DNA of 64,000 nucleotides from positions 1,844,322 through 1,908,321 of the forward strand of contig NZ_CP036273.1 of assembly GCF_007747215.1 (NCBI RefSeq). The letters are read 5' to 3'. How positions within the stretch are numbered: position 1 is the stretch's first letter; every line of letters starts with the position of its first letter. The notes beneath the pieces are model-generated. The model worked only from the letters and a program-made list of their open reading frames with translations. It did not search any database and was not told where the DNA came from. The position numbers and the translations under genes are program-made. Shown here piece after piece: positions 1 through 64,000 of the stretch. Source of the DNA: Urbifossiella limnaea. GTDB lineage: Bacteria > Planctomycetota > Planctomycetia > Gemmatales > Gemmataceae.

Positions 1-198
1 GAGAACGAGCCGGTGGTGACGGCCTACGTGAAGCTGAACCTGGACGACATGCCGGCCGAGTTCCGCATCCCCGAGCAACAGTTCGTGACCGGCCTGGAGG
101 TGCGCACCCGCGTCCGCTGCGGCGACCACGCCCTCGGCTACAGCATGTTCCACGGCGTCTGGGAGTGGTTCTACGAGAAGGTGATCTTCTGGTTCTGA
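1..198 (+). CDS. C-terminal end of an HlyD-like efflux adaptor (partial)
   Basis: Only the last 65 codons are in the window; the frame is open from the first base and ends in TGA. The visible part reads as a beta-rich segment (VTGLEVRTRVRCGDHALGYS) followed by an aromatic tail ending in WFYEKVIFWF. That layout resembles the end of the HlyD/RND-type periplasmic adaptor proteins that planctomycetes encode beside M50-HlyD export genes. The two genes downstream, an HlyD-WD40 lipoprotein and an M50-HlyD fusion, on the same strand, support one export locus. Function is inferred mainly from context, since the lipoyl/coiled-coil core lies upstream of the window. Confidence 0.55.
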   Translation, partial: ENEPVVTAYVKLNLDDMPAEFRIPEQQFVTGLEVRTRVRCGDHALGYSMFHGVWEWFYEKVIFWF

Positions 199-202
199 GT
201 CG

Positions 203-317
203 GGTGGGTTGTTGGTTGTGAGTTGTAATTTGGGTCTGCTTCGTGATCGCTTCACGTTCACCGTGAAGCTGACGATTGCGGACCAGCCCACCAAATTACA
301 ACCAACAGCAGCCCACC
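203..317. repeat. Imperfect long inverted repeat with inner hairpin
   Basis: Just after the stop codon, a stretch near 206-235 built on TTGGTTGT and TTGTAATTTGG recurs in inverted form at 287-317. Between them lies a perfect 7-bp hairpin, CTTCACG (250-256) and CGTGAAG (262-268) with a 5-nt loop. No T-tract follows. It may act as a terminator or be a mobile palindrome of the sort seen at many gene ends here. Confidence 0.6.
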
Positions 318-407
318 AGCAAATCCGCCCCACGCCCCCCGGCCGAGCGGCCGGTGCCGGGGGCACCCAGGACACGACCCTGTACCCCGTTCCCCGAGGG
401 AACCGCC

Positions 408-2447
408 ATGCGTGCCCGCTTCCTCCTCCTCGCCAGCCTCCTCGCCGTCGGCTGCGGTCGCGCCAGCCCCGACGCGGGCAAGCAGCCCGGAACCCCGGCG
501 CAGCCGGCCGACAACCCGAACGCCGACGTCGGCCCCCCGCTCTACGCGTCTAAGGCGGACGTGAAGGTGCCGCTGGAGCCGTTCACCGGCCGCGAGCCGC
601 TGATCGTCCCGAACTGCACCGTGCAGTACGAGGAGCGGCAGACGGTGTCGGCCGAGGTGGACGGCACCATCGAGCTGCTGGCCGTCCGCGACGACGGTAT
701 CCCCGCCGGCGACGTGAACCTCGTCTACCACCCGCGCGACCTGGCCGGGCTCAAGCAGGTCACGGTGAAGGGGAAGGACGGCAGGAACGAGGTGATCTAC
801 GACCCGGCGGAACTGGCCAAGCTGCCGAAGTACCGCCGGCTCAAGGAGGGCGACACGGTCAAGGCCGGGCAACTCATTACCATGCTCGACGACCAGCTCT
901 TCCAGGCTAGGAAGAAGGCCGCGATCGCGTCCGAGAAGGCCGCCGGCGAGGTCATCAAGTCGGCGAGCAAGGGCGTGGAACTGACGATGGAGAAGTTGGA
1001 CCTGACCAAGAAGGCAGAGGGCGGCACGTCGCGGGGGGACATTCTCCAGGACCAGATCACGCTGACGCGCTTCCAGGAGAACCTGGCCCAGGCGGCGCAG
1101 TCCATCGCCAAGGCCGTCTCCGAGTTGGAGGAGGCGCAGGTGATGATCCTGAAGCACCGCATCTACAGCAAGATCAACGGGAACGTGCGGGCCAAGAGCA
1201 AGCACCCCGGCGAGTTCGTGAAGGCCGGCGAGAAAATCTTGGAGATCCAGGGCACCGACCAGGTGCGGCTCGAAGGGTTCCTCGACGTGCAGTACGCCGG
1301 CCTCGTCCGCCGCGGCATGCAGGTGACCGTCGAGCCGGCCATCCCCAGCGCCCCGACCAAGACGCTGCCGCTGCACAAGGCCGCCGTCACCGGGCTGGCC
1401 GTGTCGGCCGATCCGGCCAGGCCGATCGTCGTGTCCGTCAGCGCCGACGGCACCGGCCGGGCGTGGGACGCCACCACGCCGAACGGGGCCGCGGTCAGCC
1501 TCACGCACCCGGTCGCCGTCCGCAGCGTGGCGTGCAGCCCGGCCGGCGTCCCGGCCGTGGCCGTCACCGGCGCCGACGACGGCAAGCTCCGCGTCTTCGA
1601 CGTGTCCAAGGCCGACGGCATCCCGAGCGACGGCAAGGAGCTGGACAAGGCCCACGCCGCCGCCGTGGGCGCCATCGCGTTCAGCCCGGACGGCAAGTTC
1701 CTGGCGACCGCCGCCGGCCGCGACGTGTGGGTGTGGGACGCGACCGCGTGGAAGCACCTGTACTCGCTGTCGGCGAACGAGCACCGCGACGCGGTGACGA
1801 GCCTCCAGTTCACGCCGCAGGGGACGCTCGTCACGGCGTCGCGCGACCGCAGCCTGAAGGTGTGGAAGCTCGGCACCGAGAAGGCCGCGGTGACCCGCAC
1901 CATCGACCACCGCACCGGCGCCGTGGACGTGCTCGGCGTGTCGTCGGACGGCAGCCGGGTGGTGTTCGACCACGACAAGAACCGCCTCGACCTGCTCTGC
2001 CTGGCCGACCGGCAGACGGCCGGCACGGTGCAGAACGTCGGGCCGACGGCGACGTTCGCGGCGCTGGCCGTGTTCAACCGCGACGACTCGCTGCTGCTGA
2101 CGGCCGGCGGCGAGGGCGAGCTGAAGGGCGGCATCCAGGTGTGGACGGTGCCGCCGGCCGGCGGCCGCGCCGCCGAGGCCGCCCGCCTGTTCACCCCCGG
2201 CCGCGTCGCCGTGACGGCCGCCGAGTTCAGCCCGACGGCGCAGCACAAGTTCCTCGCGGTCGGCACCGAGCGCGGCACCGTCCACCTGTGGACGGCGCCG
2301 GCGACGCGGAAGGCGTACACCGGCACGGTGGAGTACGTGGACGCCTCGGACAACCGGCAGGTGACGGTCCGCGTGATCATGGACAACCGCGAGCTGGGCC
2401 TGCTCGACCGCTCCGGCGCCACCGTTGTCATCAACCCGGGCCAGTAA
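408..2447 (+). CDS. HlyD-type adaptor lipoprotein fused to a WD40 propeller
   Basis: A 679-residue protein. The start at MRARFLLLASLLAVGCG gives a lipoprotein-like signal peptide with Cys near residue 16, and a GAGGGA ribosome site lies just upstream. The longer open frame starting at 276 runs through an inverted repeat and was rejected. Residues about 60-310 look like a periplasmic adaptor: a barrel-sandwich half, a Lys/Glu-rich helical hairpin, and the returning half near KINGNVRAKSKHPGEF. From about 320, WD40 repeats follow (for example HAAAVGAIAFSPDGKFLATA, then VWVWD, and HRDAVTSLQFTPQGTLVTAS, then LKVWK). The propeller is probably a protein-binding platform on the adaptor. The cargo is unknown. 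The M50-HlyD gene follows after 90 bases. Confidence 0.75.
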   Translation: MRARFLLLASLLAVGCGRASPDAGKQPGTPAQPADNPNADVGPPLYASKADVKVPLEPFTGREPLIVPNCTVQYEERQTVSAEVDGTIELLAVRDDGIPAGDVNLVYHPRDLAGLKQVTVKGKDGRNEVIYDPAELAKLPKYRRLKEGDTVKAGQLITMLDDQLFQARKKAAIASEKAAGEVIKSASKGVELTMEKLDLTKKAEGGTSRGDILQDQITLTRFQENLAQAAQSIAKAVSELEEAQVMILKHRIYSKINGNVRAKSKHPGEFVKAGEKILEIQGTDQVRLEGFLDVQYAGLVRRGMQVTVEPAIPSAPTKTLPLHKAAVTGLAVSADPARPIVVSVSADGTGRAWDATTPNGAAVSLTHPVAVRSVACSPAGVPAVAVTGADDGKLRVFDVSKADGIPSDGKELDKAHAAAVGAIAFSPDGKFLATAAGRDVWVWDATAWKHLYSLSANEHRDAVTSLQFTPQGTLVTASRDRSLKVWKLGTEKAAVTRTIDHRTGAVDVLGVSSDGSRVVFDHDKNRLDLLCLADRQTAGTVQNVGPTATFAALAVFNRDDSLLLTAGGEGELKGGIQVWTVPPAGGRAAEAARLFTPGRVAVTAAEFSPTAQHKFLAVGTERGTVHLWTAPATRKAYTGTVEYVDASDNRQVTVRVIMDNRELGLLDRSGATVVINPGQ

Positions 2448-2449
2448 CC

Positions 2450-2522
2450 AGGGGACACGGAGACAGGGGTCAGGTGACACAGCGGTGTCACACGGCGTCC
2501 TGTCTCCTGTTTCCCGTCCCCT
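2450..2522. repeat. Imperfect inverted repeat with 7-bp hairpin core
   Basis: The gap between the two export genes is almost entirely self-complementary. The left side (AGGGGACACGGAGACAGG from 2450) returns inverted near 2499-2522, with an insertion. In the middle is a perfect hairpin GTGACAC-AGCG-GTGTCAC (2474-2491). It lies between co-directional genes, so read-through attenuation is possible, but there is no T-tract. Confidence 0.6.
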
Positions 2523-2537
2523 GCCTCCCGAGCGACC

Positions 2538-4799
2538 ATGGACCTCACCACCAACCTCAACAACCCGGCGGAGCGGCGGAAGCAGGTCCGCCTCAAGGTC
2601 CGGCCGGACCTGCAGGTCTTCGAGCAGAAGTACGAGGGGAAGGGGTTCCACGTCGTCAAGGACCCCGTGTGCCTCCGCTACTACCGGTTCAACAAGCAGG
2701 AGTACTTCGTCTTCAGCCTGTTCGACGGCCAGCACACCATGGAGCAGGTGCGCGACCGGTTCGAGGAGGAGTTCACGCCGCAGCGGCTGGAACAACAGGA
2801 CTTGGAGAGCTTCGCCCGGCAGCTGGTGACGGCCGGGCTCGTGCAGCACGAGCAGGCGGGGGCGGGCAAGCACCTTTTCCATCGCCGCGCGAAGCAGCGC
2901 CGCATGAAGCGGCTGGCGACGGTCACCAACATCCTGTACATGAAGATTCCGGTCTTCGACCCGGACCGCATCCTGGTGTGGATGCACAAGTACCTGTGGT
3001 GGATCTTCACCACCGCGTTCTTCGCCGTGAGCGTGCTGTTCATGCTCTCGGCGGTGCTGCACGTGACGCTGCACTTCAACACGTTCTACGCCAAGCTCCC
3101 GGCGTACCAGGAGTTCTTCACCTGGAACTCCGTGCTGTACATGTGGCTGTCCCTCGGCGCGGTGAAGATCATCCACGAGTTCGGGCACGGGCTGTCGTGT
3201 AAAGCCTTCGGCGGCGAGAGCCACGAGATGGGCGTCTTGCTCATGTGCCTCAGCCCGGCGCTGTACTGCAACGTCACCGACGCCTGGACGCTGGCCGACA
3301 AGTGGAAGCGGATCATCATCAGCTTCGCCGGCATTTACGTGGAGCTGGTGATCGCCGCGGCCGCGACGTTCGTGTGGTGGTACACGCCGGCGTACCCGTT
3401 CGTGAACAACGTGGCGCTGGCCTTGATGGTGCTGTGTTCGGTGTCCACGGTGGTGTTCAACGCCAACCCGCTGATGCGGTTCGACGGGTACTACATCCTG
3501 GCCGACTGGCTGGAAATCCCGAACCTCCGCGAGAAGGCCAACCGCTACCTGAACAACCTGTTCCTGGAAAAGTGCCTGGGCGTCGAGGTGCCGCCGGAGG
3601 CGTACATGGCCCCGAGCCGCAAGATCCTGTTCGTCACCTACGCGGTCGTGAGCTGGGTGTACCGCTGGGTGGTGACGTTCAGCATCCTGTGGTTCCTGGC
3701 CGACCTGCTCGGGCCGAAGCTCAAGATCCTCAGCCAGATGCTGGCGGTGATGTCGCTGCTGTCCATCTTCGTCTGGCCGACGTACCGGGTCGTGAAAAAC
3801 ATCAGTCAACGGGGGCGACTGCCGGACATGAAAGCGCCACGCGTCTACGTCACGATCGCCGTGTTCAGCGCCCTGCTCGCCGCGTTCTTCTTCGTGCCGC
3901 TGCCGGTCAGCCGGGTCCACGAGACCGGCCTGTTGAGCATCGACCCGGGCCACGCCGAGGCCGTTCTCCTGCCCGAGCCGGCGCGGCTTGTGCGCGCCGA
4001 GCCCGGCGCCCGCCCCGGCCGGCAGGTCCGCACCGGCGACCTGCTCGCCACCTTCCAGAGCGAGCAGCTGGAGGTCGAGCTGGCGGCCGCGGTCAGCGAC
4101 CAGTCCGAACAGCGGCGGACGTTCGAGGACCTGACCCGCGCCGTCTCCGAGCACCGCGGGCGGATCGACGACGACTCCCTGAAGGGCTACGAGCAGCAGG
4201 CCCGCGACGCCGAGGAAAAGGCGCGCACGGCCGGCGAGCGGGTGGCCCTGCTGGCCCGCCGGCAGAAGCGGCTGGCCGAGATCCGGGCGCCGCGCGACGG
4301 CATGGTCGCCACCGCCCCGAAGGCCGACGAGGCCGGCAAGCTGTTCGACCGCGGGTACAACGAGAACCAGCCGGTGTTCCTGGTCGGCGACCCGACGAAG
4401 CTCGTGCTGCGGGTGCCGGTGACGCCGCAGGAGTACCGCGTCCTGAAGGAAGACTTGCCGGCGCGCGGCGAGCTGGACGTGACGCTCTACGTGCAGGGCC
4501 GCAGCGACCGCGAGTTCCACGGCAAGGTGCGGCGACTCCCCGACCAGAACGCGGCGTCGGTGCCGATCCAGCTGACGCAGCGCGGCGGCGGCCCGCTGGC
4601 GGTGAAGCCCGACGCCGACCCGAACGTGCTGGTGCCGCTCGCGCAGACTTACCTGGTGGAGGTCGAGCTGACCGACCCGGACGGCTCGCTGAAGCCGGGC
4701 CAGCTGGCGTCGGCGAAAGTCCACGCGAAGTGGCGGAGTGGCGCGTGGTGGGTGGGCAAGACGCTGGCGAACGCCCTCGACATCGGGCTGTTCCGCTGA
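2538..4799 (+). CDS. PqqD-like / M50 site-2 protease / HlyD fusion protein
   Basis: A 753-residue membrane protein with three parts. Residues 1-110 resemble a PqqD-like winged-helix domain (LFDGQHTMEQV, then a helical segment). Residues about 140-440 hold several membrane segments with the zinc-protease motif HEFGH (H213, E214, H217) and NPLMRFDGYY, whose D316 is the third ligand of site-2 proteases. Residues about 450-750 form an HlyD-like adaptor with a helical hairpin and a return strand near RAPRDGMVATAP. In planctomycetes such fusions sit in type-1-like export or peptide maturation loci. With the adaptor-WD40 lipoprotein just upstream it probably forms an envelope export or proteolysis machine. 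No ABC ATPase is visible. The catalytic residues are intact. Confidence 0.85.
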   Translation: MDLTTNLNNPAERRKQVRLKVRPDLQVFEQKYEGKGFHVVKDPVCLRYYRFNKQEYFVFSLFDGQHTMEQVRDRFEEEFTPQRLEQQDLESFARQLVTAGLVQHEQAGAGKHLFHRRAKQRRMKRLATVTNILYMKIPVFDPDRILVWMHKYLWWIFTTAFFAVSVLFMLSAVLHVTLHFNTFYAKLPAYQEFFTWNSVLYMWLSLGAVKIIHEFGHGLSCKAFGGESHEMGVLLMCLSPALYCNVTDAWTLADKWKRIIISFAGIYVELVIAAAATFVWWYTPAYPFVNNVALALMVLCSVSTVVFNANPLMRFDGYYILADWLEIPNLREKANRYLNNLFLEKCLGVEVPPEAYMAPSRKILFVTYAVVSWVYRWVVTFSILWFLADLLGPKLKILSQMLAVMSLLSIFVWPTYRVVKNISQRGRLPDMKAPRVYVTIAVFSALLAAFFFVPLPVSRVHETGLLSIDPGHAEAVLLPEPARLVRAEPGARPGRQVRTGDLLATFQSEQLEVELAAAVSDQSEQRRTFEDLTRAVSEHRGRIDDDSLKGYEQQARDAEEKARTAGERVALLARRQKRLAEIRAPRDGMVATAPKADEAGKLFDRGYNENQPVFLVGDPTKLVLRVPVTPQEYRVLKEDLPARGELDVTLYVQGRSDREFHGKVRRLPDQNAASVPIQLTQRGGGPLAVKPDADPNVLVPLAQTYLVEVELTDPDGSLKPGQLASAKVHAKWRSGAWWVGKTLANALDIGLFR

Positions 4800-4810
4800 C
4801 CGAAACCGAC

Positions 4811-4836
4811 AAAGCCCGGGGGCGGCCCCGGGCTTT
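4811..4836. terminator. GC-rich hairpin between convergent genes
   Basis: A perfect 11-bp stem, AAAGCCCGGGG and CCCCGGGCTTT, with loop GCGG, and partial outer pairing AACCG/CGGTT. It sits 12 bases after the stop of the M50 gene and before the convergent yacG stop, and can serve both strands. No clear T-tract follows, but position and stem strength fit a terminator. Confidence 0.7.
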
Positions 4837-4872
4837 GCGGTTGGTATTCTCAGCGGCCGCGGGCCGGCCGGA

Positions 4873-5070
4873 TCAGCGGGGGTCGTCCGCGTCGCCGGGG
4901 GTGGAGCGGTCGTCGGCGTCGGCACTGGGGCCGGCGACGCGATACCCCTCCCCGAGCCAGCGGCCGAGATCGACGAGCCGGCACCGGCGCGAGCAGAACG
5001 GGTAGTCCGGGTAGTCCTTACGGTTCCCCGGCATCGCCGCGTCGCAGATCGGACACCGCACCTTATCCAT
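4873..5070 (-). CDS. yacG: DNA gyrase inhibitor YacG-like zinc protein
   Basis: 65 residues from ATG. The in-frame upstream Met was rejected because MDKVRCPICDAAM matches the usual YacG start. Four cysteines form the zinc site (C6, C9, C26, C30: CPIC and CSRRC), followed by RLVDLGRWL, the signature end of the family's zinc finger. YacG proteins bind GyrB and reduce gyrase activity in E. coli; the role here is inferred. The start overlaps the end of the upstream membrane protein gene by 8 bases, so the two are probably co-translated. The acidic tail (ADADDRSTPGDADD) is typical of the family. Confidence 0.9.
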   Translation of the reverse strand: MDKVRCPICDAAMPGNRKDYPDYPFCSRRCRLVDLGRWLGEGYRVAGPSADADDRSTPGDADDPR

Positions 5071-5503
5071 CGGCCCCTCCCGACCCCGACATCGGGAATT
5101 CCCCACGCGCCCGCCACAACGCCACCACTCCCGCCGCGGCGAGCAGGTGAATCGCCATCCCGAACAGGTCGATGGCGAAGTGTTTGGCCGCGCCGTTCGG
5201 GTCCGCGTCCGGCCCGTGCAGGTTCAGGTACGAGACGCGGATGACGGTCAGAGCTGCGGCGGTCAGCCCGCACACCATCCCGACCGGTGCGAGGCCGTGC
5301 TTCGCGCAACTGCCCGCCCACAACCGGGGCACGAGCACAAGGTGGTTCAGGAACGCCGCAGCGGCGTAGACGGCGACGAGCGCCGTGGTGACGATCCGCG
5401 CCAGGGTGAAAGTCGGCTGGTGGTCGTGGGTGAGGGCGGGCCAGAACGCCCACACCCCGACCCACGCGACCGCCGACCAAGCGAGCGCGGCCCGCCGCGT
5501 CAC
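5063..5503 (-). CDS. Four-helix membrane protein of unknown function
   Basis: A 146-residue protein with a GTG start and four hydrophobic stretches at about residues 7-26, 32-59, 70-93 and 106-130, so a small integral membrane protein. No family was recognised and no catalytic motif stands out. It lies between the FmdB-type gene (19-base gap) and yacG (8-base overlap) on the minus strand, at the distal end of the chaperone cluster, and is probably transcribed with them. Confidence 0.7.
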   Translation of the reverse strand: MTRRAALAWSAVAWVGVWAFWPALTHDHQPTFTLARIVTTALVAVYAAAAFLNHLVLVPRLWAGSCAKHGLAPVGMVCGLTAAALTVIRVSYLNLHGPDADPNGAAKHFAIDLFGMAIHLLAAAGVVALWRARGEFPMSGSGGADG

Positions 5504-5522
5504 GCCGTGCCCTCGGGGGTGG

Positions 5523-5855
5523 TCACGCCTTCTTCTTCGCCCCGTCGGCCTTCTTCGCGCCGCCGGAGTCGGCTTTCGCCGCCGGCGCCGCCTCGGTCTT
5601 GGTTTCGGTCTTCGTCTCGGCGGGCTTCGACTCCGCCGCCGGCGCGTCGTCGGCCGGCTTCTTCTGGCCGCCGCGGCCGTAGTCCGTCTCGTAGAATCCG
5701 GAGCCCTTGAAGATGATGGCCCCGCCGCCGCCGAACAGGCGCTCGAGCTTGTTCTTTTTGCACGCCGGGCACTTCGTCAGCACCGGGGCGCTGAACGACT
5801 GCAACTCTTCGAACGTGTGGCCGCAGCCGTGGCACTTGTAGTCGTAGGTGGGCAT
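5523..5855 (-). CDS. FmdB-family zinc ribbon protein
   Basis: 110 residues starting MPTYDYKCHGCGHTFE, the classic FmdB/CxxC zinc-ribbon opening, with cysteine pairs C8/C11 and C29/C32. After ERLFGGGGAIIFKGSGFYETDY, which is conserved in the family, comes a tail of about 45 residues rich in Ala, Lys and Glu that is low complexity and probably disordered. FmdB proteins are putative regulators of unclear function. The gene starts 2 bases after the grpE stop, suggesting translational coupling with the chaperone genes. Confidence 0.9.
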   Translation of the reverse strand: MPTYDYKCHGCGHTFEELQSFSAPVLTKCPACKKNKLERLFGGGGAIIFKGSGFYETDYGRGGQKKPADDAPAAESKPAETKTETKTEAAPAAKADSGGAKKADGAKKKA

Positions 5856-5857
5856 GT

Positions 5858-6391
5858 TTACTCGCTGCTCCCGCCGGCGGGCGGCTGCGCCGCCACCACC
5901 ACCATCGCCGGGCGGAGCACCTTGTCGTGGAGGGTGAAGCCGGTGCCGACCACCTGGGTAACGGCCCCCGGCTCGAAGTCGTTGGTCGGCTGCTGCGACA
6001 CCGCCTGGTGGACGTTCGGGTCGAACGCGGTGCCCGCGGCGGCCTCGATCCGCGCCACGCCGTAGCGCTTCAGCACGTCGAGGAACTGGCTCGCCGTGAC
6101 CGACACGCCGACCGCCAGCGGGCCGGTGTCGCCGGCGGCCTTCGCGGCGGCCGACGCGCGCTCCAGGTTGTCGAGTGCGCCGAGCAGGTCGCGGATGAGC
6201 CCCTCGGCGGCGAACTTCCGCTGGGCGTCGGCGTCGCGGAGCATCCGCTTGCGGGCGTTCTCGAAGTCGGCCAGCCGCAGCTTGTAGTTCGCCACCTCGT
6301 CCTCGGCCGCGGCGAGCTTCGCGCGCACGGCGTCGAACTCGGCGAACGGGACGGCGTCGACAGGGATGCGGTCGTCGGGCAGGTCGGCCAT
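5858..6391 (-). CDS. grpE: GrpE nucleotide exchange factor
   Basis: 177 residues, short for GrpE. A coiled-coil N-terminal half (ANYKLRLADFENARKRMLRD) is followed by the beta-domain signature GVARIEAAAGTAFDPNVHQA and then VGTGFTLHDKVLRPAMVVVA. GrpE releases ADP from DnaK and acts as a thermosensor. It lies 16 bases downstream of dnaJ; no dnaK is in this cluster. The N-terminal extension seen in many homologues is missing, leaving only about 15 residues before the helix. Confidence 0.95.
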   Translation of the reverse strand: MADLPDDRIPVDAVPFAEFDAVRAKLAAAEDEVANYKLRLADFENARKRMLRDADAQRKFAAEGLIRDLLGALDNLERASAAAKAAGDTGPLAVGVSVTASQFLDVLKRYGVARIEAAAGTAFDPNVHQAVSQQPTNDFEPGAVTQVVGTGFTLHDKVLRPAMVVVAAQPPAGGSSE

Positions 6392-6407
6392 CGGCGGGGT
6401 CCTGTTA

Positions 6408-7544
6408 CTACTTCTCGTCCGTGGTTGGAGGGGCGTCGCCGCCCAGAAGGTCCTTCAGTTTCCCGAAGAACCCCTTGCGCGGGCCGCTCACGCTCGTCTT
6501 CGTCGTCTCGGCCAGCTTCCGCAGCAGTTCCTCCTGCTCGGGCGTGAGGCTGGTCGGCGTCTCGACCACCACCTGCACCAGGAGGTCGCCCTTGCGGCCG
6601 CCGCGGGGGTTGGGCATGCCGTGGCCGAAGACGCGGAACACCTCGTGCGTCTGCGTGCCGCGGGCCAGGTCGTGGACGACCTTCTGGCCGGTGAGCGTGG
6701 TGATTTCGATCGGCCCGCCGAGCGCGGCCTGCGAGAACGACACCGGCCACTGGCACACCAGGTTGTGCCCGTCGCGGTGGAAGAACTTGTGGTCGCGGAC
6801 GCGGATGACGAACTCCAGGTCGCCGCGCGGGGCGCCCGGGTCGCCGGCGTCACCCTCGCCGGCGTAGCGGATGCGGTTGCCGGTATCGACGCCGGCGGGA
6901 ATCTCGACGTCGAGCGTCCGCCGGGCCTCGACCCGGCCGCGGCCGCGGCACCCGCCGCACGGGTCGGTCACGACCTGCCCGCGCCCCTCGCACGCCCGGC
7001 ACGTCTGCTGGACGGAGATGAACCCCTGGTTGAGCAGCACCGCCCCCTGGCCGCCGCAGCGCTTGCAGGTCGCCGGCTTCGTGCCGGCCTTCGCCCCGCT
7101 GCCATTGCAGGGGGCGCAGAACTCCTCGCGGGAAACCGTCTGCGACTTCGTGACGCCGGTGGCGGCCTCGACCAGGTCGATGTCGATGACGGTCTGTAGG
7201 TCGCGCCCGGGGCGGGGCCCGCCGCGCTGCCGGCGCCCGCCGCCGCCGCCGCCGAACAAGCCGCCGAACAGGTCGCCGAACAGGTCGCCGAGGTCGACGC
7301 CTTGCCCGCCCCCGCCGCCCTGCAGGCCGGCGTGGCCGTGGCGGTCGTAGACGGCGCGCTTCTGCGGGTCGCGCAGCACCTCGTAGGCCTCGGTCACTTC
7401 CTTGAAGCGGACCTCGGCCTCGGCGTCCCCGACGTTCCGGTCGGGGTGGTGCTGCATCGCCAGCTTCCGGTACGACTTGGTGATCTCCACCTCGGTCGCC
7501 GTCCGGGTGACGCTCAGCACCTCGTAGTAGTCGCGCTTCGCCAT
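6408..7544 (-). CDS. dnaJ: DnaJ (Hsp40) co-chaperone
   Basis: 378 residues, the usual length. The J domain has HPD at residues 33-35 (MQHHPDRN). A Gly-rich linker follows (GGGGGGRRQRGG), then four zinc motifs of the form CxxCxGxG (CAPCNGSG, CKRCGGQG, CRACEGRG, CGGCRGRG) and the C-terminal substrate-binding domains. It stimulates DnaK ATPase and delivers substrates. It is transcribed in the order groEL-groES-groEL-dnaJ-grpE. A 22-bp palindrome in the 134-base gap separates it from the second groEL. Confidence 0.96.
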   Translation of the reverse strand: MAKRDYYEVLSVTRTATEVEITKSYRKLAMQHHPDRNVGDAEAEVRFKEVTEAYEVLRDPQKRAVYDRHGHAGLQGGGGGQGVDLGDLFGDLFGGLFGGGGGGRRQRGGPRPGRDLQTVIDIDLVEAATGVTKSQTVSREEFCAPCNGSGAKAGTKPATCKRCGGQGAVLLNQGFISVQQTCRACEGRGQVVTDPCGGCRGRGRVEARRTLDVEIPAGVDTGNRIRYAGEGDAGDPGAPRGDLEFVIRVRDHKFFHRDGHNLVCQWPVSFSQAALGGPIEITTLTGQKVVHDLARGTQTHEVFRVFGHGMPNPRGGRKGDLLVQVVVETPTSLTPEQEELLRKLAETTKTSVSGPRKGFFGKLKDLLGGDAPPTTDEK

Positions 7545-7606
7545 CGGATCAGAGTTGCCAGTGGACAGGGGCCGGTGGCCAGTCGAAACACCCTTGCATC
7601 ATATGA

Positions 7607-7664
7607 GCAGTGGGCAGTGGGCGGTGAATCCGGTTGCCCGTCTTCACCGCCCACTGCCCACTGC
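7607..7664. repeat. Perfect 22-bp inverted repeat, 14-nt loop
   Basis: Arms 7607-7628 and 7643-7664 are exactly complementary and are built from repeated GCAGTGG-type units (GCAGTGGGCAGTGGGCGG, then TGAA). It lies between groEL and dnaJ on the minus strand, so it could end or attenuate transcription after groEL or protect the mRNA 3' end. A looser CCAGTGG-type stretch lies next to it near 7558-7585. Confidence 0.8.
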
Positions 7665-7678
7665 CCCCTGCCCACGAC

Positions 7679-9310
<1,632 letters not shown>

Positions 9311-9316
9311 TTGATT

Positions 9317-9443
9317 AGTTCCGAGTTTCGAGTTTGAAGTTTCGAGTTTGGAGGCGCCGAGTTCCGAGCCGGGTCGGCATCACCGCCCCGCGGTTCACCT
9401 CGCGGGGCGGGAACTCGAAACCCGAAACTCGGAACTCGAAACT
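9317..9443. repeat. Long imperfect inverted repeat with inner 10-bp hairpin
   Basis: Outer arms 9317-9349 and 9411-9443 pair with 6 mismatches in 33. Both are tandem variants of the unit CGAGTTTC/GAAACTCG. Inside is a perfect 10-bp hairpin CCGCCCCGCG (9383-9392) and CGCGGGGCGG (9401-9410). It fills the groES-groEL gap, and the right arm reaches the groES stop codon. Confidence 0.75.
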
Positions 9444-9753
9444 ACTTCACCAGCTTGGCGAGGATGTCGCTCTCGCGCAGGATCTTCAGCTCCTTGCTGC
9501 TGACCTCCACGTCCGAGCCGCTGTACTTGCCGTAGATCACAGTGTCGCCGACCTTCACGCCGACGGCCGTCCGCACGCCCTTGTCGGACAGCTTGCCGGG
9601 GCCGACGGCCACGACCTTGCCCTGCTGCGGCTTCTGCTTGGCGGTGTCCGGCAGCAGGATGCCGCCGGCGGTCTTCTCCTCGGCGTCGGTCGGCTCCACC
9701 ACGACGCGGTCGTCGAGCGGGCGGAGGCTCAGGGGGGCGTCCTTCTTGGCCAT
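9442..9753 (-). CDS. groES: GroES co-chaperonin
   Basis: 103 residues from the ATG at MAKKDAPLSLRPLDDRVVVE. A GTG four codons earlier is possible, but its second codon supplies the GGAG ribosome site for the ATG, so the ATG is preferred. The mobile-loop region (EEKTAGGILLPDTA) and roof (VGPGKL) are present, and the C-terminal strand GSDVEVSSKELKILRESDIL is slightly variant. GroES caps GroEL rings. It is the only groES seen here and is flanked by two groEL genes, so it may serve both. Confidence 0.96.
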   Translation of the reverse strand: MAKKDAPLSLRPLDDRVVVEPTDAEEKTAGGILLPDTAKQKPQQGKVVAVGPGKLSDKGVRTAVGVKVGDTVIYGKYSGSDVEVSSKELKILRESDILAKLVK

Positions 9754-9802
9754 CGGGGGCTCCACGTATCTGAGAGTGAGGGTGTGTGTGTTCGTGTGAG
9801 AA

Positions 9803-9826
9803 GCCCACCCGCAGCGGCGGGTGGGC
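9803..9826. terminator. 10-bp hairpin between groEL and groES
   Basis: GCCCACCCGC-AGCG-GCGGGTGGGC is a perfect stem with a tetraloop, 12 bases beyond the groEL stop on the minus strand and without a T-tract. It may lower read-through into groES or stabilise the groEL message. Its AAGCCCACCCG core resembles the palindromes at 15401 and 17672. Confidence 0.65.
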
Positions 9827-9837
9827 CGAGTACCGCG

Positions 9838-11550
9838 TTACATCATGCCGCCCATGCCGCCCATGCCGCCCATCCCACCGCCCATGCCGTGGTCGTCGTG
9901 GTGGTGGTCGCCGCCGCCGGCCTTCTTCGGCTCGGGGATGTCGGCGATCATGGCCTCGGTCGTGAGTAGCAGGCCGGCCACGCTCGCGCCGTTCTGCAGG
10001 GCGCTCCGCGTCACCTTCACCGGGTCCACCACGCCCGCCTTGCGCAGGTCGGTGTACTCGTCGGTGTCGGCGTTGTAGCCGTGGTTCTTGTCCTTCGCCT
10101 TGAGAATCTTCGAGACGACGACGGTGCCGTCCTTGCCGGCGTTCTCGGCGATCATCCGGCACGGCATCTCCAGGGCGCGGTACAGCACCCGGGCGCCCTC
10201 CGCCTCGTCGCCTTCGAGCTTCAGCTTGTCCAGCCCCTTGCGGGCGTTCAGCAGCGCCACGCCGCCGCCGGGGACGATCCCCTCGGCGATGGCGGCCTTG
10301 GTCGCGGCCAGGGCGTCCTCGTACAGCGCCTTCCGCTCCTTCATGGCCGTCTCGGTCGCGCCGCCGACCTTGATGACGGCCACGCCGCCGGCCAGCTTGG
10401 CGAGCCGCTCCTGCAGCTTCTCGCGGTCGTACTCGCTGTCCGTCTTGTCGATCTCCTTGCGGATCAGCTCGGCCCGGCCGTCGATGGCCGCCTGCTTCCC
10501 CTTGCCCTCGGTGATGGTCGTGTTCTCGGCGTCGATGCGGACGCGCTTGCAGCGGCCGAGGTAGCTCACGACCGTGGGCACCTTCTCGCCCTTCGGCCCG
10601 TCGGAGACGGCGTCGAGCTGCACGCCCAGATCCTTGAAGATCGCCTTGCCGCCGGTCAGCACGGCGATGTCTTCGAGCATGGCCTTGCGGCGGTCGCCGT
10701 AGCCGGGCGCCTTGACGGCGCAGACCTGGAGGATGCCCTTCAGCTTGTTGAGCACGAGCGTGGCCAGCGCCTCGCCCTCGAAGTCCTCGGCGATGAGGAC
10801 CATCGGCTCCTTCTGCTTGCTGGCCCACTCGAGCAGCGGGATCAGGCTCTTCACCGTGCTGACCTTCTCCTCGAAGATCAGGACGTAGGGGTTGTCGAAC
10901 TCGCAGGTGACCGACTCGGGGTTGTTCACGAAGTGCGGCGACAGGTAGCCGCGGTCGAACTGCATCCCCTGGACGACGTTCACGACCGTGTCGGCGGCCT
11001 TGCCCTCTTCCACGGTGATGACGCCGTTAGTGGCACCGACCTTCTTCATGGCCTCGGACAACTTCGAGCCGATGTCGCGGTCGTTGTTGGCCGAGATGGT
11101 GGCGACTTCGGTGATGCTCTTGGAGTCCTTCGGGTCGATCTCCTCGGCGATCTTGTGGAGCTCCTCGACCACCTTGTCGACGCCCTTCTGGATGCCGCGG
11201 ACCAGCGCCATCGGGTCGTGCCCGCCGGCAACGGCCTTGAGGCCTTCGCGGAAGATGAACTCGGCCAGCACGGTGGCGGTGGTGGTGCCGTCGCCGGCGA
11301 TGTCGGAGGTCTTGCTGGCGGCCTCCTTGACGAGCTGGGCGCCCATGTTCTCGAACGGGTCGTTGAGCTCGATGTCTTCGGCGACGGTGACGCCGTCCTT
11401 GGTGACGTTGGGGGCGCCCCAGCCCTTGTCGAGGACAGCGTTGCGGCCGCGCGGCCCGAGGGTGGAGCGGACGGCGCGGGCGAGCTTGCTGGCCCCGGCG
11501 AGGAGCTTCTGCCGGGCGTCGTCGGCGTACTGGAGTTGCTTGGCTGCCAT
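9838..11550 (-). CDS. groEL: GroEL chaperonin with His-rich GGM tail
   Basis: 570 residues, longer than the usual ~545. The extra length is an apical-domain insertion around residues 310-335 ([20 protein letters not shown]) and the tail [19 protein letters not shown] plus further GGM repeats. ATP motifs ([26 protein letters not shown]) are intact. The GGM tail is the standard chaperonin cavity floor; the HHHDDH patch could bind metal. It is the first gene of the chaperone cluster, with 289 bases of non-coding DNA upstream. No CIRCE (HrcA) operator was seen there. Confidence 0.96.
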
Positions 11551-11839
11551 CGGTTCGATCCGCCCAGGGTGGTACGAAAGAGAATCGGTGACCTACCCCA
11601 CAGCAAAGCGGGTGCCGCGGCGTATGTGGTGGCGCAAGGTGTTTTTTGGGAAGGGATTGCGACGGATGCTTGTAAGCCGCGGATGGCTGCTAGTGCCATT
11701 GTGGCAGCGGCCGACGCTGGGGGGAGGATCGGTTTTGGCAGGGGCCGCAGTGAGGCAGGATTCGGGTTGTTGCACCGCGAACCCGTCGCAGCGTTGACGT
11801 GTCGGGGGGTGGGACGCCGCCATCCAACCGGAGTTCGGA
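11551..11839. other. Divergent promoter region between groEL and a GNAT gene
   Basis: 289 bases without a gene. It must carry the promoters for the minus-strand chaperone cluster and the plus-strand acetyltransferase. I looked for the CIRCE inverted repeat (TTAGCACTC and its complement) and for a clear heat-shock sigma promoter and found neither, so control of groEL here is not evident from sequence. Confidence 0.5.
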
Positions 11840-12307
11840 ATGATTCGCCCGACAACGTCCGACGACACCGCCGCCATCCTCACCTTGGCTGTGGCGTCCG
11901 GCCTATTCCCTCCCGAAGCGACCGACGATGTCGCCGCCGTCTTGCGTGGGAGTCTGGCCGGTGAGAATGGTCCCGACCACGTGTGGCTGACCGACGACGA
12001 CATCGGGCCGGTGGGTGTGGCGTACTACGCCCCGGAGCGGATGACGGACGGGACGTGGAACTTGTACATGCTCGCCGTCCACCCGGACCGCCAACGGCAG
12101 GGGCGGGGCGCGGCTCTGGTGCGCCACGTCGAGCGGGAGTTGTCGACCCGCGGTGCCCGGGTGCTCCTGATCGAGACATCGGGACTGGCGGCCTTCGAGC
12201 GGACGCGGGCGTTCTACCGGGCGCTCGGGTACGATGAGGAAGCCCGCATCCGCGAGTTCTATAAGGCTGGCGACGACAAGGTCGTGTTCCGCAAGGCGCT
12301 GGCGTAG
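11840..12307 (+). CDS. GNAT-family N-acetyltransferase
   Basis: 155 residues with the acetyl-CoA signature LAVHPDRQRQGRGAALVRHVE (motif A, R/Q-x-x-G-x-G/A) around residues 76-96, and FYRALGYDEE near the C-terminus. It should transfer an acetyl group from acetyl-CoA to an amine; the substrate is unknown. The ATG start is followed by the usual GNAT opening IRPTTSDDTAAI. A second, unrelated GNAT begins 19 bases downstream on the same strand, so the two are probably co-transcribed. Confidence 0.9.
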   Translation: MIRPTTSDDTAAILTLAVASGLFPPEATDDVAAVLRGSLAGENGPDHVWLTDDDIGPVGVAYYAPERMTDGTWNLYMLAVHPDRQRQGRGAALVRHVERELSTRGARVLLIETSGLAAFERTRAFYRALGYDEEARIREFYKAGDDKVVFRKALA

Positions 12308-12326
12308 AACTCAGGAGTTGCACGCG

Positions 12327-12863
12327 ATGATCGTATCGGACCGCCTGACGCTGGTGCCAGCCACGGTCGCGCTGGCCCGTGCGGAGCTCGCCGACCGCGG
12401 CGAGTTCGCCCGCCAACTCGACGCCGTGGTGCCCGACAACTGGCCCCCGGAATCCGCCGCCGACGCACTGCCGCTTTTCCTGAGCTGGCTCGAAGCCGCA
12501 CCCGACCGCGTCGGCTGGTTCGGCTGGTACGCCCTGGCCCGCGACGCCGGTCCGCCAGTGCTGGTCGGCGGGGGCGGGTTCCTCGGGCCGCCGCAAGACG
12601 GAGCGGTTCAGATCGGCTACTCGCTGCTGCCCGAGTTCCAGCGGCGCGGGTATGCGACGGAAATGGTGAACGGCCTGGTTCGCTGGGCGTTCGGCCAGCC
12701 GGGGGTGGAGGTGATCGCGGCCGAAACGGAGTGGGCCAACCCCGCGTCAGTGCGGGTGCTGGAAAAGGTGGGGTTCACGCCCGCAGGGTCGGCGGCAGAG
12801 CCGGGCGGAGCGCGGTTTGAGTTGCGTCGCAAAACGAAACCGGGGGCTTGCGCCCCCGGCTAA
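12327..12863 (+). CDS. GNAT-family acetyltransferase (RimJ/RimL-like)
   Basis: 178 residues from an ATG preceded by CAGGAG; an in-frame upstream Met overlaps the previous gene and lacks a ribosome site. It opens with SDRLTLVPAT, the RimJ/RimL type, and carries acetyl-CoA motif A in IGYSLLPEFQRRGYATEMVN (residues about 94-113) and VRVLEKVGF near the end. The last residues (KPGACAPG) are encoded by a palindrome that doubles as the 3' hairpin, so the tail is probably acquired DNA rather than conserved fold. Substrate unknown. Confidence 0.88.
   Translation: MIVSDRLTLVPATVALARAELADRGEFARQLDAVVPDNWPPESAADALPLFLSWLEAAPDRVGWFGWYALARDAGPPVLVGGGGFLGPPQDGAVQIGYSLLPEFQRRGYATEMVNGLVRWAFGQPGVEVIAAETEWANPASVRVLEKVGFTPAGSAAEPGGARFELRRKTKPGACAPG
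12840..12859. terminator. Hairpin inside the 3' coding end of the GNAT gene
   Basis: CCGGGGGC-TTGC-GCCCCCGG is a perfect 8-bp stem ending one base before the TAA stop codon, so it is translated. It sits between convergent genes. A near-identical palindrome with loop GTCA lies inside the MFS/spermidine synthase gene at 63113-63132. Confidence 0.7.
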
Positions 12864-12887
12864 CGACACGGCAACTGCACGCCCGGA

Positions 12888-13478
12888 TTACGCCGGCGCC
12901 TGGCGCTCCGCCAGTACGGCTAGCTCGGTCAGCTTCGCCGCCGTCACGCCGATCCGCTCGAAGCACTCGGCCACGATGCTGTTCGGCGTCGTGAACAGCG
13001 TGATGAGCAGGTCCATCGGGGTCACGCGGTCGCGGCCCGAGTCGGCGGCCCGGCCGTGGGCGTCGCGGAGTAGCCGGATCACGTTGTCGGACAGGAACTC
13101 GCGGTTCAGCAGGAGCGGCGGAACCGGCTCCGCGTTCTCTTGGTTGAACAGGTCGCGGAACTGGTCAAGTAGGCCCGGGAGGTCGGCGCCGAGGCGGCCG
13201 GCCCAACTCGACACGCCCGAATCCGGCGCCGCGAGCAGGCCCATGAACAGGTGCGGGGTGCGGACGCTGTCCCAGTTGGTGGCCCGGGTGTGGGCTAGCG
13301 ACTCCCGGAGGACGGTGGCCGTGGCCTCGTCCAGGATGTCGGGGCTGAGGCGGCCGCTGGGCAGGAAGATGTCGTCCACAGTTCGACCGTTTCCGTTCCG
13401 AGCGGGTGACGGGGTAACCGTCGTGCCGGCGGGTTCGCCGGGCGTCGTCCGGTTGGGTGGATTATGTCGCGCTCGCAC
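12888..13478 (-). CDS. Stand-alone Clp N-terminal domain protein
   Basis: Up to 196 residues. Residues about 40-190 match the double Clp-N repeat: a helix with TRATNWDSVRTPHLFMGLLA and later SDNVIRLLRDAHGRAADSGR followed by VTPMDLLITLF. There are no Walker motifs, so it is not a ClpA/B/C ATPase. Such proteins may act as adaptors or decoys for Clp machines; the role here is unknown. The start is uncertain: a GTG at V34 (reading VDDIFLPSGRL, start near 13379) would remove a low-complexity N-terminus rich in Pro, Thr and Gly and is equally plausible. Confidence 0.7.
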   Translation of the reverse strand: MRARHNPPNRTTPGEPAGTTVTPSPARNGNGRTVDDIFLPSGRLSPDILDEATATVLRESLAHTRATNWDSVRTPHLFMGLLAAPDSGVSSWAGRLGADLPGLLDQFRDLFNQENAEPVPPLLLNREFLSDNVIRLLRDAHGRAADSGRDRVTPMDLLITLFTTPNSIVAECFERIGVTAAKLTELAVLAERQAPA

Positions 13479-13599
13479 CCGACCCGCAAGGCGGCTCCGT
13501 AACCATCAGACCAGTTTTTTCCTTGCCGCAATTCCGCCCGGCACTGAGGATGAGCGGCCGGCCGATGTTTTCAGGTCGGCCCTGATTCGGAGGCACACC

Positions 13600-14451
13600 A
13601 TGACGGGGCGGAGCGTCCGCGCGGCGGGGTGGGTTCTGCTCGGCGCCGCCGTCGCTGTCGGTCAGCCGGCGAAGGACGACAGCCGGGCCGCAACTCTCAC
13701 CGACGCGACCGGCAAGGAGCAGGCGCTGACGGGCGTGCGGTTCACCGGCGGCGTGCGGCGGCTCGGCTGGCTCGGCGGCCCGAAGGACGCCCCGGCGGCT
13801 CTGGAGCTGCGCGAGCCGGATTCGACCACGTTCCAGAAGGGCGTAACGACGCTGATCCCACTCGGGGCCGTGGAGGCTGTCCGGTACGACTACGCGAAGG
13901 TGGCTGTCGCCGTGGCGGTGAAGGGGCTGCCGGCGCCGCTGGCGGGGTCGCTGCAGTTCAAGGGGATCAACACGTGCGCGCTCGACAGCGCGGCCGGGAA
14001 GTTCGCCGGCGGCGGGAAGGACGGCTTTCGGTCGCTCGTGTTCGCCGGGGCGGTGCCGCTGCCGGTGCGGCCGGCGGGCGCGGCGTGGGCGGTGACGGTG
14101 GAGCAGCCGAAGGCGATGAACCCGACGCACGCGGTGCGGAACCTGAAGGCGCTTTACGCGGCAGGCGCGGCCGAGTGGCTGGCCGACGACCTGCCGCTGC
14201 GGAAGGGTTCGCCGCTGAAGCTGGACGCGGCAGCGTTCAAGAAGTTGGAGCTCGTCGCGGTGGACGCGAACACGCAAACCGCGGCCGCAGAGCTGACCCC
14301 CGCCGACGGCCCGCAGCGGCTGATCGCATTCCCGCTGACTCGGGAGCGCGACGGCAAGACGGGCCTGTTGCTCGGACTGCTCGGCGAGGTGGACGCGGGG
14401 TGGAAGCTGTTCCCACTCCACACCGTGCGGACGGTCAGCCCGGCGCCGTGA
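13600..14451 (+). CDS. Secreted protein of unknown function
   Basis: 283 residues. The start is MTGRSVRAAGWVLLGAAVAVGQPA, a signal peptide with cleavage likely near AVAVGQPA, preceded by a CGGAGG ribosome site; the frame is open much further upstream but lacks a sensible start there. The body is beta-rich, without a motif I recognise, and includes VRFTGGVRRLGWLGGPKDAP and IPLGAVEAVRYDY, suggesting a repeated sandwich-like fold. It is probably periplasmic. The neighbouring desaturase and Clp-N genes do not indicate a function. Confidence 0.65.
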   Translation: MTGRSVRAAGWVLLGAAVAVGQPAKDDSRAATLTDATGKEQALTGVRFTGGVRRLGWLGGPKDAPAALELREPDSTTFQKGVTTLIPLGAVEAVRYDYAKVAVAVAVKGLPAPLAGSLQFKGINTCALDSAAGKFAGGGKDGFRSLVFAGAVPLPVRPAGAAWAVTVEQPKAMNPTHAVRNLKALYAAGAAEWLADDLPLRKGSPLKLDAAAFKKLELVAVDANTQTAAAELTPADGPQRLIAFPLTRERDGKTGLLLGLLGEVDAGWKLFPLHTVRTVSPAP

Positions 14452-14554
14452 GTTTCGGCTGGCGGTGGCGACCAGTCGGACGCACGTCTGGGGGTGGTGT
14501 GGCGGCCTGGGCCACGAGGTGGTATCGTCCACACCCCGGACCGGAGCTGCTCGC

Positions 14555-15481
14555 GTGCCGTCACCACTCGTTTCCCCAAGCCGCGCGGGTCTGATCCGCT
14601 GGGCGCACGAACTCCTCCCCCTCGTCGGTGTGCCCGCGGCCGTCGTCGCCGCTGTGGTCTACGGGTTGCCGCTGCACGTCGCCGTCGCGGCGTTCCTGAT
14701 GGCGCTGGCGTCCGGGCTCGGCGTCACCGTCGGGTTCCACCGGCTGTTCACGCACTGCGCGTTCGCCACGCCGCGGCCAGTCGAGTGGGCGCTGATGGTG
14801 CTCGGGTGCATGGCGGGGCAGGCCTCGCCGTTCTGGTGGATCGCCACCCACCGCGACCACCACCGCCACAGCGACCGCCCCGGCGACCCGCACTCGCCGC
14901 ACCTCGACGGCGGCGGCTGGCGCGGCTTCTGGCACGCCCACATGGGCTGGCTCACGCAGGACTATCGCTACGACCCGCGCACCGTCCCCGACCTGACGCG
15001 CCGCCGCGACCTGGCATTCATCGACCGCCACTGGTTCGAATGGTACCTGCTCGGTCTCGCGCTGCCGGCCGCGGTCGCGTACCTGATCGGCGGCACGCCC
15101 ACGGACGCGCTGTTGGGCTTCCTGTGGGGCGGGCTGGTGCGGCACTTCGTGACGCAGCAGGCGACGTTCGCGGTGAACTCCGTCGCCCACGTGTGGGGCT
15201 CGCGGCCGTACCCGACCACCGATTCCAGCCGCAACAACTGGCTCGTCGGGGTGCTGGCGATGGGCGAAGGGTGGCACAACAACCACCACGCCTTCCCGAC
15301 CTCGGCGCGGCACGGCTTCCGCTGGTGGCAGGCCGACGTGAGTTGGTACACGATCTGGGCGCTGGAGCGCGTCGGCCTGGCGTGGCGGGTGCGGCGCCCC
15401 AAAGCCGCCCATCCGTCGCAACGGGTCGGCTTTCAGCCATCAGAACTGCCGCAGGAAGCGCAGGTCGTTCTGCCAGAATAG
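14555..15481 (+). CDS. Membrane fatty acid (acyl-CoA) desaturase
   Basis: 308 residues from a GTG with GGAG eight bases upstream; the ATG 30 codons earlier gives a non-membrane leader and was rejected. The three histidine boxes of the di-iron desaturases are all present: HRLFTH (62-67), HRDHH (99-103) and HNNHH (241-245), with membrane segments between boxes. It introduces a cis double bond into an acyl chain using oxygen and an electron donor. The last 15 or so residues (PKAAHPSQRVGFQPSE) are encoded by a palindrome, and the 3' end overlaps the convergent pheS gene by 42 bases. Confidence 0.9.
   Translation: MPSPLVSPSRAGLIRWAHELLPLVGVPAAVVAAVVYGLPLHVAVAAFLMALASGLGVTVGFHRLFTHCAFATPRPVEWALMVLGCMAGQASPFWWIATHRDHHRHSDRPGDPHSPHLDGGGWRGFWHAHMGWLTQDYRYDPRTVPDLTRRRDLAFIDRHWFEWYLLGLALPAAVAYLIGGTPTDALLGFLWGGLVRHFVTQQATFAVNSVAHVWGSRPYPTTDSSRNNWLVGVLAMGEGWHNNHHAFPTSARHGFRWWQADVSWYTIWALERVGLAWRVRRPKAAHPSQRVGFQPSELPQEAQVVLPE
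15401..15433. repeat. Palindrome inside the desaturase 3' end
   Basis: AAAGCCGCCCATCCGT (15401-15416) and ACGGGTCGGCTTT (15421-15433) pair around CGCA, with a 3-base bulge. It shares its core (CCCATCCGT, CGCAACGGGT) with the intragenic palindrome at 17672 and is translated in frame near the C-terminus. Confidence 0.6.
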
Positions 15482-16471
15482 CCGGATGTCGTCGATCGCG
15501 TGCTGGAGCATCAGCATCCGCTGCGGCCCCATGCCGAACGCGAATCCCGTCACCTTGTCCGGGTCGTACCCGCCGGCGCGCAGCACGTTCGGATGCACCA
15601 TGCCGGCGCCCATGATCTCGAGCCAGCCGGTGCCCTTCGTGAGGCGGTCGCGGTTCGGGTCGTCCTTCGGCCAGTCGATGTCCACCTCGATGCTCGGTTC
15701 GGTGAACGGGAAGTAACTGCTGCGGATGCGCACCTGCCGCTCCGGGCCGAACATCCGCCGCGCGAACGCCGTGATTGTCCCCTTCAGGTCGGCCATCGTC
15801 ACGCCGTCGCCGATAACGAGCCCCTCGACCTGGTGGAACTGGATCTCACTGCGGGTGCTGATGGCTTCGTTGCGGTAGCACATCCCCGGCAGGATCACCC
15901 GCACGGGCTTCCCCGCGGCGGCGCGCATGACGTGGATTTGACCCGGGCTGGTGTGCGTCCGCAGGACCACGCCGGGCCGGTCGGTGAAGAACGTATCCCA
16001 CATGTCGCGGGCGGGGTGGTGCGCCGGCATGTTCAGGCACTCGAAGTTCAGCTCGTCCGTCTCGACCTCGCGGGTGCGGACGACCTCGAACCCCATGTCG
16101 GCGAACACGCGCGTGACCTGCCGCAGAATCTGCGTCGCCGGGTGGAGCCGGCCGCGCAGCCGGGTGCGGCCGGGGAGCGTCACGTCGAGCGGGTTGGTGG
16201 TGAGCGCCGCTTCGAGGGCCGCCGCTTTCTCCTTCGCCAGTGCCGCGTCATAAGTGGTTTGCAAGGCCACCTTGACGCGGTTGGCCTCCTGCCCGTAAGC
16301 CGCTTTTAGCTCCTTCGCAACGCGACCGATCCCGGCTAGTGCCGCCTTCATCAGTCCCTTGTCGCCGAAGTATTTAGTGTACCAGGCGCGGAGGGCGGGC
16401 TCGTCGGCGCACGCGGCCAGCTCGGCGAGCGCGGCGGCTTCCAGGGTCTTCAACTCGTCCATGGTCGTCAC
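15440..16471 (-). CDS. pheS: Phenylalanyl-tRNA synthetase alpha subunit
   Basis: 343 residues, normal length for PheS. Class II synthetase motifs are clear: ILPGMCYRNEAISTRSEIQF (motif 2) with HQVEG, and GFAFGMGPQRMLML (motif 3). The N-terminal coiled coil binds tRNA. It joins phenylalanine to tRNA-Phe with PheT, which is not in this window, so pheS and pheT are unlinked here or pheT lies outside it. The GTG start has AAGGA at good spacing; an ATG three codons later is the alternative. The 3' end overlaps the desaturase gene tail-to-tail. Confidence 0.95.
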   Translation of the reverse strand: MTTMDELKTLEAAALAELAACADEPALRAWYTKYFGDKGLMKAALAGIGRVAKELKAAYGQEANRVKVALQTTYDAALAKEKAAALEAALTTNPLDVTLPGRTRLRGRLHPATQILRQVTRVFADMGFEVVRTREVETDELNFECLNMPAHHPARDMWDTFFTDRPGVVLRTHTSPGQIHVMRAAAGKPVRVILPGMCYRNEAISTRSEIQFHQVEGLVIGDGVTMADLKGTITAFARRMFGPERQVRIRSSYFPFTEPSIEVDIDWPKDDPNRDRLTKGTGWLEIMGAGMVHPNVLRAGGYDPDKVTGFAFGMGPQRMLMLQHAIDDIRLFWQNDLRFLRQF

Positions 16472-16534
16472 TCGTCCTTCGTCCGCCGTCGTTCGGGGAG
16501 AAGGACAGAATACGACGTGAGGCCGCGGCGTGAA

Positions 16535-16711
16535 TCACCCGTACGCCGGCGGCGGGCCGGGCTCGGGGGCCGGCGGCGACGGCGGCTGCACCGGGTGCGG
16601 GATGGCCGGGCTGCCGGGGTCGCGCGGCGGCACCGATTCTGGCGGCAGTGTCGGCGGGTCGATCGTCGGTTGTCCGGGTCCGGGCGTCCCCGGCGGGTGG
16701 AACGGGTTCAT
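16535..16711 (-). CDS. Small proline-rich protein
   Basis: 58 residues from an ATG with a near-perfect ribosome site (GGAGG, five bases before the start), which favours it over the Met 14 codons earlier. The sequence is about one-third proline (for example PGTPGPGQPTIDPPTLPPES and PQPPSPPAPEPGPPPAYG-like blocks) with no signal peptide or membrane segment. No family recognised. It lies alone on the minus strand between pheS and a small plus-strand gene. It could be a disordered linker protein or a chance open frame in GC-rich DNA; the strong ribosome site is the main evidence. Confidence 0.45.
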   Translation of the reverse strand: MNPFHPPGTPGPGQPTIDPPTLPPESVPPRDPGSPAIPHPVQPPSPPAPEPGPPPAYG

Positions 16712-16786
16712 GTCGTCCTCCGAATACGGGTCGGAACGGACCGGGTTTTGCAATCCGTGTGCCGTCCCCTGTCAGGAGGAGTGCCC

Positions 16787-16996
16787 GTGCTGGACATCAC
16801 GACCGAACCGACGCGCGACGAGCTGAATGACCACACCGTGCCCGGCCTGCCGCGGCTGGTGTGCGAGACGCACGCCCACCTCGGCCCGGAGGCAACACCG
16901 CAGCAGGTTTGCGACGCCATCCGGGCGCAGGGCGTGGAGACGACCGTCGAGGACGTGAGGGCGTGTTGGCCGGAAGGCGGCAAGCTGGGCGGGTGA
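16787..16996 (+). CDS. Small conserved-looking hypothetical protein
   Basis: 69 residues from a GTG with AGGAGG seven bases upstream; another GTG two codons earlier abuts the ribosome site and was rejected. The sequence (ITTEPTRDELNDHTVPGLPR, then VCETHAHLGPEATPQQVCDA) looks like a soluble helical protein with ETTVEDVRACWPEGG near the end. No family recognised. It precedes the ferritin-like gene by 61 bases, with a TACACT box between them, so it is probably a separate unit. Confidence 0.6.
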   Translation: MLDITTEPTRDELNDHTVPGLPRLVCETHAHLGPEATPQQVCDAIRAQGVETTVEDVRACWPEGGKLGG

Positions 16997-17025
16997 CGCC
17001 CTCCGAGCTATGCATCCGCGCCGTG

Positions 17026-17031
17026 TACACT
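17026..17031 (+). promoter_or_regulatory. Candidate -10 box TACACT
   Basis: GTACACT lies 26 bases before the ATG of the ferritin-like protein gene. No good -35 box was found at 16-18 bases upstream. It matches a -10 pattern that recurs ahead of several genes in the window. Confidence 0.3.
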
Positions 17032-17057
17032 ACCCGGGCACCCGCGGAGCCGTCGCC

Positions 17058-18491
17058 ATGCCCGATCCGAAGCCGCTCGCCGGTTACACGTCGTACAAGA
17101 ATCTCCCACCGCTCGCCGGCCTCTGCTCGGTAGAGGAGGCGGCGAAGCCGGGCCTCTCCGTCGAGGAGTGCGTCCGCCGGCTGAAGCGGTTCCACTACGC
17201 CTTCCGCCGGCTGCACCACCTCCTGACCGCCCGCATCACCGCCGAGCCGATCTACGAGCTGAAGACGGCGTTCGCGCACCACGCCCACCTGTGCGCCGAG
17301 CACGCCACCGCCTTGCGGACGCGCATCGGCGAGATGCGCGAGCCGCCGCTGGGCCTGGAGGACGTGCCGCACCCGGCCCTGGAGGCGTTCTTCGATGAGA
17401 TTCTGTGCGCGCCGACGACGGAGGAACTGCTGAACGGCGTGCACCACGTCGCCATCCCCGCGCTCGGCTCGGCGACGTGGCAGTACATGGAGGACACCAA
17501 CCCCCTGGCCGACGCACCGAGCCGGCGCGTGCTCAAGTTCGCACGCCTTGAGCTGGAGGAGATGGGCGACTTCGGCATGTTCGCCACCGGCCTGCCGCAC
17601 ACGGACCGGACGCCGGAACTCACCGAGTTGCTGCGCCAACTTCTCGCTGTAGCGGGCGGGCTGGATGGAACCGCGGAAAGCCCATCCGTTGCAACGGGTG
17701 GGCTTCCGCGTCGCTACTCCAAGACTCCCTACCAGTACGACCCCGTGCCGAAGCGCGACGAGCGGTTCACCGACCCGTGGAATCAGGGGGTGAACGCGGA
17801 GGCGTTCCTGTACGACGAGGCGAAGCCGGCGCGGGCCAAGGCGCTGATGATGCTCTACAAGCGGCTCCGCGAGATCGACGTGCCCGAGATGATGGCAAGC
17901 ATCATCACCCAGACGCCCGGCAAGCCGTGGGGCTACTACCGCGACATGAGCCGCCAGCTGTGGGACGAGGCCCGGCACGCCATGATGGGCGAGGTCGGGT
18001 TTACGGCCCTCGGCGTGGACTGGACGCAGGCCCGCATCACGTTCAACTGGTCGTACCGGCTGAACACCGAGTGCAGCCCGATGGAGAGGCACGGCGTCCT
18101 GTACTTCATCGAGCAGGGACTCATGCCGCGGACCGGCAAGCGCTACGAGTTCGAGGTGGCCCGCGACAGCGGCCTGCCGCTGATGGCGACCATCCAGGAC
18201 TTCGACTGGGCCGACGAGGTGTTGCACTCGCAGATCGGCCGGCAGTGGTACGTCCCCGAGTTCGGCAGCCTGAAGGAGGCGCTCGACTACGGTGACAAGG
18301 CGTGGAGCCACGTCCTGAGCAACTGGACGACGGTGAAGGAGCAGGGGCTGACCGAGCACGCCAACTGGTGGCCGACGATTTACTCGCAGGCGTGCGCGGC
18401 CGAAGGGGTGGCGCCCGACCCGGAGGTGCTGGCGTTCGCCACGACCTACGAGGGAACGCGGGCGGATTTGCAGCGGGTGGCGGGGGAATAG
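17058..18491 (+). CDS. Probable ferritin-like-fold protein of unknown function
   Basis: 477 residues. MPDPKPLAGYTSYKN is chosen as start because GGAG lies at good spacing; a Met 16 codons earlier lies within the promoter-like region. The protein is helical with candidate metal ligands in LELEEMGDFG, DEARHAMMGE (an E-x-x-H pair) and DFDWADEVLHSQIG, spaced as in ferritin-like four-helix bundles. This suggests a di-metal oxygenase or oxidase, but the family is not certain. Around residues 205-218 (TAESPSVATGGLPRR) the coding DNA is a perfect-looking palindrome that seems inserted into a linker without breaking the frame. Confidence 0.65.
   Translation: MPDPKPLAGYTSYKNLPPLAGLCSVEEAAKPGLSVEECVRRLKRFHYAFRRLHHLLTARITAEPIYELKTAFAHHAHLCAEHATALRTRIGEMREPPLGLEDVPHPALEAFFDEILCAPTTEELLNGVHHVAIPALGSATWQYMEDTNPLADAPSRRVLKFARLELEEMGDFGMFATGLPHTDRTPELTELLRQLLAVAGGLDGTAESPSVATGGLPRRYSKTPYQYDPVPKRDERFTDPWNQGVNAEAFLYDEAKPARAKALMMLYKRLREIDVPEMMASIITQTPGKPWGYYRDMSRQLWDEARHAMMGEVGFTALGVDWTQARITFNWSYRLNTECSPMERHGVLYFIEQGLMPRTGKRYEFEVARDSGLPLMATIQDFDWADEVLHSQIGRQWYVPEFGSLKEALDYGDKAWSHVLSNWTTVKEQGLTEHANWWPTIYSQACAAEGVAPDPEVLAFATTYEGTRADLQRVAGE
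17672..17710. repeat. Palindrome inserted in frame inside a coding region
   Basis: CGCGGAAAGCCCATCCGTT (17672-17690) and AACGGGTGGGCTTCCGCG (17693-17710) pair across a 2-base centre with one bulge and one mismatch. It is translated within the ferritin-like protein and shares its core with the palindromes at 15401 and 9803. Confidence 0.75.
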
Positions 18492-18492
18492 T

Positions 18493-18544
18493 TCCGCCGC
18501 TTGCGGCGTAGCGGGGCACGCCCCGCTACGCCGCAAGCGGCGGA
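18493..18544. repeat. Perfect 25-bp palindrome between convergent genes
   Basis: Arms 18493-18517 and 18520-18544 are exactly complementary with a 2-base centre; the arm begins TCCGCCGCTTGCGGCGTAGC. It fills nearly all of the gap between two convergent stop codons. Related copies lie at 31625 and 55112. Likely a bidirectional terminator and/or a REP-like repeat. Confidence 0.85.
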
Positions 18545-18549
18545 CCCGC

Positions 18550-19392
18550 TCACTCCTCCCCGTTCTTCGCCTCCGCGAAGTCGAGGTAAATCCGTGCGTT
18601 GGCGTTCTTCCCCAGCTCCTTGAGCGCGGTCAGCTCCTCCAGCCGCAGCAGCGCCGGGTGCGTGGTGAACGCGGCCGCCGCCTTGCTCCGCTCCTCCAGC
18701 GCGGCCCGCTCCGCCTCCACGCGCGTCCGCGTCGCCGCGGCGTCGGCCTCGGCCCGCGTCCGCACCGCCTCGGCGTCCGCCGTCGCCTGGATGCGGCCGG
18801 CGTCGGCCTTCGTCTGCGCGTCGATCCGCTGTACCTCGGCGCGGGTGCGGGCCTCGACCAGTTGCGCCTCGCTGGTCCGCTCGGCGGCGAGCACCTTGTT
18901 CATGATGTCCTGGAGGTTCCCCGGGAACACCAGGTCCTTCACGTCGGCCCGGCCGATCGCCACGCCGTAGCCCGCCGCGGCGCCCTGCACCTCGCGGAGG
19001 ATGTCGTCGCTGAGCCGGGTGCGGTTCGTGAGGATGTCCTCGAGCGTCATCGCGGCCAGGCTGCGGCGGGCGGCCAGCTGCACGTCGGTGTACAGCCGGT
19101 CCTCGTAGCTCGCCACGGCCTGGACCGCCGCCTTCGGGTCCACGACCGCGAACTGCACCAGGATGCTGACGCGGATGGCGACCTTGTCGGCGGTCAGGAT
19201 TTCCTGCCCCTTGATGGTGAGGTCGCGGTTGCGGAGGTCCACGACGGTCACGTCCACCTTCGGCGTGCGGCGGAACAGCCGCCGCCGCGGCAGCTCGTGC
19301 CGGCCCGGGGGAAGCACCTCGGCGAGAACGCCGTCGACGTACTTCAGCCCGCGGTGGGTGTCGCGGATGATGATGTCCTTCGTTGCGGTCAT
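18550..19392 (-). CDS. SPFH/band 7 domain protein
   Basis: 280 residues from an ATG preceded by GAGGAGG; a longer frame upstream lacks a ribosome site. After a short N-terminal region (KDIIIRDTHRGLKYVDG) comes an SPFH core, VDVTVVDLRNRDLTIKGQEI and VSILVQFAVVDPKAAVQAVA, followed by the Ala/Glu/Arg-rich coiled coil typical of stomatin and flotillin proteins (RTRAEVQRIDAQTKADAGRI and onward). There is no N-terminal membrane anchor, which is unusual for the family. Such proteins form rings or scaffolds at membranes. No NfeD partner is adjacent. Confidence 0.85.
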   Translation of the reverse strand: MTATKDIIIRDTHRGLKYVDGVLAEVLPPGRHELPRRRLFRRTPKVDVTVVDLRNRDLTIKGQEILTADKVAIRVSILVQFAVVDPKAAVQAVASYEDRLYTDVQLAARRSLAAMTLEDILTNRTRLSDDILREVQGAAAGYGVAIGRADVKDLVFPGNLQDIMNKVLAAERTSEAQLVEARTRAEVQRIDAQTKADAGRIQATADAEAVRTRAEADAAATRTRVEAERAALEERSKAAAAFTTHPALLRLEELTALKELGKNANARIYLDFAEAKNGEE

Positions 19393-19633
19393 GGTCGTGC
19401 CCTCCTCGGGGCCGTGGTGTTGTGTTGGGGGGCGGCCGCGAAGGCTGACCGATTCGAAGGATCGGCGGCTTCGATTTGTGAAATCGACCCGGGTGCCGTT
19501 CAACGTCCCGGAGTACACATTGGCCGCGGTTCTTCAGACCGCCTGCGACCGCCCTGGCGGACAGGAGCCGGGAATACGCCGCCGGGTTCGCGCGTCGTAG
19601 TGGTGGTGTCCCGTCGCGCCGCCGGAGAACGTC

Positions 19634-20212
19634 ATGGCCCGGGTCGTCGCCTTACTGGCAGTTCTTTCGTGGACCGCGGCCGCCCGTGCGGACGCCGGGT
19701 TCTACCCACTGCCGCTGCGGTACGTGCCGGTTCGCCTCACGGTCACCGTCGAATCCGAGCCGCCCGGTGTGCTGACGTTCCTCCACGACGAGCGGCACGG
19801 CGTCCGCAGGGCGAACGCGGGTGAAGCGCTGGAAGTGGTGTACCCCACTGGCGAGCGGTTCAACCGGTTCAGCGTCTACGCGGTTCGCGCCGCCGACCTG
19901 GCCCGTGTCCCCGGTGGGGTTCCCGACAAAGCCTGGTTGGAGGTGAAGGAGAACACGATCGGCCAGGCGACCCAGCACAACTACAACAGCGGCCGGCTCG
20001 ACTCGTTCGACCGTCGGACGGAAGTCACGCTGAGTTATCGCGCCGACGTCGCGGCGGACGGCGTGAGGCTACTGCTGGTGTCGTCAAACGCCCCGCCGGT
20101 GTCTTCGACAACCATGTGTTGCGCGCTGGGAGTGCTGGCACCCGTGGGGGTCGCCGGCCTTGGGCTGTGGGCGTGGCGCCGGTCGCGACGGCGAGTGCCG
20201 CCTGCGGCGTAA
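19634..20212 (+). CDS. Secreted, C-terminally anchored protein of unknown function
   Basis: 192 residues: a signal peptide (MARVVALLAVLSWTAAARAD), a beta-rich soluble domain (RLTVTVESEPPGVLTFLHDE, VEVKENTIGQATQH-like region), a single membrane helix at about residues 160-180 and a basic tail (RRSRRRVPPAA). So it is anchored with the domain outside. No family recognised. Its last codons (CCGCCTGCGGCGTAACG) match one arm of the palindromes at 18493, 31625 and 55112, without the second arm. Confidence 0.65.
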   Translation: MARVVALLAVLSWTAAARADAGFYPLPLRYVPVRLTVTVESEPPGVLTFLHDERHGVRRANAGEALEVVYPTGERFNRFSVYAVRAADLARVPGGVPDKAWLEVKENTIGQATQHNYNSGRLDSFDRRTEVTLSYRADVAADGVRLLLVSSNAPPVSSTTMCCALGVLAPVGVAGLGLWAWRRSRRRVPPAA

Positions 20213-20223
20213 CGACGCCCAGA

Positions 20224-21444
20224 TCATCCGCCCAGAGCCGCCCAGTCGATGTGGTCCTTGTCGAGGCTCGTCAGCTCGGCCGGCAGCGCCTCCAGGTACT
20301 TCGGCGCCGCCCCGGTGTTGAACACCACCACCGACTCGTCGCGGCCGACCGTTCCGTCCTTCACCAGCCGCTCGAGTACGTCGAAGCAGACCGCCGTCTC
20401 CGGGCAGATACCGATCCCCTCGGCCGTGCTCGCCCGCCGCATCCACGGGCCGATGGCGTCCTCGCGGCCGGTCGCCGCCAGGCCGCCGCTGGCGCGGATG
20501 GCGTCGAGGATCATGAAGTCGCCGACCGCGACCGGCACCCGCAGCCCGCTCGCCACCGTCTTCGCGTTCGGGAACAGGTCGGCAAAGCGCTCGCCCTTGT
20601 CGAACGCGGTGACGATCGGGGCGCACCCCTCGGCCTGCACCGACACGAACCGCGGCAGCTTCGTGTCCTTCGCAATCCAGCCCAGCTCCAGAAGCTCCTG
20701 GAACGCCTTCCACATGCCGACGAGCCCGGTGCCGCCGCCGGTGGGGTAGAAGATCACGTCCGGGAGCGTCCAGCCGAGCTGCTCGGCCAGCTCCAGGCCC
20801 ATCGTCTTCTTCCCCTCGATGCGGTACGGCTCCTTCAGCGTGGACAGGTCGAACCAGCCCATCCGCTCGGCGCCGTCCTTGACGATCTTGCCGCAGTCGT
20901 TGATGAGGCCGTTGACGCGGTACGCCTTCGCCCCGTACAGGTGGGCCTCGAACTGGTTCACGACCGGCGTGTCGGCGGGCATGAAGATGTAGCACTCCAT
21001 CCCGGCGCGGGCGGCGTACGCAGCCGCGGCGCCGCCGGCGTTCCCGGCCGTCGGCAGCGCGACGCGCGTCACCCCGAGCCACTTCGCCATGCTCACGCAC
21101 GCCGTCTGCCCGCGGCTCTTGAAGCTACCGGTGGGGAGCTGGCTCTCGTCCTTGACCAGCAGCCGGGACAGGCCGAGTTCCTTGCCGAGCCGCGGGCACG
21201 GCAGCAGCGGCGTCATCCCCTCGCCGAGCGTGACCGGCTCCACGTCGAGCGGGAGCGGCAGGAGTTCGCGGTAGCGCCACAGCGACGGCGGCCGCCTCGC
21301 GATGTCCGCGGGCGTGACCGCGTCGCGGATGCGGTCGAGGTGGTAGCGGACCCAGATGGGCCGGCCGTTGTGCAGGTTGGCGAGCTGGCCGAACGGCAGG
21401 ACGGTGCCGTCGATGGCGCCTTCGAGGTGGCTGACGTAGTGCAT
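20224..21444 (-). CDS. thrC: Threonine synthase
   Basis: 406 residues. A PLP enzyme of the threonine synthase class, with the lysine in TGSFKSRG (K109) preceded by LLVKDESQLP and the glycine-rich phosphate loop PTGGGTGLVGMW. It converts O-phosphohomoserine to threonine. Both the small N-terminal domain (residues about 1-75) and the PLP core are present. No other threonine pathway gene is nearby. The start ATG is the first in the frame, and the upstream 247 bases are non-coding. Confidence 0.92.
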   Translation of the reverse strand: MHYVSHLEGAIDGTVLPFGQLANLHNGRPIWVRYHLDRIRDAVTPADIARRPPSLWRYRELLPLPLDVEPVTLGEGMTPLLPCPRLGKELGLSRLLVKDESQLPTGSFKSRGQTACVSMAKWLGVTRVALPTAGNAGGAAAAYAARAGMECYIFMPADTPVVNQFEAHLYGAKAYRVNGLINDCGKIVKDGAERMGWFDLSTLKEPYRIEGKKTMGLELAEQLGWTLPDVIFYPTGGGTGLVGMWKAFQELLELGWIAKDTKLPRFVSVQAEGCAPIVTAFDKGERFADLFPNAKTVASGLRVPVAVGDFMILDAIRASGGLAATGREDAIGPWMRRASTAEGIGICPETAVCFDVLERLVKDGTVGRDESVVVFNTGAAPKYLEALPAELTSLDKDHIDWAALGG

Positions 21445-21691
21445 TGCGTCAGGCTACGCCCGGCCGGTCGGCTCGTCACCGCTTGCCGACGGCGGTCACA
21501 TCCCAGCGGGGGCGGGGGTGCTTCCCAGGTTTGTTTCGAACTTTTTTCATGAATCACTGTTTGGTAGTTCGCCGAAAACTTGGGGGGCGAGCGCGGACAA
21601 CTTGCCCCACGCCCGGGCCGTTCCGCGCTAGTTTGCCCACCGTCCGCCCAGGTACGGGGGTGGTGCGAGTCCCGAATGCCGCAGGTGGTAC
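21445..21691. other. Divergent upstream region, no gene seen
   Basis: Between divergent thrC and the sulfotransferase-like gene. The middle (about 21530-21590) is noticeably richer in A and T than the surroundings, as expected for a promoter zone. I could not settle on specific -35/-10 boxes for either gene. Confidence 0.4.
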
Positions 21692-22639
21692 ATGGCTCTG
21701 GAACTGCTGATCGTTGGTGCGGGGCGGGACGGAACGGTTTCGCTCAGCCGGGTGGTCGTGGACTTGTACCGGGAGAACGGCATCGACGGCGCGGTGGCGC
21801 ACGAGTACGAGGCCGCGCAGTTCTACAACTCGTTCTGCCTGTTCCGGGAGACGAATGACCCGGCCCATCTGGACCGCCTGGAGCGTCTGGTCCGCGAGTG
21901 CCCGTACCGGGCGGTCGTCGGCAACGGGTACGCGTCGGTTCTCCCGATGTTCGCCCGGCACTGGCCGGGCCTGAAGGTGGTCCACTTGCGGCGGAAGGAC
22001 GAGGCGGCGTTCGTCCGCTCCTTCGTCGCCATGCAGCGGATGTTCCCGCAGAACAACGTCTACTACGGGGCCGCCGGCGGTGAGATCCGACGCGTCGCCG
22101 CGTTCCACCTCGGGGAGATGACGCGGGCGGAGTGGGACGCCCTACCTCTGGAGGCGAAGTTCTCCTGGTACTATCACTACACCCACCGGGAAATCGCCCG
22201 CCACGCGCCGCTGTTCCGGCACCACATGGGGATGTTCACCGAGGATATTTCGTCGGAGGCGGCCCTCGCCCGGCTGGCCCGGTTCGCCTGCGGCGAGGAG
22301 GCGAGGGCGGTCGGCGGCCACCGGCTGAACGCGTTCGAATACCTCAAGCTCGACCAGTTCCCGCCGGAGGCGGCCGGGTACGTCCACTGGTTGCTGGGGC
22401 GAGTGGACGCGGGCCAGATCGTGCCGGACGCCGCGTACCCCGCGCTGTATTTCACGAACGCCTTCATCACCTGGGTCGGCTACCACGCCACCGGCCAGGC
22501 CGACGCCATGGCCCCCGCCCTGCGGATGGACGACACGCGCCTCCGAGACACCCTCGACCGGTTCGTCGCGGCGATGCAGGACCACGTCCGGGTCGCGCAG
22601 GCGGTGCGGCACTCCCTCGCGCCTGCTCGGGCGGCGTGA
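21692..22639 (+). CDS. Sulfotransferase-like protein
   Basis: 315 residues. Near the N-terminus, IVGAGRDGTVSLSRVV is a variant of the 5'-phosphosulfate binding loop of sulfotransferases, and VVHLRRKDEAAFVRSFVAMQ matches the 3'-phosphate binding region. The fold therefore probably binds PAPS and transfers sulfate to a sugar, lipid or protein; the first loop lacks the classical RSGT form (GRDGT instead), so activity is not proven. A single gene between thrC and waaA; a role in modifying a surface glycan is possible but only inferred from the nearby Kdo transferase. Confidence 0.7.
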   Translation: MALELLIVGAGRDGTVSLSRVVVDLYRENGIDGAVAHEYEAAQFYNSFCLFRETNDPAHLDRLERLVRECPYRAVVGNGYASVLPMFARHWPGLKVVHLRRKDEAAFVRSFVAMQRMFPQNNVYYGAAGGEIRRVAAFHLGEMTRAEWDALPLEAKFSWYYHYTHREIARHAPLFRHHMGMFTEDISSEAALARLARFACGEEARAVGGHRLNAFEYLKLDQFPPEAAGYVHWLLGRVDAGQIVPDAAYPALYFTNAFITWVGYHATGQADAMAPALRMDDTRLRDTLDRFVAAMQDHVRVAQAVRHSLAPARAA

Positions 22640-22661
22640 GAAGCCGCACGGGGCGAGCCGC

Positions 22662-23963
22662 TCACGCCGCCCGGCGGGACGTGGTCGAGAGTGCGGCGTC
22701 GATCGCCTCCAGCGTCCGGGCCGTCGCGCCCTGCTGGCGGCGGACCTGCTCGCGGGCCGCGCCTCCCGTCCGCTCGCGCCGCGCGTCGTCGGCCAGCAGT
22801 GCCGCCAGCGCCGGCTCCAGCCCGGCGGCGTCGGCGATCATCGTCGCCGCGCCCACTTCCACCAGCCGGCGGGCGGCGTCCTTGAAGTTCCACACGTGCG
22901 GGCCGAACACGCACGCCACCCCGTACCCGGCCGGCTCGATCATGCTCTGCCCGCCGCGGCGGCCGTCCAGCGTGCCGCCGACGTAGCCCACGTCGGCCAG
23001 CCCCCACGCGGCGCCGAGTTCACCCACCGTGTCCAGCAGCACCACGGCCGGCAGCGCCGCGAGCGGCGCCTGCACCTGGCTGCGGCGCACGAACGGCAGG
23101 CCGCTCGCCTCCACCAGCCGGGCCACCTCCTCGAAGCGGTCCGGGTGCCGCGGCACCAGTAGCAGCCGCGCCCGCGGGAAGCGCGCCCGCAGCGCCGCGA
23201 ACGCGGTGAGGATAAGTTCCTCCTCCGGCGCGTGTGTGCTTCCCGCGAGCAGAACCAACTCGGCCCCGGGCGTGATCCCGAGCAGCCGCGCCAGGGCGCG
23301 GGTCGCCGGCGTGTCGCGGTCCTTTAACGCACCGTCGTACTTGATCGAACCCGTGACGGTCAGTTTGTCCGCCGGCACGCCGAGGGCGCGGAGGCGGTCG
23401 GCGTACTCGGCCTCCTGCACGGCGAACCGTGTGACGTGCGCCAACAACCGCCGCCGCGCCAGGCCGGCGACGCGGGCCAGCCGGCGGGCGCTGCGCGGGC
23501 TCAGCCGGGCGTTCGCCACCACCACCGGGACGCCGCGGCGGGCCGCTTCCGCGAGCGCGTTCGGCCACAGCTCGCTCTCGGCGAGCACCAGCACAGACGG
23601 GTTCACGGCGTCGAACGCGGCCGCGGCCGCCCACGTGAAATCGAGCGGCCACGGGATCACCGGCACGTCGGCGAAGCGGCGGCGTGCCTCGGCCAATCCC
23701 GTGTCGGTGGTGGACGACACGACGGCCAGCCAGTCCGGGTGACGGGCGCGGAACGCCGGCACGAGCGTGCCGAGGAGGTTGACCTCGCCGACGCTGACGG
23801 CGTGGAACCACGCCACCGGCCGGCGGCCGAGGTTGGGCACCGCGGCGGGGCCGGTCAGCTTGGCGAGCAGGTCGCGGCGGTAGCGGCCGGTGCGCACGCA
23901 CCGCCACACCAGCCACGGCGACAGCACCGCCAGCGCCGCCAGGTACAGCACGTTCAGGAGCAT
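22662..23963 (-). CDS. waaA: Kdo (3-deoxy-manno-octulosonate) transferase
   Basis: 433 residues from ATG; a TTG three codons earlier is the alternative. It has the N-terminal membrane anchor (LLNVLYLAALAVLSPWLVW), the GT30 signature with catalytic Glu60 in HAVSVGEVNLL, and donor-binding motifs ending in GRRGGQSMIEPAGYGVACVF. It attaches Kdo from CMP-Kdo to lipid A precursor at the inner membrane, so the organism should make an LPS-like lipid. No other lipid A genes are adjacent. Confidence 0.92.
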   Translation of the reverse strand: MLLNVLYLAALAVLSPWLVWRCVRTGRYRRDLLAKLTGPAAVPNLGRRPVAWFHAVSVGEVNLLGTLVPAFRARHPDWLAVVSSTTDTGLAEARRRFADVPVIPWPLDFTWAAAAAFDAVNPSVLVLAESELWPNALAEAARRGVPVVVANARLSPRSARRLARVAGLARRRLLAHVTRFAVQEAEYADRLRALGVPADKLTVTGSIKYDGALKDRDTPATRALARLLGITPGAELVLLAGSTHAPEEELILTAFAALRARFPRARLLLVPRHPDRFEEVARLVEASGLPFVRRSQVQAPLAALPAVVLLDTVGELGAAWGLADVGYVGGTLDGRRGGQSMIEPAGYGVACVFGPHVWNFKDAARRLVEVGAATMIADAAGLEPALAALLADDARRERTGGAAREQVRRQQGATARTLEAIDAALSTTSRRAA

Positions 23964-24057
23964 CGGCCGCAACCCTAACCCGGGCCGTCGGTCGCGGTCC
24001 AGAGCGGTTCCGCGGCGTCGCTCAAAAGTCGGGCCGAAGGCATTGTGTGTACGGTTC

Positions 24058-24093
24058 CCCCCCGGGGGGTCGCGGCACGCATTGAGTCAATGC
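24058..24093. other. Palindromes in the waaA upstream gap
   Basis: Two features in the 158-base gap between waaA and the receiver-like gene: a 12-base palindrome CCCCCCGGGGGG (24058-24069) and a 6-bp hairpin GCATTG-AGT-CAATGC (24079-24093) followed by CACAAAA. They could act in transcription control of waaA or termination after the receiver-like gene. Nothing else was seen in the gap. Confidence 0.4.
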
Positions 24094-24121
24094 CACAAAA
24101 GAGCGTCCCGGTGATTCGCCG

Positions 24122-24559
24122 CTATTCGTCGTCCTCGTCGGCCAGGTCGATGACCTCGTCGCCGACGGCGGCGGGGCCGGGCGGCGTGCCCGGCATCAGG
24201 CCGGTAGCCAAATCCTCCAGCACCGGCTTTGTCAGCGGTGGGAATAGGACGTAGCGGGCACCCAGGTCCATCAGCACGGCCGTCCACGCCGCCCGGTCCG
24301 GCTCCGACAGCTTCTCGTCGCTCACCGCCACGACCGCCGCGTCCGGTGCCGCCCGGTGCAACTCGGCCACGAGCGCCACCACGGCCGGGTCGGCGGGCGA
24401 GAAGGTCAGGAAGGCCACGGTCGGCCGGCGGTCCCGGGCCAATTCGCGTGCGGCGTTCAACGACTTGGCTTGGCGCACGAGCCAGCCGTTCTCGGCGGCC
24501 GCGTCGGCCAGGTGGCGGGCGACCTCGGGGTCGAGCGTGACGAGTTGCGGGCGACGCAT
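24122..24559 (-). CDS. Receiver-like protein lacking the phospho-acceptor
   Basis: 145 residues. The pattern of alternating strands and helices (QLVTLDPEVARHLADAAAEN, RRPTVAFLTFSPADPAVVAL, DAAVVAVSDEKLSEPD, then LGARYVLFPPLTKPVLEDLA) resembles a response-regulator receiver domain, but the strand that normally ends in the phosphorylated Asp reads VAFLTFS. A short acidic tail (DLADEDDE) follows. It lies directly downstream of the FHA-GAF histidine kinase on the same strand, with a long palindrome between, so a partner or decoy role is possible. Family assignment is tentative. Confidence 0.5.
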   Translation of the reverse strand: MRRPQLVTLDPEVARHLADAAAENGWLVRQAKSLNAARELARDRRPTVAFLTFSPADPAVVALVAELHRAAPDAAVVAVSDEKLSEPDRAAWTAVLMDLGARYVLFPPLTKPVLEDLATGLMPGTPPGPAAVGDEVIDLADEDDE

Positions 24560-24565
24560 TCGCTC

Positions 24566-24646
24566 AATGACGAATGACGAATGACGAATGACGGATGACG
24601 ACAGGCGGTATCGTCATCCGTCATTCGTCATTCGTCATTCGTCATT
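24566..24646. repeat. Perfect 36-bp inverted repeat of a 7-mer array
   Basis: Arms 24566-24601 and 24611-24646 are exactly complementary around the 9-base loop CAGGCGGTA. Each arm is a tandem array of the heptamer GAATGAC, with a GGATGAC variant at matched positions. The right arm overlaps the last four codons of the kinase gene, including its stop codon. Confidence 0.9.
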
Positions 24647-26368
24647 CTCCACGGGTGGCCTCACGGGCGGGTGTTGCGACGTGCCCGACAGGTCGCCGTA
24701 GGCGCCCTTCATCGGGATGCGGCAGGTGAACTTGCTCCCCTTGTCGGGGACGCTCTGCACCACGATGTCGCCGCCGTGCTCGCGGAGGATCTTCCGGCTC
24801 ACCGGCAGCCCCAGCCCGGTGCCGCGGCTCCCCTTCGTGCTCACGAACGGCTTGAAGATCGCGTCCGCCTGGTCCGCCGGGATGCCGGGGCCGTTGTCCA
24901 TCACGATCACTTTGGCCCACGCCCCGTCCGCGTCCAGCAGCGCCTGCACGCTCACCTTGCCGTTCTCCCGGCCCTCCAGCGCGTCGATCGCGTTGCCGAC
25001 GAGGTTCAGGACCGCCCGGTGGAGGCCGTCCGGGTCGCACGGCACGCCCGCCACGTTCGCCCCCGGCCGCCAGTCCAGCACCACGCCGCGCTCGGCGGCC
25101 CGGCCGCGGACCAACTCCAGCACGTCCTCGCACAGCTTGTTCAGGTCCGTCGGCTCGATCGCCGGCTCGCGCTCCTTCGAGTAGCTGAGCATGTCGAGCA
25201 TCAGCGCGTCGATGCGCCCCTGATTCTTCTCGACGAGCCGCCAGCCCTTCGTCAGCAGTTCCGTGTCGCCGTCGCCGAGCGCGGCGCGGACCATGTCGGA
25301 CCCGAAGCGGACGCCCTGCATGATGTTCTTGATGTGGTGGCTCAGCGCCGCGATGGTCTGCCCCACGGCGGCGAGCCGCTCGGCGCCGACGAGCGCCTGG
25401 TGGTAGCGACTCTCTTCGACCGCGATGGCCGCCTGGTGGGCCACGGCGCTGGCGAGGTGGAGGTGGTCCTCGGTGAACGTGCCGGTGCCGGTGCCGCCGG
25501 CGACGACGTTCTTGAGGCTCGACTGCGTGTCCAGGAACATGACGCCGAGCGTCTCGCGGCGGCCCTTCAGCGGCACGCAGATGACCTCGCGGAGGTGGTG
25601 CTTGTGGATGCTCGCGCCGCCGCGGAACCGGGCGTCGGTCGCGGCGTCGGTGACGAGGATGCCCTGGTGCTCCTTCAGGACGTAATCGACGATGGTGCGG
25701 CTGACGCCGAGGTCTTCCTGGCGGCTGAGGCCGTCCTTGTAGCGGGCCGCCTTCGGCACCAGCTGCCCGGCCTCGTCGCGGAGCATGAAGCAGCCGTGGT
25801 CGGCGTCGGCCGTGCGGAGGGCCAGTTCCATCACCCGCACCAGCAGTTCGTCCACGTCGAGGATGTGGCTGACGGCCTCGGCCGTCTCGTACAGCGCGGC
25901 GAGCCCGGCGAGGCGGGCCTTGATCCAGTCCGACCCGGCGGCCGACGGGCGGGAGAGAATCTGGCTGCCGGCGTCGGCCCCGACGCTCCGGACGATGGCC
26001 GAGAGCACGTCCGAGCCGGCGTCGCGGTTCAGCAGGCGGACGCGCTCGGTGAGTTCGTCGCGGACCGGGGCGTCGGCAACGCCGGTGGTGTACAGGAGTT
26101 GCGTCTGCCCGACGGCGATGCGGTCGCCGGTCCGGAGCGGGGCGGCCTTCACCGGCTGGCCGTTGAGGAGGGTGCCGTTGCCGCTGCCGAGGTCGAACAG
26201 CTGGTACCCGCCGTCCGGCAGCGACTTCAGCTCGAAGTGCTTGCGGGACACCTGGGTGTCGTGCAGGGAGACGGGGTTGGTCGAGTGCCGGCCGACGACC
26301 ACGGCGGGGCCGGCCAGGTCGAACTGCTTCCCCTCGTCCACCCCGCGGAGGACGATCAGCCGGGGCAC
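24635..26368 (-). CDS. FHA-GAF sensor histidine kinase
   Basis: 577 residues, soluble, no membrane segment. Residues 1-95 are an FHA domain (VVGRHSTNPVSLHDTQVSRK, GSGNGTLLNG) that binds phosphothreonine. About 165-330 is a GAF domain. The kinase core follows: a variant H-box with H344/H345 in ALSHHIKN, the N-box NLVGNAID, DNGPGIP and GTGLGLPVS. The H-box lacks the usual H-E/D pair (HHIKN), so the phospho-acceptor histidine is uncertain. The adjacent downstream receiver-like gene lacks Asp, so the true response regulator is probably elsewhere. Confidence 0.9.
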   Translation of the reverse strand: MPRLIVLRGVDEGKQFDLAGPAVVVGRHSTNPVSLHDTQVSRKHFELKSLPDGGYQLFDLGSGNGTLLNGQPVKAAPLRTGDRIAVGQTQLLYTTGVADAPVRDELTERVRLLNRDAGSDVLSAIVRSVGADAGSQILSRPSAAGSDWIKARLAGLAALYETAEAVSHILDVDELLVRVMELALRTADADHGCFMLRDEAGQLVPKAARYKDGLSRQEDLGVSRTIVDYVLKEHQGILVTDAATDARFRGGASIHKHHLREVICVPLKGRRETLGVMFLDTQSSLKNVVAGGTGTGTFTEDHLHLASAVAHQAAIAVEESRYHQALVGAERLAAVGQTIAALSHHIKNIMQGVRFGSDMVRAALGDGDTELLTKGWRLVEKNQGRIDALMLDMLSYSKEREPAIEPTDLNKLCEDVLELVRGRAAERGVVLDWRPGANVAGVPCDPDGLHRAVLNLVGNAIDALEGRENGKVSVQALLDADGAWAKVIVMDNGPGIPADQADAIFKPFVSTKGSRGTGLGLPVSRKILREHGGDIVVQSVPDKGSKFTCRIPMKGAYGDLSGTSQHPPVRPPVENDE

Positions 26369-26433
26369 GGCGGGCTCCAGGGTCGGGCGACCCCGCTACG
26401 GTAACCGGCGACGGGGGTCGGGGCAACGGGGCA

Positions 26434-26530
26434 GTCGTTGGGAGTCTGCGGGAGTCTCCGGGAGTGGAGGAGTTCAACCCGGCTTACTCCCCAACTCCCG
26501 CAGACTCCCAACGACCCCTCCACTCCCGGA
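26434..26530. repeat. Interleaved inverted repeats in a divergent promoter region
   Basis: Two perfect arm pairs are nested in A-B-A'-B' order: A 26434-26455 with A' 26494-26515 (22 bp) and B 26457-26470 with B' 26517-26530 (14 bp). They are built from GGGAGTC-like units, and because the pairs interleave they cannot both close as simple hairpins. They lie between the divergent kinase and ACT genes. Confidence 0.8.
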
Positions 26531-26543
26531 GATTCGCTTCCCG

Positions 26544-26573
26544 TTGACCGCCCGCCCCCCACCCCGGTACACT
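26544..26573 (+). promoter_or_regulatory. Candidate sigma-70 promoter for the ACT-domain gene
   Basis: TTGACC (26544-26549) and TACACT (26568-26573) are separated by 18 bases, and the ATG of the ACT protein gene begins at 26600. This is the best -35/-10 pair seen in the window. The proposed start point would be near 26580. Confidence 0.5.
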
Positions 26574-26599
26574 CGGGAAAACGTATCCGGGGGCGGGGC

Positions 26600-27103
26600 A
26601 TGAGTTTCGGCGAGGCCGACGACGGCGGGGCGGTGCTGGACGACCTCACGGCGCGCGGCCGCGACTGGCCGAGCGTGCGGCAGTACAACGTGTTCCTCGC
26701 CAACCGCATGGGGGCGCTGCTCGACCTGGTCCGCCGGTTCGAGCTGACCGACGTGAAGATCGTGGCCATGACGATCGTGGAGACGGCCGACTGCGCCATC
26801 ATCCGCCTCGTGCCGAGCAGCTCGGAGCGGGCCTACGAGATCCTGACGGCCGCGAAGCTGCCCTTCACCGAGAGCGACCTGCTGGTGGTGAAGCTGCCGG
26901 ACAACGACCAGCCGCTGCTGACGATCTGCAAGGCGCTGCTCGGGGCCGAGATCAACATCCACTACGCGTACCCGCTGCTGATCGGCGTCGGCCCGATGGG
27001 GAACACCGCCCTGGCGATGCACGTCGAGGACCACGAGGCGGCGATGAACACGCTGTCGAACCAGGGGTTCACGATCTACACCGAGAACGACCTGGAGGGG
27101 TGA
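26600..27103 (+). CDS. ACT-domain regulatory protein
   Basis: 167 residues, two ACT-like repeats: NVFLANRMGALLDLVRRFEL at the first, and a second strand-helix-strand at INIHYAYPLLIGVGPMGNTA. ACT domains bind amino acids or other small ligands and regulate partner enzymes; there is no fused catalytic domain, so it is a stand-alone regulator or sensor of unknown ligand. The start ATG follows the candidate promoter. The membrane-anchored HMA gene begins 12 bases downstream, so the two may be co-transcribed. Confidence 0.8.
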   Translation: MSFGEADDGGAVLDDLTARGRDWPSVRQYNVFLANRMGALLDLVRRFELTDVKIVAMTIVETADCAIIRLVPSSSERAYEILTAAKLPFTESDLLVVKLPDNDQPLLTICKALLGAEINIHYAYPLLIGVGPMGNTALAMHVEDHEAAMNTLSNQGFTIYTENDLEG

Positions 27104-27115
27104 GCGACGCGACCC

Positions 27116-27532
27116 ATGAATTCCGCCTCCGACCCGCCGTTCGACTCGATCCCCGTGGTGACGTTGCGGCCCGCCGCCGGTGACGGCCGGCTCCGGGCCG
27201 CGATTGTCGTTCTCCTCGCCCTCGTCGGGGTCGGCACGGCTGTGGGCTACGCAGTCCGGCCCAGTCGAGAGGTTCCTGCGGACACGCCGCGGGTGGTGGT
27301 CGATGTAATCGGGATGCACTGCCCGCTGCAGTGCGGCCCGCGGGCCGCCGGGGCGGTGGAGTCGTTGCCGTGGGCGATCCCGGGGTCGGTCACCGCGAAC
27401 ATCCGCACCGGGGTCGTCACCTTCGCCGTTACCGACCCCGCGGCAGCCGACGAGGGGGAGGTGAGACGGGTCATCGAGGGTGTGGGGTATCGCGTCCGGT
27501 CGGTACACCTGCCCGCGAGGCCCGCCGAGTAG
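27116..27532 (+). CDS. Membrane-anchored HMA-like (heavy-metal) protein
   Basis: 138 residues: a short N-terminal cytoplasmic stretch, one membrane segment (about residues 28-46, AIVVLLALVGVGTAVGYA) and an HMA-like domain facing out, with GMHCPLQCGPRAAGAVESLP and the repeated strand/helix pattern ending GVGYRV. The pair of cysteines in GMHCPLQC is a variant of the CxxC metal site of copper chaperones (C-x3-C here). So it may bind a soft metal at the envelope, but the altered spacing leaves this open. It is followed by a convergent acyl-CoA dehydrogenase. Confidence 0.7.
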   Translation: MNSASDPPFDSIPVVTLRPAAGDGRLRAAIVVLLALVGVGTAVGYAVRPSREVPADTPRVVVDVIGMHCPLQCGPRAAGAVESLPWAIPGSVTANIRTGVVTFAVTDPAAADEGEVRRVIEGVGYRVRSVHLPARPAE

Positions 27533-27535
27533 CCG

Positions 27536-28681
27536 TTATCGGAACGCCTCCCACTCCTTGCCGAGCACGGCGGCGGCGACCTTCAGCGTCAGGATCTCGT
27601 CGGTCCCCTCGTAGATGCGGCAGACGCGCACGTCGGTCAGGTGCCGGCCGGGGCGGTAGAGGGTGCTCCAGCCCTTGCCGCCGAACACCTGCACCGCCCG
27701 GTCGGCCGCGTCCCACGCCGCGTTCGACGCGAACCACTTCGCCTCCGCCGCCAGCAGGTCGCCGCCGGCCGTGCCCTTCGCCACCACCGCGCGTTCGACC
27801 AGCGCCTCCGTCGCCGCCCGCGCCAGCTCGATCCGCGCGACGTGCTCCTGCACCAGCTGGTGCCGCGCGATCTCCTTGCCGTGCTGCACGCGGGCCTTGG
27901 CGTACTCGATCACCTCGGCCAGGCAGTCCTCGATGACGCCGAGGCAACCCGCGGCGACGCTCAGTCGGCCGCTCACCAGCGAGCCCATCGCCACCCGGAA
28001 GCCGTCGCCCTCGTTGCCCAGCAGGTTCTCGCGCGGCACGGCGACGTTCTCCAGCGCGAACATCGCCGTGTTCGCCGTCGGCATCCCCATCTTGGCGTTC
28101 GCCGCGAACGACTCGGCGGTGAAGCCGGCGGCCTTCGTGTCCACGACGAACGCGCTGATGCGGCCGCCCGACACGCCGGCGGGGTACGCGAACACGACCA
28201 CGGCGTCGGCGATGCCGCCGTTCGAGATCAGGTACTTCACGCCGTTGAGGACGTAGCCGTCGGCGGTGGGGGCGTAGGTGGTGGTCATTTCGCGCGGGTT
28301 GCTGCCGGCGTCCGGCTCGGTGAGGCCGAACGCGAGGATGACATCACCCCGCGCCGCGGCCGGGAGGTATTTGTGCTTCAGCGCCTCGGAGCCCCAGGTC
28401 TGGATGGGGTAGGCGCCGATGCTGAGGTGGCCGGAGAAAAAGGTGCGGACGCCGGTGCCCTCGCGGCCGATGCGGGCGAGGGCGCGGAAGTACGAGGCGT
28501 CGTCCGCGCCGCGGCCGCCGTACTCGGGGCGGACGTTGATGCCGAGCAAGTTGTGCTTCTTCGCCAGCGGGACGAGCTGGTCGTTGAACTGGCGCTCGAC
28601 GTAGCGGAGTTCCTCGTGCGGGCGAAGTTCCTGGCAGAAGGCTTCGGTGTCGGCGGCGAGCTGCGCGGCGTCGAACGACAT
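27536..28681 (-). CDS. Acyl-CoA dehydrogenase
   Basis: 381 residues, standard length. FAD-binding motifs are clear: LAFGLTEPDAGSNPREM-like (GLTEPDAGSN), GVKYLISNGGIADAVVVF and FRVAMGSLVSGRLSVAAGCL, and the catalytic-base region VCRIYEGTDEILTL near the C-terminus. It dehydrogenates an acyl-CoA at the alpha-beta bond; chain specificity is unknown. It lies between a convergent HMA gene and a co-directional amino acid oxidase, 18 bases after the latter's end. No electron-transfer flavoprotein is nearby. Confidence 0.93.
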   Translation of the reverse strand: MSFDAAQLAADTEAFCQELRPHEELRYVERQFNDQLVPLAKKHNLLGINVRPEYGGRGADDASYFRALARIGREGTGVRTFFSGHLSIGAYPIQTWGSEALKHKYLPAAARGDVILAFGLTEPDAGSNPREMTTTYAPTADGYVLNGVKYLISNGGIADAVVVFAYPAGVSGGRISAFVVDTKAAGFTAESFAANAKMGMPTANTAMFALENVAVPRENLLGNEGDGFRVAMGSLVSGRLSVAAGCLGVIEDCLAEVIEYAKARVQHGKEIARHQLVQEHVARIELARAATEALVERAVVAKGTAGGDLLAAEAKWFASNAAWDAADRAVQVFGGKGWSTLYRPGRHLTDVRVCRIYEGTDEILTLKVAAAVLGKEWEAFR

Positions 28682-28699
28682 GACAGCCTCCAGGACGGG

Positions 28700-29941
28700 T
28701 CAGCGCGCCAGCCGGTACGGCGCCGGATCAACGTGCGTCGGCCCACCCGCAAGCAACTCCGCCACCAGCCGGCCCGTCGCGGGGGCCATCGACAGGCCAA
28801 GCATGTTGTGCCCCGCTGCGATCAGTACGTTCCCCGCGACGGGGGCGCGGTCGATGACCGGCAGGCCGTCCGGCGTCATCGGCCGCCAGCCCCACCACTC
28901 CTCCTGCACCGGCTCGGCCAGCGGGTCGCGGAGGTACAGCTTCGCGGCGTCGGTGAGGATGCCGAGGCGGGCGCGGTTCAACGTCTCGTCGTAGCCGGCG
29001 AACTCCATCGTCGAGCCGAGGCGGTAGCCGGACGCGAACGGCGTCACGGCGACGCGGTGTTCCTCGAAGATGAGCGGGTACGTCGGGCACACCGCCGGCC
29101 GCGGCATCGTCAGCGAGTAGCCTTTGCCGGGGAGGATCGGCACCATCGCGCTGAGGGCGCGGTTCAGCTGAGGCGTCCACGCCCCGGTTGCCACCACAAC
29201 GGCATCCGCGGCGATGTCGCCGGTCGCGGTTTCGACGGCGGTCGCGGTACCGTTCGCCACGCGGAAGCCGCTGACAGGCGTGTTCTCGCGCACCTCCACA
29301 CCGAGGCCGACGAGCACGCGCCGTAGCTCGCTCATCAGCCGATCCGGTCGCAAATGCGCGTCGCCCTCGTAGAGGTAGCCGCCGGCGTTGCCGGGGAGCA
29401 GCGCGGGTTCGAGGGCCAGCAACTCGGCCGCGTCTAGCCGGCGGGCGGGGGTGGCGAAGCGGTCGCGCAGCAGCGTGTCGGTTTCGGCGTAGTGCTCGAA
29501 CGCGCCCGTGCTGCGGAACACGAACAGCAGCCCCTTCGTCTCCCACTCGACGTTCAGGTGTTCGGACGCGATCACGTCCGCGAACTGCTGCCGCGACGCG
29601 GCGAGGAGCGCCTGAATCGCCGTGCCCGTGGCGAGCATCTGGCGTTCATTACAGCGGCGGGCGAAGCCGAGGAACCAGCCGAGGTTCGCCAGCACCGTCG
29701 CCGGGCGGACCTTCAGCGGCGAATTCTTCTCGAAAAGCGTGCGGAGGGTGGCGCCGACCGCCCCCGGCACGGCGAGCGGCAGGACGTGGCTAGGGCAGAC
29801 GTAGCCGCAGTTGGCGTGCGAACAGCCGCGGCCGAAGGCGCCGCGGTCCACGACTGTGACGCGCCACCCGCCGCGGGCCAGGTGGTACGCCGCGAACGCG
29901 CCGACGACGCCACCGCCGACCACGACGACTCGCTTCGCCAT
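28700..29941 (-). CDS. FAD-dependent D-amino acid oxidase/dehydrogenase-like
   Basis: 413 residues. N-terminal Rossmann FAD fold VVVVGGGVVGAFAAYHLARG (GxGxxG as GGGVVG) is followed by DAO-family motifs, including ADAVVVATGAWTPQLNRALS and the closing WWGWRPMTPDGLPVIDRAPV. This resembles DadA-type D-amino acid dehydrogenases that oxidise D-amino acids to keto acids; sarcosine or other amines cannot be excluded. It precedes the acyl-CoA dehydrogenase on the same strand with an 18-base gap, suggesting co-transcription. Confidence 0.85.
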   Translation of the reverse strand: MAKRVVVVGGGVVGAFAAYHLARGGWRVTVVDRGAFGRGCSHANCGYVCPSHVLPLAVPGAVGATLRTLFEKNSPLKVRPATVLANLGWFLGFARRCNERQMLATGTAIQALLAASRQQFADVIASEHLNVEWETKGLLFVFRSTGAFEHYAETDTLLRDRFATPARRLDAAELLALEPALLPGNAGGYLYEGDAHLRPDRLMSELRRVLVGLGVEVRENTPVSGFRVANGTATAVETATGDIAADAVVVATGAWTPQLNRALSAMVPILPGKGYSLTMPRPAVCPTYPLIFEEHRVAVTPFASGYRLGSTMEFAGYDETLNRARLGILTDAAKLYLRDPLAEPVQEEWWGWRPMTPDGLPVIDRAPVAGNVLIAAGHNMLGLSMAPATGRLVAELLAGGPTHVDPAPYRLAR

Positions 29942-29970
29942 CCGAGATTCCCCTCACGCAGCCGGCGGCC

Positions 29971-30060
29971 CGTGAAGGGGTGAAGGGGTGAGCGGGTGAA
30001 GGGGTGAGCAAGACAACCGCTCGTCACCCCTTCACCCCTTCACCCCTTCACCCCTTCACG
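29971..30060. repeat. 37-bp inverted repeat of GTGAAGGG units
   Basis: Arms 29971-30007 and 30024-30060 pair with 2 mismatches around a 16-base loop. The arms are tandem GTGAAGGG units. It sits in the 140-base gap between two minus-strand genes, so a terminator or mRNA-stabilising role fits, but the composition differs from the other palindromes. Confidence 0.85.
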
Positions 30061-30081
30061 CGAACCCGGATACCTCAGTCG

Positions 30082-31548
30082 TCACTTCTTCGCCGCCGGG
30101 GCCGCCAGGCCGCCCGTCGTCAGCGGGAAGTCGTCGGTGCGGAAGGGCGTCGCCGGCAGGCCGCCGCCCTTCTTGTCGGGGTTCGAGTTGAACAGGTTCA
30201 CGACCGGGTAGTTCTTCCACCCGAACCGCACCGCCACCGGCGCGTCGATGCCCGGGGACGTCACCACCACCGTGTCGCCCACGATGGCCGCCTGCGCCGG
30301 GCGGAACATCTTGTCGGCCCCGCACGCCTCGAACCCGTTGAGCGTCCCGTACCTCTTGGTCAGCCCGCCGCCGACGTGGTCGAACGACAGCACCGCCTTG
30401 TTCCCTTCCACCTTCATGCTCTTGTACACCGGGCCGCTGCCGACGACCTTCTGCCCGTACACCAGCTCCCGCGCCGACAGCCCGAGCCGGGTGCCGACGG
30501 TGAACTTGTCCTTCGGGTGGATGTCGAGCAGGTCGCCCACGTCGGTGATGACCGCCATGCCGACCTTCGGCAGCTGCTGCGTGGCGAGCAGCTGCGCCTC
30601 GCGGAGCTCGGCCCAGCTGACGCCGTCGGCGTCGTTGGCGTGCCACGGGGCGAGCTGGACGCACAGGAACGCGAAGTCGTTCCCCCACTTCGCCCGCCAG
30701 TCCTTAATCATCGTCTGGAACAGGCTGCGGTACTCGTACGCCTTGCCGGCGTTCGACTCGCCCTGGTACCAGATGGCGCCCTTGATCGGGAACGGCAGCA
30801 GCGGGTGGATCATCGCGTTGTACAGGCTCGCCGGCGAGCCGGGGCCGACCGGCGCCTTCGCGGCCTTCGCGGCGTCGGCGTAGTACTTCAGTTCCGGCAC
30901 CGCGGCCATCGCCTCGGCGCTGGCCCACGCCTGCGCCGGGGTGCCACCCCACGACGTGTGGATGAGCCCGACGGGGACGTTGCCGAGGCTCCGCTGGACG
31001 TGGTTGCCGAAGTGGTACGCCACGGCCGAGAACCCGCCGACGTTGCCGGCGTCCGGCTCGGCCCAGCTGCTGAAGTGCTTCAAATCCTTCTGGTCGGTCA
31101 GCGGCGTCGTCGAGGTCCGCTTGGCGACGGTGAACAGCCGGACGTTCTTGTTCTGCGGCTGGTTCTTGTACCGGTCCGCGTCCCAGCTGGCGTTGACCGA
31201 CCACTCCATGTTCGACTGCCCGGAGCAGACCCACACGTCGCCCACGGCGACGTTCTTCAGCTCGACCGAAGTCTTGCCCTTGATGCCGAGGGTGTGCCCG
31301 GTGCCGGCCTTCTGCGGCGGCAGCTTGGCGAGCCACTTGCCGTCCTTGTCGGCGGTCGCCTTCGCGGTCGCGTCGCCGAGGGACACGGTGACTTCTTCGC
31401 CCGGCTCGGCCAGCCCCCACACGGGTACGGCGGTGTCGCGCTGGAGGACCATGTGGTCGGTGAACAGCGGGTGCGGCAGCACGTCGGCGCGGGCGGCGGG
31501 GGCGAACCCGACGGCGGCGGCGAGGGCGAGGAACCGGGCGAGGCGCAT
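30082..31548 (-). CDS. Sialate O-acetylesterase-family protein (secreted)
   Basis: 488 residues from an ATG, with a signal peptide (MRLARFLALAAAVGFAPAARA). An open frame extends far upstream, but it is a shadow of the plus-strand gene. The sialate O-acetylesterase signature is complete: CSGQSNMEW with nucleophile Ser112, oxyanion region HTSWGGTPAQAW, and DLLDIHPKDK carrying the Asp/His pair. It removes O-acetyl groups from glycans in the envelope or outside. It starts divergently from the cytochrome c gene. Glycan substrate inferred from family only. Confidence 0.9.
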   Translation of the reverse strand: MRLARFLALAAAVGFAPAARADVLPHPLFTDHMVLQRDTAVPVWGLAEPGEEVTVSLGDATAKATADKDGKWLAKLPPQKAGTGHTLGIKGKTSVELKNVAVGDVWVCSGQSNMEWSVNASWDADRYKNQPQNKNVRLFTVAKRTSTTPLTDQKDLKHFSSWAEPDAGNVGGFSAVAYHFGNHVQRSLGNVPVGLIHTSWGGTPAQAWASAEAMAAVPELKYYADAAKAAKAPVGPGSPASLYNAMIHPLLPFPIKGAIWYQGESNAGKAYEYRSLFQTMIKDWRAKWGNDFAFLCVQLAPWHANDADGVSWAELREAQLLATQQLPKVGMAVITDVGDLLDIHPKDKFTVGTRLGLSARELVYGQKVVGSGPVYKSMKVEGNKAVLSFDHVGGGLTKRYGTLNGFEACGADKMFRPAQAAIVGDTVVVTSPGIDAPVAVRFGWKNYPVVNLFNSNPDKKGGGLPATPFRTDDFPLTTGGLAAPAAKK

Positions 31549-31624
31549 GGGAGGAGGCTCCGAGAGGAAAGGCGGGGCGGATAAGCTACGGCCGCGCGCG
31601 CCGGCCGGCGAGCGCTTTGGGTTC

Positions 31625-31668
31625 CGCCGCTTGCGGCGTAGCGGCGCCGTGCTACGCCGCGAGCGGCG
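31625..31668. repeat. 18-bp palindrome in a divergent promoter region
   Basis: Arms 31625-31642 and 31651-31668 (CGCCGCTTGCGGCGTAGC) pair with one mismatch. It belongs to the 18493/55112 family but lies between divergent genes, where it cannot be a terminator for either one. This argues that the family is mobile or serves another role. Confidence 0.8.
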
Positions 31669-31692
31669 ATGGCCCGGGTCGCGCCGCCCGGG

Positions 31693-31698
31693 TACAAT
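31693..31698 (+). promoter_or_regulatory. Candidate -10 box TACAAT
   Basis: GTACAAT lies 33 bases before the ATG of the cytochrome c protein gene. No good -35 box was found. It matches the -10 pattern that recurs ahead of several genes in the window. Confidence 0.35.
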
Positions 31699-31731
31699 CA
31701 CCTCCTCCCTGCCTCCCCCCGGAGCCCGTTC

Positions 31732-34700
31732 ATGCGGCGCCTCGCTCTCGCACTCGCGGCGGCCCTCGCGCTCGCCCACCCGGCCGCCGCCCAGGGGCCG
31801 GCGCTCGTCGCCCCCACCGGGCCGCTGTCGCCCGCCGACGAACTCGCCGGCTTCCAGCTGCCGCCCGGCTTCGTCGCGCAGCTCGTCGCCAGCGAGCCCG
31901 AGATTCAGAAGCCCATGCAGATGGCGTGGGACGCCAAGGGCCGGCTCTGGGTCACCACGTCGTTCCACTACCCGTTCGCGGTCGAGAACAACCCCACCGA
32001 CAAGGTGTTCGTCCTCTCCGACTTCAACGCCAACGGCCGCGCCAAGAAGGTGCAGACCTTCGCCGCCGACCTCAACATCCCGATCGGCATCCTGCCGCTG
32101 CCCGACTGCAAATCCGTGCTCGTGTCCAGCGTCGGCGAGATCCGGCTGTACAAGGACGCCGACACGGACGGCGTCAGCGAGAGCCACGAGGTGCTGTACA
32201 AGGGCTTCGGCAGCCGCGACACGCACGGCATGTACAACTCGTACACGCTGATGCCCGACGGCTGGGTGTACGCCTGCCACGGGTTCGCCAACGACAGCAC
32301 GGTGAAGGGTAAGGACGGCCACGAGGTGAAGATGCAGAGCGGCCACACCTTCCGCTTCAAGGCGGACGGCAGCCGCATCGAGGTGGTGAGCCGCGGGCAG
32401 GTGAACCCGTTCGGCATGGCCGTGGACCCGTGGTTCAACCTGTACACGGCCGACTGCCACTCGAAGCCGATCACGCAGATCATCCCCGGGGCGTACTACC
32501 AGAGCTTCGGCCGCCCGCACGACGGCCTCGGGTTCGCCCCGCACGTGACGGCGCACGACCACAGCAGCACCGGCCTGTGCGGGCTGAGCTGGTACGAGGC
32601 GAAGAACTTTCCTGACCGGTTCCGCGGCTGCATGTTCGTCGGCAACGTGGTGACGAGCCGCATCAACTTCGACAAGATCGAGTGGCGCGGCGCCACGCCG
32701 GTGGCGAAGGAGCTGCCCGACTTCCTGGTGAGCAAGGACCCGTGGTTCCGGCCGGTGGACATCAAGCTGGGGCCGGACGGGGCGCTGTGGGTGAACGACT
32801 TTTACAACAAGATCATCGGCCACTACGAGGTGGACCTGAAGCACCCCGGCCGCGACAAGACCCGCGGCCGGCTGTGGCGCGTCGTGTACAAGGGCGACGC
32901 GGCCGAGCCGCCGCCGGTGCGGACCTACGACCTGACGACGGAGTCGGACGGTGACGTGTTCGCCAAGCTCGGCGACCCGTCGTTCTCGATGCGGATGCTG
33001 GCGGGCAACCAACTGCTGGCCCGCGCCCGCGGCGGCAACAAGGTGGAGCCGGGCGACGACGCCATCAAGCTCCTCCGCGACAAGGACCACGTCTCGGCCG
33101 TGCTGGGCTGGGCGGCGTTCGTCGAAACCGCCCGCCGGGGTTCGGTCGCGGCCGACGAGTACCGCCGCATCTTCCGCGACGCCGAGGAACAGGGACTCCG
33201 GCCGGACCAGTTCAGCACGCTGGTGCTGCGGTCGCTCACGGCTCTCCCGAAGTGGGAGGCCGGCGAGCGGGCCGCGCTCCTCGACGCGCTCAAGTCGTTC
33301 GACGTGCCGCAGATCAAGCGGGCCGCCGCGGAGGCGATGACGGCCCACCCGCACGCCGACTTCGTGGCCCCGCTCGTCGGCATGCTCAAGACGCTGCCGC
33401 CCGGCGACGAGATGACGCGCTACTCGGCCCGGGTGGCGCTGCGGAACTGCCTCCGCGACGCCGACGGGTGGAAGTCCGTGGCCGCGGCCGACGTACCGGT
33501 CGTGACCGACGTGGCGCTCGGGGTGCCGTCGGCCGAGTCGGCGCGGTTCCTGGCCGGGGCGCTCGACAAGGCCGCGACCGACGGCCAGCGCGAGGCGATG
33601 GCCTTCCACGTCGGCCGGTACGGCGACCGGGCCGAGCGCAAGGCCGTGTACGCCGCCGCCCCGACCGACCAGCCGCGCGGGCTGACATTACTCCGCGAGA
33701 TGCTCAAGGGGATGGCCGCCGGCGGGAAGACGCTCACCGGACTGGACGGCGAGGGGAAGGCGTTCTTCACCCTCTCGGGGGCGTCGATCAAGTCTCCGCC
33801 CACGAACTCGGGCGTCGCCCGCGGGCTGGTCGAGGTGTTCTCCGCGCTCGAAGCCGCGTCTGCGCCCGAGGACCGAGCGGCGAACGCCACGCTGGCGCGG
33901 GTGCTGTTCCTGCAACTGGCCGGGAACGCGGCCGTACCCGCCGAGGGACGCGGGCTCGCCATCGAGGGGATTGGCCGATTCAACAGCCCGGCCAGTGCCA
34001 AGGCACTCACCGGGCTCGTCGCCGACGCCAAGACGCCGACGCCGCTCAGGGAGAAGGCGGTGGTGGCGCTGTCGAACGTGAACCACCCGGACGCCCGCGC
34101 CGGCCTCAAGGAGGCGCTGAAGGGGCAGCCGTACCGCGTGGCCGTGGCCGTGGCGCAGAACATGGCCGGCAGCAAGGGCGGCGCCGCCGGCCTGTTCGCC
34201 GAGGTGAAGGGCGGCACCATCCCGGCCCGCGTCCTTCAGGAAAAGGCCGTCGTGGAACGCCTCCGCGCGGCGAAGGTGGACCGCCTCGACCCGCAGCTCG
34301 CCGAGCTGACGAAGGGGCTGCCGCCGGCCGACGCCCGCCTCGCGCAGGTGATCCGCGAGCGTGCCGACCGCATCGCCGCGGCCCCCGGCGACACCGCCGA
34401 GGGGGCGAAGGTGTTCGCCAAGCACTGCGCCGCGTGCCACCAGATCGGCACCGTGGGGAACCGCGTCGGCCCGCAGCTGGACGGCGTCGGCATCCGCGGC
34501 CTGGAGCGGTTGCTCGAAGACGTGCTCGACCCGAACCGCAACATCGACGCCGCCTTCCGCGCCCGCGTGCTGACGCTCGCCGACGGCACCACGAAGACCG
34601 GCCTGCAACTGCGGACCGAGGGGCAGGTGCTGGTGTTCGCGGACAACGAGGGGAAGGAGTTCCGGCTGGCGGCGAAGGAGATCGAGACGAACCGCGAGAC

Positions 34701-34815
34701 GAACCTGTCGCCGATGCCGGCGAACGTGGCCGAGCTGGTGCCGGAGGCGGAGTTCCGGCACCTGATGGCGTACCTGCTGGCGCAGCGAGTGGCCGAGGTG
34801 CCGAAGAAGGAGTGA
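31732..34815 (+). CDS. PVC-type membrane-bound dehydrogenase/cytochrome c protein
   Basis: 1027 residues from an ATG followed by a signal peptide (MRRLALALAAALALAHPAAA). Residues about 40-400 form a beta-propeller-like dehydrogenase domain (PVC-specific type), with KPMQMAWDAKGRLWVTTSFH and HPGRDKTRGRLWRVVYKGD. The middle (about 450-860) is helical with Ala-rich, HEAT-like repeats. Near the C-terminus is a class I cytochrome c site, CAACH (residues 899-903), followed by LDPNRNIDAAFRARVLTLAD, a planctomycete heme-domain signature. It is a periplasmic electron-transfer enzyme of unknown substrate, common in large paralogous sets in planctomycetes. Confidence 0.85.
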   Translation: MRRLALALAAALALAHPAAAQGPALVAPTGPLSPADELAGFQLPPGFVAQLVASEPEIQKPMQMAWDAKGRLWVTTSFHYPFAVENNPTDKVFVLSDFNANGRAKKVQTFAADLNIPIGILPLPDCKSVLVSSVGEIRLYKDADTDGVSESHEVLYKGFGSRDTHGMYNSYTLMPDGWVYACHGFANDSTVKGKDGHEVKMQSGHTFRFKADGSRIEVVSRGQVNPFGMAVDPWFNLYTADCHSKPITQIIPGAYYQSFGRPHDGLGFAPHVTAHDHSSTGLCGLSWYEAKNFPDRFRGCMFVGNVVTSRINFDKIEWRGATPVAKELPDFLVSKDPWFRPVDIKLGPDGALWVNDFYNKIIGHYEVDLKHPGRDKTRGRLWRVVYKGDAAEPPPVRTYDLTTESDGDVFAKLGDPSFSMRMLAGNQLLARARGGNKVEPGDDAIKLLRDKDHVSAVLGWAAFVETARRGSVAADEYRRIFRDAEEQGLRPDQFSTLVLRSLTALPKWEAGERAALLDALKSFDVPQIKRAAAEAMTAHPHADFVAPLVGMLKTLPPGDEMTRYSARVALRNCLRDADGWKSVAAADVPVVTDVALGVPSAESARFLAGALDKAATDGQREAMAFHVGRYGDRAERKAVYAAAPTDQPRGLTLLREMLKGMAAGGKTLTGLDGEGKAFFTLSGASIKSPPTNSGVARGLVEVFSALEAASAPEDRAANATLARVLFLQLAGNAAVPAEGRGLAIEGIGRFNSPASAKALTGLVADAKTPTPLREKAVVALSNVNHPDARAGLKEALKGQPYRVAVAVAQNMAGSKGGAAGLFAEVKGGTIPARVLQEKAVVERLRAAKVDRLDPQLAELTKGLPPADARLAQVIRERADRIAAAPGDTAEGAKVFAKHCAACHQIGTVGNRVGPQLDGVGIRGLERLLEDVLDPNRNIDAAFRARVLTLADGTTKTGLQLRTEGQVLVFADNEGKEFRLAAKEIETNRETNLSPMPANVAELVPEAEFRHLMAYLLAQRVAEVPKKE

Positions 34816-34823
34816 GCCCCGGC

Positions 34824-34898
34824 GAGCGGCGCGCGTGAGCGGGCTGTTGGTTCGCGCGTCTGAAGCGCGAACCAACAGCCCGCTCACGCGCGCCGCTC
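34824..34898. repeat. Perfect 33-bp inverted repeat at the start of the sugar locus
   Basis: Arms 34824-34856 and 34866-34898 are exactly complementary with a 9-base loop (CGTCTGAAG). It follows the cytochrome gene stop by 8 bases. The same family, with a slightly different arm, lies at 40337-40417, so the two bracket the GHMP kinase to ColD-like operon. Confidence 0.9.
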
Positions 34899-35030
34899 AC
34901 ACATCGCATGTTGGTGTTGACACCCGCGGCCGCGATCTGGGAAACTCGCCCCGAACCAGCAATCCGAGTGCGGGGTGACGGACCACCCCGCGAGCCGTAC
35001 CGCGGGGGCGGGCGCGGCCGGGGGTCACGG

Positions 35031-36098
35031 ATGATCATCTGCCGGACGCCGTACCGCGTCTCGTTCTTCGGCGGCGGGACCGACTACCCGGGGTGGTACC
35101 GCCGCCACGGCGGCGCCGTCCTCGCCTCCACCATCGACAAGTACTGCTACCTCACCTGCCGCCGGCTGCCGCCGTTCTTCGACCACCGTATCCGCGTCGT
35201 CTACCGCAAGATCGAGACGTGCCGCACGCTGGACGAGGTGTCGCACCCGACCGTCCGTGAGACGATGCGCTACCTCGGCATCGACCGCGGCGTCGAGCTG
35301 CACCACGACGGCGACCTGCCGGCGCGGAGCGGCATGGGGTCGAGTTCGGCGTTCACGGTGAGCCTGCTGAACGCCCTCCACGCCCTCAAGGGCGAGCTGG
35401 CGACGAAGGCCCAGCTGGCCCGCGAGGCCATCCACATCGAGCAGGACGTGCTCGGCGAGACGGTCGGCTCCCAGGATCAGGTATTGGCCGCGCACGGCGG
35501 CCTGCGGCACGTCCGCTTCCACCCCGACGGCGAGATCGAAGTGTCGCCGGTGATCCTGCCGCCGGGCCGGCTCGCCGAGCTGAAGTCGTACCTGCTGCTG
35601 GTCTACACCGGCATCGCCCGCACCGCCGCCGACGTGGCCCGGAGCTACGTCCCCAGCCTGGACGCGAAGCGGCGGCAGCTGCGGCTGATGAAGGACTTCG
35701 TGGACGAGGCGATCGGCGTGCTGACCGGCGGCGTGAACCTCGTGCCGATCGGCGAGCTGCTGCACGAGGCCTGGATGGCGAAGCGGAGCCTGAGCCCGAT
35801 CGTGTCGAACCCCGAGGTGGACGACCTGTACGAGCGCGCCCGCTCGGCCGGCGCCATCGGCGGCAAGCTCACGGGCGCCGGCGGCGGCGGCTTCCTGCTG
35901 CTGTTCGCCCCGCCGGAGCGGCACGCCGACATCCTCGCGGCGCTGGACGACCGCATCCACGTGCCGTTCGAGTTCGACACCGGCGGCAGCCAGATCATCT
36001 TCTACGAGCCCGGCACCGACTACGCCGACGCCGAGCGCGCCCGCGACCGCCGCCGCCCGTTCACCGAGTTCCGGCCCGAGCCGGCGGAGGCCGCGTGA
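35031..36098 (+). CDS. GHMP-family sugar kinase
   Basis: 355 residues from an ATG; the frame extends further upstream, but MIICRTPYRVSFFGGGTDYP is the usual GHMP opening. The ATP loop PARSGMGSSSAF (97-108) and the C-terminal motif GGKLTGAGGGGFLLLF are intact. Related enzymes phosphorylate heptose-7-phosphate at C1 (HddA type) or fucose, galactose and similar sugars. A TTGACA sequence at 34917-34922 might be a -35 box, but no good -10 follows. It is the first gene of a five-gene operon; the next gene overlaps it by one base. Substrate not determinable from sequence. Confidence 0.85.
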   Translation: MIICRTPYRVSFFGGGTDYPGWYRRHGGAVLASTIDKYCYLTCRRLPPFFDHRIRVVYRKIETCRTLDEVSHPTVRETMRYLGIDRGVELHHDGDLPARSGMGSSSAFTVSLLNALHALKGELATKAQLAREAIHIEQDVLGETVGSQDQVLAAHGGLRHVRFHPDGEIEVSPVILPPGRLAELKSYLLLVYTGIARTAADVARSYVPSLDAKRRQLRLMKDFVDEAIGVLTGGVNLVPIGELLHEAWMAKRSLSPIVSNPEVDDLYERARSAGAIGGKLTGAGGGGFLLLFAPPERHADILAALDDRIHVPFEFDTGGSQIIFYEPGTDYADAERARDRRRPFTEFRPEPAEAA

Positions 36099-37093
36099 TG
36101 GCCCCACTCGACGCCGGCCGTTCGCCGGGCTTGACGCCCGCCGCCCGCGTCTTCGTCGCCGGCGGCGACACGCTCCCCGGCGCCGCGCTGCTCGACCTGC
36201 TGCCCGCGGAAGGGTTTACGAACCTCGTCGGCGTCGGCCCGGACGAGCCGGAGCTGACCGACGCGCTGGCGGTGAACTCGTTCTTCGCGTTGGAGAAGCC
36301 GGAGTACGTGTTCCTGGTCGGCGGCCCGAGCGGCGGCATCGGCCTGAACCGCGCCCGCCCGGCCGACCTGATGCTCGCCAACCTCCAGGTGGCGACGAAC
36401 GTGCTGGACGCCGCCCACCGCCACGGCGTGCGGAAGTTGCTGTACCTCGCCAGCTCGTGCGCCTACCCGCGCGAGGCGCCGCAGCCGCTGGAACCCGCGT
36501 CGCTCGGCACCGGCCCTCTGGAGCCGACCAGCGCCGCCTACGCCACCGCAAAGCTCGCCGGCGCCGTGCTGTGCGACGCCTACCGCCGGCAGTACGGGGC
36601 GCAGTTCATCACGGCGTTTCCGGCCAACCCGTTCGGCCCCGGCGACGACTTCGGCGCCGACAGCGGCCACGTCATCCCGGCGCTGATCCGCCGGGCGCAC
36701 GAGGCGGCGGAAAACGGTGACAGAGCGCTGTCAGTGTGGGGAAGCGGGGCGGCGCGGCGCGAGTTCCTGTTCAGCCGCGACCTCGCATCGGCGTGCCTGT
36801 TCGCCCTGAAGCACTACGACGGCGACGCGCCGCTGAACCTCGGCGGCGGCACCGTCCTGAGCATCGCCGAGGTGGCGCACGCCGTCGCCAACGTGGTCGG
36901 CTTCCGCGGCCGGCTCGCGTTCGACACGTCGAAGCCCGACGGGGCGGCGCTGAAGGCGCTCGACTCGTCGGTGCTGCTGGGCATGGGGTGGCAGCCGGCG
37001 ACGCGGTTCCACGACGCCGTGCACGAGACGTACCACTGGTTCCTGCACCACGAGGCCGCGGAGGGCGTGAGCCGTGAACGCACGACTGTATAG
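36098..37093 (+). CDS. GDP-L-fucose synthase / ColC-like SDR epimerase-reductase
   Basis: 331 residues. Alignable by eye to GDP-L-fucose synthase: a Rossmann start (FVAGGDTLPGAALLDLL), LASSCAYPREAPQPLEP with catalytic Ser (119) and Cys (121), YATAK (Tyr148, Lys152), then FGPGDDFGADSGHVIPALIR with the conserved His. In E. coli, GDP-fucose synthase and ColC act on GDP-4-keto-6-deoxy sugars by C5 epimerisation and C4 reduction. The ATG overlaps the previous stop codon, and its end overlaps the next gene by 20 bases. The first glycine-rich loop (GGDTLPG) is a variant, so cofactor use is likely but not proven. Confidence 0.8.
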   Translation: MAPLDAGRSPGLTPAARVFVAGGDTLPGAALLDLLPAEGFTNLVGVGPDEPELTDALAVNSFFALEKPEYVFLVGGPSGGIGLNRARPADLMLANLQVATNVLDAAHRHGVRKLLYLASSCAYPREAPQPLEPASLGTGPLEPTSAAYATAKLAGAVLCDAYRRQYGAQFITAFPANPFGPGDDFGADSGHVIPALIRRAHEAAENGDRALSVWGSGAARREFLFSRDLASACLFALKHYDGDAPLNLGGGTVLSIAEVAHAVANVVGFRGRLAFDTSKPDGAALKALDSSVLLGMGWQPATRFHDAVHETYHWFLHHEAAEGVSRERTTV

Positions 37094-38033
37094 GTCGCTC
37101 TACCGCATCCGCCGCGTCGAGGAGGAGGTCGCACGGGCCTACCCCACGGACGCGATCAAGAGCCCCGTCCACCTGTCGATCGGGCAGGAGGCGGTGAGCG
37201 TCGGGGTGTGCGAGGCGCTGCGGCCGACCGACATCGTGTTCGGGACGTACCGCAGCCACGCGATGTACCTCGCGAAGGGCGGCGACCTGAACGCGATGGT
37301 CGCCGAGATGTACGGCAAGGCTACTGGCTGCGCCCGCGGCAAGGGCGGCTCCATGCACCTCATCGACACCGACGCCGGCGTCATGGGCACGTCGGCCGTG
37401 GTGGGTACGACCATCGCCAACGCCGCCGGCTACGCCTACGCCCTGAAGACGCGGCGGTCCGACGCCGTGGTCGTGTGCTTCTTCGGCGACGGGGCCTCGG
37501 AGGAGGGCGTGTTCGCGGAGACGCTCAACTTCGCGTCCCTGAAGTCGCTCCCCGTTCTGTTCGTGTGCGAGAACAACGGCTACGCCATTCACACGAGCCA
37601 GGCCAAGCGGCAGGGCCGGCCCGACATCGCCGCCCGCGCCGAGGCCTACGGCATCCCCGCCGACCGGCTCGACGGGTCCGACGTGACCGGCCTGCTGGAG
37701 CGGACGCGGACGGTGCTGAGCGGGATGCGCACGCTCGGCGGGCCGCACTTCTTCGAGGTGAAGACGTACCGCTGGCGCGAGCACGTCGGCCCCGGCCGCG
37801 ACTTCGCCCTCGGCTTCCGCGCCGAGAGCGAGGCCGAGCCGTGGGTGAAGAACGACCCCATCCCGCGCCTCGCGGCGCTACTGCCGGCCGCCGAGCGGGC
37901 CGCGATCGTTCAGGAAGTCGAGGCCGAGGTCGCCGCCGCGTTCGCGTTCGCGGAGGCGAGCCCGTTCCCCGACCCGGCCGAACTCATGATCGACATTTAT
38001 CAGGAGGCCGGGAATGCCCTCGCCTGCCGTTAA
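37074..38033 (+). CDS. Thiamine-diphosphate E1 alpha subunit (PDH-like)
   Basis: 319 residues with a GTG start overlapping the previous gene by 20 bases. The thiamine-diphosphate motif runs from GDG at 138-140 to the paired Asn at 167-168 (GDGASEEG ... CENNGYAIH), and HLSIGQEAVSVGV plus GSMHLIDTD are typical of E1-alpha of 2-oxo acid dehydrogenases. The N-terminus is short. It should decarboxylate a keto acid and transfer the acyl carbanion with the beta subunit. No E2 or E3 genes are in the window, which suggests the acceptor is not lipoyl-E2; an activated sugar is a possible acceptor by context. Confidence 0.85.
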   Translation: MNARLYRSLYRIRRVEEEVARAYPTDAIKSPVHLSIGQEAVSVGVCEALRPTDIVFGTYRSHAMYLAKGGDLNAMVAEMYGKATGCARGKGGSMHLIDTDAGVMGTSAVVGTTIANAAGYAYALKTRRSDAVVVCFFGDGASEEGVFAETLNFASLKSLPVLFVCENNGYAIHTSQAKRQGRPDIAARAEAYGIPADRLDGSDVTGLLERTRTVLSGMRTLGGPHFFEVKTYRWREHVGPGRDFALGFRAESEAEPWVKNDPIPRLAALLPAAERAAIVQEVEAEVAAAFAFAEASPFPDPAELMIDIYQEAGNALACR

Positions 38034-39108
38034 GCCGCAGCGCCAAGCCCCGAAGGCGCCGACCGAGCGCACGCTGTCGTTCGTGGACGCCGTCCGCGAG
38101 GCCGCCGAGCTGGAGATGGCCCGCGACCCCAACGTGCTCGTGTTCGGCCTCGACGTGGACGACCCGAAGGCGATTCAGGGAACGACCCGCGGGCTGGTCG
38201 AAAAATTCGGCCCCGAGCGCTGCTTCGGCACGCCGCTGTCGGAAGACGCGATGACCGGCGCGGCCATCGGCATGGCGCTCGCCGGCCTGCGGCCGGTCCA
38301 CGTCCACATCCGCATGGACTTCCTGCTGCTGGCGATGAACCAGTTGCTCAACGTCGCCGCGAAGAGCCGCTACATGTACGGCGGCCGGGTGAACGTGCCG
38401 CTGGTCGTGCGGGCGATGATCGGCAAGAGCTGGGGGCAGGGGGCGCAGCACTCGCAGGGGCTGCACGGCATGTTCATGCACGTCCCCGGCATCAAGGTCG
38501 TGGCCCCCGCCACGCCCTACGACGCCAAGGGCTGCCTCGCCGCCGCGATCCGCGACGACAACCCGGTGCTGTACGTCGAACACCGCCTGCTCCACTTCAC
38601 GAAGGGGCCGGTGCCCGAGGCCGCGTACACGGTCGAGCCCGGCAAGGCCCGAATCACCCGACGCGGGGCGGACGTGACGCTCGTCGGCATCTCGTCGATG
38701 CAGGTCGAGTGTCTGCGGGCGGCAGCGTACCTCGAAGCCATCGGCATCGACGCCGAGGTGATCGATCCGATCTGGCTCAGCCCGCTCGACATGGACACGA
38801 TTTGCGAGTCGGTCGAACGAACGGGGCGACTGATCGTCGTGGACACGGCCTGGACGAACTGCGGGGCGGCGGCCGAAATCACCGCACAGGTCGCGGAGCG
38901 ACTACAAGGGATCCGCGACCTGCGGCTGAAGCGGATGGGCTTCGCCCCGACGACGTGCCCGACGGCGCCGAACCTGGAAGACCTGTTCTACCCGAACGCC
39001 CGCACGGTCGCGGCTGCGGCCCGCGACCTGGTGGAAGAGCGCGCCTGCGGCTGGCTCCCGGCCGAGCGGGCGGACCTGAAGAGCATCGAATTCAAGGGGC
39101 CGTTCTGA
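38014..39108 (+). CDS. Thiamine-diphosphate E1 beta subunit (PDH-like)
   Basis: 364 residues, start ATG overlapping the alpha subunit by 20 bases, so expression should be coupled. It has the transketolase-like beta fold: TLSFVDAVREAAELEMARDP, FGTPLSEDAMTGAAIGMALA, HSQGLHGMFMHVPGIKVVAP, and the C-terminal domain with GISSMQVECLRAAAYLEAIG. With the alpha subunit it should form a heterotetramer with thiamine diphosphate at the interface. A short N-terminal extension (about 18 residues, Pro-rich) is unusual. The next gene starts at the last base of its stop codon. Confidence 0.85.
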   Translation: MPSPAVKPQRQAPKAPTERTLSFVDAVREAAELEMARDPNVLVFGLDVDDPKAIQGTTRGLVEKFGPERCFGTPLSEDAMTGAAIGMALAGLRPVHVHIRMDFLLLAMNQLLNVAAKSRYMYGGRVNVPLVVRAMIGKSWGQGAQHSQGLHGMFMHVPGIKVVAPATPYDAKGCLAAAIRDDNPVLYVEHRLLHFTKGPVPEAAYTVEPGKARITRRGADVTLVGISSMQVECLRAAAYLEAIGIDAEVIDPIWLSPLDMDTICESVERTGRLIVVDTAWTNCGAAAEITAQVAERLQGIRDLRLKRMGFAPTTCPTAPNLEDLFYPNARTVAAAARDLVEERACGWLPAERADLKSIEFKGPF

Positions 39109-40325
39109 TGCCGACCACGACCACCCCGCGGAAGGCCGGGCTCGACTGGCCGCTGATGCGGAACAACATCGCCCGGGCCGACCTGGACGCCGTGTGCCGC
39201 TACCTCCAGCAGGACGACCCGATTCTCACCGCGGGGAAGAACGTCCGCGCCTTCGAGGAGGAGTGGTCGGCCTGGCTCGGCGTGAACCACAGCGTGTTCG
39301 TCAACTCCGGGAACTCGGCGAACCTCGTGACGCTGGCCGCGCTGCGCGAGTTGCACGGCGCCGGCGGCGAGGTCATCGTGCCGACGCTGACGTGGGTGTC
39401 GGACATCGCCGCGGTGCTGCACTGCGGGTTCACGCCGGTGTTCGTGGACATCGACCCGCGCACCCTCGGCATGGACAACGCCCAGGTGCTGGCGAAAGTG
39501 ACGGACAAGACGCGGGCCGTCTTCCTCACGCACGTCCTCGGCTACAACGGGCTGACGCGCGGGCTGGTGGATGAACTCGCGGCGCGGAACGTCACGCTGC
39601 TGGAAGACGTGTGCGAGAGCCACGGGGCGACGTTCGAGGGGCGGAAACTCGGCACGATCGGGCGGGCGTCGAACTTCTCCTTCTACTACGCGCACCACCT
39701 CAGCACCATCGAGGGCGGGATGGTGTGTACCGACGACGCCGACTTGTACGAGTGCGTGCGGATGCTCCGCGGCCACGGCATGGTCCGCGAGCTTGCGTCT
39801 GCCGAGCGGCGCGCGGAGCAGGTTGCGGCGCACCCGGACCTGAACCCCGACTTCATCTTCGCGCACCCCGGCTTCAACTTCCGCAGCACGGAGCTGAACG
39901 CCATCATCGGCCGGTCGCAGCTGCCGCGGCTCGACGACAACAACCGCCGCCGCAGCGAGAACCTGAACCTGTTCCTCAAGCACCTCGACCCGGACCTGTA
40001 CCGAACCGACTTCGCCACCGAGGGGAGCAGCAACTACGCCTTCACGCTCATCCTCCAGGAGCCGGACGCGGCCCTCGCCGAGCGGGTGCAGACCACGCTG
40101 CGCAAGAACGGCGTGGAGTTCCGCCGCGGCACGGCGGGCGGCGGCAACCAGCTGCGGCAGCCGTACCTGCGGCGGCTGTTCGGCGACCTGTACACGCAGT
40201 TCCCGGAGGTGGACCACGTCCACTTCTACGGCTGGTACATCGGCAACTACCCGTCGCTGGACCGCGAGCGGATTCTGACGCTGTGTGAGCTGCTGAACAG
40301 CCTCGCCGCGGGGCGGGGGATTTGA
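39108..40325 (+). CDS. ColD/RfbH-like sugar 3-dehydratase (PLP/PMP enzyme)
   Basis: 405 residues with a DegT/DnrJ aminotransferase fold; the ATG overlaps the E1-beta stop codon. Key point: in the DegT family the PLP-binding lysine lies four residues after Ser-Phe in SFxxxK; here the site reads SFYYAHHLSTIEGG, with His196 in the lysine position and the GG following. ColD and the E1/RfbH dehydrases carry the same Lys-to-His change and remove the C3 hydroxyl of a 4-keto-6-deoxy sugar using PMP. The Asp of EDVCESHGA is present. It has few cysteines, so an iron-sulfur cluster like E1/RfbH is unlikely; ColD-type is the closer match. Substrate nucleotide unknown. Confidence 0.8.
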   Translation: MPTTTTPRKAGLDWPLMRNNIARADLDAVCRYLQQDDPILTAGKNVRAFEEEWSAWLGVNHSVFVNSGNSANLVTLAALRELHGAGGEVIVPTLTWVSDIAAVLHCGFTPVFVDIDPRTLGMDNAQVLAKVTDKTRAVFLTHVLGYNGLTRGLVDELAARNVTLLEDVCESHGATFEGRKLGTIGRASNFSFYYAHHLSTIEGGMVCTDDADLYECVRMLRGHGMVRELASAERRAEQVAAHPDLNPDFIFAHPGFNFRSTELNAIIGRSQLPRLDDNNRRRSENLNLFLKHLDPDLYRTDFATEGSSNYAFTLILQEPDAALAERVQTTLRKNGVEFRRGTAGGGNQLRQPYLRRLFGDLYTQFPEVDHVHFYGWYIGNYPSLDRERILTLCELLNSLAAGRGI

Positions 40326-40336
40326 ACGCTCGCGCT

Positions 40337-40417
40337 GGCGAGCGGCCCGCGTCAGCGGGCTGTTCGTCGGCGCATCAGTCACGTTCAGGAACAGCCCGCT
40401 GACGCGGGCCGCTCGCC
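40337..40417. repeat. Perfect 29-bp inverted repeat at the end of the sugar locus
   Basis: Arms 40337-40365 and 40389-40417 are exactly complementary with a 23-base loop. The arm core GCGAGCGGC/CGCGT/AGCGGGCTGTT matches the palindrome at 34824 with compensated G/C changes in both arms. It lies between the dehydratase and radical SAM genes. Confidence 0.9.
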
Positions 40418-40438
40418 CGGGTTACTTGGAGACCCACG

Positions 40439-42028
40439 ATGCCCCGCCTCGACGTTGTTCTCGTCAACCCGTGCAGCCGGCCGCAGGTGTACCAGTCGCT
40501 CGGCGCCACCCTCACGGCGATCGAGAATCCAGTCTGGGCCGGCCTCATGGCCACCTTCTGCCGCACCCACGGGCTCAGCGTCGCCGTCATCGACGCGGAA
40601 GCCGAGGGGCTCGGGCACGACGCCGTCGCCGAGCGGGTGAAGGAACTGAACCCGGTCCTCGCCGCGGTCGTGGTGTACGGCCACCAGCCGAGCGCCTCGA
40701 CGCAGATCATGACCGCGTCCGGCCAGGTCGCAACCGCCATCAAGGAGACGACGCCCGACCAGCCGGTGCTCATGCTCGGCGGTCACGTCGCGGCACTTCC
40801 GGAGCGCACGCTGCGCGAGGAACGGACCGACTACGTCGCCGCCGGGGAAGGGCTGTACACGCTCGTCGCGCTCGTGGAGGCGCTCAAGACGCCGGTGCCG
40901 GCGCTATCCCAGGTGCCCGGCCTGTTCTGCCGCGACGGCGGCGTCATCCGCCAGACCGCGGGCAAGCCGCTCGTCACCGACCTCGACGGCACGATGCCCG
41001 GGATCGCCTGGGATTTGCTGCCGATGCCGCGCTACCGGGCGCACAACTGGCACTGCCTCGACGGGTCGGCCCGGCAGCCCTACGCGGCGCTGTACACCAC
41101 GCTCGGCTGCCCCTACCACTGCTCGTTCTGCTGCATCCAGGCGCCGTTCAAGGCCGGCGAGGAAGCCGCGGGCAACAAGAAGACGGCGAACAGCTACCGG
41201 GCGTGGAGCCCGGATGCGGTCATCGCGCAGATCGACACACTGGTGAACACCTACGGCGTCCGCAACATCAAGATCGCCGACGAGATGTTCGTGCTGAACC
41301 GCAAGCACATCACCGGCATCTGCGACCGCATCATCGCCCGCGGCTACGACCTGAACATCTGGGCCTACACCCGCATCGACACCATCAAGGACGGGATGCT
41401 GCCGAAGCTCAAGGCGGCGGGGTTCAACTGGCTCGCGGTCGGCATCGAGGCCGGGGCGGACCGCGTGCGCGCCGACGTGGACAAGCAGTTCGACCAGGAC
41501 CAGGTGTTCCGCGTGGTGTCGGACATCCGCGCGGCCGGGATCAACGTCATCGGCAACTACATCTTCGGGCTGCCCGAGGACGACCTGGACACGATGCAGT
41601 CCACGCTCGACATGGCGGTCGAGTTGAACTGCGAGTTCTCGAACTTCTACTCGGCGATGGCGTACCCCGGGTCGCCGCTGTACACGCTGGCGGTGGAGCG
41701 GAACCTGCCGCTGCCGGCGACGTGGACGGGGTACTCGCAGCACTCGCGCGACTGCCTGCCGCTGCCGACGCGCTACCTCCCGGCCCGCGAGGTGCTGCGG
41801 TTCCGGGACGCCGCCTTCCAGCGTTTCTACACCGGCGTCGACTACCTCCGCATGGTCGGCGAGAAGTTCGGGGACGGCACCGTCGCCGACATCCGCCGCA
41901 TGACGGCGCACACGCTCGACCGCGACCTGCTGACGGGGAAGCTGGCCGTGCCGCCGACGCTCCTGCCGCGCGACGACGGGATGGCCCGGCAGCGCGACGC
42001 GGGGGTGGTGCAACTCGGGGTACGGTAA
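40439..42028 (+). CDS. B12-binding-domain radical SAM protein
   Basis: 529 residues. An N-terminal Rossmann-like domain (about 1-150, RLDVVLVNPCSRPQV) resembles the cobalamin-binding domain of radical SAM enzymes, but the usual DxHxxG is not evident. A radical SAM core follows, with the cluster ligands C224, C228, C231 (CPYHCSFC) and IKIADEMFVLNRKHITGICD. Such enzymes methylate or modify unactivated carbons. It lies after the second palindrome flanking the sugar locus and could modify the product, but this is only positional. The ATG has GGAG at good spacing. Confidence 0.85.
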   Translation: MPRLDVVLVNPCSRPQVYQSLGATLTAIENPVWAGLMATFCRTHGLSVAVIDAEAEGLGHDAVAERVKELNPVLAAVVVYGHQPSASTQIMTASGQVATAIKETTPDQPVLMLGGHVAALPERTLREERTDYVAAGEGLYTLVALVEALKTPVPALSQVPGLFCRDGGVIRQTAGKPLVTDLDGTMPGIAWDLLPMPRYRAHNWHCLDGSARQPYAALYTTLGCPYHCSFCCIQAPFKAGEEAAGNKKTANSYRAWSPDAVIAQIDTLVNTYGVRNIKIADEMFVLNRKHITGICDRIIARGYDLNIWAYTRIDTIKDGMLPKLKAAGFNWLAVGIEAGADRVRADVDKQFDQDQVFRVVSDIRAAGINVIGNYIFGLPEDDLDTMQSTLDMAVELNCEFSNFYSAMAYPGSPLYTLAVERNLPLPATWTGYSQHSRDCLPLPTRYLPAREVLRFRDAAFQRFYTGVDYLRMVGEKFGDGTVADIRRMTAHTLDRDLLTGKLAVPPTLLPRDDGMARQRDAGVVQLGVR

Positions 42029-42032
42029 GTCC

Positions 42033-42173
42033 CGTAGGTCGGGTCGAGTCTTCGAGGCCCGACGCGGGGCGGCGCGAGCGCCGGGGACAACGCCTCGCAG
42101 CGCCGACGTGACGGGTTTCTCGGGAATCGCGCGGCACCCCGCGTCGGGTCTCGAAGACTCGACCCGACCTACG
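42033..42173. repeat. 37-bp inverted repeat with 67-nt loop
   Basis: Arms 42033-42069 and 42137-42173 pair with a single mismatch. The right arm runs into the stop codon of the convergent glycosyltransferase gene. It is unrelated in sequence to the 34824/40337 family. The long loop is GC-rich and shows no gene. Confidence 0.85.
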
Positions 42174-43032
42174 AAACCCAACCCACCTTCCGCCCCATCA
42201 CTCGCATCAGCCCCGCCGCCCCGTCGCGCCGGTAGCGGTCGCGCAACCGGCCGCGCAGCCGCGTCATCCACTCGCCGATATCGGTCCGGGTTCGTGCTGC
42301 CCAGCTGCCGCGAACGACGTGCTGCCGGCCCGGCACCCGCAGCGCGAACGCATCCGCGGATGTCGGCTCGCCGCCGAGCCGACGGACCAGTTCCATCCGG
42401 TCGGCGTGGTGCGCCTCGAACCGCGGGGCGTCCTCGGCCAGGATCGCCGGGTCGGCCTCGTACACCTTCCCGGCCGTCGGGTGAACCACGGCGTTGCGGT
42501 GCTCGAACACCACGTCCGGCAGGTAGACCGTGCGGCCGCCGAGGCGCGTGAACACGTCGTCGATGTGGTCGTCGATGCGGTAGCGGTGGTAGTCGGCGGG
42601 GCAGATGCCGCCGGCCTCTTCGCAGTAGCGGCGGCTCACCACGGGGAAGACGCACAGGTGGTCGCGGACCAGCGCGTCGTTGACGTGGACGAGGCCGACG
42701 CGGTCGGGGAAGCGCGCCGCCGCCGCGAGCACCTGCTCGTCCCACCCGCGGGTGCGGGCCACCACGTCGTCGTTCAGCAGCATCAGCCACTCGCCGCGGG
42801 CGGCGGCCGCGCCGGCGCGGTTCAGCTCGCCCATCGTGCGGCCCGGCGGGCCGACCACGACGCGCGCGCCGGGACACGTCACCGGGCGGTCGTCGGCGTC
42901 CACGACGAGGACGACTTCGACCCGGGACGGGCGGAGGGTGGTGGCGGCGAGCGAGCCGAGGAAGCGGCGGAGCTGGCGCGGGCGGCCGCGCGTCGGCACG
43001 ATCAGCGACAGAGTCGGGGTCCGCGCGAGCAT
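42169..43032 (-). CDS. Glycosyltransferase, GT2-like
   Basis: 287 residues. It opens with TLSLIVPTRGRPRQLRRFLG, the GT-A family start, and has the DXD-like site in EWLMLLNDDVVAR (residues about 80-92) with a later DDH and HIDDVFTRLGG. It should transfer a sugar from a nucleotide-sugar donor to a surface-glycan acceptor. There is no membrane segment. It is convergent with the radical SAM gene and close to the sugar cluster, which makes a common surface-glycan pathway plausible. Confidence 0.85.
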   Translation of the reverse strand: MLARTPTLSLIVPTRGRPRQLRRFLGSLAATTLRPSRVEVVLVVDADDRPVTCPGARVVVGPPGRTMGELNRAGAAAARGEWLMLLNDDVVARTRGWDEQVLAAAARFPDRVGLVHVNDALVRDHLCVFPVVSRRYCEEAGGICPADYHRYRIDDHIDDVFTRLGGRTVYLPDVVFEHRNAVVHPTAGKVYEADPAILAEDAPRFEAHHADRMELVRRLGGEPTSADAFALRVPGRQHVVRGSWAARTRTDIGEWMTRLRGRLRDRYRRDGAAGLMRVMGRKVGWVS

Positions 43033-43069
43033 GGCGGGTTGTACCCCGCCCGGCGGCGCGGGGTCAACG

Positions 43070-44569
43070 CTACCCGGCGGCGGCCCGTGCGGCGCGGAGG
43101 CGGGTGCCGGCCTGCGCCAGGATGTGGTGCGCCACCTGGTTGGCGTTGTACCCGCCGGGGAGGCGGATCAGCGGCTTGCCGTAGGCGTCGCAGTACTCCT
43201 TGATGTTGTCGTAGTCGTGGTTCGACCAGCGGATCGCCAGCAGCACCAGGGCCACCTCCGGGCGGGCGATGTCGGGCTCGAACACGGTGAACGACGTGTG
43301 CTCGGGCCGCACCAGCCAGCGGACGTCGGCGAACCCGAACGCCCGCATCAGCGCCGCCTTGTGGACCGGACGGGCCTGCCCCCCGATCAGCACGATCTCG
43401 CGGCCGCGGAGCAGGTCGGCCACCTCCGCCACTTCGACCGACGGGCGGTGCGGCCGGGCCGGCGGCTCGGCGTCGGGGCGGCCCTCCACGTATCGGTCGA
43501 TCTCGCGCAGCACCAGCGCCACGTTCGCCGACGGCGGCGGGTCGTCGGGCACGTCCTCGATTACCGGGAGCACCCAGTCGCGCAGGTCGGCGTGGCTCGG
43601 GGGCAGCCCCGCGGCGACCAGCTCGTCCACCAGCTCCAGCACGCGCGGCCACTCGCCGGCCGACTCGTCGGGCCGCTCGCGGAGCCGGCCGAGTTTGAAG
43701 CGGAGGTTGTTCAGCGCCTTCACCCGGTGCTTGTCGCGGTCGCCGACGGTCTGGAACTGGCCGCGCAGGTCGGCGACGCGGGCGGCCACGTCCGGCCAGC
43801 TGGCCGGGTCGGCCCGGTCGTCGCGCTTCAGGAACTTGGAAATGTAGATCTGCCGGTCGCGGGCGGTGGTGCGGACGCGGGCGAACAGCTGGACCTGGTC
43901 GTAGTCCATCCGCACGTCGCGGACGTCGGCCACGGCGTACAGCAGAACGGACTGCGCCTCGGCGGCGAGGCCCAGGACTTTCGGCGCCAGCCGGTCGGCG
44001 TTCGGGCCGGGCGACTGCTCCCAGGCGTGCAACAAGAGGAGGGCGTCGGCGGCCGCCGAGTAGGCGCCGGCCAGGTCTTCCCAGGCGCGGGCGGCGGTCA
44101 CCACCGGCTCGTGGTTCAGCATCCACAGGTTGCAGTCCGGCAGCGCCCCGGCGCGGGCCTGGAGGGCGGTCTCGGCCGCGTGGTCGCGCGTGCCGGGCGA
44201 GCCGGCCAGGCGGCGGGCCACCAGCTTGCACGCCTCACCCTTCACCCGGCAGCGGTCGGCCACCAGCGGCGGCGGCACCAGTGGCAGGTCGCGGTCGTCG
44301 TGCTGAGGGCCGATCGGGGCGGGCGTCGGGTGTGGGGCGTCGAGGTGGAAGCGGAGCGGCGGGAGGTCGGCGATGGGCACGACCGGCGGCGGCGGGGGCG
44401 GCACGACCGGCGGCGCGACGACAACGGGGACGACGACTGGTTCGGGCTCCGCCCAGCCGGCGACGGCCCGCGCCACGGCGGCGACGGCGGCGGCCAATTC
44501 GGCGTCGGCGCGGAGCTTCGGCTCGGCCCAGGCGGCGAGTCGGGCGAGGGCGGCAGTCAGGTCGTCCAT
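43070..44569 (-). CDS. DUF2325-like protein with Pro-rich linker
   Basis: 499 residues from ATG; a GTG three codons earlier is possible. After a helical N-terminus there is a proline-rich linker (VVVPVVVAPPVVPPPPPP). The central part (about 120-330) is helical without a recognised family. The last 110 residues, with EIVLIGGQARPVHKAALMRA and PEVALVLLAIRWSNHDYDNI, resemble DUF2325, a Rossmann-like domain of unknown role. It is upstream of the glycosyltransferase and on the same strand, gap 37 bases. I cannot name a function. Confidence 0.6.
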   Translation of the reverse strand: MDDLTAALARLAAWAEPKLRADAELAAAVAAVARAVAGWAEPEPVVVPVVVAPPVVPPPPPPVVPIADLPPLRFHLDAPHPTPAPIGPQHDDRDLPLVPPPLVADRCRVKGEACKLVARRLAGSPGTRDHAAETALQARAGALPDCNLWMLNHEPVVTAARAWEDLAGAYSAAADALLLLHAWEQSPGPNADRLAPKVLGLAAEAQSVLLYAVADVRDVRMDYDQVQLFARVRTTARDRQIYISKFLKRDDRADPASWPDVAARVADLRGQFQTVGDRDKHRVKALNNLRFKLGRLRERPDESAGEWPRVLELVDELVAAGLPPSHADLRDWVLPVIEDVPDDPPPSANVALVLREIDRYVEGRPDAEPPARPHRPSVEVAEVADLLRGREIVLIGGQARPVHKAALMRAFGFADVRWLVRPEHTSFTVFEPDIARPEVALVLLAIRWSNHDYDNIKEYCDAYGKPLIRLPGGYNANQVAHHILAQAGTRLRAARAAAG

Positions 44570-44594
44570 CGGCCCCACCGTGAGACAAAGAAGG

Positions 44595-44617
44595 CCGGCC
44601 GGGGGGAGCCCGGCCGG
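44595..44617. terminator. 9-bp GC hairpin between DUF2325 and scpB genes
   Basis: CCGGCCGGG (44595-44603) and CCCGGCCGG (44609-44617) with a 5-base loop, between two minus-strand genes and 28 bases beyond the scpB stop codon. A plausible terminator for scpB. A short T-containing stretch occurs only on one side. Confidence 0.6.
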
Positions 44618-44645
44618 TGAGGTTTCCGACAGTATAGCCGCGACA

Positions 44646-45335
44646 CTACGCCGGGGCCGTGTCGCCGAGCCGCGGCAGGTCGTCGAGGGTGCCGAGCCCC
44701 ATCACCTGGAGGAACCGCGGCGTGGTGCCGTACAGCACCTCGCGGCCGGCGGCGTCGGCCCGCTGGCGGACGGCGACGAGGCCGAGCCGCACGAGTTGCC
44801 GCAGCACGGCCGCCGAGTCGGTGCCGCGGGCCGCATCGACTTCGGCCTTGCCGACGGGCTGGCGGTAGGCGACCACGGCCAGCACGTCGAGCGCCGGCTG
44901 CGCGAGGCGTGCCTCGCGCGGGCCGCCGAAGACGCGCTCGCGGACGCCGCGGAAGGCCGGCAGGAGCGCCAGCACGAAGCCCCCGTCCCGCGCCTCGACG
45001 GCGTACGGGCGGCGCTGGGTGCGGTACCGGCGGTTGAGGGCGTCGAGCGCGGCGCGGAAGGCGTCGGCGGTCAGCCCGCGGACCGCGGTCGCGGCGGCGG
45101 CGGCGGTCAGCGGCGGGCCGCCGACGAACAGCAGCGCCTCGACGAGTTGCTCGGGGGTCGGCGGCTCCTCGGTGTGCGGTGTGCGGGGTGCGGGGTGCGG
45201 AACGGGAGCCGGGGGCGGAGGCGGCACGAACGCGGGTTCGGGCTCCGGCGGCAGGTCGTCCGGCGGCGCGTCGAGCTGCCACTCGCCGGCGAGAAGCGGG
45301 TCGGGCGGCGTCGGGTTGGGGACGGGGTCGGGCAT
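44646..45335 (-). CDS. scpB: ScpB, SMC complex subunit
   Basis: 229 residues. The first about 55 residues are a Pro-rich extension (PPPPPAPVPHPAPRTPHTEE), unusual for ScpB and partly encoded by a GGTGTGC/GGGGTGC array (45171-45200). The rest is a classic ScpB with two winged-helix domains: EQLVEALLFVGGPPLTAAAA and LDVLAVVAYRQPVGKAEVDA followed by YGTTPRFLQVMGLGTLDDLP. It works with ScpA and SMC in chromosome condensation and segregation; scpA is not in the window. Confidence 0.93.
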   Translation of the reverse strand: MPDPVPNPTPPDPLLAGEWQLDAPPDDLPPEPEPAFVPPPPPAPVPHPAPRTPHTEEPPTPEQLVEALLFVGGPPLTAAAAATAVRGLTADAFRAALDALNRRYRTQRRPYAVEARDGGFVLALLPAFRGVRERVFGGPREARLAQPALDVLAVVAYRQPVGKAEVDAARGTDSAAVLRQLVRLGLVAVRQRADAAGREVLYGTTPRFLQVMGLGTLDDLPRLGDTAPA

Positions 45336-45503
45336 GGGCGGGGGATCGTACCACGGCGGCGGCGCGGACGCGAGGCGGGCTCGGCGATCGGGTTTGACTT
45401 GGCGCCCGTCGGAATGTACGGTATCCGCGAAACTTCTCCCACCACACCTTCCTACCCCGGGCCGACGCCCGCGCGTCGGCCGCTCCGCGGTGAGGATGAA
45501 CCC

Positions 45504-45794
45504 GTGCCCGCGTGCCGCTGCCAGTTTTGCGCCGCCCCGCTCGAACCGGTCCAGGAATTCCGCTACCTCGTCGAGACGGCGACGGACGACCCCGTTCACC
45601 TGAACCGCATCCGCGCGCTGCCGCACGCCGCCGGCCGGCCGCTGCGGGTGTGCAAGGGGTGCCAGGCAGCCATCCGCGTCCACCCGGAACGATTCCGCCG
45701 GGCGCTGCTCCGCCCGGACGTGCCCACCAGGGTGCTCGCTGCGGGGCTCCTGTCGCTCGGGTGTTTCTTCGTGACGCTGGTCGGGGAACTGTGA
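45504..45794 (+). CDS. Small zinc-ribbon protein with C-terminal membrane segment
   Basis: 96 residues from a GTG with GAGG eight bases upstream. CRCQFC near the N-terminus (C4, C6, C9) and RVCKGCQ around residues 48-54 look like a zinc-binding pair, followed by a helix and one C-terminal membrane segment (LAAGLLSLGCFFVTLVGEL). So it is probably a membrane-tethered zinc protein facing the cytoplasm. No family recognised. It is convergent with the MOSC gene (8-base gap) and divergent from scpB. The region 45336-45503 upstream shows no other gene. Confidence 0.6.
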   Translation: MPACRCQFCAAPLEPVQEFRYLVETATDDPVHLNRIRALPHAAGRPLRVCKGCQAAIRVHPERFRRALLRPDVPTRVLAAGLLSLGCFFVTLVGEL

Positions 45795-45802
45795 CGGGTC
45801 GG

Positions 45803-46462
45803 TCAGAGGCGTTGTAGTAGCTCCTCGCGCCAGCTCAGCGACAGTTCCGGCACGGCGGCCAGCGCCGCCGTCTCGTCGCGGTTCTTCCGGCCGGAGTACA
45901 TCACCCGGTGCGCCCGGCGCACCGTCCACTCCGGTTGCGGCCGCTCGGCCAACTCCACCGCGTCGCCGGCGGCAATGCTGCCTTCCGTGAGCACCCGCAA
46001 GTACCACCCGCAGCGGCCGCTCTCCACCACCCGCGCCGGCAAGTCCTTCAACCGCCACCGCCGCGCCAGCTTCCAGCACGGCTGTCGCGGTTGGCTCACC
46101 GCGAACACGGCCGAGCCGGCCCGCCACACGTCGCCGACGCACACGTCCGTCTCGACCCAGCCGGCGACCGTCAGGTTCTCGCCGAACGCGCCGTGCGGCA
46201 GGTCCGCGATGCCGAGTTCGGCGCGCCAGTCGGGGTAGTGGGCGGCCGCGTACGCGAGCACGGCCTTGTCGGCGCCGCCGTGGTTCACCAGGTCGGCCTG
46301 GCCGTCGCCGTCGAGGTTGGTGACGCGCACCGCGACGGGGCCGGTGACGGGCTCCTTCCAGAAGCCGGTAGCGAACGGGCGGTCGAACGGGTCGGTGCTG
46401 CCGGGCGTGCCGTGCCACCGCGGCCGACCGACCTGCACCGACTCGACGCGCGCGGCGGGCAT
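45803..46462 (-). CDS. MOSC-domain protein (YiiM-like)
   Basis: 219 residues. MOSC signature: NLDGDGQADLVNHGGADKAV and HGAFGENLTVAGW, then the Cys-containing strand SQPRQPCWKLARRW. YiiM-type MOSC proteins bind molybdenum cofactor and reduce hydroxylated nitrogen compounds; a substrate is not evident here. The lone cysteine in QPCWKL fits the presumed cofactor ligand. Single gene; no molybdenum cofactor genes were seen nearby. Confidence 0.9.
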   Translation of the reverse strand: MPAARVESVQVGRPRWHGTPGSTDPFDRPFATGFWKEPVTGPVAVRVTNLDGDGQADLVNHGGADKAVLAYAAAHYPDWRAELGIADLPHGAFGENLTVAGWVETDVCVGDVWRAGSAVFAVSQPRQPCWKLARRWRLKDLPARVVESGRCGWYLRVLTEGSIAAGDAVELAERPQPEWTVRRAHRVMYSGRKNRDETAALAAVPELSLSWREELLQRL

Positions 46463-46505
46463 GATCGAACCTCGTGGGTTGGTTGCGGGCGCGGGCGGCC
46501 GTCGG

Positions 46506-46511
46506 TAGGAT
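46506..46511 (+). promoter_or_regulatory. Candidate -10 box TAGGAT
   Basis: GTAGGAT lies 40 bases before the ATG of the two-helix membrane protein gene. No good -35 box was found. It fits the -10 pattern that recurs ahead of several genes in the window. Confidence 0.25.
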
Positions 46512-46551
46512 GGCCGCCTCCCGTGCCGACTCGCTCGTGGAGCCCGACCCG

Positions 46552-47169
46552 ATGGACGACGACGACCTGCTCCCGCTGAACGGCACCGTGGCGAGCAACC
46601 CGGGCCGCCTACGGGTGAACTACCTGCGCTGGTTCCTGCACAAGCCGGCGTGGCCGCTCGGTTGGGCCGTGGCGCTGGTGGCGGCGGTCGCGGCTGCCGT
46701 GTGGTTCCACTGGGCGCTCTGGATCGCGGCGGCGGTCCTACTCCTGTGCAACGTCTTCTACTGGTTCCGGCTCACCATGCACTTCGGGCGGGGCGACGCG
46801 AACCCGGGGTTGGTGGTGTCGGCGACGCCGCCGCTGGTCGCGGTAGCCACCGACCTGTCGAAGGGGTTCGGCGTGTTCCCGGCCGTGAAGGTGTTCGCCG
46901 CCGGGCCGCTGCGCGTTGCCGGCCGCCGGCCCGAGGTCGGGGACCGTGTCGGCACGGTGTCGCTCTACGCGCCCGGCCCGGACTCGTCCGCGCCCCACTG
47001 GGCCGACTTCGACCCGCACCCGGCCGAGTACGTCACTGCCGACCCTGCCGCCATCGCCGGGTTGATGGCCACGTTCACACCCGCCGATTGGGACAACCTG
47101 GCTCGCCTGTTGGAACAGGTGCCGCGGCCGTACCGGCCGGGGCTGTACCTGGTGCCGGCGGACGGATAG
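46552..47169 (+). CDS. Two-helix membrane protein of unknown function
   Basis: 205 residues from an ATG with GGAG about nine bases upstream; the Met further upstream is rejected because it starts with an unlikely leader. Two adjacent membrane segments at about residues 36-70 (PAWPLGWAVALVAAVAAAVW and LWIAAAVLLLCNVFYWF), then a soluble domain with VVSATPPLVAVATDLSKGFG and GDRVGTVSLYA. The soluble part looks like a small beta domain. It resembles proteins of the DUF3239 type, but this is uncertain. Confidence 0.6.
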   Translation: MDDDDLLPLNGTVASNPGRLRVNYLRWFLHKPAWPLGWAVALVAAVAAAVWFHWALWIAAAVLLLCNVFYWFRLTMHFGRGDANPGLVVSATPPLVAVATDLSKGFGVFPAVKVFAAGPLRVAGRRPEVGDRVGTVSLYAPGPDSSAPHWADFDPHPAEYVTADPAAIAGLMATFTPADWDNLARLLEQVPRPYRPGLYLVPADG

Positions 47170-47195
47170 AAGGGTCATTCGCTCCGACGGTGCGA

Positions 47196-48251
47196 TCACT
47201 GGAACCACGCGCGGACGGCCGCCGCCCGCTGGTGCGTCAGGCCGTCGAGCACGCTCCCCGTCGCCTCGCGCAGCCGCATCCGCGACACCAATTCGGCGTG
47301 CGATCCCCCGGCCAGCCCGTCGGCGATCAGCGCGGCGCCCTGCGCCGCCTCCTTCACCCACGCCCCCGGCAGGCTCCCCACCGGCGCCACCGCCGACCCG
47401 AACCGGGCGAACGGCGCCAGAGCCTCGGTCAGGTGCAGGGACTCCACGAACGCCGACTCGGCCGCGAACAGCCGGCCGGACAGCGCCACCGCCTCGAACC
47501 GCTCGTGCGGTTCGTGCAGGCCGCACAGCCCGCCCACCGTCCGCACCAGCGATTCGAGGTAGGCCGAGCACCGGGCCGCGTCGTCGGTCAGTTCGGCGGC
47601 GCCCCCGGCGAACAGGTCGGCCTTCGTCAGCGGCCCCAACAGGTACGCCGCCTCGCCGTCCCAGCCGCCGGCCGACCGCCAGCCCAGCGGCCCGCCGGTG
47701 CCGCCGACGCCGTCCACGATTTCGCCGCGCTCGTTCACCACCAGCGCCGCCGAGAACGACGTTCCGAGCTCGACCACGCACACCGGGCCGTCCTGGTTCC
47801 ACGTCCCGGACAACTGGTGGAGCGCCAGCGCCGCCACGGCCAGCTTGTCGGGCGTGCCGAGGTCGATGCGGTTGACCTTGCGGTGGGCCGGCACCGTCGG
47901 CAGGTGGGCGACGCCGGGGAGGAACACGGCCGGCAGCGGCGAGTCGCGGAAGGCGCGGGCGACGGCCGAGAAGCGGGTAACTCCGCCGCCGCCGCGGTCG
48001 TCCGGCCGAAGCAGGCTCAGTTGCGCCAGTTGGGCGTCCGTAGCTTCGGCGGCGCGCACCAGCGGCAGGCCGTAACCGGACGGTGCGGCGACGAGGTCGA
48101 ACGGGCCGCGGGCGACGAGCCATGCCACCGCGGCGGCCGGGTCGGCACGCAACTGCTCGGGCTCGAACCGGGCCTGGTCGGCGACGGTACCGTCGTCGAG
48201 GATCAGAACGTCCAGGGCGGACGTTCCGGGGTCGCAACCGGCGACGCGCAT
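47196..48251 (-). CDS. DUF1464-like kinase-fold protein
   Basis: 351 residues from MRVAGCDPGTSALDVLILDD; an upstream frame extension is non-conserved. The N-terminal nucleotide-binding pattern (GCDPGTSALDVLILDDG) and CVVELGTSFSAALVVNERGE are phosphate-1 and phosphate-2 loops of the ASKHA (acetate kinase/hexokinase-like) fold, and the arrangement resembles DUF1464 proteins known from archaea and planctomycetes. Function is unknown, probably a small-molecule kinase. The last coding base is 26 bases from the end of the upstream convergent gene. Confidence 0.7.
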   Translation of the reverse strand: MRVAGCDPGTSALDVLILDDGTVADQARFEPEQLRADPAAAVAWLVARGPFDLVAAPSGYGLPLVRAAEATDAQLAQLSLLRPDDRGGGGVTRFSAVARAFRDSPLPAVFLPGVAHLPTVPAHRKVNRIDLGTPDKLAVAALALHQLSGTWNQDGPVCVVELGTSFSAALVVNERGEIVDGVGGTGGPLGWRSAGGWDGEAAYLLGPLTKADLFAGGAAELTDDAARCSAYLESLVRTVGGLCGLHEPHERFEAVALSGRLFAAESAFVESLHLTEALAPFARFGSAVAPVGSLPGAWVKEAAQGAALIADGLAGGSHAELVSRMRLREATGSVLDGLTHQRAAAVRAWFQ

Positions 48252-48363
48252 GGGAGTGGCCCCCGGGCGAAGGGCTGAGAGTTGTGGCCAGCATACCGCT
48301 ACGTGGGTCTGGTTTCCAACCGTCCGTTGCTCGGCCGAGTGACCATTCGGCCCCACGGCCGGG

Positions 48364-48906
48364 TCACACCCGCTCGATCAGCGACTGCGTCTTCACCACC
48401 GCCCGCTCCTCGGGGAAGGTGTGGAACGCGCTCACGGCCAGCCCGCCGGGTAGCGCCTCGGCGACGACCACACCCAGCGGCGACAGGCCGAGCCGGTCGC
48501 CGCCGCGGAAGTGGCTGACGAGCCCCTTGCGGGCGCCGTCCGAGCGCAGCTCCTCGTGCGCCCGCACGAACAACTCCGGCGGCAACACCTCGACCTGCGA
48601 ACTGATCTGGTAGCGGACCCGGCCGAGGTCGCACCGCCCGCCGCGGCCGCCGCCGAGTCGGTGCCCCAACAGCCGCCCGCGGTCCGGGAGGTCCACGTCG
48701 GCCGTCGCCGTCAGTTCGGTGAGCGTGACCGTGCCGTCGGTCCATTCCAGGACGTGCCCCGTCGGCGTGACGCTGACCGTGACGCGGAAGCCGCACTTCT
48801 CCACCCGGCGCGCGGCGACGGCGGCGAACAGCTCCGGGTGGAGCGGCCGGTCGAACAGCCGGAAGACCAGTTCCGCCACCCGCGGGCGGACGAACGTCGG
48901 ACCCAT
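48364..48906 (-). CDS. DUF2617-like protein
   Basis: 180 residues from MGPTFVRPRVAELVFRLFDR; the frame opens further upstream, but this start matches family members with RPLHPELF soon after. Alternating strands (CGFRVTVSVTPTGHVLEWTD, then TVTLTELTATADVDLPDRGR) suggest a beta-rich soluble protein. It resembles DUF2617, which is unassigned. It follows the DUF1464 gene on the same strand by 112 bases. No catalytic motif seen. Confidence 0.55.
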   Translation of the reverse strand: MGPTFVRPRVAELVFRLFDRPLHPELFAAVAARRVEKCGFRVTVSVTPTGHVLEWTDGTVTLTELTATADVDLPDRGRLLGHRLGGGRGGRCDLGRVRYQISSQVEVLPPELFVRAHEELRSDGARKGLVSHFRGGDRLGLSPLGVVVAEALPGGLAVSAFHTFPEERAVVKTQSLIERV

Positions 48907-49031
48907 CAGGCACCCCGGATCGGGCGTCAGGTGGGGGATTATACCGCGGCCGTGGAAGTGGCGCGAAGCCAACCCGGCTCGCGCCGGCCGGTCGGCCGAT
49001 ATTCCGGATGCGTTGCCGAATCACCCAGAGG

Positions 49032-49037
49032 TATAAT
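49032..49037 (+). promoter_or_regulatory. Candidate -10 box TATAAT
   Basis: GTATAAT lies 28 bases before the GTG start of the MCE protein gene. No matching -35 hexamer was found at 16-18 bases upstream. It is the closest to the consensus -10 in this GC-rich window. Confidence 0.4.
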
Positions 49038-49065
49038 GGCGGGTTAACCTCGCGGGGGTGCTTCC

Positions 49066-50247
49066 GTGACCGAATCGCTGTCGCGCTGGCAGGCGGCCGT
49101 GCTGGGGGTGGTCGTCGTCGCCGCCGTCGCCGCCGGCGGGTACGGCCTGGCCCGCGTCGGCGACCGGCACGCCTTCCGCGCCGGCGCCGCCGAACTCACC
49201 GTCGGGTTCCCCGAGGCGCACGACGTGGGGCCGGGCATGCCCGTCCGCGTCCGCGGCGTCGACGCCGGCGAGGTGGTCGCCGTCGAGTACCCCGACCACG
49301 ACGGGCCCGGGGCCGAGGTCACCGTCCGGCTGCGCGTCAAAAAGGAGTTCGCCGGCCGACTGTACGCCGACGCCGCGGCGCGCGTGCTGTCCGGCGGCGT
49401 GTTCGGGGCGAAGGTCGTGGCCATCGACCCCGGCCGCCCCGCCGCCGGGCCGCTCGCCGCCGGCCGGCTCAAGGGGCTGCCCCCGACCGGCCTCGACGAG
49501 GCGGTCGCCGACGCGCGGGCCGTCGCCGCCGAGGTGAAGACGCTGGCCGCCGACGCCAGGGCCACGTCCGCCGAGGCCCGGCGGTTGATCTCCGAGGTGC
49601 GCGACGGCGACGGCACCCTGGGCAAGTTGGTGAAGGACGACGACCTGTACCGCGACCTGAAGGAGCTGACGGCCGACGCCCGCGCCGCCATCAAGCGGGC
49701 CGACGGCGCCGTCGGCACGGTGCAGGGCGAGGTGGCGAACTTGAAGGGCTTCGTGGCCGACGGCCGCGACACCCTCCGCAGCGTCAAGCAGGGCACCGAC
49801 GCCATCAGCCGGATGCCGATCGTCCGCTCCTACGTCGAGGACGCGGCGGCGCTCCTGGTGCGGCCGGCGCAGGAGCGCGACCGCCGGACGTACCACGCCG
49901 GCCACCTGTTCGAGCCGCGTACGGCGCTGCTGACGGACGAGGGGGCCGTCCACCTGGAGCGGCTCGTCCCGTGGATCAACGCGTACGCCGGCGGCAAGGC
50001 CGAGATGGTGGTGGTGGCCTACGCCGACCCCGCCGACGGGGGGCTGACCGCGGCGTCGGCGCACGAGACGACGAAGAAGCAGGCGGAGGTGGTGGTGGAG
50101 TTCTTCCGGTCGCACGGGGTCCATAAACTGGGCTGGACGAGCCGGCGGAAGATGACGCCGCTGGGGATGGGGTGGAACCCGTCGCCGGTGGTCGAGCGCG
50201 AGCCGGTGCCGGCGGCGAGCGTGCAGGTGGTGCTGTTCACGCCGTGA
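49066..50247 (+). CDS. MCE (MlaD-like) protein with OmpA-like tail
   Basis: 393 residues, GTG start after a TATAAT box. One N-terminal membrane segment (LGVVVVAAVAAGGYGLARVG), an MCE domain (residues about 40-125, ELTVGFPEAHDVGPGMPVRV and AKVVAIDPG), a long helical region (about 150-250), and a C-terminal domain with MVVVAYADPADGG and AEVVVEFFRSHGVHKLGW resembling OmpA-type peptidoglycan binding. MlaD proteins handle phospholipid traffic across the periplasm. The OmpA-like tail is unusual for MlaD and would tether it to the cell wall. No mlaE/F genes are adjacent. Confidence 0.7.
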   Translation: MTESLSRWQAAVLGVVVVAAVAAGGYGLARVGDRHAFRAGAAELTVGFPEAHDVGPGMPVRVRGVDAGEVVAVEYPDHDGPGAEVTVRLRVKKEFAGRLYADAAARVLSGGVFGAKVVAIDPGRPAAGPLAAGRLKGLPPTGLDEAVADARAVAAEVKTLAADARATSAEARRLISEVRDGDGTLGKLVKDDDLYRDLKELTADARAAIKRADGAVGTVQGEVANLKGFVADGRDTLRSVKQGTDAISRMPIVRSYVEDAAALLVRPAQERDRRTYHAGHLFEPRTALLTDEGAVHLERLVPWINAYAGGKAEMVVVAYADPADGGLTAASAHETTKKQAEVVVEFFRSHGVHKLGWTSRRKMTPLGMGWNPSPVVEREPVPAASVQVVLFTP

Positions 50248-50300
50248 CAGGTTCCCGTCGGGTCGCGGTATCCCGGGGTGTCGCACCCCGGAGCCCCGCG

Positions 50301-51269
50301 ATGTCCGCCGCCACGATGGCCCGCCCGGAGCCCCGCGTGTCCGCCGCCGCCCCCGAGTTGCCGGCCCCCGCCCCGGCCGACCTCGCGCGGGCGACCGTCG
50401 TCCGCCACTACTGCCGGCTGCACCTCCCCGCCGTCCGGCTCGCCGAAGCCGACTTCCTCAGCCACCTCGACCGCACGTACCGGCTGTACGCCGCGAAGGC
50501 GCCCGGCGCCACCCGCGCGGAGTACCTCGAAGGGCTGTACGCCACCGACTGGTCCGTCTGCGTCGGCTGCCTCACCGGGCAGCGCGCCGCGTGGGAGCTG
50601 CTGTTCGCCGCCCGCACCGGCCGCAGCGACTGCCTCCTCGTGGACGCCCTGCGGGCGCGGGCCGTGCGGCTGTACCCGCGCGACGACGAGAAGCAGGACA
50701 CCGCGGTCACCGAGTTCTGGAGCAACCTGATCGCCCCCGAGGGCGGCGGGCTGCCGATCCTGGCCCGGTACGACGGCCAGCGGCCGCTCGCCCCGTGGCT
50801 CATCCGCGTCTTCCAGAACTGGCACTTGTCCCAGCTGCGCCGGCACGGCGGCACGGTGGCGCTGCCGGACGACGAGATCGCCCTGCCGCTGGACTCGCCG
50901 CGCGAGGCGGCCGCGGCCCGCTGGCACGAGGCGTTCGTGGCCGCCGCCCGCGACTGGCTCGACAGCACGACCGACGACGAGCGGCTGCTGCTGGGGTTGC
51001 GCTGGCGCTACCGGATGAGCCAGCGCGACGCCGCGGGGCTGCTGGGCCTGCACGAGGGGAGCATCAGCCGGCGCACCGACAAGCTGCGCGACCGGGCGCT
51101 GGAGCAGATCGGCGGCCGGCTCGTCGCCGACGGGTGGACCGGCGACGACCTGGAGGGCTTCATCCTGACGGAACTCGGGGCCGTGCTGACGGACGACCCG
51201 CGGCTGTCGGCGGACGCCCTGCGGCGGCTGCTGGGCGCGAAGGGCAAGGACCTGCCGGCCGCCGAGTGA
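50301..51269 (+). CDS. Sigma-70-like protein with extended N-terminus
   Basis: 322 residues from an ATG with a GGAG ribosome site. The C-terminal region holds a sigma region 4-type helix-turn-helix (WRYRMSQRDAAGLLGLHEGS then ISRRTDKLRDRALE), and the middle has PLAPWLIRVFQNWHLSQLRR, which fits region 2. An N-terminal extension of about 70 residues is Pro/Ala-rich. This is the planctomycete ECF-like type of sigma factor. It is convergent with the anti-sigma gene (stop codons 6 bases apart). Its own regulon is unknown. Confidence 0.75.
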   Translation: MSAATMARPEPRVSAAAPELPAPAPADLARATVVRHYCRLHLPAVRLAEADFLSHLDRTYRLYAAKAPGATRAEYLEGLYATDWSVCVGCLTGQRAAWELLFAARTGRSDCLLVDALRARAVRLYPRDDEKQDTAVTEFWSNLIAPEGGGLPILARYDGQRPLAPWLIRVFQNWHLSQLRRHGGTVALPDDEIALPLDSPREAAAARWHEAFVAAARDWLDSTTDDERLLLGLRWRYRMSQRDAAGLLGLHEGSISRRTDKLRDRALEQIGGRLVADGWTGDDLEGFILTELGAVLTDDPRLSADALRRLLGAKGKDLPAAE

Positions 51270-51274
51270 CGCGG

Positions 51275-52219
51275 TTACGGCCGGTCGGAGCCGACGCCGA
51301 GAACCGCGTCGGCGCGGTCGAGGCCGGCGGCGACGCGGCCGAGCTGGTTGCGGTAGATGTCGTCGCCGTTCAGCCCGACCGTCGGCACGGTGGCGAAGCG
51401 GACGTGCCCGCCGGCGAAGAGCACGTTGTGCCCGTGGGCGTGTGGCGCCCCGGCCGTACCGACCGGGATGTCGGCACACACCGGCATCAGGTCGTTCTCC
51501 TCGCCGAACGCCAGTCGCGGCCCCAGCACCGCCCCGTCGGCCCCGCGGTGGCCCAGCGCGTAGGCGTAGCCGACGGCCGAGGTCGCCACGACCCGCGGGT
51601 CGGCCGCGGGGGCGCCGCACGCGGCGCGGAAGCCGGGCGGGCACTGCCCCGCGTCCGCCAGCGCGGCCACGAACGACCCCGCCACCGGGTACGCCCCCGT
51701 GCCCACCTGCGGCAGCCGGCCGGCGTGGGCGTCGGCGTAGCCGGCGAGCCCCTGGTTCAGCGTCATCAGGTTCGACTGGCACGCGGCCACGTCGCTCCGC
51801 TCGCGCACCTTCATCACCAGCGTCGAGGCCAGACCGACCCCGACGAACGCGATCCCGGCCGCGACCAGCAGCTCGACCCGGAACCGCCCGCCGAGCGTCC
51901 GCGCCTCGGGCCGGTCGGTGACCGGCAGCCGGCGCGCCCGCTCCGGAGCCACGTCCGCGGCGATGACCTCGACCGGCGTCGGCGGCGTAACGGTCCGCGG
52001 CTCGGTGGCGACGACGTGTTCGGCGACGCGGGCGATCGTGCGGAGCGCCAGCCCGTCGGGCGGGTCCACCTCCGCGAACGGCGGCAGCACGGCCCGAAGC
52101 GAAGCGACGCGGGCGGCGGCGGCGGGGTCGGCCGCGAGCCGCGCGGCGACGGCGGCGCGCGCGTCGGGGTCGAGCAGATTCAGCAGGTAGCCGGGCAGGT
52201 CGTCGCGGTCGTTGGTCAT
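51275..52219 (-). CDS. Anti-sigma factor with pilin-like C-terminal domain
   Basis: 314 residues. The N-terminus has a short helical anti-sigma-like domain (DDLPGYLLNLLDPDARAAVA), a linker, one membrane segment at about 110-135 (VELLVAAGIAFVGVGLASTL), and an outer domain of type DUF1559 (pseudopilin-like): ACQSNLMTLNQGLAGYADAH and NVLFAGGHVRFATVPTV. It overlaps the ECF sigma gene by 4 bases and is probably its membrane-bound partner. A secretion-type sensor domain on an anti-sigma factor suggests sensing outside the membrane. Confidence 0.7.
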   Translation of the reverse strand: MTNDRDDLPGYLLNLLDPDARAAVAARLAADPAAAARVASLRAVLPPFAEVDPPDGLALRTIARVAEHVVATEPRTVTPPTPVEVIAADVAPERARRLPVTDRPEARTLGGRFRVELLVAAGIAFVGVGLASTLVMKVRERSDVAACQSNLMTLNQGLAGYADAHAGRLPQVGTGAYPVAGSFVAALADAGQCPPGFRAACGAPAADPRVVATSAVGYAYALGHRGADGAVLGPRLAFGEENDLMPVCADIPVGTAGAPHAHGHNVLFAGGHVRFATVPTVGLNGDDIYRNQLGRVAAGLDRADAVLGVGSDRP

Positions 52220-52851
52220 GGTTCCCCCACCGGTTGGGGCGGCGGCAGTGCCTCTGTCTCTGTCCAGTCGTCGGTCAATTTGGTCGTGGCCGCGTGCAGC
52301 CGCGACTTCACGGTGCCGACCGGGATGCCGAGCACGTCGGCGATGTCCTTGTACTTCAGCCCCTGGAAGTACGCCAAGACCACCACCTGGCGCAGCAACT
52401 CCGGCAGCTTGGCCACCGCCGCCCGGACACGCTCGGCCTGCTCGGCGCGGTCGGCGAGTTCGCCGGGGTCGGGGCCGGGGGCGGCGGCCAACTCGAACAG
52501 CGGCCGCGGCTCCCCCTCCTCGTCCGGGGCGGTGCGGGCGTCGCCGGCCCGGTCGCCCTGCCGCGACCGCTTCCGCATCGCGTCGATCGCCTGGTTGGTG
52601 GCGATGGCGTACAGCCACGGCCGGGCCGCGCGGCCCGGCTCGTACTGGCCGATCTTGCGGAACACGGCCACAAACGTGTTCTGGAACACGTCGTCGGCCA
52701 GGTCGTCGTCGCCGACGTACCGGCGGAGGTAGCCGTACAGCTCGCGCTCGTACCGCCGCACGAGCGTGCCGAACACCGACCGGTCCCCGGCGCGGAGGCG
52801 GCCGAGAAGCTGTTCGTCCGTCTCGGCGGGGGTCCGGGCGGGGTCGGGCAC
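52216..52851 (-). CDS. ECF sigma factor
   Basis: 211 residues, GTG start. Region 2 (AGDRSVFGTLVRRYERELYG and ADDVFQNTFVAVFRKIG, plus RPWLYAIATNQAIDAMRKR) and region 4 (PELLRQVVVLAYFQGLKYKD, then VGTVKSRLHAATTKL) are complete. The downstream gene encodes its anti-sigma factor, overlapping by 4 bases, so they are co-translated. Signal and target promoters are unknown. A region resembling an ECF promoter (GAACC followed by CGTAC) lies upstream near 52880, but it is too weak to call. Confidence 0.9.
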   Translation of the reverse strand: MPDPARTPAETDEQLLGRLRAGDRSVFGTLVRRYERELYGYLRRYVGDDDLADDVFQNTFVAVFRKIGQYEPGRAARPWLYAIATNQAIDAMRKRSRQGDRAGDARTAPDEEGEPRPLFELAAAPGPDPGELADRAEQAERVRAAVAKLPELLRQVVVLAYFQGLKYKDIADVLGIPVGTVKSRLHAATTKLTDDWTETEALPPPQPVGEP

Positions 52852-52955
52852 GACGCTCTCTGGTACCTGTACGCGGGGAAATGGCTCAAGGTTCTTGTTG
52901 TAGCTTTCCGGCCCGCTAACGTACCCGTTCGCCCCCGCGCCGACAGGAACCGCCG

Positions 52956-53960
52956 ATGCCGCGCCGCACCGTGGACCAGCTCCGGGACGGAACCGAACTC
53001 GACGACGTGTACCTCGTCGCCGACAAGCAGCTCCGCGTGAACCGCAACGGCGCCCCGTACCTGCAGCTCGACCTGCGCGACCGCACCGGCGGCATCTCGG
53101 CCCGGCTGTGGAACGCCTCCGACGCGATCGCCCGCGGCTTCGACCCCGGCGACTTCGTCCACGCCGACGGCAAGGTGCAACTGTTCCAGGGGGCGTTGCA
53201 GGTCATTCTCAACTCGGTCGAGCGCGTCGAGGCGGGGAAGGTCGATCTGAGCGACTTCCTGCCGCAGACGGAGAAGAGCATCCCGCAGCTGATGGACCGC
53301 CTCCGCGGCTTCCTGTTCAAGCTCGGCAACCCGCACCTGCGGGCGCTCGCCGAGTGCCTCCTGATGGACGACGCCTTCGTCCGCAAGTTCACGACGTGCC
53401 CGGCCGGGGTGAAGCTCCACCACGCCTACGTCGGCGGGCTGCTGGAGCACGTCGTCACCATGATGGACGCCGCCGACAAGCTGCTGCCGCTGTACCCGTT
53501 CGTGGACCGCGACCTGCTGCTGATCGGCATCTTCCTGCACGACGCCGGCAAGGTCCGCGAACTCACCTACGCCCGCGCCTTCGGCTACTCCGACGAGGGG
53601 CAGCTGGTCGGGCACCTGGCGATCGGCGTGGAACTGCTCACGACGGCGGCGCTGAAGGTGCCGGACCTGACGGGCGAGCCGGTGCCGCGGGAGCTGATGC
53701 TGCGGCTGCAGCACATGGTCCTGAGCCACCACGGCACGCTGGAGTGGGGGAGCCCGCGGGTGCCGATGACGCCGGAGGCGATGCTGCTCCACGTCATCGA
53801 CATGATGGACACGCGGATGCACCAGGTGGCACGGGAACTGAAAGAGGACAAGAACAACCCGTCGGCGTGGACGCCGTACAACCACAACCTCGGGCGGCGG
53901 TTTTACAAGGGCGGCGGCAACGGCGACCTGCTCGGCGAGAGCGGCGGCGGCTACGACTGA
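52956..53960 (+). CDS. YhaM-like 3'-5' exoribonuclease (OB-fold plus HD)
   Basis: 334 residues. Residues about 1-85 are an OB-fold nucleic-acid-binding domain (YLQLDLRDRTGGISARLWNA), then an HD phosphohydrolase domain with HHAYVGGLLEH, the HD pair in LLIGIFLHDAGKVREL and LSHHGTLEWG, and the later Asp in HVIDMMD. YhaM-type enzymes degrade RNA or DNA from the 3' end. Family length and domain order match. It is a single gene, plus strand, starting at a 104-base gap from the divergent ECF sigma gene. Confidence 0.9.
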   Translation: MPRRTVDQLRDGTELDDVYLVADKQLRVNRNGAPYLQLDLRDRTGGISARLWNASDAIARGFDPGDFVHADGKVQLFQGALQVILNSVERVEAGKVDLSDFLPQTEKSIPQLMDRLRGFLFKLGNPHLRALAECLLMDDAFVRKFTTCPAGVKLHHAYVGGLLEHVVTMMDAADKLLPLYPFVDRDLLLIGIFLHDAGKVRELTYARAFGYSDEGQLVGHLAIGVELLTTAALKVPDLTGEPVPRELMLRLQHMVLSHHGTLEWGSPRVPMTPEAMLLHVIDMMDTRMHQVARELKEDKNNPSAWTPYNHNLGRRFYKGGGNGDLLGESGGGYD

Positions 53961-54066
53961 CCGCCGTCGCGGCTCTCATCGATTCCGCGCGTGACACCCG
54001 CCGCCGGATGGTGTGTAATACCTTCGCCCACACCCTTTCCCGACCTACCCGCCGGAGGCCCGTCCG

Positions 54067-55104
54067 ATGCTCCCCGCCGACAAGCCCGTCGCCTGCCCCG
54101 ACTGCGACACCCCCGAACCCGCCCGCCGCGACTTCTTCCGGTACGTCGCCGCCGGTGCCGTCGCCGCCGTCCCCGCGGCCGAGACGTTCACCCCGCTGGC
54201 GAAGGCCCGCGCCGCCCGCGCCCAGCAGCAGGCCACGAGCGAGGCGATGGTGCGCGAGCTGTTCGCCACCCTCACCGCCGACCAGAAGGCGAAGGTTGTG
54301 AAGCCGTGGGACATGGGGCCGAAGGGCGGGCTGCCGGCCCGGCTGGCCACGCACAACGCCGCCCCGAACGCCGACGTGCGGATCGGCGCCGCGTACAACC
54401 GGACGCAGATCGAGATGCTCGACCGCATCTTCCGCTCGCTCGGCAACGGCCACGAGGGCTACCGCCTCCTGAGCCGCAACAACCGGTTCGACGCCAGCGG
54501 CGACTTCGAGAGCATCGGCGCCGTGATCTACGGCGAGCCGGTCGAGGGGAAGCCGTTCTCGCTGATGTTCGCCGGCCACCACCTCACCATCCGGTGCGAC
54601 GGCAACTCGGAGCAGGGGGCGGCGTTCGGCGGCCCGCTGTACTACGGCCACACCCCGAACGGGTACGCCCGGAACAACGTGTTCTACTACCAGACGCGCA
54701 GCCTGACGGACCTGTTCGCCTCGCTCTCCGACGAGCAGAAGCCGGCGGCCGTGAAGCCGGGCACGTGGCGCGACGGCGTGGACTCGGTGCGGCTGCCGAA
54801 GGCCGACCACAAGGCGCCGGGCGTGGCGTTCACGGCGCTGACGGCCGACCAGAAGGCGCTGGTGGAGCGGGTGATGCGGGAGTTGGTGGCCCCGTACCGT
54901 CGGGCCGACGGCGACGAGGTGATGGAGGTGATCCGGGCCAACGGCGGGATGGAGAAGCTCGGCTTCGCGTTCTACACCGAGGGCCAGCGGACGGCGCAGG
55001 AGCCGTGGAGCTTCTGGCGGCTGGAGGGGCCGGGCTTCGTGTGGAGCTTCCGGGCGCTGCCGCACATCCACACGTTCGTGAACGTCAGCACCCGGATGGC
55101 GTAA
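54067..55104 (+). CDS. DUF3500 protein with Tat-type signal
   Basis: 345 residues with an N-terminal cysteine pair (CPDC) and RRDFFRYVAAGAVAAVPAA, a twin-arginine signal. So it is exported folded. The body matches DUF3500, with MVRELFATLTADQKAKVVKP, MDRIFRSLGNGHEG-type and FMFAGHHLTIRCDGN-like segments. Function unknown. A weak TAATAC sequence lies about 50 bases upstream. A palindrome follows 7 bases after the stop codon, between this and the convergent M60 peptidase. Confidence 0.85.
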   Translation: MLPADKPVACPDCDTPEPARRDFFRYVAAGAVAAVPAAETFTPLAKARAARAQQQATSEAMVRELFATLTADQKAKVVKPWDMGPKGGLPARLATHNAAPNADVRIGAAYNRTQIEMLDRIFRSLGNGHEGYRLLSRNNRFDASGDFESIGAVIYGEPVEGKPFSLMFAGHHLTIRCDGNSEQGAAFGGPLYYGHTPNGYARNNVFYYQTRSLTDLFASLSDEQKPAAVKPGTWRDGVDSVRLPKADHKAPGVAFTALTADQKALVERVMRELVAPYRRADGDEVMEVIRANGGMEKLGFAFYTEGQRTAQEPWSFWRLEGPGFVWSFRALPHIHTFVNVSTRMA

Positions 55105-55111
55105 TGGATTT

Positions 55112-55159
55112 CGCCGCTTGCGGCGTAACGGCGTTCGCGCCGCTACGCCGCAAGCGGCG
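55112..55159. repeat. 20-bp inverted repeat between convergent genes
   Basis: Arms 55112-55131 (CGCCGCTTGCGGCGTAACGG) and 55140-55159 pair with one mismatch around CGTTCGCG. Same family as 18493 and 31625. It lies 7 bases from one stop codon and 2 from the other. Confidence 0.85.
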
Positions 55160-55161
55160 GT

Positions 55162-57411
55162 TCAATTCGCCCCTGGCGCCGGCGGCGCCCAAGCCGGCAA
55201 CCCCATCACCTCGCGCTTCGCCCCCTCGCCGACCGGCACGCCCCACGCCTCGAACGCCGGCGCGACGTTCTTCCCCGCCGCCTTCGAGAACCGCACGACG
55301 AACTGGTCCCGCCGCGCCGCGTCGGTCCGCGGGCGGTCGGCCGGTGCGGCGGCGTGGTACTCGGCGAACGTCTTCTTGAACACGTCCCACCCGAACGACC
55401 GCCGCAGCTGGTCGTACACGATCAGCGCCACGAACGGGTCGCCCTTCCAGCCGTCGAACGTTGCACCCGCGGTCTTGTGCCGGGCCGCGTTCTTCGCCTG
55501 CGACGGCCCTCGAATCGCGTCGTGGACCGGGGCGCCGGGGCAGAGCGTTTCCAGCAGGTAGAGCGAGTACAGGTTGCACGTCACCTCCACGGTGCCGTCG
55601 AACGTCCAGTCGCGCTGCTGGTGGTTGTGGCCGAGCTCGTGGAAGAAGCCCCACGGCCCCTCGCCCGGCCCGCCGCGCTTCATCCGCGGCACGTCCACGG
55701 CCAGCGGGGCGAGGTTCAGCGGCCCCATGATCGGGTAGCCGGAGTGGAGGTAGCCGGCCGAGATTTGTTGGTCGAACACCATCCGCTCGGCCCGGCCGCG
55801 TTGCTTCGGCACCGCCGTCAGGTCGGCACAGCCGTCGAGCACCGTGTCCCAAAAGGCGACGACTTCGGCCGGGTTCTCGACCGTGCGGGCGACCGCGGCC
55901 GGCACCGTGAGCACGAACTTGTCGCTGACGAACTCGCCCCACGGGGCCGGCGCCGCCCGCAGCTTCGCCCATTCGTCGGCCGTCGTCTTGCCGGCGAAGT
56001 ACACCGGCGCCGCCACACCGCCGTCGATCGTGGCCCTGACGTCGCCGAGCTTCGCGCCGACCGGGGCGGTGACGTACACGAGCCCGCCGAACGGGTTGGC
56101 GGCGGCCGTGGTCGTCGACGCGAGCGGCGCCCACCGCGACACCTGCGGGGCACGCTGCCAGCGGTCGAGCTGCCACAGTTCGTCCGTGTGCGCCCCGATG
56201 CGGACGCCGAGCCCCTGACCCGCGGCCGCGGCCGGGACGGTGACACGGACCACCTCGCCGGGCGCGGCATACACGCCGGTGCTGTGCCAGACGTCCGCCT
56301 TCGCGGACACGCCGACGCCGTCGCACACGTATCCCGGCACGCCGGTGCGGAACGTCACCGTGCGTCCCTTCACCCGCGGCGCGTCGGCCGGCACGTCGCC
56401 GGGGAAGGTGGCCGCGGCGGGGTCGGCCGTGGTGCGGTCTGCCGGCCGTTCCAGCGCGAGCTTCGTCCGCAGCCCGAGCGCCAGCCGGCCGGGTGAACCC
56501 GCCTTCAACGGCTGCTTCGCCGACGGCACCGCGGCCGCCGCGCCGGCCAGCGTCGCCGTGAGCCGGTCCGACAACTTTGCCTGCTCCTGCGCCGGGAGGT
56601 AACGCAGCGCCCGGGTGAGTGTCGCCTCCGCGGTGCGGGCGTCGGCGGGCGGCGCCTCCGTTCCCTTCACCGCGGCGGCGACCAGCTTCTCGGCCGCGGC
56701 GACGTGCGTGAGTCGGTCCGGCGGGCCGACGGCGAGGCGCTTGTCCTTCGCGGCGTCGAGCGTGCCGCCGGCGAGCACCAGCCCCGCGGCGGCGAACGCC
56801 TGGTTGGCGTGGTGCTCGGCGGCGAGCCGCTTGTCGGGGTTGGTCTGCTCCCAGCCCCAGCCCGGCCCCGCCGCCACGACCCCGCCGCCGGCCGCGAGGT
56901 GCCGCGCCAGCGTGGCGGCGTCCTGCGGGCCGATCCGGTGGGCGTTGCACACGATCACCGCGCCGCGTCCCTTCGCCACCAGCGCCCCCTTCGGCGCGGC
57001 CGCGGGGAGCCCGGCGGCCACGAACGCCGCAGCGGTGTTGGGCAGCCCCTGCACGATCACGTCGGTCGCCTTCCCGCCGGCTGCCCAGTGGATGGCGTTG
57101 GTCACGAGCGCGGTCGTGTCGGCGGCGCCGAGGCCGGGCGGGACGAGGTAGCCCTCGTGACCGAACAGCACGACGCGGCCGCCGCCGTCGGTCTCGCCCG
57201 CGGCCACGACCGCGGCGGCCGCCTTCCCCGCGGGCGCCGTCACGACCGGAAACGCCCGCGGCCCGAACACCGCGACGGTGCCGGGGAGGCCGGGAAAGCC
57301 GATCTCCTTCACGCCGACGAGGAACGGCGCGTGCGGCGGCGGCGCCTGTCGGGCCGGGAGGGCGACGGCGAACGCCGCGAGCGCGAGGGCGACGAGCGGG
57401 CCGCGAGACAT
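55162..57411 (-). CDS. M60-like secreted metallopeptidase
   Basis: 749 residues from ATG with GGAG eight bases upstream; a GTG three codons earlier was rejected. A signal peptide (MSRGPLVALALAAFAVALPA) precedes a long N-terminal region that includes a Rossmann-like/GATase-like part (TVAVFGPRAFPVVTA, IVCNAHRIGPQD). The zinc motif of M60 peptidases is present, HELGH (591-595) and Glu609 downstream (HEXXH with about 14 residues to E), in FFHELGHNHQQRDWTFDGTV. M60 enzymes often digest mucin or glycoproteins. The organism may use it for host or polymer degradation; substrate unknown. Confidence 0.8.
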   Translation of the reverse strand: MSRGPLVALALAAFAVALPARQAPPPHAPFLVGVKEIGFPGLPGTVAVFGPRAFPVVTAPAGKAAAAVVAAGETDGGGRVVLFGHEGYLVPPGLGAADTTALVTNAIHWAAGGKATDVIVQGLPNTAAAFVAAGLPAAAPKGALVAKGRGAVIVCNAHRIGPQDAATLARHLAAGGGVVAAGPGWGWEQTNPDKRLAAEHHANQAFAAAGLVLAGGTLDAAKDKRLAVGPPDRLTHVAAAEKLVAAAVKGTEAPPADARTAEATLTRALRYLPAQEQAKLSDRLTATLAGAAAAVPSAKQPLKAGSPGRLALGLRTKLALERPADRTTADPAAATFPGDVPADAPRVKGRTVTFRTGVPGYVCDGVGVSAKADVWHSTGVYAAPGEVVRVTVPAAAAGQGLGVRIGAHTDELWQLDRWQRAPQVSRWAPLASTTTAAANPFGGLVYVTAPVGAKLGDVRATIDGGVAAPVYFAGKTTADEWAKLRAAPAPWGEFVSDKFVLTVPAAVARTVENPAEVVAFWDTVLDGCADLTAVPKQRGRAERMVFDQQISAGYLHSGYPIMGPLNLAPLAVDVPRMKRGGPGEGPWGFFHELGHNHQQRDWTFDGTVEVTCNLYSLYLLETLCPGAPVHDAIRGPSQAKNAARHKTAGATFDGWKGDPFVALIVYDQLRRSFGWDVFKKTFAEYHAAAPADRPRTDAARRDQFVVRFSKAAGKNVAPAFEAWGVPVGEGAKREVMGLPAWAPPAPGAN

Positions 57412-57461
57412 CGCTGACACTCCGTGCGGGTGGGGTGATGATACGCGGGCGGCGGCGGTCG

Positions 57462-57467
57462 TAAGAT
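57462..57467 (+). promoter_or_regulatory. Candidate -10 box TAAGAT, leaderless spacing
   Basis: GTAAGAT ends 6 bases before the ATG of the flavoprotein gene. If used, transcription would start at about the ATG, giving a leaderless message. No Shine-Dalgarno-like sequence is evident before that ATG, which fits. Confidence 0.3.
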
Positions 57468-57473
57468 TCCCGC

Positions 57474-59078
57474 ATGGCCCTGCGCGTGTCCAACCTGCGC
57501 CTTCCGGTCGAGGAGCCGGAGGCGAACCTGCCGTCCCACCTCGCCCGCGCCCTCGGCGTGCGCCCCGCCGACCTCGGCGGCTGGCGCGTCGTCCGCAAGG
57601 CGCTCGACCTGCGCGACAAGCGGCAGCTAAGGTTCGTCTACAACTTCGAGGTCGAGTTCCCCGGCGACGACTACCGCCCCGACGGCTCCACGCAGGTCGA
57701 TCGCGTCGAGGAGCCGCCGTTCGCCATGCCCGCGCCGGGCACGCGCCCGCTGCCGCACCGGCCGGTCGTGGTCGGCTCCGGGCCGGCCGGGCTGCTGGCC
57801 GCCTACTTCCTCGCGCTGCACGGCTACCGCCCGCTGGTGCTGGAGCGCGGCACCAAGGTCAACGACCGCATCCGCGACGTGCGCACGTTCGACGACGGCG
57901 GCGCCTTCCACCCCGAGAGCAACTACCTGTTCGGCGAGGGCGGGGCCGGCACCTTCTCCGACGGCAAGCTCACCTGCCGCAGCACCGGCCCGGACGTGAT
58001 GCGCGTGCTCGAACTGTTCGCCGAGTGCAAGGGGCAGCAGCCGGGGAAGCCGAGCATCCTGTACTACCACCGCCCGCACCTCGGCAGCAACCGCCTCCCC
58101 GCCGTGGTGAAGGCCATCCGCCGCAAGATCGAGGAGCACGGCGGCGAGGTCCGCTTCCTCACCCGCGTCGAGGACGTGCTGTTCGATTCGACCGGGTTGA
58201 AGGGCGTGGCCACGTCGTCGGGGTTCGTCCCGGCGTCGGCCGTGGTGCTGGCCCCGGGCCACAGCGCCCGCGACACCTACACGATGCTGGCGGCGCGGGG
58301 CGTGCCGATGAGCGCGAAGGCGTTCCAGTTCGGGGTGCGCGTCGAGCACCCGCAGGGGCTCGTGAACGAGGTGCAGTTCGGCCCGCGGCACAGCAAGTAC
58401 GAGGAGGTTCTCGGTAACGCGGACTACGCACTGGTGGCGCACGGCAAGAACGACCTGTTCACGTTCTGCATGTGCGCCGGCGGGCACGTCATCCCGAGCG
58501 TGTCGCAGGAGGGGTACTTCTGCACCAACGGCATGAGCCTGAGCAAGCGCGACTCCCCCTACGCAAACAGCGGGCTGGTGGTGACCGTGCCGGTGGAGGC
58601 GTTCGGCGCCACCGACGTGCTTGCCGGCGTGCGGTTGCAGGAGGTGTACGAGCGGAAGGCGTTCGAGCTCGGCCGCGGCGAGTACCGGTCGCCGGTGCAG
58701 CGCGGCCGCGACTTCGTGAACGGCCGGGTGTCGCCGGGCGAGGTGAAGTCGAGCTACCCGCGCGGCGTGGTGAGTGCCGACCTGCGCGAGGTGCTGCCGC
58801 CGGTGGTGGCCGAAGCGGTGCGGCACGGGCTGCCGCAGATGGACCGCCGCTGGCAGGGGCGCTTCCTCCCGGACGCGGTGCTGGTCGGCCCCGAGGCGCG
58901 GGGCAGCTCGCCGGTGCGAATCGACCGCGACCCGGAGACGCGCGAGTCGCCCGGCGTGCCGGGACTGTACCCGGTGGGCGAAGGGGCCGGCTTCGCGGGC
59001 GGGATCGTGTCGGCGGCGGTGGACGGCCTGCGCACGGCGCGGGCGCTCATCGCCCGCTACGCGGTGCCGACGGGGTGA
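57474..59078 (+). CDS. FAD-dependent oxidoreductase, uncharacterised
   Basis: 534 residues. After a ~90-residue N-terminal domain (KRQLRFVYNFEVEFPG) there is a GSGPAGLLAAYFLALHGYRP FAD loop, GGAFHPESNYLFGEGGAGTF, and a substrate domain with GFAGGIVSAAVDGLRTARAL near the end. This matches a group of uncharacterised FAD dehydrogenases (COG2509-like). It may be cytoplasmic; no signal peptide is seen. The 3' end overlaps the convergent TVP38 gene by 32 bases. Confidence 0.8.
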   Translation: MALRVSNLRLPVEEPEANLPSHLARALGVRPADLGGWRVVRKALDLRDKRQLRFVYNFEVEFPGDDYRPDGSTQVDRVEEPPFAMPAPGTRPLPHRPVVVGSGPAGLLAAYFLALHGYRPLVLERGTKVNDRIRDVRTFDDGGAFHPESNYLFGEGGAGTFSDGKLTCRSTGPDVMRVLELFAECKGQQPGKPSILYYHRPHLGSNRLPAVVKAIRRKIEEHGGEVRFLTRVEDVLFDSTGLKGVATSSGFVPASAVVLAPGHSARDTYTMLAARGVPMSAKAFQFGVRVEHPQGLVNEVQFGPRHSKYEEVLGNADYALVAHGKNDLFTFCMCAGGHVIPSVSQEGYFCTNGMSLSKRDSPYANSGLVVTVPVEAFGATDVLAGVRLQEVYERKAFELGRGEYRSPVQRGRDFVNGRVSPGEVKSSYPRGVVSADLREVLPPVVAEAVRHGLPQMDRRWQGRFLPDAVLVGPEARGSSPVRIDRDPETRESPGVPGLYPVGEGAGFAGGIVSAAVDGLRTARALIARYAVPTG

Positions 59079-59778
59079 GCCACCGGTCGGCGACGAGCCG
59101 CAGGGCGAGCGGCACCGCCGGCATCAGCGCCAGCAGCACCAGCACTCGGGCCGACAGCACCTCGCGGAACGACGTGATCTCGGCCAGCTCCGCCCCCGCG
59201 GCTGCGAGCACGACCGTCACCGGCAGCATGGCCAGCCAGCTCGCCCAGGCGTACTGCCGCAGCCGGATCGGCGTCAGCGCCAGCCCCAGGTTCACCAGCC
59301 AGAACGGGAACACCGGCGTCATCCGCAGCACGGCTACGTAGAAGGCGCCGTGCCCCTCCACGCCACGGTCGATCCGCTCGAACGCCCGCGCGAGCCGCGG
59401 CCGGGTCTGCGCCAGCCGTCGGACCGGTCCCGCGAACACGTACCGCGCCAGCAGGAACGCCAGCGCCGCGCCGGCCGTCGACGACGCGCTGACGACGGCG
59501 GTGCCGAGCCCCGCCCCGAACAGGAACCCGGCCAGCACCGTCAGCCACAGGTTCACCGGCAGCGACAGCGCGACGAGACACACCTCGACGAGTACGAACA
59601 GGCCGACCGCCGCCGGCAGGTGCTGACGCGCCGCGGCCCGCCACTCGCCGGAGCGGGCGACGACCACGGCCTCGTCCGGCCCGGCGGCGACGAACCACAC
59701 GAACACCGCGGTAGCGGCGGCGAGGACGAGCAGGCGGCCGGTGGTGAACCGGGCCGGCGGGAGGGGATCGGGAGTCAC
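59047..59778 (-). CDS. TVP38/TMEM64-family membrane protein
   Basis: 243 residues with several membrane segments and the family's conserved stretch, SLPVNLWLTVLAGFLFGAGL (residues about 71-90), followed by FPFWLVNLGLALTPIRLRQY in the second half. TVP38/DedA proteins are lipid scramblases or transporters, often undecaprenyl-phosphate or phosphatidylethanolamine flippases in related groups. Specific substrate unknown. The 3' end overlaps a flavoprotein gene; the methyltransferase gene ends 12 bases upstream. Confidence 0.85.
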   Translation of the reverse strand: MTPDPLPPARFTTGRLLVLAAATAVFVWFVAAGPDEAVVVARSGEWRAAARQHLPAAVGLFVLVEVCLVALSLPVNLWLTVLAGFLFGAGLGTAVVSASSTAGAALAFLLARYVFAGPVRRLAQTRPRLARAFERIDRGVEGHGAFYVAVLRMTPVFPFWLVNLGLALTPIRLRQYAWASWLAMLPVTVVLAAAGAELAEITSFREVLSARVLVLLALMPAVPLALRLVADRWLTPSAPRSGR

Positions 59779-59790
59779 CGGGACAGGATA

Positions 59791-60651
59791 TCAGGCGGCC
59801 CGCGCGACCGCCGGGAGCGGGGCGTGCGTGCCGGTCCGCGCCGCCAGCGGTTTGAACGCCTTCAGCACGAGCACGCGGCCCATCAGCCGCTCCATCAGCA
59901 TCAGCGGCAGCACCCGCCACGGGTGCGGCAGCTCGGACCGCCGCAGGTGCCGCTTCGCCACCGTCATCTTCTCGAAGCCGGCGAACGCCCGTAGTAACTC
60001 GCGGCCGGTCGCCTTCGGGGCGGAGGTCGGGTCGGGCGGGCGCCGCCAGTACCACCCCTGCAGCGGAAACAGCACGTCCTGCCAGTACCCGGCGTCGAAC
60101 CGGGCCGGGAACAGGCCGATCACCTTGCCGCCGCTCTTGAGCACGCGCAGCAGTTCACCCGGCTCTGGGGTCGGGGCCGGCGAGTGGAGCGCGTTCCACG
60201 CCACTACATCGACCGTGCCGTCGGCCGCGGGGAGGCGGTCGGGCTGGAACGGCACCACGGCCGCTCTCAGCCCGCGGCGGTCGAGGTGGTCGCGGACCAC
60301 GTCGGCCCGGTCGTCGGCGCCCGCGGCCACGGTGACGACACTGCCGGCGGCGGCGTACCGGGCGGCGTCGCAGCCGACGCCGGGGCCGAGAACGAGCACG
60401 GACTCGTCGGGGTGGCGGTCGAATTCGAGGGCGGCGGGGAGCCACGCCCCGTGCCGCTGGTAGCGCTTGGCGGCGAGTTCGTCGAGCCACGCGGCGGAGA
60501 ACGGTTCGAGGCCGTCGTGGCCGCGGCGGTAGGTGGGCGGGCGGAGGAGTTCGCGGTTGGCGAGTTCGCGGGGGTCGGCGCGGCCGGGGGCCGGCGCCGC
60601 GGGCTCGGCGGTGGCGGAGAACAGGCGCAAGTGACTGAGCGAGCCGTCCAT
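59791..60651 (-). CDS. Class I SAM-dependent methyltransferase
   Basis: 286 residues from ATG (MDGSLSHLRL); an upstream TTG in the frame has no useful context. Motif I is seen in VLVLGPGVGCDAARYAAAGS (residues about 85-104), and later VDVVAWNALHSPAPTPEPGE and LLRVLKSGGKVIGLFP are the typical motif II-IV region of the class I fold. It methylates an unknown acceptor. It is next to a membrane protein gene and a fused spermidine synthase gene on the same strand. Confidence 0.75.
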   Translation of the reverse strand: MDGSLSHLRLFSATAEPAAPAPGRADPRELANRELLRPPTYRRGHDGLEPFSAAWLDELAAKRYQRHGAWLPAALEFDRHPDESVLVLGPGVGCDAARYAAAGSVVTVAAGADDRADVVRDHLDRRGLRAAVVPFQPDRLPAADGTVDVVAWNALHSPAPTPEPGELLRVLKSGGKVIGLFPARFDAGYWQDVLFPLQGWYWRRPPDPTSAPKATGRELLRAFAGFEKMTVAKRHLRRSELPHPWRVLPLMLMERLMGRVLVLKAFKPLAARTGTHAPLPAVARAA

Positions 60652-60700
60652 GGCCCGACCCCTGGCGGGTGCCTTCGGAGCCGGGGCTTTACCCAGCCTC

Positions 60701-60732
60701 CCGCCGCGGGTCAAGGCCTACTGGTTCCGCCG
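60701..60732. repeat. 32-bp direct repeat, copy 1
   Basis: CCGCCGCGGGTCAAGGCCTA, then CTGGTTCCGCCG, identical to 61322-61353. On the minus strand it encodes the last residues RRNQ and the stop of the downstream membrane protein gene (TAG) and continues past the stop. Confidence 0.85.
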
Positions 60733-61299
60733 CCGCCCCACCCACGCGCAGGCGATGCCGCCGCCGAGCGCGGCCGTGGTGTAGGTGGCGAAGTGGGTGT
60801 TGGCGACGGCCACGAGCGCCCGGTGGCGGTCGGGCGGCACCGCGGTCGCCCACGGTTCGCCCACCGACACCCCGAGCAGGTCGGCGTGGCGGAGGTTCCC
60901 CACGCACGCCATCGCCGACACCGTGCCGACGACCGCGAACAGCCCCGCGAGCGCGCGCACGATGTCACGGGCCGGGGCGGGCGGTGCCGACCCGGCCCGG
61001 GCGGCGGCGGCCATGCCGAGGCCGAGAAACAGTCCGCCCCACCACCCGCCGAGGAAGCCCCAGGCAAGGCCGAGGAGGGTCGGGTCGGTGACGCCCGGGA
61101 TGGGGTTGTGGGCGACGGTGAAGTACTCGGGGCAGAGGCGAGCGGTGAACTGATCCTGGGCGGCGCCGTAGGCGACCATCGCGGCGACGCACGCGGCCAC
61201 CACCCGCAGCGCGGGGAGGGGGCGAACCAGGGCGACCACGAGGGCGGCGCCGACGACGGCAAGTTGCGCCCAGACGCGCCAGGTTTCGAGGGGTTCCAT
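60718..61299 (-). CDS. Five- to six-helix membrane protein of unknown function
   Basis: 193 residues from ATG MEPLETWRVWAQLAVVGAAL with hydrophobic segments at about residues 10-45, 68-100, 111-135 and 160-185. A conserved-looking segment, TARLCPEYFTVAHNPIPGVT, lies between helices. No catalytic motif recognised. A short upstream frame starts 12 codons earlier from a TTG but begins inside the 32-bp repeat. It is followed by the methyltransferase gene on the same strand. Its last residues (GRRRNQ) match those of the upstream gene. Confidence 0.65.
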   Translation of the reverse strand: MEPLETWRVWAQLAVVGAALVVALVRPLPALRVVAACVAAMVAYGAAQDQFTARLCPEYFTVAHNPIPGVTDPTLLGLAWGFLGGWWGGLFLGLGMAAAARAGSAPPAPARDIVRALAGLFAVVGTVSAMACVGNLRHADLLGVSVGEPWATAVPPDRHRALVAVANTHFATYTTAALGGGIACAWVGRRRNQ

Positions 61300-61321
61300 G
61301 AGGGGTGCCCGGCTCGCAGCT

Positions 61322-61353
61322 CCGCCGCGGGTCAAGGCCTACTGGTTCCGCCG
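61322..61353. repeat. 32-bp direct repeat, copy 2
   Basis: Identical to 60701-60732. On the minus strand it encodes the last residues RRNQ and the stop of the MFS/spermidine synthase gene. The two copies are about 621 bases apart. Confidence 0.85.
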
Positions 61354-63783
61354 GCGGAACACCTCGGCCATCAGGTTGTCGATCGGCGCGTACTGGTCGG
61401 TCAGGATGACGCCCGGCTCCTTCGCCAGGAACGGCTCCAGCACCGACGGCGCCACCTGTCGGGTGAAGAACGGCACCTCCGGCACCGTCATCGCCGCCGG
61501 CCCGAGCGCCGCCGCCTTCGCGGTCGGCCAGTACGCCGGCGGCCGCGGCACCACGGCCTCCGTCGCCGCCTTCAGCCCCGCCAGGTCGAGCGGCTTGTCC
61601 GAGGCGTAGATGACGTACACCTGCCGCCCGGCCGACCAGTACGCGAACCGCTCGTCGTACTCGGCGGCCGCCTTCGGGTCGGCCGGCCGCTCCGCCGCCG
61701 GCGGCTCGCTCGACGCCAGCAGGTGGACGTGCTTGAACGTCTTCTCCAGCGTCGCCATCGCGGCCCGCCACACCTTCCCGTGCTCCACGCTGTCGATGAT
61801 GGTGAGCAGGAACGCCCCGTCCGGCTTCAGCGCCCGCTTCACCGCGTCGTTGTACTCCTTGGTCATCAGGTGCGACGGCACCGACAGGTCGTTCACCGCG
61901 TCCTGGATGACCAGCTCGTAGCTCCCCTTCTCGGCCACCTCGGCGACGAACTGCCGGCCGTCCATGTTCACGTCGCGGTGGTGCTCGTGCTTCTTCAGGC
62001 CGAGGAACTCGTAGGCGACGTTCGTCACCTCGGGGTCGATCTCCACCACGTCCATGCGGGTGCCGGGCACGAGCTTCATCGCGGCCCGGGGCAGGGTGTA
62101 GCCGCCGCCGCCGATTAGAAGCGTCCGCGGGGCGTCGTTCCCCTTGCGGGCGGCCCGCAGGAACTCGATCTGAATCTCCTCGTGCTTGTAATAGATGTAC
62201 GTCGGGCGGCGCACGTCCACGGTCGAGTGGAGGAGGTGGTCGAGGTTCAGGTTGTGGAGCACCTTGTACCCGGCGGTGTCGGGGTCGCCTTCCAGCACCG
62301 GGTCGGGTTCGTCGCCGGCCGCCAGCGGCTCCAGCTTGGTCGTCACGCGGATCAGGTAGTAGTTGCTGTCGCGCTGCACCACGGTGTTCGGCTCGGCCGT
62401 GCCCTCGCCCCACGTCAGGATCACGCCGCCGGTCACGCCGCCGAGCACGATGCTCAGCAGGTACAGCAGCGTGTTGTCCTTCCACACCGGGGCGACGGTC
62501 AGGCTCACCAGCGCCAGCACGGCGGTGGCCACGATGATGGTGCGGTCGGTGCCGAGGCCCGAGATCAGCACGTAGCCGGTGGCGAAGGTGCCGGCGATGG
62601 CCCCGGTGGTGCTCCAGGCGTAGACGCGCCCGGCAACGCGGCCGACGTGGGCGGCGTCCGGCACGGCCAGCCGGATGACCTGCGGCGAGATGGTGCCCAG
62701 CACCGCCATCGGGGCGAAGAACAGCACGAACGACCACATCACGATCTGCGTGACGAGCCCGTCGGTGGCGAACGCCTCGCCGCGCTCCAGGATGGGGCGG
62801 GTGACGAGGATGAGGATCGTCAGCCCGCCGGCGAGGACGAGCAGGCCGCCGAGCACCATCCGCGGGTTCCAGCCGCTGCCGGGGCGGTTCACCCGGTCGG
62901 CGATGATGCCGCCGACGAAGTTGCCGACGCACGTCCCGGCGAGCATGACGCCGATCACGCCGGTCCACGAGAACAGGCTGACGCCGTGGTGCCGGGCGAT
63001 GTAGCGGCTGGCGGCCAGCTCCAGGGCCATGCCGCAGAAGCTGGCCAGGAACACGATGGCGTAGGCGTGCCGGATGTCGGCAAACGCGGCGAGGTTCGTG
63101 GTCGGAGGCGAGCCGGGGGCGTCAGCCCCCGGTTCCTGGGGTGCCGGCTCGTTCTCCCTCGGCGGGTCGAGTTGCAGCACCACCCACGAGGCGACGGCGG
63201 TGCCGGCGAGCAACCCCGCGGCCACGTACACCAGCGAGTTGATAGTGAACATCGGAACGAGGTAGAAGCCGGTGACGTAGTTGCCGATGAGGCACCCGAG
63301 CGTACTGAGCGCGAAGATCAGACCCGAGACGCGGCCGGTGCTCGACACGTCCGGCAGGCCGAGCTTGATCGACACCGGCGTCAGCAGGCTGAGGACGAAC
63401 CCGGCCGGCAGGCACAGGATCGCCGCCAGGATCGGGATGCGCGGCCCGAGCGGGATGGACGTGTGCGCCCCGCTGGCCGCGAGCAGCACCGGGAACACGG
63501 CCATCCACAGGGCCGCGAGCGCCCCGCCCATCAGGAGGCCGACGAGGGTGCGCGGGTGGGGGTACTTGTCGGCGATGCGGCCGCCGTAGGCGTTGCCGAG
63601 GGCGATGCCGGCGAGGAACACGCCGATGATGCCGGTCCAGGTGTACAGGTCGGACCCGATGAACGGGGCGAGGAGGCGACTGGCGACGAGCTGGAGGACG
63701 AGCAGCGCGGCGTTGGCCAGGAACACCACCAGCCCGATCCCGACGAGCCGGGCGAGCGGGAGCGGGGCGGACGGGGAACCCAT
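61339..63783 (-). CDS. MFS transporter fused to spermidine-synthase-like domain
   Basis: 814 residues. The N-terminal half is an MFS-like membrane domain with at least 10 segments, with the aminopropyltransferase-like domain after about residue 500: LLIGGGGYTLPRAAMKLVPG (motif I), VVEIDPEVTNVAYEF, then ELVIQDAVNDL and LMTKEYNDAVKRALKPDGAF. Such fusions are common in planctomycetes; a role in polyamine or related metabolism plus transport is likely but unproven. Residues APQEPGADAPGSPPTTN in a cytoplasmic loop are encoded by a palindrome. ATG start chosen. Confidence 0.85.
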   Translation of the reverse strand: MGSPSAPLPLARLVGIGLVVFLANAALLVLQLVASRLLAPFIGSDLYTWTGIIGVFLAGIALGNAYGGRIADKYPHPRTLVGLLMGGALAALWMAVFPVLLAASGAHTSIPLGPRIPILAAILCLPAGFVLSLLTPVSIKLGLPDVSSTGRVSGLIFALSTLGCLIGNYVTGFYLVPMFTINSLVYVAAGLLAGTAVASWVVLQLDPPRENEPAPQEPGADAPGSPPTTNLAAFADIRHAYAIVFLASFCGMALELAASRYIARHHGVSLFSWTGVIGVMLAGTCVGNFVGGIIADRVNRPGSGWNPRMVLGGLLVLAGGLTILILVTRPILERGEAFATDGLVTQIVMWSFVLFFAPMAVLGTISPQVIRLAVPDAAHVGRVAGRVYAWSTTGAIAGTFATGYVLISGLGTDRTIIVATAVLALVSLTVAPVWKDNTLLYLLSIVLGGVTGGVILTWGEGTAEPNTVVQRDSNYYLIRVTTKLEPLAAGDEPDPVLEGDPDTAGYKVLHNLNLDHLLHSTVDVRRPTYIYYKHEEIQIEFLRAARKGNDAPRTLLIGGGGYTLPRAAMKLVPGTRMDVVEIDPEVTNVAYEFLGLKKHEHHRDVNMDGRQFVAEVAEKGSYELVIQDAVNDLSVPSHLMTKEYNDAVKRALKPDGAFLLTIIDSVEHGKVWRAAMATLEKTFKHVHLLASSEPPAAERPADPKAAAEYDERFAYWSAGRQVYVIYASDKPLDLAGLKAATEAVVPRPPAYWPTAKAAALGPAAMTVPEVPFFTRQVAPSVLEPFLAKEPGVILTDQYAPIDNLMAEVFRRRNQ
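63113..63132. repeat. 8-bp palindrome inside the MFS/spermidine synthase gene
   Basis: CCGGGGGC-GTCA-GCCCCCGG, in frame within a linker (EPGADAPG on the minus strand). The stem is identical to that at 12840-12859, with a different loop. Confidence 0.7.
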
Positions 63784-63871
63784 GCGGCGGAACCTGGTGC
63801 GGGGACGGCGAGGGTGTTCGGGTAGTGGTATGCCCGGGGGCCGGGAACGGCCATCGACCCCCGGCGGGCGC

Positions 63872-63877
63872 TACAAT
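63872..63877 (+). promoter_or_regulatory. Candidate -10 box TACAAT for the Hsp70 gene
   Basis: CTACAAT lies 50 bases before the Hsp70 start. A 12-base palindrome GCCGCTAGCGGC (63890-63901) follows it and could be an operator. No clear -35 box was seen. Confidence 0.3.
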
Positions 63878-63927
63878 GGCCGAAGTCTCGCCGCTAGCGG
63901 CGGTAGAGTCGCCCCCGGAGACGGTTC

Positions 63928-64000
63928 ATGGCTTCCCGGTACGTCGTCGGCATCGACCTCGGCACCACCAACTCCGCCCTCGCCTACGTGGACACGACCG
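63928..64000 (+). CDS. Hsp70-family protein, N-terminal start (partial)
   Basis: Only the first 24 codons are in the window. MASRYVVGIDLGTTNSALAY matches the first phosphate-binding loop of Hsp70 (GIDLGTTNS), preceded by GGAG at good spacing. In planctomycetes there are several Hsp70 paralogues, so it may be a DnaK or a divergent HscA-like protein. It is far from the dnaJ/grpE genes at 5.9-7.5 kb, so it need not be the main dnaK. Confidence 0.8.
   Translation, partial: MASRYVVGIDLGTTNSALAYVDTT

Follow-up and report, generated by a model that had tools for sequence, protein, structure and literature searches.

In this study, we sought to determine what is accomplished by three adjoining genes of Urbifossiella limnaea that together encode three HlyD-type adaptor arms, a membrane protease and a putative leader-binding domain. 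The genes lie on the plus strand at the start of a 64,000-nucleotide stretch (the window; G000:C1:1844322-1908321) of the 7.8-Mb single-contig genome. A preliminary description had found it plausible that the second and third form a two-protein device that recognizes, cleaves and exports the leader-bearing products of a ribosomal-peptide pathway. We consider it likely that the trio is instead the core of an exporter that lacks an ABC transporter, encoded by a locus of the type described by Kamneva and colleagues, and that its substrates are large surface proteins bearing an LExR tag (PF07595 / LEPR-XLL).

The third gene (2538-4799; P0002) is one open frame for a 753-residue protein, and its early reading as a fusion of a PqqD-like domain, a zinc site-2 protease and an HlyD arm held. 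From the single sequence, Pfam recovers Peptidase_M50 (1.9e-7, over the cut-off) and HlyD_3 (9.8e-5), together with a match to PqqD (PF05402; 0.0038) that at 18.0 bits stays below the cut-off of 23.4. When a profile built from 26 orthologues was searched against the PDB, residues 15-106 (2580-2855) matched the lasso-peptide leader-binding RRE of TfuB1 (6jx3_B, 1.7e-4), PqqD itself was matched at 0.07 (3g2b), and residues 459-706 matched MacA-type adaptors. The comparison with PqqD structures that had been suggested at the outset is thus favorable to the assignment at the level of a profile match, and the assignment is compatible with an AlphaFold model made with 15 close sequences (mean pLDDT 62.8, with low confidence in the membrane part), in which the N-terminal domain reaches a pLDDT of about 60-82 over much of its length and has an order of strands and helices that fits a winged helix. 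What this putative leader-binding domain shares with PqqD and the TfuB1 RRE is the winged-helix profile; it differs in forming one chain with a membrane protease and an HlyD arm, and in that it presumably binds the tag of a protein where the others bind RiPP leaders. The HlyD/MacA-like arm (residues about 460-745, with a hairpin at 509-580; 3915-4772) is further supported by Foldseek matches to ZneB/MacA (6e-12 to 1e-11).

Between these two parts, the protein carries both active-site motifs of M50 site-2 proteases, HExxH (HEFGH, residues 213-217; 3174-3188) and NPxxxxD(G) (within NANPLMRFDG, residues 308-317; 3459-3488). K210, H213, E214, H217, N308, P311 and D316 are invariant in the 26 orthologues, a set that includes both the present protein and ones encoded on E. 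coli plasmids. Since the catalytic residues are so conserved, the M50 domain is likely, judging by its sequence, to be an active protease.

The second gene (408-2447; P0001) is a single open frame for a 679-residue lipoprotein adaptor of the membrane-fusion type, with a signal ending in the lipobox LAVGC (408-455) whose Cys16 is invariant in a 10-row alignment. Pfam detects HlyD_3 (6e-10) and WD40 (3.4e-26), and the AlphaFold model (mean pLDDT 80) contains an HlyD alpha-hairpin at residues 163-249 (894-1154). The propeller had been placed after the HlyD arm. Its presence is borne out but its position is not, as in the model it is nested inside the beta-barrel: the WD40 repeats occupy residues 318-629 (1359-2294), between barrel strands 285-311 and 637-675. 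Propellers occur in families f1 and f2, in the same order, and in f5. They are absent from the orthologues at L064, L065, L067, L070 and L071, where the barrel is unbroken at the matching point; orthologues with such an unbroken barrel come from families f3, f4 and f8, and the shorter f6 proteins are consistent with this. Because the propeller-free barrels are intact where the propeller would sit, it is most likely an insertion into a pre-existing adaptor.

The first gene enters the window only with its 3' end (1-198), which was suspected to encode an adaptor and does have an HlyD_3 match. Upstream, its open frame spans L009:11448-14198, reaching at most about 2.55 kb before base 1, with an uncertain true start. 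Among the 17 orthologues scanned, HlyD_3 is found in 16 and a GAF domain in 11; GAF was not scored in the present member. We propose that the GAF domain and the nested propeller serve in regulation or docking and are particular to certain lineages. A small conserved uncharacterised protein (ALTRGLGDIEAxMLVEWL...; L009:11188-11709) is encoded directly upstream of the GAF/HlyD gene both here and in L054, and recurs near the trio in Gemmataceae relatives that include L054, L056 and L058. Past the trio, the minus strand of the window (5523-11550) holds a chaperone cluster that encodes a short zinc-ribbon protein, GrpE, DnaJ and two GroEL paralogues with GroES between them; one GroEL has the canonical GGM tail, and the other (7679-9310) is without GGM and ends in KVAGAVA.

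The protease gene is single-copy in this genome, is found in 54 of 59 relatives and occurs in 82 of 292 members of the phylum, chiefly in the class Planctomycetia, where families other than its own often have two or three copies. The closest loci in the public collection belong to MAGs named Gemmataceae. In most of 21 planctomycete neighbourhoods inspected the trio is clustered, and no other gene is conserved beside it across families. DUF3467 was considered as a specific partner, being linked in several loci, and was rejected, as 57 of 59 relatives have it and so do 3 of 14 control genomes.

If the trio served a RiPP pathway, the PqqD-like domain and the M50 protease would strip the leader from a small modified peptide, which the adaptors then export. 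The RRE-like domain would suit such a role, and the best NCBIfam matches of the 753-residue protein are indeed RiPP proteases, the daptide intramembrane metalloprotease daptide_HExxH (NF041824, 2.9e-55, covering the N-terminal and M50 regions) and YydH/LiaK (5e-13). The daptide match, however, leaves out the HlyD arm, both matches fall far below the curated cut-offs (188 of 300 bits and 49 of 225 bits, respectively), and RiPP genes are missing here. The upstream extension that had been recommended yielded the GAF/HlyD adaptor, but neither an ABC transporter nor a conserved small ORF of 50 residues or more. Indeed, the early statement that no transporter or precursor peptide is visible in the window can be widened: within about 8 kb of the trio in 20 relatives we found no conserved small ORF (of at least 50 residues), precursor peptide, radical-SAM or other modifying enzyme, and no ABC transporter is conserved there or in the 21 planctomycete neighbourhoods, nor does one stand beside the protease in annotated proteobacterial operons. 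The proteobacterial partners, moreover, are giant adhesin-like proteins with a LEPR-type tag, not peptides. We therefore abandon the ribosomal-peptide pathway and regard a RiPP device as very unlikely. The outline of a device for leader recognition, cleavage and export is supported, given the RRE/PqqD profile match, the invariant protease residues and the TolC and adaptor genes of Proteobacteria; that it consists of two proteins is not, as three proteins and a secondary SecA appear to be involved.

Such a locus has been described before. Kamneva, Poudel and Ward (2015; PMC4452313) reported one, distributed in Planctomycetes and Proteobacteria, that encodes M50-HlyD, GAF-HlyD and HlyD/biotin_lipoyl proteins and a secondary SecA lacking SecA_SW, and in which there is no ABC transporter. 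They regarded it as secretion-related, proposed that SecA supplies the power and the M50 protein the pore, and termed its biological role 'completely unknown'. The trio belongs to this family of loci, with its motor unlinked in this genome. Here we find the M50-HlyD protein, the adjoining HlyD/biotin_lipoyl adaptor and a SecA without SecA_SW; in place of a scored GAF-HlyD protein there is an adjoining HlyD protein, whose orthologues score for GAF in the proportion given above. The text of that paper never mentions PqqD, LEPR or WD40; it covers neither the RRE/PqqD domain, the tag and its substrates, nor the nested propeller.

The secondary SecA of this genome, which came from a 400-kb sample, is encoded on the minus strand at about C1:1954351-1956240 (L182:6030-7919), some 107 kb from the trio and 46 kb past the end of the window. 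It is 43.6% identical and has SecA_DEAD, PP_bind and P-loop domains; SecA_SW was not found in it. It is probably the unlinked motor of the module. Elsewhere, SecA2 directly adjoins the module in L068, L069 and eight alphaproteobacteria, where the genes are on plasmids. The Type B loci of E. coli, Burkholderiales and Azospirillum have no SecA2, so the SecA2 motor is not universal and these loci must use another motor or none.

What the module might export is suggested by its neighbours in Proteobacteria, where it is accompanied by TolC and adaptors. Plasmid operons with an orthologous protease encode TolC and three HlyD adaptors, and they contain a giant ORF whose annotation reads Ig-like, DUF4347, VCBS or LEPR-XLL. 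These operons bear on a further reading of the trio, as a regulated intramembrane protease (RseP/SpoIVFB-like) that senses the envelope through its HlyD and WD40 parts and exports nothing. Proteases of sigma-factor pathways belong to M50, the active site is intact and a partner has a GAF domain, all of which would agree with such a role. Three HlyD adaptors together with TolC nevertheless point to transport, the N-terminal domain is an RRE and not a PDZ domain, and linkage to an anti-sigma factor was not seen; we hold this to be the least probable of the readings. Among the operons, that of an E. coli IncF plasmid (L074) combines TolC, adaptor and M50 genes with a 13-kb DUF4347 giant, and related Citrobacter and Hafnia plasmids carry an identical-scoring arrangement; operons of this type are spread over many enterobacterial plasmids. 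Annotated tail fiber genes (about 200-300 residues) are repeatedly found close to the exporter genes and the DUF4347/LEPR-type giant at L082, L166, L167 and L169, with Azospirillum, Kosakonia (three copies) and Burkholderia as hosts.

In the proteobacterial loci with an orthologous protease whose giant ORF (4-49 kb) could be read from its N-terminus, 13 of 14 giants are tagged near that end, in the form LEPRxLLSAD or LEPRxMFDA. The regular expression used, [LFI]E[PAS]Rx[LMV][LFY][SDNA][AGT], was derived from these same loci, so that 13 of 14 is a measure of specificity and not an independent prediction. Across 760 kb (2795 six-frame ORFs of at least 100 residues) it gave 13 matches, all near the N-termini of giants with none off target, and it never matched shuffled sequence. 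The tags are EPIEPRILLSAD in Thalassospira, ETFEPRVLLSAD in Pseudosulfitobacter, EALEPRLLLSAD in Mesorhizobium, DTLEPRVLLNAD in Methylosinus and EQLEPRLLLAAD in Alisedimentitalea, the last upstream of the annotated start; ALEPRFMFDAA in two Azospirillum; and ALESRQLFDGA in E. coli, ALEARYMFDAA in Variovorax, ALEARLMFDAA in Eleftheria, SLEPRMLFDGA in Kosakonia, ALEPRVVYDAS in Burkholderia and ALEPRMMFDAA in Tistrella. The one exception is Phyllobacterium, where the neighbour of the protease is untagged; in Azospirillum B510 some 10 kb separate the protease from the tagged giant. The giants of Thalassospira, Pseudosulfitobacter, Mesorhizobium and Methylosinus exceed the curated cut-off of LEPR-XLL (NF012209), and the NCBIfam model LEPR-8K scores 28-34 bits (cut-off 17) in four giants. 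In two cases, Alisedimentitalea WP_343211605.1 (L173) and Azospirillum B510 WP_052293836.1 (L169), the annotated start lies inside or after the tag; given the in-frame tag upstream, these database N-termini look wrong.

The type of tag follows the type of locus. Loci that bear SecA2 have LLS-type tags, and those that have no SecA2 show FD-type tags, except in Thalassospira, which has an LLS-type tag and no SecA2 in the stretch that was fetched. The protease tree (in which row L161, an antisense ORF, was disregarded) splits in the same manner into LLS-tag and FD-tag groups, and in it the proteins from planctomycetes are neighbours of the LLS clade (support 88).

In planctomycetes, a tag of this kind is already on record. 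A cell-surface motif RRLxxExLExRxLLA (PF07595) is credited to Studholme (2004) as cited in PMC8567305, and in Tuwongella immobilis the variant LxLExLExRxxP occurs in 52 proteins, including 8 of the 10 longest; both are described as an N-terminal export signal with the machinery not named (PMC8567305). PF07595 and NF012209 share with the tags described here a short N-terminal ExLExRx motif on large surface proteins, and none of the papers found assigns export machinery to either. The genome of U. limnaea encodes about 45 proteins with an LExRxxPA tag, mostly LExRx[V/T]PA. A DNA pattern for LExRx[VTA]PA gave 49 matches against 7 for the reversed control, and the matches that were checked mostly lie 7-39 residues after the start. 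None of 25 tagged proteins of this genome has a Sec-like hydrophobic stretch, against a value of 2.57 for the lipoprotein adaptor. These tags are a PA variant below both model cut-offs: they score 13.9-15.3 bits with PF07595 (cut-off 25.5), and a search of the genome with NF012209 gave nothing over its cut-off because of this variant form. PF07595 aligns weakly to the matching tag residues of the Thalassospira and own-genome proteins alike. The pattern ExLExRxLL was discarded for this genome, where it gave 20 matches against 21 in the control, only three of them genuine.

It could still be that the trio exports a small molecule or just one or several proteins dedicated to it, and that LExR proteins leave by another route, the likeness of the tags being convergent. 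The trio of this genome has neither a tagged gene nor SecA2 or TolC linked to it; conserved linkage of TolC is not found in planctomycetes, and about a dozen OEP proteins are encoded elsewhere in this genome. Two MAG-like assemblies that are 93% complete (G027 and G031) have a tag excess and DUF3467 with no protease found, possibly an assembly gap, and six genomes (G018, G029, G011, G020, G028 and G036) have the protease without an LExRxxPA excess, and so must use other tag variants or have few substrates. Phylum-wide pattern counts were set aside as a test of co-occurrence, since outside Gemmataceae the signal is lost in control noise. On the other side, the protease is single-copy here and yet present across the class, its clades track the tag type, and the residues and spacing of the tag are alike in planctomycetes and Proteobacteria. 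Moreover, a tagged ORF does adjoin the module in two planctomycete loci, L068 (QQLESRQLLDGA) and L069 (EALEVREVFDAA), with a DUF3467 gene in between, and in G022 the protease, DUF3467 and the tag excess are missing together, as expected if the module exports tagged proteins. We judge a dedicated substrate to be unlikely, if less so than the RiPP device. The tagged ORF is c11 in both L068 and L069, and that of L069 has an unusual multi-domain make-up: a prolyl isomerase domain of the cyclophilin type (2.6e-32) is joined by a thioredoxin-like stretch and by matches to cadherin/Ig and, weakly, to cohesin/dockerin.

We therefore favour the tag exporter: the protease of its relatives adjoins LExR-tagged giants whose export route is unassigned, and the device is thus probably the exporter of the tag. 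Tag binding, cleavage, coupling to SecA and the route itself are inferred. The three genes would make up the inner-membrane and periplasmic core. The RRE/PqqD domain may bind the LExR tag in the cytoplasm while the secondary SecA drives the unfolded chain forward; the membrane-embedded M50 part would cleave the tag, probably near the conserved Ala that follows it, and/or form part of the passage; and the three HlyD-type arms with an unlinked TolC-family protein could supply the periplasmic and outer-membrane conduit. Type I secretion (HlyB-HlyD-TolC) resembles this arrangement in its HlyD-type adaptors and, in proteobacterial operons, in TolC, but it uses an ABC transporter where we find an M50 protease and SecA2, and its signal is C-terminal, whereas the tag is N-terminal.

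More tentatively, this may be a distinct SecA2-driven protein secretion system without an ABC transporter, in which the RRE-M50 protein recognizes and cleaves a short, non-hydrophobic N-terminal LExR tag and which exports dozens of giants per planctomycete cell and giant adhesins in Proteobacteria, including those encoded on E. coli plasmids. The locus and the tag were each known; as far as the available papers show, the matched pair is new.

Altogether, the papers found describe a tag without machinery and a locus without a substrate, and linking the two makes each directly testable. The propeller grafted within the adaptor barrel is a clear example of a domain that particular lineages have inserted into a secretion apparatus. 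If our reading is true, it would account for the way in which the phylum's giant proteins, which reach about 10,000 residues in T. immobilis and have no Sec signal, get out of the cell, and it would widen the role of leader-peptide recognition domains beyond peptide natural products to include protein secretion. One system would then also carry the giant adhesins that plasmids encode in rhizobia, marine alphaproteobacteria and enterobacteria.
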